Shown piece by piece: positions 1 to 20,023 of a stretch of DNA of 20,023 bases. The stretch is from positions 1 through 20,023 of IMG/VR virus record IMGVR_UViG_3300030388_000153; one strand, written 5' to 3'. The stretch is from a virus. Both the position numbers and the translations under genes were made by a program. Under the pieces are notes generated by a model. The model was not told where the DNA came from. It saw only the letters and a list, made by a program, of their open reading frames with translations, and made no database searches. Numbering within the stretch: position 1 is the first letter of the stretch; each line of letters opens with the position of its first letter.

Positions 1-2
1 CT

Positions 3-3000
3 GCGTTTCCTGATCTTAGCGGCGATGGCCAAATAACCCAAAAAGATATTCTTATGGGTCGCGGTGTAGTCGGAATGGCAGAAGGCGGCTCTCCAATATC
101 GGACGAAGAGTATTTTGCAAGAGCGGGTTTATCAAAAGCAGATTATGAAGGGTTAAGCTCTCAAGATCAAATGAGGCTAGTAAACAACCCTGAGACCGAA
201 GCTTACCGAAGACGCGCCATGGACCCTCGGTTTGCCATAAGTGACTTACAAACTCGGGACAAGGACATGTCAGAAATGATTGCCGAACAATTGGCACAAA
301 CAATGCCGCCAGAGACTGTAACCGAGGTTCCGGTGCAGGATGAAATGAATGCTGCAATGCAAGAAATGCAAGATGTACAAGCGCGGGGACAGATAATGGC
401 CCTTCAAGACCGGGCACAAGCTTACGGGATGCCCTTAGAGGAATATATATCAATATTGCAAAGCAACCCTAGCTTTGCGGAACAGGAACTAAATGCGGGA
501 TTGCCTGTTATGGGAATGGCTGCCGGGGGAGTAACCCCCGACCCCGCAATGATGCCTCCTCCCGGCGGTATGATGGCTCCACCCCCGGGCGATATGATGC
601 CTTCTCCCGGTGATGCAATGGCCCCACCTCCCGGCGGAGAATTTGATCCCGCAGTCTTTCAGGGCATGCTTGAAACGGCTCAAACTCAGTTCCAAGGTGT
701 AGATGCCGCGGCAGAAAACGAAGACTTTGGCGCAATGATGAATGCCATTCGAGGTGATGAGGCTCCCGTTGAGGCTCGTTACGAGGAACTAGCTGAAATG
801 GTTGGTCCAGAGGATGCCCAGCAAACACCAGAGTCGGTTTTGACTTTGTTGCAGCCAGTCATGCAAATGGCGGCGGTTGACCAAGGTATCGGCGGTTTAG
901 CTCAAGACGAGATGATGGCACCAGTAGAGGGTCCAATGGCCGAGGGCATCATGTCCACAGTTAATATGGCACCTCCCGGCGGTCCTGCTCCGGCTGGTCC
1001 TGATCCAATGGCAATGGCTGCTCCGGGAGGAGCGGCACCTGTAAATTTTAGACAAGGCGGCGCGGTACAGTATTTTAATCCAGAGAATGATAATCGCGTC
1101 GTCAAATCCCTTCGCCCTAGACTTCGGTCTGAATTAATCACGGAAGAACCTGTAATACAATCCGATGGTTTGGATCAAAACGGTGGAATAGGCGGTCGTC
1201 GAGGCGATATATTTAGGGAACAACAGGCCCTTTTCCAATCTTTGCGCGGAGACCAATCCGCTGCATTTGAAGAGCAGAAAAACATGACTAAAGCGCAGAT
1301 GTTGTTTGACATTGCGCAGGGGGCTTTAGCTTTTGCAACTCCCGGCGAAACTCAAATGAGCCCTGCGGAGCGTTTAGCACAAGTAGCGCAACCCGTTTTA
1401 GGTAACATTGGCGCTCGTTCCGGTGAGTTGTTGAAATTCAAGCAAGCTCAAGACAAAGAAAACCAGTCTTTAGACATGGCAGCTTTAACTGAGTCGGGGC
1501 AACTTTATAGTAACGAACTTGCGTCAGCAGCCGCAACAGAAGCTGCTAAGGTCAAAGCCCTAAACGAGTCCATAACGGACAAACAAACTTTTACTGTTAC
1601 AATTACAGGTAAAGACGGCAAAAAAACAACCACCACTCGTGGTGTAACCGTTGGGGAACAACAAAAATTATTTGAAAAATTTGGCATGGACAACGTTAGT
1701 ATTGTTCCTACCGTAGCCGCTGCAAAAATAGGAAAACCTATAAACTTTGTTTTAAACGGTGTTGTTATAACCGCGTCTGAAAACTCTCCACAAGCCCTTG
1801 CACTTCAAAAGAGAGGTTTCAACGTCACGGGTAATGTGGATCGATTTGAACCGCGTAAACAATTTACTTTGTCTAAAGGAATAGTCATCAATGGAACGTC
1901 CTTTGCTGTGGGATCGTCTCCGTTCCTTACTACCTCGCAGCAAGATTTAATTTTAAACTCTCCGGGAAACGCGGATGCCCTTCTTGCATATCAACCTCCA
2001 GTAACAGACAAAGACTACTTTACTAAATATGGAAGAACCCAAGAAAGCTTCATGAAATTGGATAAAAATACCCGAGACTTCTTGCAAGGACTTCCTGTCA
2101 TTACCGACCAAAATTACTGGAACAAGTTTCAGATGACTAAACTCGAGTTCCATGCGTTGCCTACATACACTAAAAATAGGTTGCTGGGAGTTGGTCCGGA
2201 ATACGAGTTTAAAACGGTTAAAACTCAAAATAAAACTCAAATTTTGAGGATCAATAAAAACGCAGAAGCCGGGTCAGATGCTGCAAAACCTGTGGAAATA
2301 TTCAGCGAAGAAGGAATGATGCCCGCGGACCTTATGCAAGCAACTATGCTTGACGCAAACGGCGTAATGAGGACAACCATCATTGATCTTAACTTAGCGA
2401 GCGGTCGAGCGGCTCTAAGAGAAATTGAAGCGCAAAATGAGAAGATACCCAGCTCCGCTGGCCTTAAGAAAATCAGTACGGCCAGTTCTGTTTCTAAAGC
2501 GTTTCTTATTCCCGGCGGTGCGCCCGGCGGTGGAAACTCTATCCGCATGTCGTTTGACGGCGGGGCAACTTATATTGGCAGCGACGGCCTTCCACGCCAG
2601 CTTCCGACAAATGCTGTTGCACTTAACGACACTCAGACATACGATATTTATAAGACTGAGAAGATACGTTCTAATGCAACACAGTGGCTAACAGAAAACG
2701 ACGCTAAAGACGTACTTAACATGTCCTTTGAATACAAAGGACCAGAAGGCACCTCTCAACAAAACGGGGATGGGTTGGTAATAACTAAAGCCCAGCAAAA
2801 AGAAGTTAAGGACACTCTTGCGCAAATACGCGCTGGTACAGGCCCATGGTCCTCGATTTTCGCTGCTATTAACGCGATTGGTGGTGGCTTGCTTGGCATG
2901 TCGGAGTCTTTCTCAAAAGCGTTTGCAGGCACTGAGGAGGGCCGTCAGTTTACTCGAATGGTTTATGTCATGGGTCGTTCTGCTCTTGCCTCTTCCCCTC

Positions 3001-3446
3001 GGTTTGCCGTAGGTGACTTAAAAACAACGGGCACATTATTCCCTAATCCTGACGATTTTATGTCTAACCCTGTTTCAGAAGCTAATAAGTTTAAAAATCT
3101 TGCCGTTAGTTTAAAAGCTGAACAGATAAGAATGCAGAAGGCGTTGTCAGACGGCACTGTTGCCGGACCTTTAAGAGATACTTATTTCACAAAACTAAAT
3201 GAAATAGACCGTTTGCAACGTTTAATGGGCCCTGTACAGGCAATGTCAAACAACGTGTCAGATAGCGATTTGGTAGTGGGGGGCGACGTCATGAATAGTA
3301 AGGTTAGAAACCCGATTAAACGAGAAGTAGTATTGCCGGAAGTTAATAGTTCTACTCTTATGGAAACGTCGCTAAGACCTCCACGTCGGCCTAGTTTACT
3401 CACGTCGAAAAGACCTCAAACACGATCCACAATACAAGGAAACTAA
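3..3446 (+). CDS. Very large virion-associated protein, 5'-truncated by the window edge
   Basis: I do not recognise a named family; a virion or DNA-ejection role is inferred from size, composition and neighbours. The reading frame is open to the left edge, and the 17 codons before the ATG at 54 encode a good EF-hand-type loop. That ATG also lacks a Shine-Dalgarno site, so the true start lies upstream. Numbering from the ATG at 54, I see a DEEYF segment (14-47), a Met/Pro/Gly-rich linker (about 155-200), another Pro/Gly/Ala-rich linker (about 300-330), a SLRPRLRS motif (352-359), an Ala-rich helical region (about 415-505), two tandem DYFxKYG-type repeats (649-714), and a Gly-rich amphipathic stretch near 940-965. 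The C-terminus carries two further basic motifs, TSLRPPRRPS and TSKRPQTRS. The next gene starts 4 bases downstream, so the two are co-transcribed. Confidence 0.8.
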   Translation, partial: AFPDLSGDGQITQKDILMGRGVVGMAEGGSPISDEEYFARAGLSKADYEGLSSQDQMRLVNNPETEAYRRRAMDPRFAISDLQTRDKDMSEMIAEQLAQTMPPETVTEVPVQDEMNAAMQEMQDVQARGQIMALQDRAQAYGMPLEEYISILQSNPSFAEQELNAGLPVMGMAAGGVTPDPAMMPPPGGMMAPPPGDMMPSPGDAMAPPPGGEFDPAVFQGMLETAQTQFQGVDAAAENEDFGAMMNAIRGDEAPVEARYEELAEMVGPEDAQQTPESVLTLLQPVMQMAAVDQGIGGLAQDEMMAPVEGPMAEGIMSTVNMAPPGGPAPAGPDPMAMAAPGGAAPVNFRQGGAVQYFNPENDNRVVKSLRPRLRSELITEEPVIQSDGLDQNGGIGGRRGDIFREQQALFQSLRGDQSAAFEEQKNMTKAQMLFDIAQGALAFATPGETQMSPAERLAQVAQPVLGNIGARSGELLKFKQAQDKENQSLDMAALTESGQLYSNELASAAATEAAKVKALNESITDKQTFTVTITGKDGKKTTTTRGVTVGEQQKLFEKFGMDNVSIVPTVAAAKIGKPINFVLNGVVITASENSPQALALQKRGFNVTGNVDRFEPRKQFTLSKGIVINGTSFAVGSSPFLTTSQQDLILNSPGNADALLAYQPPVTDKDYFTKYGRTQESFMKLDKNTRDFLQGLPVITDQNYWNKFQMTKLEFHALPTYTKNRLLGVGPEYEFKTVKTQNKTQILRINKNAEAGSDAAKPVEIFSEEGMMPADLMQATMLDANGVMRTTIIDLNLASGRAALREIEAQNEKIPSSAGLKKISTASSVSKAFLIPGGAPGGGNSIRMSFDGGATYIGSDGLPRQLPTNAVALNDTQTYDIYKTEKIRSNATQWLTENDAKDVLNMSFEYKGPEGTSQQNGDGLVITKAQQKEVKDTLAQIRAGTGPWSSIFAAINAIGGGLLGMSESFSKAFAGTEEGRQFTRMVYVMGRSALASSPRFAVGDLKTTGTLFPNPDDFMSNPVSEANKFKNLAVSLKAEQIRMQKALSDGTVAGPLRDTYFTKLNEIDRLQRLMGPVQAMSNNVSDSDLVVGGDVMNSKVRNPIKREVVLPEVNSSTLMETSLRPPRRPSLLTSKRPQTRSTIQGN
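12..47 (+). other. EF-hand-type calcium-binding loop motif (protein level)
   Basis: The twelve codons read DLSGDGQITQKD. This fits the EF-hand/dockerin loop pattern: Asp at 1, Ser at 3, Asp at 5, Gly at 6, Ile at 8 and an acidic residue at 12. It lies in frame with the large protein, upstream of the first ATG in the window. Calcium binding is inferred from the pattern only. Confidence 0.55.
549..638 (+). repeat. Met/Pro/Gly low-complexity repeat within the first large protein
   Basis: Residues 166-195 are imperfect copies of an eight-residue unit of the type PPPGGMMA, followed by PPPGDMMP, a SPGDAMA variant and PPPGG. At DNA level the copies share a cccggcgg / cccgggcg core. This is a flexible collagen-like linker rather than a folded domain, and a likely place for slippage or recombination. 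Confidence 0.7.
1998..2195 (+). repeat. Tandem ~33-residue DYFxKYG-type protein repeats
   Basis: Residues 649-680 and 681-714 of the first large protein align as two copies. Each begins with P-V or P-V-I, then T-D-x-x-Y-[FW]-x-K-[YF], then an aromatic-x-x-Leu, then T-[RK]-x-x-L-x-G. A third, more divergent copy lies at residues 14-47 (ISDEEYFARAG..., then YEGL). Similar repeats are, to my knowledge, common in large proteins of uncultured marine phages. Their function is unknown. Confidence 0.65.
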
Positions 3447-3450
3447 CAAC

Positions 3451-6400
3451 ATGGTAGAGAACGCCTCCGTTCCATTTGAGTTACCTGAAGATGATACGGA
3501 AGTTGTTACTGCCGTGGCACCTGAAACGTCTTTGCGACCTAGACTGCGATCAACGGTTGTAGAAACGGAACCTAAGGTAGAAACGGAACCTGAGGTGGGA
3601 ACGGTTGTAGTTGCAGACTCGGGTGTCTTAAATACACCTGAAGAACGGTCCGGGGGTATGTACCGCATGCCTTTTGGTAACCAAGAGTTTGTAGACTTAT
3701 GGGACTATTACACGGAAAGCGCGGTAACCAACGAGAATATAGACTCCGCGGCGCAGGGCTTTGCAAGCCAGCTTGTTAAGTCATTGTCTTTTGACTCTGC
3801 TTATGCGGGTAAAATGGATTACAACAGCTTACGGCTGGGAACTGCGCCTATCTTGCAAGAACTAGGGTTTGAAAAAGGAAAAAGCCTTACTGACGAACAA
3901 ATCATTGAACTGTTTGCCGAAAATGAAAACGGAGATCGTATCATAGCCTCTCCGGGCGTTATTGAGGGTATGAAAAGACGGGCTCTTGGTGGAATAGGGG
4001 GCGGCGCTGCCTTCTTTGGAGGTCTGAAAGCCGGAAACCTTTTAGTCGCAGGGGTTCCTCCAAACAACACCCTTGGGGCAATTACACGTTTTGGAGTACC
4101 TCTTGTAACCGGTATCGCCGCAATGACCGGAACAAGCTTTGCTGGGGACGCACTCACCGAAAAATTAATGGGGGCGGAACCCATTATTATCCCCGGAACA
4201 AAAGCAAACTACGAAGTAGGTAAAGCAATTCCGGAAGTAGCTACGTTTTTAGCTACTCCTTGGCTGGCGGGGTCAAAGGGAATTAATATTGGTGGAAAGA
4301 TTACTATTGATAGCCTAAACAAGTTTATTGGCCCTATTTTAAGTCCTACAGGCGTTACAAAAATACCTGTGGCAACTAAAGCAGTGGCTTACGTTGAGGG
4401 CGCTATTAGCAGAATGGGTGAAAGAGCTTATTCAAACCCCTTTAAAACAGCCCTTATTGAATCAATCGCCGCAGGGGTAAGTCTTAAAGGCACACAGTTT
4501 GCCGAACAATTAGCGCCTGACAACCCTTGGATAAGGTTTGGGTTTGAAGCGGGCGGTGGTGTTGGCGGCGCAATGGCTGGGGACGTTCTTGCTAACAGGG
4601 TTCCTTTTGTAATTAAAAAGGCAGGCAACGCTATTTATAAGTTGTTTACTAAATCAGAACAGCTTGACCCCTCGCTCTACGGGTTAACCCAAGATGAACT
4701 AATAGAAAACGGTAACGTTATTCTTGAACAGCTTGAAAGAAACGGCGAAAACCCGGCGGAGTTGTACAAGCTTATAAATGACCCGGCCTTTGACAAATGG
4801 CTCGTGGACGAAAATGGCGACAAAATTAAATTAGACGCCGCAACAAGAGCGGCAAGTGTAACGCTACTTGCGTTGCAAAACAGGTTCCTCACAGAATCCC
4901 CCGAGTTTGGTAAAGATGCCGGTAGCAAAATGCAGGCGTCGATTGAAGCCTTACGTCGAGCTATGTTAGCGATGTACGCCAACGGCTCAAAAGAAGCTTT
5001 AGGGGACGCTGCGATTGTACAAACAAGTGTTTTTGAGGCGGTTCTTGATTCTAAGGTAGCACTTTCCGTTGAAAACATGAAAAACGCTATAAACAAAGTG
5101 CGTCCGGACGGGGATGATGTTGATTTAAGTGCCGCAAATAAAATATTTGAAGTTTTAGATACACTATACGTTTCTGAAAGAGGCAACGAACAAGGTTTGT
5201 GGCGGGCAATACCCAAGGATATTACACTTAGTTCGTTTATTAATGAAGAGGGAACCACCGGAGCAACGCCTAATTTTGTTTCAACTTGGAACAAACTTTT
5301 TGAAGACGAAGCCCCTGAAATACAAGATATAATTCTTGCAAGTGATGAGTTAAAGTTTTTAAAACAGTTTGTTGATCGTGCAACAGACGAGTTAAAATTA
5401 ACTCAGGGGTCTGTTGATGCGGTGCCTCCGTTACCTGAACAAAGGCGTTTAACTCTCGCTTTAGACAAAATTGCAGGTTCAAATAACGAGAACTTGCCTA
5501 GTAAAATTTTAACGGAGATGAATGAGCAAGGCGCTTCTCCTGAAGAGATTTTGGCGCGTTTGCGCTCGGAAGCATCGTCCAAAAGAGGTAAGTTTTCAAC
5601 GCCAAGATCAAGAGAAGTGGCTAATGCACTTGACGCTCAAGCCAATTTATTAGCGGCACAAAGTAGGCAAAGTCGAGAGTTTGCCGCAGCGGCGGCAGAA
5701 TCTGGAACGGAAGTTGAGGGCCTGAACGCTTACCAACTTGTTCGTTTAAGGGGTCGCGCATTAACAATGGGCAGACGACTTGCTGCAAACGATCTTGATG
5801 ATGAATCTCGTATAGCTTACAAAATGGCAGATGCTATGCTTGCCGACTTAAATGGTATGGAGATAGGAGCAAGTCAGGCTTACGACACGGCTCGAAGCTT
5901 CTCCCGAGCTTTTAACCAAGTGTTTACCCGAGCGTATGCGGGGGAAATTCTTGGAACTAAAAAGAACGGTGCGCCTCAAATAAGCATTGAAACTCTTGCA
6001 AATACCATGATGAAGGGCGACTCCGCCTTTATGCGAGCGGCTCAACTAGACGGCATTGCAAACTTTCAAGTAACTCAATCTTTAACAACTTTGTTAAAAG
6101 CAGAAACAAGCGACCTTCTTTCAGGGGCCTCTTCAAAAGAGTTTCAAGAAACAGGGCTAGAATTGTTAAAAGATTTTCAACAAAACATTGATCCAAACAC
6201 AGGCGTAATAGACAACGTAAAAATGCGGGACTGGTATGGAAGAAACCAAGAATTAATTAAATCTGTTCCGATGTTGAACACACGAATAACCGAGGCAATG
6301 AACGGCGCAATAGACCTAAGAAGCGCGGAAGAAACCCTTGTGCGGACAATACGAGCTAATGCTTTGAATGAAGACGGTTCTTTGAATACTACAGCGTTAT

Positions 6401-7671
6401 CTAACTGGAGAAACAACGTTAATAACGAACGATTAGTTAAAATGTTTCCTCAACTAGAGGCTGATTTAAACAGTGTTGAAAAAGCGCGGGCTGTTCTAAC
6501 TGACGTTAAAATAAAAACAAAAGAGGAGTTAGCTGCGGAAAGAAACGGTTTAGGTCTTTACGAGTTACTACCCGACCACACGACCAACCCCACTACCACA
6601 ATAGCCTTGGCATTATCAGATAACCAAAACAAACCTTTTACAATCATGAATAAATACATGAGAATGATTAATTCAATTGGAGAAGGTGGTTTTACAGTTA
6701 TAGCCGAAAACAGCCCTAACAAAGGCGGAGTTTGGACACAACAAGACTTAAAAGATGGTTTAAGAACCACAATTTACGAAAGTATTTTTGCTAAGGCTAA
6801 CGGAGCAATCTTTCGACCGGATGTTGCGTACAACAAGCTTTTTGCAAAACATCCTAACGCTGATATTTCCACGGCTGAATGGATGAAAGCTAACGATTTA
6901 ATTTCCCCCGAACACTTGGAGAATGCGCGAAAGTTTTTGCGTAAAATGGGTGAAATACAAGCTTTTACTATGAAAGCTAAACCGGGTAATACTGACGAGT
7001 TTTACAAAGACATTGGAGAAGGCATTAAGCTTGTAGCCGCTATGGGTGGATCGGCTGCCGGTACAAACTTAAAAAGAGCGCTGGGCTTTGAGGGTGGCGC
7101 AGGAGACCTTGTTGTTGCAGGACGTAGCGCTAGATTTGGTCAAAACCTTGTTGAAAAGTACATGGCAGAAGTGCCATCTCATCTGCAATCCAGCCGAATA
7201 GGGATTATTCTTGAAAACGAAAATCTTTTGAGATTAGTCCTTAAAACTGGAAAAACTGCACGAGAAAAAGAAAACCTCGCCCGTGAATTAGCCGAAGCTT
7301 TTGAACAGAACTACATTGTTAGCCCTGCTCGTAGAATTGTCGGAGAAGCCATTCAGGATGTTAGTCCTGAAGATAGCGTAGAAGGCGACGGCACAAAATT
7401 ACCCACAAAATTACCCCCTGTTGTTCCCACAAACAATGGAGGTAATAGCTCTGTTACGGTTCCAAGCGCTGCGCCTGTCCGGCAAATAATACCCCCAGTG
7501 CAACAAAACCCTAACAGAGCCACCCCACCTAAAGTAGAAACCCCGAACATCAATCGACAAGGGGCTTCTATACAGAACTCTGGGCCTGTTGACAGGGAGA
7601 GGTTTGCAGCTTTATTTCCAAATGATAGCACGACACAGTTGATGAAAAGTGGTATCGGTAGTTTAGCGTAG
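3451..7671 (+). CDS. Giant virion/ejection-type protein (1406 aa), function unassigned
   Basis: No family recognised. The N-terminus carries TSLRPRLRS (26-34), identical over eight residues to a motif in the upstream protein, followed by a VETEP tandem repeat (37-48) in an acidic, probably disordered tail. Two Gly/Ala-rich hydrophobic stretches (about 176-236 and 329-399) could insert in a membrane. The middle and C-terminal parts are long, mostly helical, charged segments, ending in a Pro/Asn/Gln-rich linker (about 1320-1375) and a short conserved-looking tail around FAALFPNDSTTQL. Large helical proteins with Gly-rich membrane-active stretches resemble the ejected internal virion proteins of podoviruses, so a DNA-ejection role is my inference. 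AAGGA at 3436-3440 lies 10 bases before the ATG and supports this start. The stop is 13 bases before the next gene. Confidence 0.85.
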   Translation: MVENASVPFELPEDDTEVVTAVAPETSLRPRLRSTVVETEPKVETEPEVGTVVVADSGVLNTPEERSGGMYRMPFGNQEFVDLWDYYTESAVTNENIDSAAQGFASQLVKSLSFDSAYAGKMDYNSLRLGTAPILQELGFEKGKSLTDEQIIELFAENENGDRIIASPGVIEGMKRRALGGIGGGAAFFGGLKAGNLLVAGVPPNNTLGAITRFGVPLVTGIAAMTGTSFAGDALTEKLMGAEPIIIPGTKANYEVGKAIPEVATFLATPWLAGSKGINIGGKITIDSLNKFIGPILSPTGVTKIPVATKAVAYVEGAISRMGERAYSNPFKTALIESIAAGVSLKGTQFAEQLAPDNPWIRFGFEAGGGVGGAMAGDVLANRVPFVIKKAGNAIYKLFTKSEQLDPSLYGLTQDELIENGNVILEQLERNGENPAELYKLINDPAFDKWLVDENGDKIKLDAATRAASVTLLALQNRFLTESPEFGKDAGSKMQASIEALRRAMLAMYANGSKEALGDAAIVQTSVFEAVLDSKVALSVENMKNAINKVRPDGDDVDLSAANKIFEVLDTLYVSERGNEQGLWRAIPKDITLSSFINEEGTTGATPNFVSTWNKLFEDEAPEIQDIILASDELKFLKQFVDRATDELKLTQGSVDAVPPLPEQRRLTLALDKIAGSNNENLPSKILTEMNEQGASPEEILARLRSEASSKRGKFSTPRSREVANALDAQANLLAAQSRQSREFAAAAAESGTEVEGLNAYQLVRLRGRALTMGRRLAANDLDDESRIAYKMADAMLADLNGMEIGASQAYDTARSFSRAFNQVFTRAYAGEILGTKKNGAPQISIETLANTMMKGDSAFMRAAQLDGIANFQVTQSLTTLLKAETSDLLSGASSKEFQETGLELLKDFQQNIDPNTGVIDNVKMRDWYGRNQELIKSVPMLNTRITEAMNGAIDLRSAEETLVRTIRANALNEDGSLNTTALSNWRNNVNNERLVKMFPQLEADLNSVEKARAVLTDVKIKTKEELAAERNGLGLYELLPDHTTNPTTTIALALSDNQNKPFTIMNKYMRMINSIGEGGFTVIAENSPNKGGVWTQQDLKDGLRTTIYESIFAKANGAIFRPDVAYNKLFAKHPNADISTAEWMKANDLISPEHLENARKFLRKMGEIQAFTMKAKPGNTDEFYKDIGEGIKLVAAMGGSAAGTNLKRALGFEGGAGDLVVAGRSARFGQNLVEKYMAEVPSHLQSSRIGIILENENLLRLVLKTGKTAREKENLARELAEAFEQNYIVSPARRIVGEAIQDVSPEDSVEGDGTKLPTKLPPVVPTNNGGNSSVTVPSAAPVRQIIPPVQQNPNRATPPKVETPNINRQGASIQNSGPVDRERFAALFPNDSTTQLMKSGIGSLA
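3559..3594 (+). repeat. Two-copy 18-bp tandem repeat (VETEPK/VETEPE)
   Basis: Two adjacent 18-base units, beginning GTAGAAACGGAACCTAAG, differ at one base (A/G at the 16th position). The unit is in frame and encodes VETEPK then VETEPE in the acidic N-terminal tail of the 1406-residue protein. A third, degenerate unit (GTGGGAACGG) follows. This looks like recent in-frame duplication. Confidence 0.85.
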
Positions 7672-7684
7672 GGGAGCAGCAAAA

Positions 7685-9070
7685 ATGTCAATTTTACAAG
7701 AGGCCATGGAATCACCTTATGCGGACCCTATGAAAAATAACAACAGGCGACCCCCCGTCTCACAAATATTTGCGCCTCAAGTTGCGCAACAACAAGCCGA
7801 GATGCAACAATTTCCACACAGTGGCATGGGGCCCAGTGGCGGCTATCCTGCATTTGTAAGTGAGCAACCGCAAATCTCGGACCTTCCGGCCCTAGAAAAT
7901 CAACAGGAAGCCTTTGCTGCGGAAGATCGTGGTGGATTAGGCGGCTTGTTTGGCGGGTTGTTTAGTGGCGGCGATGGCGGTGGACTACAACAGGCTACTG
8001 CCGCCAAACCACAAGTGCAACAGTCCGCTCTTGGGCTAGGCGGAATGCGTGGCGGACAGAACGGACAGGGCCAAATGGGTCAATTTCAGAAAATGATGCA
8101 GATGCAACAAAGTTTGGACCCGCAAATGGGCGGAATGCGTGGCGCTCCGTTAGAGAATTACAAACAATACTTAAACCAAACGTACACCGGTCCGGAGATG
8201 CGGGCCGCAACCGATGCCTTAGGCGGCGCATTAGAAGGTCGGGTAGACGAGTTTGTAGGTATGGTAGACGAAGCCGAACGCGCCCACTTTGATGCCGAAG
8301 AAAGCTTTGGCTTTGGTGGCGGGCCAATGTCCGGCGGCCAAGACCAAGGTATGGACATTCAGAGGGCCGCACTGATGCAACAAGGACAGGGCCAATTCGA
8401 GCAGATTGATGGTCGTATGGTTCCGTTGCAAGGTTTAGGCCCTGCCACAAATAATTTTCAGATGTTTGAAGACGGCGGCAGGGTTGACGCGCGGCCCCCG
8501 GAACGCGGACCAACGCCCGAAGGTATTGCAAGCGTCTTTTACAAAGAGATGGCAAACGGCGGCGTTCCAAATCCAGAAGATTTTAAGCCCGAAGTTACAG
8601 AAACAAGCTTTGAAAACACCGAGCGTCCTTCGTATCCAGAAGTTAGGCAAATGTATGTCAATATTTTAAAAAATTTATCGGATGAAGAAATTCAAGTTGA
8701 ATACGGCGTATCTAAAAAAGATTTAGGTGAAACCCTAGCAATGTTAGATGTTCAGTACACCTACGGTTCCACGGATGGACCAGAGGGTGTGGGGGAGAGA
8801 TATAGACAAAAAGAGTCTGTTGTTCGGGCCCCCGAAATCTTAACGTCGCAAAGACCTGAAATGAGGCCACCAAAGCCCCCAACTAAGTACGAACAAATTA
8901 TTAGCCCTTACGGGCCACGGTTGCCTCCAGCCGCTAGGCAGGACGCTATTGAGGCATTGGACCAACAACAGGACTTGGAAGACCGCATATCACAAATGGG
9001 TCCCGGTACTGGCGTAACGGGCATGCCTTTAGAGTCCGAAGTTTTGGCTTCAAACCAAACCGCTAATTAA
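7685..9070 (+). CDS. Gln/Gly/Met-rich virion-associated protein (461 aa), function unassigned
   Basis: Not assigned to a family. GGGGAG at 7671-7676 precedes the ATG at a workable distance. The first 170 residues are low complexity and rich in Gln, Gly and Met, with a Gly/Phe stretch (about 80-100) and a repeated GGMRG motif (about 118-155). A short ordered helical segment follows (about 165-205). Two 'xxGG' motifs, MFEDGGRV (260-267) and EMANGGV (288-294), echo those in the first large protein. A compact segment, about 310-350, may be a small domain. The C-terminal part has the basic motif TSQRPEMRP (387-395), again like the two upstream proteins. Shared motifs and tight spacing suggest the three products act in the same structure. 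The stop overlaps the convergent helicase stop. Confidence 0.8.
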   Translation: MSILQEAMESPYADPMKNNNRRPPVSQIFAPQVAQQQAEMQQFPHSGMGPSGGYPAFVSEQPQISDLPALENQQEAFAAEDRGGLGGLFGGLFSGGDGGGLQQATAAKPQVQQSALGLGGMRGGQNGQGQMGQFQKMMQMQQSLDPQMGGMRGAPLENYKQYLNQTYTGPEMRAATDALGGALEGRVDEFVGMVDEAERAHFDAEESFGFGGGPMSGGQDQGMDIQRAALMQQGQGQFEQIDGRMVPLQGLGPATNNFQMFEDGGRVDARPPERGPTPEGIASVFYKEMANGGVPNPEDFKPEVTETSFENTERPSYPEVRQMYVNILKNLSDEEIQVEYGVSKKDLGETLAMLDVQYTYGSTDGPEGVGERYRQKESVVRAPEILTSQRPEMRPPKPPTKYEQIISPYGPRLPPAARQDAIEALDQQQDLEDRISQMGPGTGVTGMPLESEVLASNQTAN

Positions 9071-10527
9071 AGCAGCCAGTCCTTGGCATCTTCTCCAAGG
9101 ACTTGGCCCGCGATGTCTATCTTTTGACGTAACGCTTTAAGTATCTTCTCGTCGATAGTCCCCGGAGAAACTAGGTCAATATAAGTTACCTTGTTTGTCT
9201 GACCAATGCGGTGGGCACGATCTTCCGATTGCAAGCGTATCTCCAAGTCATAACTGTTGCTGTAGTATACAACTGTATTAGCGGCAGTTAGCGTAATGCC
9301 GTATCCACCCGTCCGGGGCTGGCCCACAAAGAACCGAAGCGGGCTTTCTTTGTCTTGGAACTTCGTGACAATATCTTGACGCTCGTCTTGCGGCGTACCG
9401 CCATAATAAGTTGCGACCGAATCGGGCCCGAAACGGTCGCGCAAGGCATCGGCTATCTGTTGGATGTCGTGAGTCCATGACGCCCAAATGATTGCTTTAC
9501 CTTGTACTTCATCGGAGATGTCGAGTAATTCGCTCAAGCGATTGTTCGCAAGAGGCTGTATCTCGCCCTCATCCGGCTGCAAAAACCCGCAGCATATCTG
9601 GTGTAAACGCATGACTTGCGTCAAGACGCTTGCAGTAGTGGCTAAGTCTCCACTTTCAAACTTGGCTAGTGCCAGTTTCTTCATCTGAGTATACAAGCGG
9701 GCCTGCTCGGCAGTCAACTCTACCTCACGACGGAGATAAACCTTCTCTGGCAGGTCTAGGCAGTCCTCTTTTAGGACCCGGTTGCTGAAGGTATCAAGCT
9801 TGACAGACAATTCGTCTAACCGGCGATACCCTATAATTTGTTGGAAGCTACGGTGGCCCATCGTTTTTCTCTGGACGTTGGCATACCGTGCTTGAAAGGC
9901 AAAGAAGCTGTTAAAGCCCAGCGCTTTCTCTTTTAAGAAGTCACACTGGCTGAACAAATCCAAGGGGCTTTTGGTAATCGGAGAACCCGTCAAGATGCGG
10001 CGATACTTAGACAAGCGTTGCAATCGTGTGATGTTCTTGGTCCGCGAAGCCTTACGGTTCTTGATGGTTGTGCTTTCGTCTACAATGACGATATTCTCAG
10101 GGTTCTGGTACAAGAAAGCTTCCGCGGCATCGGTCCCGCGTGACGTAGAGAAAGCCTCAATGTTCATAACAAAGATTTTAATACCACTGTACTTATCTAC
10201 TATGAAGTCGGTCAGCAGTCGTTCTTTCTTAGCCCCTCTGGCGGGCGTCCAACGCATTACATGTCGTTTGATGCGGTCCGGCAAATGAGCCGGTATCTCG
10301 TTTTTAACCCAGTTATCATAGACACCTTTAGGCGCTACTACCAAGGCACTGTTGATTTTACCCGCCTCAAAGAGACAGGCCATAGTATCAAGGGCCACCT
10401 TGGTTTTTCCTGTGCCCATTTCCATGAACAACGCATAGTATTCCGCGGCCCACGACTCTTCCAGCGCGTCGCGTTGATGGTCGTATGGTTCCGTCTTAAA
10501 CTTAAATCCGTGCATTTTGCCCCCCAT
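9067..10527 (-). CDS. SNF2-family DNA helicase/ATPase
   Basis: This is a superfamily 2 Swi2/Snf2-type DNA translocase, an ATP-driven motor on duplex DNA, probably used in phage replication or recombination. Visible motifs are Walker A MGTGKT (37-42), the Walker B-type box DEST (150-153), motif III LTGSP (179-183), motif V GGYGITLTAANTVVYY (407-422) and motif VI QSEDRAHRIGQ (433-443). The protein is a compact two-RecA-lobe helicase without extra domains, as in many phage versions. The second Met (ATG at 10515-10513, giving 482 aa) follows a GGGGGG run and may be the real start; the first ATG has no Shine-Dalgarno site. It is the only minus-strand gene in the window and is driven by a near-consensus promoter at 10552-10579. 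Confidence 0.93.
   Translation of the reverse strand: MGGKMHGFKFKTEPYDHQRDALEESWAAEYYALFMEMGTGKTKVALDTMACLFEAGKINSALVVAPKGVYDNWVKNEIPAHLPDRIKRHVMRWTPARGAKKERLLTDFIVDKYSGIKIFVMNIEAFSTSRGTDAAEAFLYQNPENIVIVDESTTIKNRKASRTKNITRLQRLSKYRRILTGSPITKSPLDLFSQCDFLKEKALGFNSFFAFQARYANVQRKTMGHRSFQQIIGYRRLDELSVKLDTFSNRVLKEDCLDLPEKVYLRREVELTAEQARLYTQMKKLALAKFESGDLATTASVLTQVMRLHQICCGFLQPDEGEIQPLANNRLSELLDISDEVQGKAIIWASWTHDIQQIADALRDRFGPDSVATYYGGTPQDERQDIVTKFQDKESPLRFFVGQPRTGGYGITLTAANTVVYYSNSYDLEIRLQSEDRAHRIGQTNKVTYIDLVSPGTIDEKILKALRQKIDIAGQVLGEDAKDWLL
9078..9103. other. 9-bp inverted repeat just past the convergent stop codons
   Basis: AGTCCTTGG and CCAAGGACT form a perfect 9-bp stem with an 8-base loop, starting 8 bases after the stop of the 461-residue late protein. 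It lies within the last codons of the helicase. There is no U-tract after it on the plus strand, so it is not a classical terminator. It could stabilise the 3' end of the late transcript or pause polymerase. Confidence 0.45.
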
Positions 10528-10538
10528 TAAATAACTAC

Positions 10539-10569
10539 TTGACTTGGGCTAGTTATAAGATCATATACA
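10539..10569 (+). promoter_or_regulatory. Sigma70-like promoter for the replication block
   Basis: TTGACT (10539-10544) matches five of six -35 bases. The -10 could be CATATA (10562-10567, 17-base spacer) or TATACA (10564-10569, 19-base spacer). Transcription would start near 10576 and run through a small hairpin into the first replication gene. The -35 box forms an inverted repeat CTTGAC/GTCAAG with the oppositely directed -35. Confidence 0.55.
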
Positions 10570-10579
10570 TATTTGTCAA
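10552..10579 (-). promoter_or_regulatory. Sigma70-like promoter for the SNF2 helicase
   Basis: Reading the minus strand, a perfect -35 TTGACA (10579-10574) is followed after 16 bases by TATAAC (10557-10552), five of six matches to the -10 consensus. Transcription would begin near 10545 and enter the helicase gene after a short leader. It interlocks with the plus-strand promoter in the same 40 bp. Confidence 0.7.
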
Positions 10580-10596
10580 GGCCCGAAAGGTGCCTT
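10578..10596 (+). promoter_or_regulatory. 5' leader hairpin with GAAA tetraloop
   Basis: AAGGCCC-GAAA-GG-T-GCCTT can fold into a seven-base-pair stem with one bulged U, capped by a GNRA (GAAA) tetraloop. It lies at the start of the predicted mRNA, 8 bases before the AAGGAG ribosome-binding site (10605-10610). No U-tract follows, so mRNA stabilisation or translation control is likelier than termination. Confidence 0.5.
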
Positions 10597-10617
10597 TAAC
10601 CACGAAGGAGAAACGCG

Positions 10618-11196
10618 ATGAGCGATGACGTACTAAAGATGATGGAGCAGGACTCAGGTCAAACTGGTTCATTAGTTGACAAGGTGGATCAGGAGGGCCT
10701 TGTCTCGGTAGCCGCCTTGGCCCGAAAAATCCGCGAAGAAGAGTTTTATATTGACGATCTTGAGACAGACCTCAAGGCTTCTAAAGATAAGCTCAGAAAA
10801 CTTACCGACGACGAAATGCCTTCAATGCTCGCAGAGATTGGCATGTCTTCTTTTTCCTTAGATGACGGTTCTACCGTTGAGGTCAAAGCAACCTACGGGG
10901 CTTCAATCCGCGTAGATAATCGACCACAAGCCTACGAATGGCTGCGTGACAACGGGTATGATGACATTATTAAAAATACTGTCGAGTGCCAGTTTGGGCG
11001 GGGCGAGGACGATCAGGCAAACGCTTTTGCGGCTTTTGCAGCGCAACAGGGTTATGTCCCTGAGCAAAAAACAGCAGTTCACGCACAGACGTTAAAGGCT
11101 TTTGTAAAAGAGCGCGTCGAGGCTGGTGATGATTTTCCAATGGAACTATTTGGTGCGTTCGTAGGTCAACGTGCTGTCATTAAAAGGAGCAAATAA
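10618..11196 (+). CDS. Small phage protein of the replication block, coiled-coil N-terminal region
   Basis: I recognise the general type: similar proteins of about 190 residues occur in many phages beside an ssDNA-binding or replication gene, but I know no demonstrated function. Residues about 28-65 form a charged helical, probably coiled-coil, segment (IREEEFYIDDLETDLKASK). Then come a beta-rich part around LDDGSTVEVKATY (about 82-94), a helical segment EWLRDNGYDDIIKN, and a C-terminal half with FGRGEDD (about 125) and a strongly helical tail. AAGGAG at 10605-10610, 7 bases before the ATG, is a strong ribosome-binding site. As the first gene after the promoter it should be highly expressed. 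Its stop is one base before the next start. Confidence 0.88.
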   Translation: MSDDVLKMMEQDSGQTGSLVDKVDQEGLVSVAALARKIREEEFYIDDLETDLKASKDKLRKLTDDEMPSMLAEIGMSSFSLDDGSTVEVKATYGASIRVDNRPQAYEWLRDNGYDDIIKNTVECQFGRGEDDQANAFAAFAAQQGYVPEQKTAVHAQTLKAFVKERVEAGDDFPMELFGAFVGQRAVIKRSK

Positions 11197-11197
11197 G

Positions 11198-12025
11198 ATG
11201 AGTAAAGCAGTAGCTAAAGTAGCGGAAACAGAAGTGTCCACAGAAGTAACAGCGTTTGACATTTCTATGTTTGAAGACGATGCCGGTAAAGGCATGGAGA
11301 ATTTGGGGACAGAAGACTTAGCGCTTCCTTTCCTTAAAGTCCTTTCGGGTAATAACTCCGAACTGGATACCCATGAAACGGCTCGTAAGGGTGACATTTA
11401 CAACAGTGTTACAGGAGTTGCTTACAAAGGTAAGGAAGGTGTGAGGGTTATACCTTGTTCTTATCAGCGTAGGTTCATTCAATGGGCCCCAAGAGGTGAA
11501 GGCTCCGGAGGTCCGGTGGCAATATATGAGCCCGGTCAACCACGTCCAGAAGCTGTTCGCGATTTTGATAAGAACGGTGACAACAAAGATTACCTGACCG
11601 ACGGTTCCGGTCATTACATCGAAGAAACAGCGCAACACTTTGTTTTACTAATAAACGAAGACGATAGTATTGAAACGGCGCTGATTGCCATGAAGTCTAC
11701 GCAACTTAAAAAGTCGCGGAAATGGAATAGCATGATGATGTCTCGGTCCATTAAAGGTAAGAACGGACCGTTTACCCCACCTCGTTGGTCACACGTTTAC
11801 CATATGAAAACTGTGCCCGAAGGTAATTCTAAGGGTGATTGGCACGGTTGGGAAATGTCACTTGAAGGTCCTGTGACAGACGCCAATGTATATAACCGTG
11901 GTAAGGCGTTTGCTGAAAGCATCTCATCAGGTGATGTGGTGGTGAAGCACACGGAAGAAGGCAGTAACGATAGCAAACCGGCTCCTGCGGGCGGTGAAGT
12001 GCTAAAAGACGAAATACCGTTTTAA
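11198..12025 (+). CDS. Probable ssDNA-binding protein with SSB-like acidic tip
   Basis: The protein ends in DEIPF. The acidic-Ile-Pro-Phe tip is the hallmark of bacterial SSB C-termini, which recruit partner proteins. The central region, with a GVRVIPCSYQRRFIQWAPRG segment and a QLKKSRKWNSMMM segment, matches my memory of a family widespread in marine phages, sometimes annotated as ssDNA-binding. The expected role is coating single-stranded DNA at the phage fork. I chose ATG 11198 (275 aa) because AAGGAG at 11184-11189 sits 8 bases upstream. The longer GTG-initiated frame from 11171 overlaps the previous gene and has no such site. A strong terminator follows at 12035, implying higher expression than the enzymes downstream. 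Confidence 0.75.
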   Translation: MSKAVAKVAETEVSTEVTAFDISMFEDDAGKGMENLGTEDLALPFLKVLSGNNSELDTHETARKGDIYNSVTGVAYKGKEGVRVIPCSYQRRFIQWAPRGEGSGGPVAIYEPGQPRPEAVRDFDKNGDNKDYLTDGSGHYIEETAQHFVLLINEDDSIETALIAMKSTQLKKSRKWNSMMMSRSIKGKNGPFTPPRWSHVYHMKTVPEGNSKGDWHGWEMSLEGPVTDANVYNRGKAFAESISSGDVVVKHTEEGSNDSKPAPAGGEVLKDEIPF

Positions 12026-12034
12026 GTTATCAAC

Positions 12035-12066
12035 GTGGCGGGGTCTAGGCTCCGCCACTTCTTTTT
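12035..12066 (+). terminator. Rho-independent terminator after the ssDNA-binding-like gene
   Basis: GTGGCGG pairs with CCGCCAC, extended inward by a G-U and a G-C pair to nine base pairs, with loop TCTAGG, followed by TTCTTTTT. It lies 9 bases after the stop codon and 16 before the primase ATG. No promoter is visible in between, so the downstream genes probably depend on read-through or antitermination. Confidence 0.9.
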
Positions 12067-12081
12067 CCGCAGGGGGCATCC

Positions 12082-13620
12082 ATGTCAATACAAAAGTTTA
12101 TGGCTATCTTTGATGGCCTCAAAGAAGCTCACGGCTATTTTAAGATAGAAACAACCGGTTCTAACGGTAAGGCCAAGGGTAAAGCAGGTGTTCTTAAAGC
12201 ACCACGGACCACGAAGCTTTGGGAAAGCCACCTCTCCGGTGGTGGTACTGGCCTCGGCATTATCCCGATTAACGAGGATAACATGTGCGTTTGGGGATGT
12301 ATCGACATCGACCAATATCCGCTGGATCACAAACTGCTTGTTGAAAAGATACGTCGGCTGAAGTTACCTTTAGTTGTATGCCGTTCTAAATCCGGTGGAG
12401 CGCACTGCTTCCTATTCTCTAAAGAATGGGTTTCAGCAAAGGACATGCAGAAATCTCTGCAAAGTTTGTCCGCGGCTCTCGGTTACGGCGAAAGCGAAAT
12501 ATTCCCAAAGCAAATTAAGCTGCACTTAGATCGTGGTGACGTAGGTAACTTTCTTAACCTGCCATACTATGACCATGAAAACGGTCTGCGGTACGCATTT
12601 CTTGATGACGGCACCTCGGCTACCATCGAAGAGTTTATAGAATTATACGAAAGATATGTCCAAACTCCAGAAGAAGTCGTTAAGCTACAAGTAGTAGGTG
12701 GCGGAGAAGCTGACCTTATGAAGGACGCCCCGCCGTGCTTGCAAATACTTTGCAAAGCAAGGATTAGCGAAGGCGGGAGAAATAATGGGTTATTCAACAT
12801 CGGGGTTTATCTACGCAAAGCGTATCCGGACAGTTGGGAATCAGAAATACTACGCTACAACATGGAGTACCTGTCTCCGCCACTGCCGTTGCCAGAGGTC
12901 AACATAGTCGCAAAGCAAGTACAGCGCAAAGATTACGCTTACAAATGTTCCGACGCTCCAATCAATTCACACTGCAACAAGGAACTGTGCCGAACCCGTA
13001 AGTTTGGCATAGGGGCGGCTGTGGCAGGGGCTACAATAGCCAACCTGCGTAAGTACAACTCGACACCGCCTGTCTGGTTTATGGACGTTAACGGCGAGCC
13101 CCTTGAGTTAGACACCGACGGTCTTATGAGCCAGCCCTTCTTCCAAAGAGCCTGCATGGAGCAGCTTAACTTCATGCCGCGCTCGGTTGCCAAGAACCAG
13201 TGGGAAGGACGCATCAGTACGTTGATGAACGAGATGCGCGATAACGAAAGCGCCATCATTGAAGTGGCACAAGACGCAAGCATCAGCGGGCAATTCTACG
13301 ACTACCTCGAAGAGTTCTGCCGCCATCTACAGCAGGCGCAAGATAAAGAAGAGATACTGCTCCGTCGCCCTTGGACCGATGAGGAGAGGGGAATAACATA
13401 CTTCCGTCTTAAAGACTTTGAGAACTTCCTTAAAAAGAATAAGTTCTTCGAATATAAATCCCACAAGATAGCCCAGCGCCTTCGGGACATTAACGGCGAG
13501 AGCGTTGTCTTGAAGATAAAAGGAAGGTCTGTACGAGTTTGGCAGATACCGTCGTTCGAAAGTGCCGACATAGACCTCGAACCACCTAAGTTTGGTTCCC
13601 AACAGGAGGCCCCGTTTTGA
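12082..13620 (+). CDS. Archaeo-eukaryotic-type DNA primase (AEP superfamily, TOTE-type)
   Basis: It would synthesise primers for the phage polymerase. The catalytic pattern of the archaeo-eukaryotic primase fold is visible: CIDID (D75, D77) as the metal-binding hDhD motif and SKSGGAHCF (102-110) as the nucleotide-binding sxH motif. After the catalytic domain, a helical PriCT-like region (about 218-285) leads to a Cys cluster C289, C298, C303, with H297, in a CNKELCRTRKFGIG context, probably binding zinc. The C-terminal 170 residues look like a small helical domain with a winged-helix flavour (RRPWTDEERGITYFRLKDFENF). AGGGGG at 12071-12076 serves as ribosome-binding site. The dissimilarity to T7 gp4 and DnaG is clear; there is no helicase fusion, so the separate helicases here must supply that function. 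Confidence 0.85.
   Translation: MSIQKFMAIFDGLKEAHGYFKIETTGSNGKAKGKAGVLKAPRTTKLWESHLSGGGTGLGIIPINEDNMCVWGCIDIDQYPLDHKLLVEKIRRLKLPLVVCRSKSGGAHCFLFSKEWVSAKDMQKSLQSLSAALGYGESEIFPKQIKLHLDRGDVGNFLNLPYYDHENGLRYAFLDDGTSATIEEFIELYERYVQTPEEVVKLQVVGGGEADLMKDAPPCLQILCKARISEGGRNNGLFNIGVYLRKAYPDSWESEILRYNMEYLSPPLPLPEVNIVAKQVQRKDYAYKCSDAPINSHCNKELCRTRKFGIGAAVAGATIANLRKYNSTPPVWFMDVNGEPLELDTDGLMSQPFFQRACMEQLNFMPRSVAKNQWEGRISTLMNEMRDNESAIIEVAQDASISGQFYDYLEEFCRHLQQAQDKEEILLRRPWTDEERGITYFRLKDFENFLKKNKFFEYKSHKIAQRLRDINGESVVLKIKGRSVRVWQIPSFESADIDLEPPKFGSQQEAPF
13604..13609 (+). promoter_or_regulatory. Perfect Shine-Dalgarno AGGAGG deciding a TTG start
   Basis: AGGAGG lies inside the last codons of the primase gene, 7 bases before the TTG at 13617. 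It is the best Shine-Dalgarno match in the replication block and has no ATG or GTG at the right distance, which argues strongly for the TTG as a real start. Confidence 0.75.
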
Positions 13621-13790
13621 CCATTGACGATTTAGAAGAAGGCCATGTAATCAAAAGACTGCGAAACAAAGAGATTGTACGCCTTATTGATGAGCAACGG
13701 CTAACCAAGACGGCGGTTGGTAAGTGGTTTGGCATCTCTAAGCAAAGAGTGCAGCAAATCTATTCCCGCGAGAAAGAAGAAGATGTTTAG
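13617..13790 (+). CDS. Small helix-turn-helix protein (57 aa, TTG start)
   Basis: The frame opens at TTG 13617, overlapping the primase stop (TTGA), directly after a perfect AGGAGG. It runs 57 codons to TAG at 13788-13790 and overlaps the helicase ATG by 8 bases. The product is almost entirely helical and contains a clear helix-turn-helix, TAVGKWFGISKQRVQQIY (32-49), with the typical Gly at the turn. It resembles sigma region 4-like or small repressor HTH segments. A DNA-binding regulatory or replication-accessory role is inferred; the family is unknown to me. The gene fills exactly the gap between primase and helicase, which would otherwise be non-coding in a tightly packed operon. Confidence 0.75.
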   Translation: MTIDDLEEGHVIKRLRNKEIVRLIDEQRLTKTAVGKWFGISKQRVQQIYSREKEEDV

Positions 13791-15300
13791 GATATTTGGA
13801 CCTCCGGGTACAGGTAAGACAACGACGTTGTTAAACATGGTGGACGATGCCTTTGAGAAGGGCGTTCACCCACACAGAATTGCCTTCCTAGCCTTTACGC
13901 GCAAAGCCGCTAACGAGGCCCAAGAGCGGGCCGCTGTGCGCTTTAACCTTGATCCGAAGAAAGACCTAGCCTATTTCCGGACGCTGCATTCTCTGGCGCT
14001 TACAATGACTGACATCCGCCCAGAGCAAGTTATGCAAGAGTCTAACTACCGGGAGCTAGGGACGGCCATTAACGTAGTGTTAGGCGGGTCCAAGAACACA
14101 AGCTTTGATGAAGATGTCCCAAGCATGGTGGCGGGAAGTGACCCTATCCTTGGGCTAATTAACTTAGCACGGTTGCGGAAGGTGGGACTGCGAGAGCAAT
14201 ACAACATCAGCAATATCGAACAGGACTGGAACACGGTTAACTACGTCGATAGTTGCCTGCGCGAATACAAAGACAAGATGGGTATGTACGATTTTACTGA
14301 CATGCTCTCCGAGTTTATCCGTCAGTCCGATAAGTATTGCCCGCAGTTCGATCTGTGCTTCCTAGACGAGGCACAAGACTTGAGCCCCCTTCAGTGGGAC
14401 ATTGCGCATATCCTAGATAAAAACTCCGACCGGATGTACGCGGCGGGAGATGATGACCAAGCAATCTACCGCTGGGCAGGGGCTGACGTAGACCAGTTCA
14501 TTACTTTACCGGGCGGGTCAGAGACACTTTCGCAGTCTTACCGCGTTCCGCAATCCGTACATAAACTGGCAGAGAATGTCGTGCGTAGAATTGCAAACAG
14601 GTTTCCCAAGAGCTACGAGGCAAAGAGTGAGCCCGGCAACGTGACCCGGATCAATTCCGTAAACTCCCTAGACATGTCGCACGGATCTTGGCTTATATTA
14701 GCGCAAGCAGGCTATCAGTTGAGCCCCGTGGCAAATGATTTAAAATCAGGTGGTTACCTGTTTACTCACCGTGGACACCGTTCGATCAGTGAGAAAATAT
14801 CCGACGCAGTGAACGGCTGGGAGCAATTAAGGGCGGGGAAAGAAGTGTCCGGCGAGGTTGTTCGTAAGATTTACAACTTCATGTCTATCGGCAAGCGCGT
14901 CCAACGGGGCTATAAAAAGTTGCCGGGGATGGAAGACGAGGACATGGTTAACATTCAAGGCTTGTTTGTTAACCACGGACTTCTTGCTACAAAGGACATG
15001 ATCTGGTCCGAGGCTATGGACAAGCTACCCGAGACGGACCGAGCCTACGTTACGGCTTTGTTACGACGAGGAGAGAAGTTTAATGGCGTCCCCCGGATTA
15101 CGTCGTCCACGATCCACGGGTCAAAGGGAGGAGAAGCGGATAACGTTGTACTGTTCACGGACCTTAGTCCCGCAGCGGACGAAGCAATGAGGCTTAACCC
15201 AGACGATACCCACCGTGTGTTCTACGTCGGCATCACACGGACCAAGGAAAACTTATACATTGTCGATGCAGAAGATATGTCAAGGAGCTACGAATTATGA
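13783..15300 (+). CDS. UvrD/PcrA-type superfamily 1 DNA helicase
   Basis: It should unwind DNA 3'-5' during phage replication or repair, based on the family. Motifs in order, numbered from ATG 13783 (505 aa): Walker A GPPGTGKTT (6-14), motif Ia FLAFTRKAANEA (35-46), Walker B FLDEAQD (193-199), motif III GDDDQAIYRW (222-231), motif IV SQSYRVP (250-256), motif V STIHGSKGGEADNVVLF (about 455-471) and motif VI VFYVGITRTKENLYI (about 484-498). I chose ATG 13783 because the protein then begins directly before the Walker A loop, as in related phage helicases, and because a longer TTG-initiated frame from 13717 only translates the overlapping HTH gene out of frame. The stop forms ATGA with the next start. 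Confidence 0.93.
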   Translation: MFRIFGPPGTGKTTTLLNMVDDAFEKGVHPHRIAFLAFTRKAANEAQERAAVRFNLDPKKDLAYFRTLHSLALTMTDIRPEQVMQESNYRELGTAINVVLGGSKNTSFDEDVPSMVAGSDPILGLINLARLRKVGLREQYNISNIEQDWNTVNYVDSCLREYKDKMGMYDFTDMLSEFIRQSDKYCPQFDLCFLDEAQDLSPLQWDIAHILDKNSDRMYAAGDDDQAIYRWAGADVDQFITLPGGSETLSQSYRVPQSVHKLAENVVRRIANRFPKSYEAKSEPGNVTRINSVNSLDMSHGSWLILAQAGYQLSPVANDLKSGGYLFTHRGHRSISEKISDAVNGWEQLRAGKEVSGEVVRKIYNFMSIGKRVQRGYKKLPGMEDEDMVNIQGLFVNHGLLATKDMIWSEAMDKLPETDRAYVTALLRRGEKFNGVPRITSSTIHGSKGGEADNVVLFTDLSPAADEAMRLNPDDTHRVFYVGITRTKENLYIVDAEDMSRSYEL

Positions 15301-15500
15301 AGAAAGTCACATGGACCCAGTACAAGGGTATGATGGAAGCGATTGATGAGCAGGGGTTTGTTTCAGACATCGAGTCCTACCGTGTTCGATCAAAGTGGTT
15401 AACTACCTCGGACGAAGACCTGCCCGCCCTCACTCTTGAGTGGGATGAAGAGTTAAACGATTACGTTGTAACTGGTCACATTAACCAAGTGGTGCATTAA
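15297..15500 (+). CDS. Small hypothetical protein (67 aa)
   Basis: Function unknown. The ATG overlaps the helicase stop (ATGA), which is typical of translational coupling. The product is acidic overall and has no Cys, membrane segment or recognisable motif. The second half, with ALTLEWDEELNDYVVTGHI, looks like beta strands. Its position in the replication/lysis block and the preserved tight overlap are the main support for a real gene. Confidence 0.7.
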   Translation: MKKVTWTQYKGMMEAIDEQGFVSDIESYRVRSKWLTTSDEDLPALTLEWDEELNDYVVTGHINQVVH

Positions 15501-15501
15501 A

Positions 15502-15582
15502 ATGATTAAGGTTTTAGCTCCGTGGGTAATTTTATTTGCCTACATTCTTATCGGCGTAACCGTAGCGGCGAGTTTCTTTTGA
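15502..15582 (+). CDS. Possible 26-residue membrane peptide before the lysis gene
   Basis: An ATG one base after the previous stop opens 26 codons that encode a short Lys-containing start followed by an almost uninterrupted hydrophobic stretch (about residues 5-26), enough for one membrane span. Its TGA overlaps a TTG that could start the SleB gene (TTGA). A single-span micro-protein directly before a cell-wall hydrolase could be a holin-like or regulatory peptide. The Shine-Dalgarno is poor, and the same bases can be read in another frame as the N-terminus of the hydrolase, so this is tentative. Confidence 0.35.
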   Translation: MIKVLAPWVILFAYILIGVTVAASFF

Positions 15583-16019
15583 TAGCCGCAGCCGCCTGTC
15601 TATCTCTGGCACTCTACCATGAGGCCAGAGGTGAACCGCTTTTAGGTCAGTTGATGGTTGCAAGAGTTATTGTTAACCGCATGGAGTCACCTCGGTGGCC
15701 GTCTTCGATGTGCAATGTTATTACGCAAGACCGTCAGTTTTCGTTTTACCGAAAGGGTAATGCACCTAAACCTAGAGACGAAGTGGCTTGGGCCAAGGCT
15801 CAGAAACTTGCGGTTGAGATCATAAACGATCCCGGCATCTTGCCGTACAGCACTTCTAATCATTATCATACACCAAATGTTTTTCCAGTTTGGCGCAAGG
15901 GACTTCACATGATTGCGCGTATTGGAAACCATATCTTCTATTCTTATGACCACCCGACAGCCGTGAAGACTAGCGTCAGGCCCGAGATACGGCCTTCTTA
16001 TCTGGAGATTATAAAATGA
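15522..16019 (+). CDS. SleB-type cell wall hydrolase (endolysin candidate)
   Basis: The family cleaves peptidoglycan glycan strands (lytic transglycosylase-type, known from spore SleB and many phage endolysins). The signature LYHEARGEPLLGQLMVARVI starts at residue 31; E34 is the expected catalytic Glu. VNRMESPRWP and a QFSF motif follow, and NHYH sits near the C-terminal third. The start is uncertain. GTG 15522 has AAGG ten bases upstream and gives an Arg-rich N-terminus plus an Ala-rich hydrophobic stretch (18-31) resembling a signal-anchor. TTG 15579 overlaps the stop of the possible 26-residue peptide and gives a 146-residue protein beginning right at the domain. Its stop overlaps the next ATG. 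Host lysis is the likeliest job. Confidence 0.88.
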   Translation: MGNFICLHSYRRNRSGEFLLIAAAACLSLALYHEARGEPLLGQLMVARVIVNRMESPRWPSSMCNVITQDRQFSFYRKGNAPKPRDEVAWAKAQKLAVEIINDPGILPYSTSNHYHTPNVFPVWRKGLHMIARIGNHIFYSYDHPTAVKTSVRPEIRPSYLEIIK

Positions 16020-16372
16020 AGCGTGATGAAGTATTAGACAAAGCTAAAGAACTGATTAACGGCCAACGCGCCAAGGATTATGGTGACGCTTACGAAAACC
16101 ATGGGCGTATTGCTGACGGCTGGAACATCATTATGAACGGGGCACTAAAGAGCCATGGGTTTCTAACCCCGGCCCACGTTGCTTTAATGATGGATTGGGT
16201 AAAGACCAGTCGTCTTGTCGAGACAATTGACCATGAGGACTCGTGGATTGATAAAGCCGGTTACACTGGCTTGGGAGCAGAGTTTGTCGAAAAAGACGGA
16301 CGCCCTGTAAATAAAATTATTGAGGAAGTAAAAACTAATGGCAAATTTGCAAATGGCTATGTTCGCCCCTAA
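16016..16372 (+). CDS. DUF6378-like phage protein
   Basis: I recognise the pattern of a phage family I know as DUF6378: a short helical protein with RAKDYGDAYENHGRIADGW (about 19-37), an alpha-helical core HVALMMDWVKTSRLVET, and a closing HEDSWIDKAGYTGLGAEF (about 74-91). The acidic/His-rich motifs and all-helical build recall MazG-like nucleotide pyrophosphatases, which would suit a nucleotide-pool role, but that comparison is my inference and no reaction is established. GGAG about 8 bases upstream supports the ATG, which overlaps the hydrolase stop as ATGA. Its last 35 bases overlap the polymerase start. Confidence 0.8.
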   Translation: MKRDEVLDKAKELINGQRAKDYGDAYENHGRIADGWNIIMNGALKSHGFLTPAHVALMMDWVKTSRLVETIDHEDSWIDKAGYTGLGAEFVEKDGRPVNKIIEEVKTNGKFANGYVRP

Positions 16373-18233
16373 AAGTGAGTGGGTTCCGCCGTTGGAGCTT
16401 CCAGACATCACGTCTGCTCGTACAATCGCAATTGACGTGGAAACACGGGACCCGAACCTTAAAAAGAACGGTCCCGGCTGGCCTACAAAGGACGGCGAAG
16501 TCATTGGCTATGCCGTTGCAGTAGACGGTTGGTCTTGCTATCTGCCTACCCGTCACCTTGGCGGCGGTAACTTAGACGAGAAAATCGTTAACAAGTGGCT
16601 CAAGAAAGTGTTCGAGTGTCCTGCCGATAAGGTAATGCACAACGCCCAGTACGACTTGGGATGGATTAGAGCCATGGGCTTTCAGATGAATGGCCGGGTA
16701 ATTGACACCATGCTGGTTGCAGCACTGCTCGACGAGAACCGGTTTAGCTACAGCCTAAACGCTTTATGCTACGATCTTCTTAACAAGACAAAATCCGAAA
16801 AAGGATTAACTGCGGCGGCTCGTGAGTTTGGGATCGACCCCAAAGCCGAGATGTGGAAGATGCCCGCGATGTATGTGGGCCCATACGCTGAAGCTGACGC
16901 CGAGCTAACCCTAGAGCTTTGGAGCTATCTCTCTATACAACTTAGCCGCGAAGACCTGTGGCCTATTGCTAACCTTGAGCTAGAATTACTTCCCTGTCTT
17001 GTTGATATGACATGGCGAGGGGTTCGTGTGGATACGAACCGCGTCGAGAGAACACGGGACGCCCTGCTCAAGCGCGAGAAAAGTGTGATGCAGGAAATTA
17101 AGCGTGTGGCCGGGACCGATGTAGAAATCTGGGCGGCGCAATCTCTTTCTAAAGCATTTGATAAACTCGACATCAACTACCCCCAGACCGAGAAAGGTGC
17201 CCCGAGCTTTACAAAACTGTTCTTATCGGAACACCCACATCCGCTCGCGAAACTTGTTGTTGAAGCACGGAACCTAAACAAGACATCCGGTACATTTATC
17301 AACTCCATTATGAAGCACTGCCGGACCGATGGCAGAATACATGGGCACATAAACCAAATCCGCTCGGACGATGGTGGTACAGTGTCGGGCAGAATTTCTA
17401 TGTCCAACCCTAACTTACAACAAATCCCGGCCCGCGACCCAGAGCTTGGTCCTATGATCCGTTCGTTGTTTCTCCCGGAAGAAGGCGAACAGTGGGCGGC
17501 CATTGACTTCTCGCAACAAGAACCACGCATCTTGGTGCATTACGCTCATGTTTATGGGCGCAACCGTGGGGTGCCGCTCGACGGTGCGGCGGACTTTGTT
17601 AAGGCGTACAACGAAGACCCGTCTACGGACTTCCATACAATGGTCGCGGAAATGGCTAACATTCCCAGAAAGCAAGCCAAGACGATCAATCTTGGTATGA
17701 TGTACGGCATGGGCGTTAACAAACTGTCAGAACAGTTAGACATCCCGGTCGAAGACGCGAAGGGACTGGTTCATCAGTACCATGAGCGTGTGCCGTTCGT
17801 TAAAGGATTGATGCGCGGTGTGATGAACCGGTTGAACGAGAAATCTTCGGGCGGCTCTCTGCGCTCACTGGCGGGCCGTAAAGCGCGGTTCGAGCTTTGG
17901 GAACCTGACACGTTCGCAATGAACAAGGCACTACCGTACAAGGAGGCTGTGGACGCCTACGGGCCAACCACGCGACTAAAGCGGGCGTTCACTTATAAGG
18001 CGATGAACAGGCTCATCCAAGCGTCGGCGGCGGATATGACAAAGCAAGCGATGGTCAACCTGTACAAAGCTGGGCACATCCCAATGGTGCAAATCCACGA
18101 CGAGATTGCTATGTCGGTCAAAACTCTTGACGAGGCACAAGAAATCGCTAGGATTATGGAGACGGCAATACCTCTTGAAGTTCCGAGTAAATGTGATGTT
18201 GAAATCGGACCGTCATGGGGTGAAGCTAAATAG
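16338..18233 (+). CDS. Family A DNA polymerase with 3'-5' exonuclease
   Basis: This is the replicative DNA polymerase of the phage, related to Pol I/T7 gp5. The proofreading domain has D33/E35 (IDVET, Exo I), N102 and D106 (HNAQYD, Exo II) and Y183/D187 (YAEAD, Exo III), so it should be active. Polymerase motif A is AIDFSQQEPRI (D390), motif B is RKQAKTINLGMMYG (R444, K448, Y456) and motif C is IHDE (H587-E589). The residue equivalent to E. coli Pol I Phe762 is Leu452. There is no 5'-3' exonuclease domain and no DnaJ insertion. The chosen ATG has GAGGA about 11 bases upstream and overlaps the previous gene by 35 bases; ATGs at codons 6 and 8 are alternatives. A terminator follows. Confidence 0.96.
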   Translation: MANLQMAMFAPKSEWVPPLELPDITSARTIAIDVETRDPNLKKNGPGWPTKDGEVIGYAVAVDGWSCYLPTRHLGGGNLDEKIVNKWLKKVFECPADKVMHNAQYDLGWIRAMGFQMNGRVIDTMLVAALLDENRFSYSLNALCYDLLNKTKSEKGLTAAAREFGIDPKAEMWKMPAMYVGPYAEADAELTLELWSYLSIQLSREDLWPIANLELELLPCLVDMTWRGVRVDTNRVERTRDALLKREKSVMQEIKRVAGTDVEIWAAQSLSKAFDKLDINYPQTEKGAPSFTKLFLSEHPHPLAKLVVEARNLNKTSGTFINSIMKHCRTDGRIHGHINQIRSDDGGTVSGRISMSNPNLQQIPARDPELGPMIRSLFLPEEGEQWAAIDFSQQEPRILVHYAHVYGRNRGVPLDGAADFVKAYNEDPSTDFHTMVAEMANIPRKQAKTINLGMMYGMGVNKLSEQLDIPVEDAKGLVHQYHERVPFVKGLMRGVMNRLNEKSSGGSLRSLAGRKARFELWEPDTFAMNKALPYKEAVDAYGPTTRLKRAFTYKAMNRLIQASAADMTKQAMVNLYKAGHIPMVQIHDEIAMSVKTLDEAQEIARIMETAIPLEVPSKCDVEIGPSWGEAK

Positions 18234-18256
18234 GTTGCTCGACCACTCTCGGCAAC
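18234..18256 (+). other. Hairpin directly after the polymerase gene
   Basis: GTTGC pairs with GCAAC, and inside it CGA pairs with TCG, giving an eight-pair stem with one bulged base and a 6-base loop. It begins immediately after the polymerase stop and sits 6 bases before the strong terminator, so the operon ends in two consecutive hairpins. It may protect the 3' end or slow polymerase. Confidence 0.4.
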
Positions 18257-18261
18257 AACTG

Positions 18262-18309
18262 CCCTTTTGTCCGGCTAGGAATGATACTACAACGACAAAA
18301 GGGTTTTTT
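18262..18309 (+). terminator. Strong rho-independent terminator ending the replication block
   Basis: CCCTTTTGTC (18262-18271) and GACAAAAGGG (18294-18303) form a perfect 10-bp stem with a 22-base loop, followed by TTTTTTC. The A-rich 3' arm with U-rich 5' arm would also permit some function on the opposite strand. Confidence 0.9.
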
Positions 18310-18310
18310 C

Positions 18311-18339
18311 TTGCTTTCTTGTATATTCTCCTATATTAT
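18311..18339 (+). promoter_or_regulatory. Sigma70-like promoter for the RHH/zinc-ribbon genes
   Basis: TTGCTT (18311-18316) and TATTAT (18334-18339, five of six matches) are 17 bases apart, directly after the terminator T-tract. Transcription would start near 18346, at the edge of the TGCGC/GCGCA inverted repeat. Confidence 0.6.
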
Positions 18340-18347
18340 CTTAGATG

Positions 18348-18359
18348 TGCGCAGGCGCA
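18348..18359. promoter_or_regulatory. Palindromic operator candidate TGCGC-AG-GCGCA
   Basis: TGCGC and GCGCA form a perfect dyad with a 2-base centre, lying at the predicted transcription start and 12 bases before the RHH gene. Ribbon-helix-helix proteins typically bind such short palindromes in their own promoters, so autorepression is a natural inference. Confidence 0.5.
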
Positions 18360-18371
18360 TCGGAGATAAAA

Positions 18372-18605
18372 ATGGATACTACACGTTGGAAAAGCATTCT
18401 CGTCCCTCGGGAAGTTTATGAAGAGATCAAAGAACTGTCAAAAAGCGAAGGACGCACAATCGGCGGCCAACTTCGGCTCGTGTTCGATTGGTACAGGGAT
18501 TCTACAAAAGGATTAGCAGATGATGGTACAGGGAGCGGGAATATTTCACAAAAGATTGATGAAAAACCGCTGCCCAAAGTGCGATCAGGAGCTAAAAACA
18601 ACTGA
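18372..18605 (+). CDS. Ribbon-helix-helix (Arc/CopG-like) DNA-binding protein, 77 aa
   Basis: The N-terminal 45 residues fit the ribbon-helix-helix fold: strand RWKSILVP (5-12), helix REVYEEIKELSKSEG (13-27), turn and helix TIGGQLRLVFDWYRD (29-43). The family forms dimers that bind DNA with the beta ribbon and usually act as repressors. The last 30 residues are polar and probably disordered. I chose ATG 18372 since GGAG at 18362-18365 lies 6 bases upstream. The longer frame from ATG 18345 would start at the predicted transcription start, so it lacks a leader. It has its own promoter and an adjacent palindrome. The 3' part overlaps the zinc-ribbon gene by 86 bases in another frame. Confidence 0.82.
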   Translation: MDTTRWKSILVPREVYEEIKELSKSEGRTIGGQLRLVFDWYRDSTKGLADDGTGSGNISQKIDEKPLPKVRSGAKNN

Positions 18606-18705
18606 AAAGACTGAAGAAATTTTAGTCAGGTTCTGCGGCATATGTAATTTAACAATCAGCGATCAAATAAAAAATGCTGAATACCCCAAAGATGTATGCG
18701 ATTAA
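18520..18705 (+). CDS. Small zinc-ribbon protein (61 aa)
   Basis: Two CxxC knuckles, CPKC (18-21) and CGIC (39-42), are separated by 17 residues, the layout of a zinc ribbon. Strand-forming residues precede the second knuckle (ILVRFC). Such mini zinc ribbons in phages often bind nucleic acid or host transcription proteins, but the specific role here is unknown. AAAGGA at 18507-18512 lies 7 bases before the ATG at 18520, supporting a long overlap with the RHH gene; an internal ATG at 18559 (48 aa, starting MKNRCPKC) would reduce the overlap but has no Shine-Dalgarno site. Its stop lies within the spacer of the next operator. Confidence 0.7.
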   Translation: MMVQGAGIFHKRLMKNRCPKCDQELKTTEKTEEILVRFCGICNLTISDQIKNAEYPKDVCD

Positions 18706-18723
18706 GTGTTGCATATCGCATAC
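18694..18723. promoter_or_regulatory. 9-bp inverted repeat overlapping a promoter (operator candidate)
   Basis: GTATGCGAT (18694-18702) and ATCGCATAC (18715-18723) are perfect inverted copies with a 12-base spacer and half-site centres 21 bp apart, two helical turns. The -35 TTGCAT (18709-18714) lies in the spacer, so a bound dimer would block the promoter. It is not followed by a T-tract and is therefore not a terminator. Confidence 0.6.
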
Positions 18724-18737
18724 GGGGCCTTTATAAC
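18709..18737 (+). promoter_or_regulatory. Sigma70-like promoter of the leader RNA / 73-aa gene
   Basis: TTGCAT (18709-18714) and TATAAC (18732-18737, five of six matches) with a 17-base spacer. Transcription would begin near 18744, just at the first leader hairpin. Confidence 0.65.
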
Positions 18738-18742
18738 TACTC

Positions 18743-18820
18743 TTGAGGGTCATGCCTCAAACTCTGTAGATAAGATAATTAAGCCTCTAGCTCGGTTGCC
18801 CCCTGCTAGGGGCTTTTTTT
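18743..18820 (+). ncRNA. Candidate leader/small RNA with two hairpins
   Basis: From the predicted start near 18744 the transcript would contain hairpin TTGAGG (18743-18748)/CCTCAA (18755-18760), about 20 unpaired A/T-rich bases, then a terminator hairpin ending in seven Ts, about 77 nt in all. The next gene's ribosome-binding site follows immediately. The product is either a short regulatory RNA or an attenuated leader for the downstream gene. No known riboswitch fold was recognised. Confidence 0.5.
18798..18820 (+). terminator. Intrinsic terminator just before the 73-aa gene
   Basis: GCCCC (18798-18802) pairs with GGGGC (18809-18813), followed by seven Ts. The right arm can alternatively pair further upstream: AAGCCTCTAG (18781-18790) with CTAGGGGCTT (18806-18815), ten pairs with one G-U. 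The AAGGAG of the next gene starts 2 bases after the T-tract. Confidence 0.75.
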
Positions 18821-18832
18821 AAAGGAGAACAC

Positions 18833-19054
18833 ATGGAACAATCACAGAAAATATTCGTTAACGGTCTCATGGCTAAGAAACCAAACGATAATGCTCCCGA
18901 CTGGGTAAAATGCAACATGAGCATAAAACGCGAAGAACTCGCTACATGGCTCGCGGGCCAAACCGGCGATTGGATTAACGTGCAGGTTTGTGAAAGCAAG
19001 ACCGGCAAATGGTACGCCGAAGTTGATACATGGGAACCTAAGAGTAAGGCTTGA
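18833..19054 (+). CDS. Small phage hypothetical protein (73 aa)
   Basis: Function unknown, though the pattern KIFVNGLMAKKP-NAPDWVKCNMSI...GDWINVQVCESKTGKWYAEVDTW recalls small proteins that recur in marine phage genomes. It looks like a compact beta-rich fold with a short helix (KREELATWLAG, about 32-42). AAGGAG at 18822-18827 lies 5 bases before the ATG, so translation should be strong, but the gene sits immediately behind a terminator; expression thus depends on read-through. The stop codon lies inside the -35 box of the next promoter. Confidence 0.82.
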   Translation: MEQSQKIFVNGLMAKKPNDNAPDWVKCNMSIKREELATWLAGQTGDWINVQVCESKTGKWYAEVDTWEPKSKA

Positions 19055-19078
19055 CTTAATCCCATACTGTCGTATACT
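19051..19078 (+). promoter_or_regulatory. Sigma70-like promoter for the winged-helix and AlpA-like genes
   Basis: TTGACT (19051-19056) and TATACT (19073-19078), each five of six consensus matches, with a 16-base spacer. The -35 overlaps the preceding stop codon. Transcription would begin near 19085, about 27 bases before the winged-helix ATG. Confidence 0.7.
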
Positions 19079-19118
19079 TCTCTCACGTTTTAACTGAAAG
19101 AGGAAGACGGTATGGGAT
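19059..19118. promoter_or_regulatory. Separated 9-bp inverted repeat flanking promoter and start codon
   Basis: ATCCCATAC (19059-19067), between the -35 and -10 boxes, is exactly inverted as GTATGGGAT (19110-19118), over the start codon. Centres are 51 bp apart, close to five helical turns. It may be a pair of repressor half-sites or a looping operator. Confidence 0.4.
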
Positions 19119-19423
19119 ATACTGAAGAAGGCGTAGGTTATCAGAACAGGGACACAAGTCGTGCCGCCGCTGACGATAGCCAAGGTAAGAAGGTTACCTT
19201 ACGGGAACAGGTTTATAAATTGCTGCTAAAAGCAACTAAACCACTTAGCACTGAGCAAGTGGCAAGAATGCTAGAACGCCCGTATGTATCCGTTCAACCG
19301 CGTTTGTCTGAATTATCAAACGAAAGGCGCGTCAAAGACAGCGGCAATCGGGGCATAACGCAATGGGGCAAATCCTGTATTTTATGGGAAGTGCGCCGAA
19401 AAGAAAAACCCACAACAGTTTAG
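19112..19423 (+). CDS. Winged helix-turn-helix DNA-binding protein (103 aa)
   Basis: Residues 29-95 fit a winged helix: helix LREQVYKLLLKA (30-41), LSTEQVARMLERP (45-57), recognition-type helix YVSVQPRLSELSNE (58-71), then a wing with RRVKDSGNRG (72-81) and strand CILWEV (89-94). This pattern, with a conserved RLSEL and a terminal W, is common in small phage proteins thought to bind DNA. The N-terminal 28 residues are polar and probably disordered. GAGGAAG upstream of the ATG serves as ribosome-binding site. Its own promoter and nearby inverted repeat suggest autoregulation. The next gene starts 9 bases after the stop. Confidence 0.82.
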   Translation: MGYTEEGVGYQNRDTSRAAADDSQGKKVTLREQVYKLLLKATKPLSTEQVARMLERPYVSVQPRLSELSNERRVKDSGNRGITQWGKSCILWEVRRKEKPTTV

Positions 19424-19432
19424 GAGAAAGAC

Positions 19433-19846
19433 ATGGCCTTAATCGACATCTACAGAGTTTGTGAAATAACTAAACTTTCGAGATCAACTATATATAATAA
19501 AGTAAAAAGCGAAGACTTCCCGGCACCGGACAAAGTTCCGAGCCCAAGCTCCCGCGGACCACGGCTCGTGAACCGTTGGGATGAAAAAGAAGTGCAAAAC
19601 TGGGTGGAAGCGCAGTTTAAACGATGGGAAGAAAATTCTCCGGAATGGATAAACCGGTTGAAGGAGCAAGATACCTTAAAAGCTTCGTATGGTGATGACT
19701 TCCTTGCAGAAGCACGAATTTCCGAAGGGTTAAGCGTATTCGGTTGGGACGAACCCGAAGCCATGTGGAAAAAATATTCCCCGTATTTAAAGACCGTCGT
19801 TGCAATAGTCATTATCGCGGCAGTTATTAAATTTGCCGTCTTCTGA
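19433..19846 (+). CDS. AlpA-like DNA-binding protein with C-terminal membrane anchor
   Basis: Residues 3-60 form an AlpA/excisionase-type winged helix: LIDIYRVCEITKLSRSTIYNKV (3-24) with the classical STIYNKV recognition helix, DFPAPDKV, then RLVNRWDEKEVQNWV (44-58), where the W and the ExVxxW ending are typical. A polar middle with YGDDFLAEARISEGLSVFGWD follows. The last 19 residues (119-137) are a strong membrane segment ending at the C-terminus, preceded by KK and Y/K residues. A tail-anchored AlpA-like protein is unusual; the family is normally soluble and regulates prophage or excision genes. AGGAGA at 19422-19427 is the ribosome-binding site, and the stop overlaps the next ATG (TGATG). 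No integrase is in view to pair with it. Confidence 0.8.
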   Translation: MALIDIYRVCEITKLSRSTIYNKVKSEDFPAPDKVPSPSSRGPRLVNRWDEKEVQNWVEAQFKRWEENSPEWINRLKEQDTLKASYGDDFLAEARISEGLSVFGWDEPEAMWKKYSPYLKTVVAIVIIAAVIKFAVF

Positions 19847-20023
19847 TGGGAGACAGTGATTTAACCACGGTCCAAGCATCACAGTTAAAGTTCCTAAAGC
19901 AACAAGTGGATAAACATCAAGGCGAGAGGTACAGGCGTGATGCCCCTACCTCCGTCGAAAACGATTTGTTTGTCGCAAGGCAAAACCTAAACAACTTTGT
20001 AAAAAACCTAAGAGAGAGAGGTA
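19846..20023 (+). CDS. Partial hypothetical protein, cut by the right window edge
   Basis: ATG 19846 overlaps the preceding stop as TGATG, and the frame stays open for 59 codons to the edge. No strong Shine-Dalgarno is present, so translation is probably coupled to the AlpA-like gene. The visible product is highly charged and helical, with two amphipathic helices around QASQLKFLKQQVDKHQ (10-25) and NDLFVARQNLNNFVKNLRER (39-58), likely coiled coil. No family recognised; the function cannot be judged from this part. Confidence 0.65.
   Translation, partial: MGDSDLTTVQASQLKFLKQQVDKHQGERYRRDAPTSVENDLFVARQNLNNFVKNLRERG

Follow-up and report, generated by a model that had tools for sequence, protein, structure and literature searches.

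A conserved 26-residue single-span peptide paired with a SleB-type cell wall hydrolase in environmental phages: a candidate holin-like or release peptide

Introduction

The T holin of phage T4, a class III holin, combines one membrane span with a large periplasmic domain, and the hydrophobic type I toxin peptides TisB and IbsC consist of a single span of about 19–29 amino acids. In the excerpts of PMC12283622 used here, class I holins are longer than 95 amino acids, class II holins measure 65–95 amino acids and class III is given no size. The S21-68 pinholin of phage 21 crosses the membrane twice and is able to release a SAR endolysin, as stated in the sections consulted of PMC7312051 and PMC9239132. 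The latter source, in the same sections, describes the gp25 releasin of phage Mu (DUF2730) as a protein of 99 amino acids with a predicted N-out/C-in topology and a 73-residue cytoplasmic domain, which acts on a SAR endolysin.

We describe here a peptide of 26 residues encoded immediately before a SleB-type hydrolase in a virus record of 20,023 bases, referred to below as the window. The peptide resembles class III holins in having one span and a gene tied to that of an endolysin, with an N-in/C-out topology expected from its positive N-terminus, but almost nothing flanks this span whereas T4 T carries a large domain in the periplasm. With S21-68 it shares a small size and a membrane helix that may pack against its own kind; it differs by having one span instead of two and a SleB partner without SAR domain. 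Like gp25, it is a one-span, non-enzyme partner of an endolysin, although peptides of 25–30 amino acids lack the cytoplasmic domain of about 70 residues that, together with an N-terminal span, defines Mu-type releasins. Size and single span are also those of TisB and IbsC, from which the peptide gene differs by overlapping a wall hydrolase gene. The downstream enzyme belongs with the SleB/Hydrolase_2 endolysins (PF07486, phrog_938) and departs from them by a TTG start overlapping the micro-gene and by the lack of a recognised signal peptide. No SleB-coupled peptide of such size was found among the top-listed papers of open-access literature searches, and print outside open access may differ.

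Results

The window opens with two very large proteins, weakly similar to two proteins of phage DSL-LC04, one hypothetical and the other labelled "DNA transfer", followed by a 461-aa protein, a SNF2-type helicase on the minus strand and two proteins resembling primase-adjacent genes of DSL-LC04. Next come the primase, the UvrD helicase, a 67-aa ORF, the peptide, SleB, a DUF6378 protein and DNA polymerase A (Table 1). DSL-LC04 (61.5 kb, Dishui Lake) was the best match in the phage collection (PolA 57%, primase 52%), and its UvrD and PolA genes overlap by 4 nt with no gene between them. In the window and in contigs G002–G006, the peptide-SleB module lies between UvrD and PolA and not with late genes, while G007–G011 are SleB contigs without match to the PolA, UvrD or primase of the window. 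A search for the missing part of the genome with a 1406-aa protein returned no relative.

Table 1. Features of the peptide-hydrolase locus in the window.
Feature	Coordinates	Strand	Remarks
67-aa ORF	15297..15500	+	Separated from the peptide ATG by 1 nt; matched nothing in Pfam or PHROGs
Single-span membrane peptide gene, family A, 26 aa	15502..15582	+	ATG start, TGA stop; conserved; pN/pS 0.349
Putative GTG extension of SleB	15522..15578	+	Rejected as coding
TTGA overlap of peptide stop and SleB TTG start	15579..15582	+	4-nt overlap in 44/44 loci
SleB-type cell wall hydrolase, 146 aa	15579..16019	+	TTG start; PF07486, phrog_938; neither signal peptide nor anchor recognised
Hydrophobic N-terminal helix of SleB, residues 2–16	15582..15626	+	Carries the first conserved Glu
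DUF6378 protein	16016..16372	+	Start overlaps the SleB stop (ATGA)

L202 (G005) contains two DUF6378-PolA pairs (237–2449 and 14383–16610; 72% and 50% identity to the PolA of the window), which correspond either to a chimeric assembly or to two polymerases. In L194/L195 (G001), where PolA and primase are 92% and 93% identical to those of the window, SleB (61%) stands at another place and a peptide match was looked for and not found; from this comparison SleB appears to move between sites.

An initial annotation of the locus had placed an ATG at 15502, a TGA ending at 15582, an overlapping TTG at 15579 and a GTG at 15522, and all of these were recovered. The ATG opens 26 codons (MIKVLAPWVILFAYILIGVTVAASFF), closed by the TGA at 15580–15582. 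The best 19-residue window of the peptide has a Kyte-Doolittle (KD) value of 2.37 and the hydrophobic span is kept in relatives, so that the peptide possesses the one or more transmembrane spans expected of a holin. Its relatives are single-span peptides of 25, 26 or 30 amino acids (29 in L034). Among 13 aligned peptides drawn from two SleB clades, W8, Y14, V19, A23 and F25 are invariant and a Lys at position 3 is nearly so; by eye, a small-xxx-small pattern running from G/A18 to A/T/G22 is usual in the alignment, L019 having an Ile at position 18. No resemblance to a known holin family emerged from Pfam, PHROGs or phage records: 14 peptide members gave no Pfam match up to E 10 and nothing significant in PHROGs (two single-member matches at E 0.23 and 1.4, neither described), and the peptide gave no match up to E 10 in the phage-record collection. 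The GTDB genome contigs yielded 143 pattern matches and no relative.

The DNA preceding the SleB domain had been given two readings, a hydrophobic single-span micro-protein or, from GTG 15522, a signal-anchor N-terminus of the hydrolase, to be told apart by frame-by-frame substitution patterns in relatives. Searching with the hydrolase gave 335 relatives, and the analysis continued with the best 80. For 23 distinct DNAs, the micro frame had a pN/pS of 0.348, the hydrolase frame 1.033, the third frame 1.617 and SleB codons 2–41 0.123. When 25 distinct DNAs were reduced to 16 representatives, each below 93% identity and with the second SleB clade included, the values were 0.349 for the micro frame, 1.018 for the GTG/hydrolase-extension frame and 1.484 for the third, which favours the micro-protein. 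Column shuffling produced a mean of 0.835 (sd 0.174); values as low as the observed one were reached in 0/1000 shuffles for the micro frame, 859/1000 for the extension frame and 997/1000 for the third, this test leaving the kinship of the sequences in, so that the comparison between frames in one alignment is the stronger point. Judged from its relatives, the 26-aa ORF is a genuine gene and more than a chance opening, its frame being conserved as amino acids, and the micro frame appears to be under purifying selection.

The GTG at 15522 opens a frame of 165 codons running into the SleB domain. It is made of the last base of peptide codon 7 (CCG) and the first two bases of the Trp codon TGG, and the triplet at this position in 23 distinct peptide-bearing sequences is GTG in 13, ATG in 6, CTG in 3 and TTG in one, a mixture that is expected because it contains the wobble base of a peptide codon. 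The frame from this position is stop-free in these 23 sequences and 20 of them offer ATG, GTG or TTG, the other three having CTG, an unusual start. The openness is nevertheless expected from the composition of the peptide, since the extension stayed open in 91.8% of random synonymous recodings. In addition, 36 of 78 SleB sequences have a stop at most 17 codons upstream of the YHEARGE/EARGE motif, which excludes a long extension for those (41 of the others are open further and L018 runs off its locus). The stretch read from the GTG (FLLIAAAACLSLALY) is hydrophobic, with a 15-mer KD of 2.38, but it coincides with helix 1 of the enzyme, which bears the conserved Glu. SAR endolysins are typified by an N-terminal span, weakly hydrophobic and about 20 residues long, that lies outside the catalytic fold. 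SleB lacks such a span: from the TTG, HEARGE is preceded by just 13 residues, modelled as SleB helix 1.

The hydrolase matched Pfam Hydrolase_2 (PF07486) at 2.1e-22 (80.1 bits, for a cut-off of 27) as well as the endolysin family phrog_938, and the SleB family profile matched two distinct PDB sequences, both SleB. Its AlphaFold2 model (mean pLDDT 87.8) was aligned by Foldseek with PDB 4fet/4f55 (TMt 0.73–0.78). Given a profile score above the gathering threshold, a SleB fold, and a conserved core in which the EARGE motif and other residues are invariant, the enzyme is a clear SleB/Hydrolase_2 member with a predicted wall-cutting activity. The Ala-rich stretch forms helix 2–16 and aligns, from about residue 6, with a segment of the catalytic domain of 4f55. 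Read from the TTG, the best 19-mer of SleB has a KD of 0.73 against 2.37 for the peptide, and SleB therefore shows no anchor. In close relatives, stops upstream of the motif place the SleB start about 11–14 codons before it, with ATG, GTG or TTG; one start selection was confined to 12–18 codons before the Glu and thus is no independent test. In the window, the start of the hydrolase is TTG 15579. SleBs of other phages (L138, L139, L160, L165 and L176) carry N-terminal hydrophobic leaders resembling secretion signals, which look like an alternative export route.

Searching IMG/VR with a peptide profile in two patterns returned 44 loci, and every one of them has a 4-nt overlap between the peptide stop and the start of SleB (TTGA in 34, GTGA in 10), a genetic association with an endolysin gene as expected of a holin, bearing in mind that one pattern contains the C-terminal Phe-Phe/Leu beside the overlap and may favour this arrangement. 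On the SleB side, EARGE was present in 42 loci and ESRGE in L003, and the L302 locus ends after 13 SleB residues. No Shine-Dalgarno-like sequence was visible by eye at the SleB start, and we infer that translation of the two genes may be coupled. By our own tally, the peptide occurs in 47 IMG/VR contigs besides the window, many of them near-identical (43 distinct including the window, to which L003 and four contigs from the profile search were added). Within the best 80 of the 335 SleB loci, it was present in 34 (33 by pattern and L003 by tblastn) and absent from 44, L018 and L079 beginning inside SleB and not being judgeable; SleB can therefore manage without the peptide. The gene upstream of the pair varies (UvrD, HTH, ORFs of 61, 77 or 67 aa, and others). 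L015 (HTH, peptide, SleB) differs from L001 and L002 (HTH, SleB) by about 78 bp that were cleanly gained or lost, the 4-nt overlaps being preserved on both sides; in L001 and L002 the HTH gene overlaps SleB directly (GTGA). The evidence for pairing is strong, and we regard the peptide and SleB as one functional module.

The statement that no other holin is visible in the window held for the small ORFs: among those recovered by a scan (18–130 aa, an 18-residue window of KD at least 1.9), the peptide is the only one on the plus strand, the rest being on the minus strand. A 137-aa protein (19433–19846, plus strand) combines an AlpA-like helix-turn-helix (PF05930) with a C-terminal membrane span; it has a 43% relative in G001, and relatives in L059–L066 likewise end in a span. 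A membrane-tethered regulator, as this protein may be read, would be unusual.

Since the window covers 20,023 bases and the nearest isolate 61.5 kb, this phage may well encode a holin outside the window and could carry a canonical lysis cassette beyond the 20 kb seen. In DSL-LC04, the structural half of the genome encodes a 3-TM holin (PF11351) and an M15 peptidase. The initial annotation was to be abandoned if a separate conserved holin existed elsewhere and both frames were lost in relatives; the separate holin of the nearest isolate and the 44 of 80 loci without peptide answer only half of that description. Some members of the wider group have an M15 endolysin ahead of the stabilisation gene, and its C-terminus was found in G008, where the peptide is present, and in G010 and G011, where it is absent. 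That of G008 lies at the contig edge (59% over 54 aa), so that the pair is not always the sole wall hydrolase, and the proposal that peptide-bearing phages have no wall hydrolase other than SleB was not upheld.

The peptide-bearing contig G003 was extended through L213 (4302-nt overlap at 100%; 25.5 kb and 7.6 kb), and tblastn of these approximately 33 kb with three queries for M15 and one for a 3-TM holin yielded no match at E 1e-3; ten selected ORFs of this phage matched no lysis family in PHROGs. Another candidate for the holin of this phage is an 80-aa protein of L213 (147–389), whose N-terminal stretch is moderately hydrophobic (KD 1.66). The extension through L213 came from a search with the G003 stabilisation protein, which hit more than 594 places and was followed up on the best 80. 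Of 17 records chosen from these matches, none yielded SleB, in a search that had no positive control.

Other tiny single-span ORFs were observed in these phages and form two families, B with 31–35 aa (MDWGDWEDKIIF...) and C with 33 aa (MNLTDFAALIGF...). They occur in L001, L002, L010, L015, L111–L116 and others, mostly 1.1–2.6 kb upstream of SleB, with one in L007 lying 3.9 kb downstream; one member of each family had no match in PHROGs. Of the 58 sequences, counting the window, that have 2 kb or more of upstream DNA, 25 carried the peptide (family A) only, 2 A and B, 4 A and C, 8 B only, 3 B and C, and 16 none; L015, left out for its shorter upstream part, carries all three. These mixed combinations do not amount to a clean replacement, and a strict swap of the peptide with families B and C was rejected. 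A protein of 91–95 aa with a strong C-terminal span (...KEILTGVAVTVLIVAFLVIMLAM) was also noticed 2.2–3.8 kb downstream of SleB in L011, L017, L020, L039, L048 and L049, and its L011 member had no PHROGs match.

Discussion

The micro-protein reading of the initial annotation is borne out by the low pN/pS of its own frame (0.349) and by its conservation in relatives. Because relatives point to a genuine peptide gene that accompanies its enzyme, the peptide probably helps the enzyme to reach or break the envelope. Most likely it would help SleB to act across the inner membrane, and a role in export or membrane disruption is plausible. By analogy with known lysis proteins, we tentatively propose, with slightly less than even confidence, that the peptide serves SleB as a minimal holin-like or release factor, the two possibly forming a second or auxiliary lysis module. 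The micro-gene would be translated just before SleB, probably in a coupled manner; the peptide would insert with its Lys-bearing N-terminus in the cytoplasm and might assemble in the membrane, in keeping with the small-xxx-small pattern, and the membrane would be made permeable, or SleB otherwise let through to the peptidoglycan.

Purifying selection, the invariant residues, the 44/44 pairing behind varied upstream genes, a SleB without its own span, and the lack of M15 or 3-TM holin match in G003 and L213 all speak for this holin-like reading. Against it, the peptide is far shorter than the class I and II sizes given in the consulted part of PMC12283622, the module of the window and of G002–G006 is located among replication genes, and one of the other tiny single-span ORFs of these phages could be the holin. 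Also against it, and against a role as sole holin, are the SleB loci lacking the peptide, the M15 C-terminus in G008 and the 3-TM holin and M15 peptidase of DSL-LC04. It is doubtful that the peptide alone, encoded by a module of about 78 bp that is cleanly gained and lost between overlapping genes, acts as holin or as dedicated membrane-passage factor for a signal-less SleB. The loci without peptide and the M15 gene of G008 argue for a peptide that is auxiliary or replaceable rather than essential.

A canonical holin outside the window may instead make the holes, the peptide tuning this separate lysis system as an antiholin, pinholin-like or releasin-like factor. We consider this unlikely, although the 3-TM holin and M15 peptidase of DSL-LC04, the M15 C-termini that precede the stabilisation gene of G008, G010 and G011 and the frequent absence of the peptide (44 of the best 80 SleB loci) would fit, and non-classical one-span lysis proteins are documented in the available parts of PMC9239132 (Mu gp25 releasin) and PMC13056207 (mycobacteriophage LysF1b). 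The peptide is nonetheless paired with SleB in all loci of the peptide search, the 33 kb of G003/L213 have no M15 or 3-TM holin match, and it has no counterpart of the 73-residue cytoplasmic domain of the Mu releasin.

The location between UvrD and PolA in the window and G002–G006, together with the second endolysin of G008, raises a less probable alternative, in which the pair serves an earlier step from a replication operon (wall remodelling or superinfection exclusion) and not terminal lysis. T7 gp3.5, which sits among replication genes, offers a positional parallel. This alternative agrees poorly with the SleB contigs G007–G011, which lack a match to the PolA, UvrD and primase of the window, and with the conserved core residues kept in SleB.

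It is quite improbable that the ORF is a mere translation-coupling leader for a weak TTG/GTG start, encoding a functionless peptide. The constant 4-nt overlap and the lack of a visible Shine-Dalgarno at the SleB start are in line with such a leader, as is the overlap of SleB with another gene (GTGA after the HTH gene) when the peptide is missing. However, selection acts on the amino acids, and invariant residues, a hydrophobic span and a length of 25–30 aa are kept; moreover, no leader is needed where the upstream gene overlaps SleB directly, as in L001 and L002. Hardly credible, finally, is a SleB starting at GTG 15522 as a SAR-like endolysin, the signal-anchor reading of the initial annotation, which we rejected on frame statistics (pN/pS of about 1.0), the contradicting upstream stops in 36/78 sequences and the structure, where the hydrophobic stretch is SleB helix 1.

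Whatever the role of the peptide, this case shows that relatives can resolve a two-frame ambiguity and correct the start codon of an endolysin. Should the peptide act as holin or release factor, such proteins could be smaller than the limit known so far, and the pair would represent a compact two-gene module for the passage of an enzyme by means of a bare helix. In that event, because the family has no significant match in Pfam, PHROGs or phage records, our results suggest that lysis genes below the usual gene-calling length are overlooked in environmental phages.
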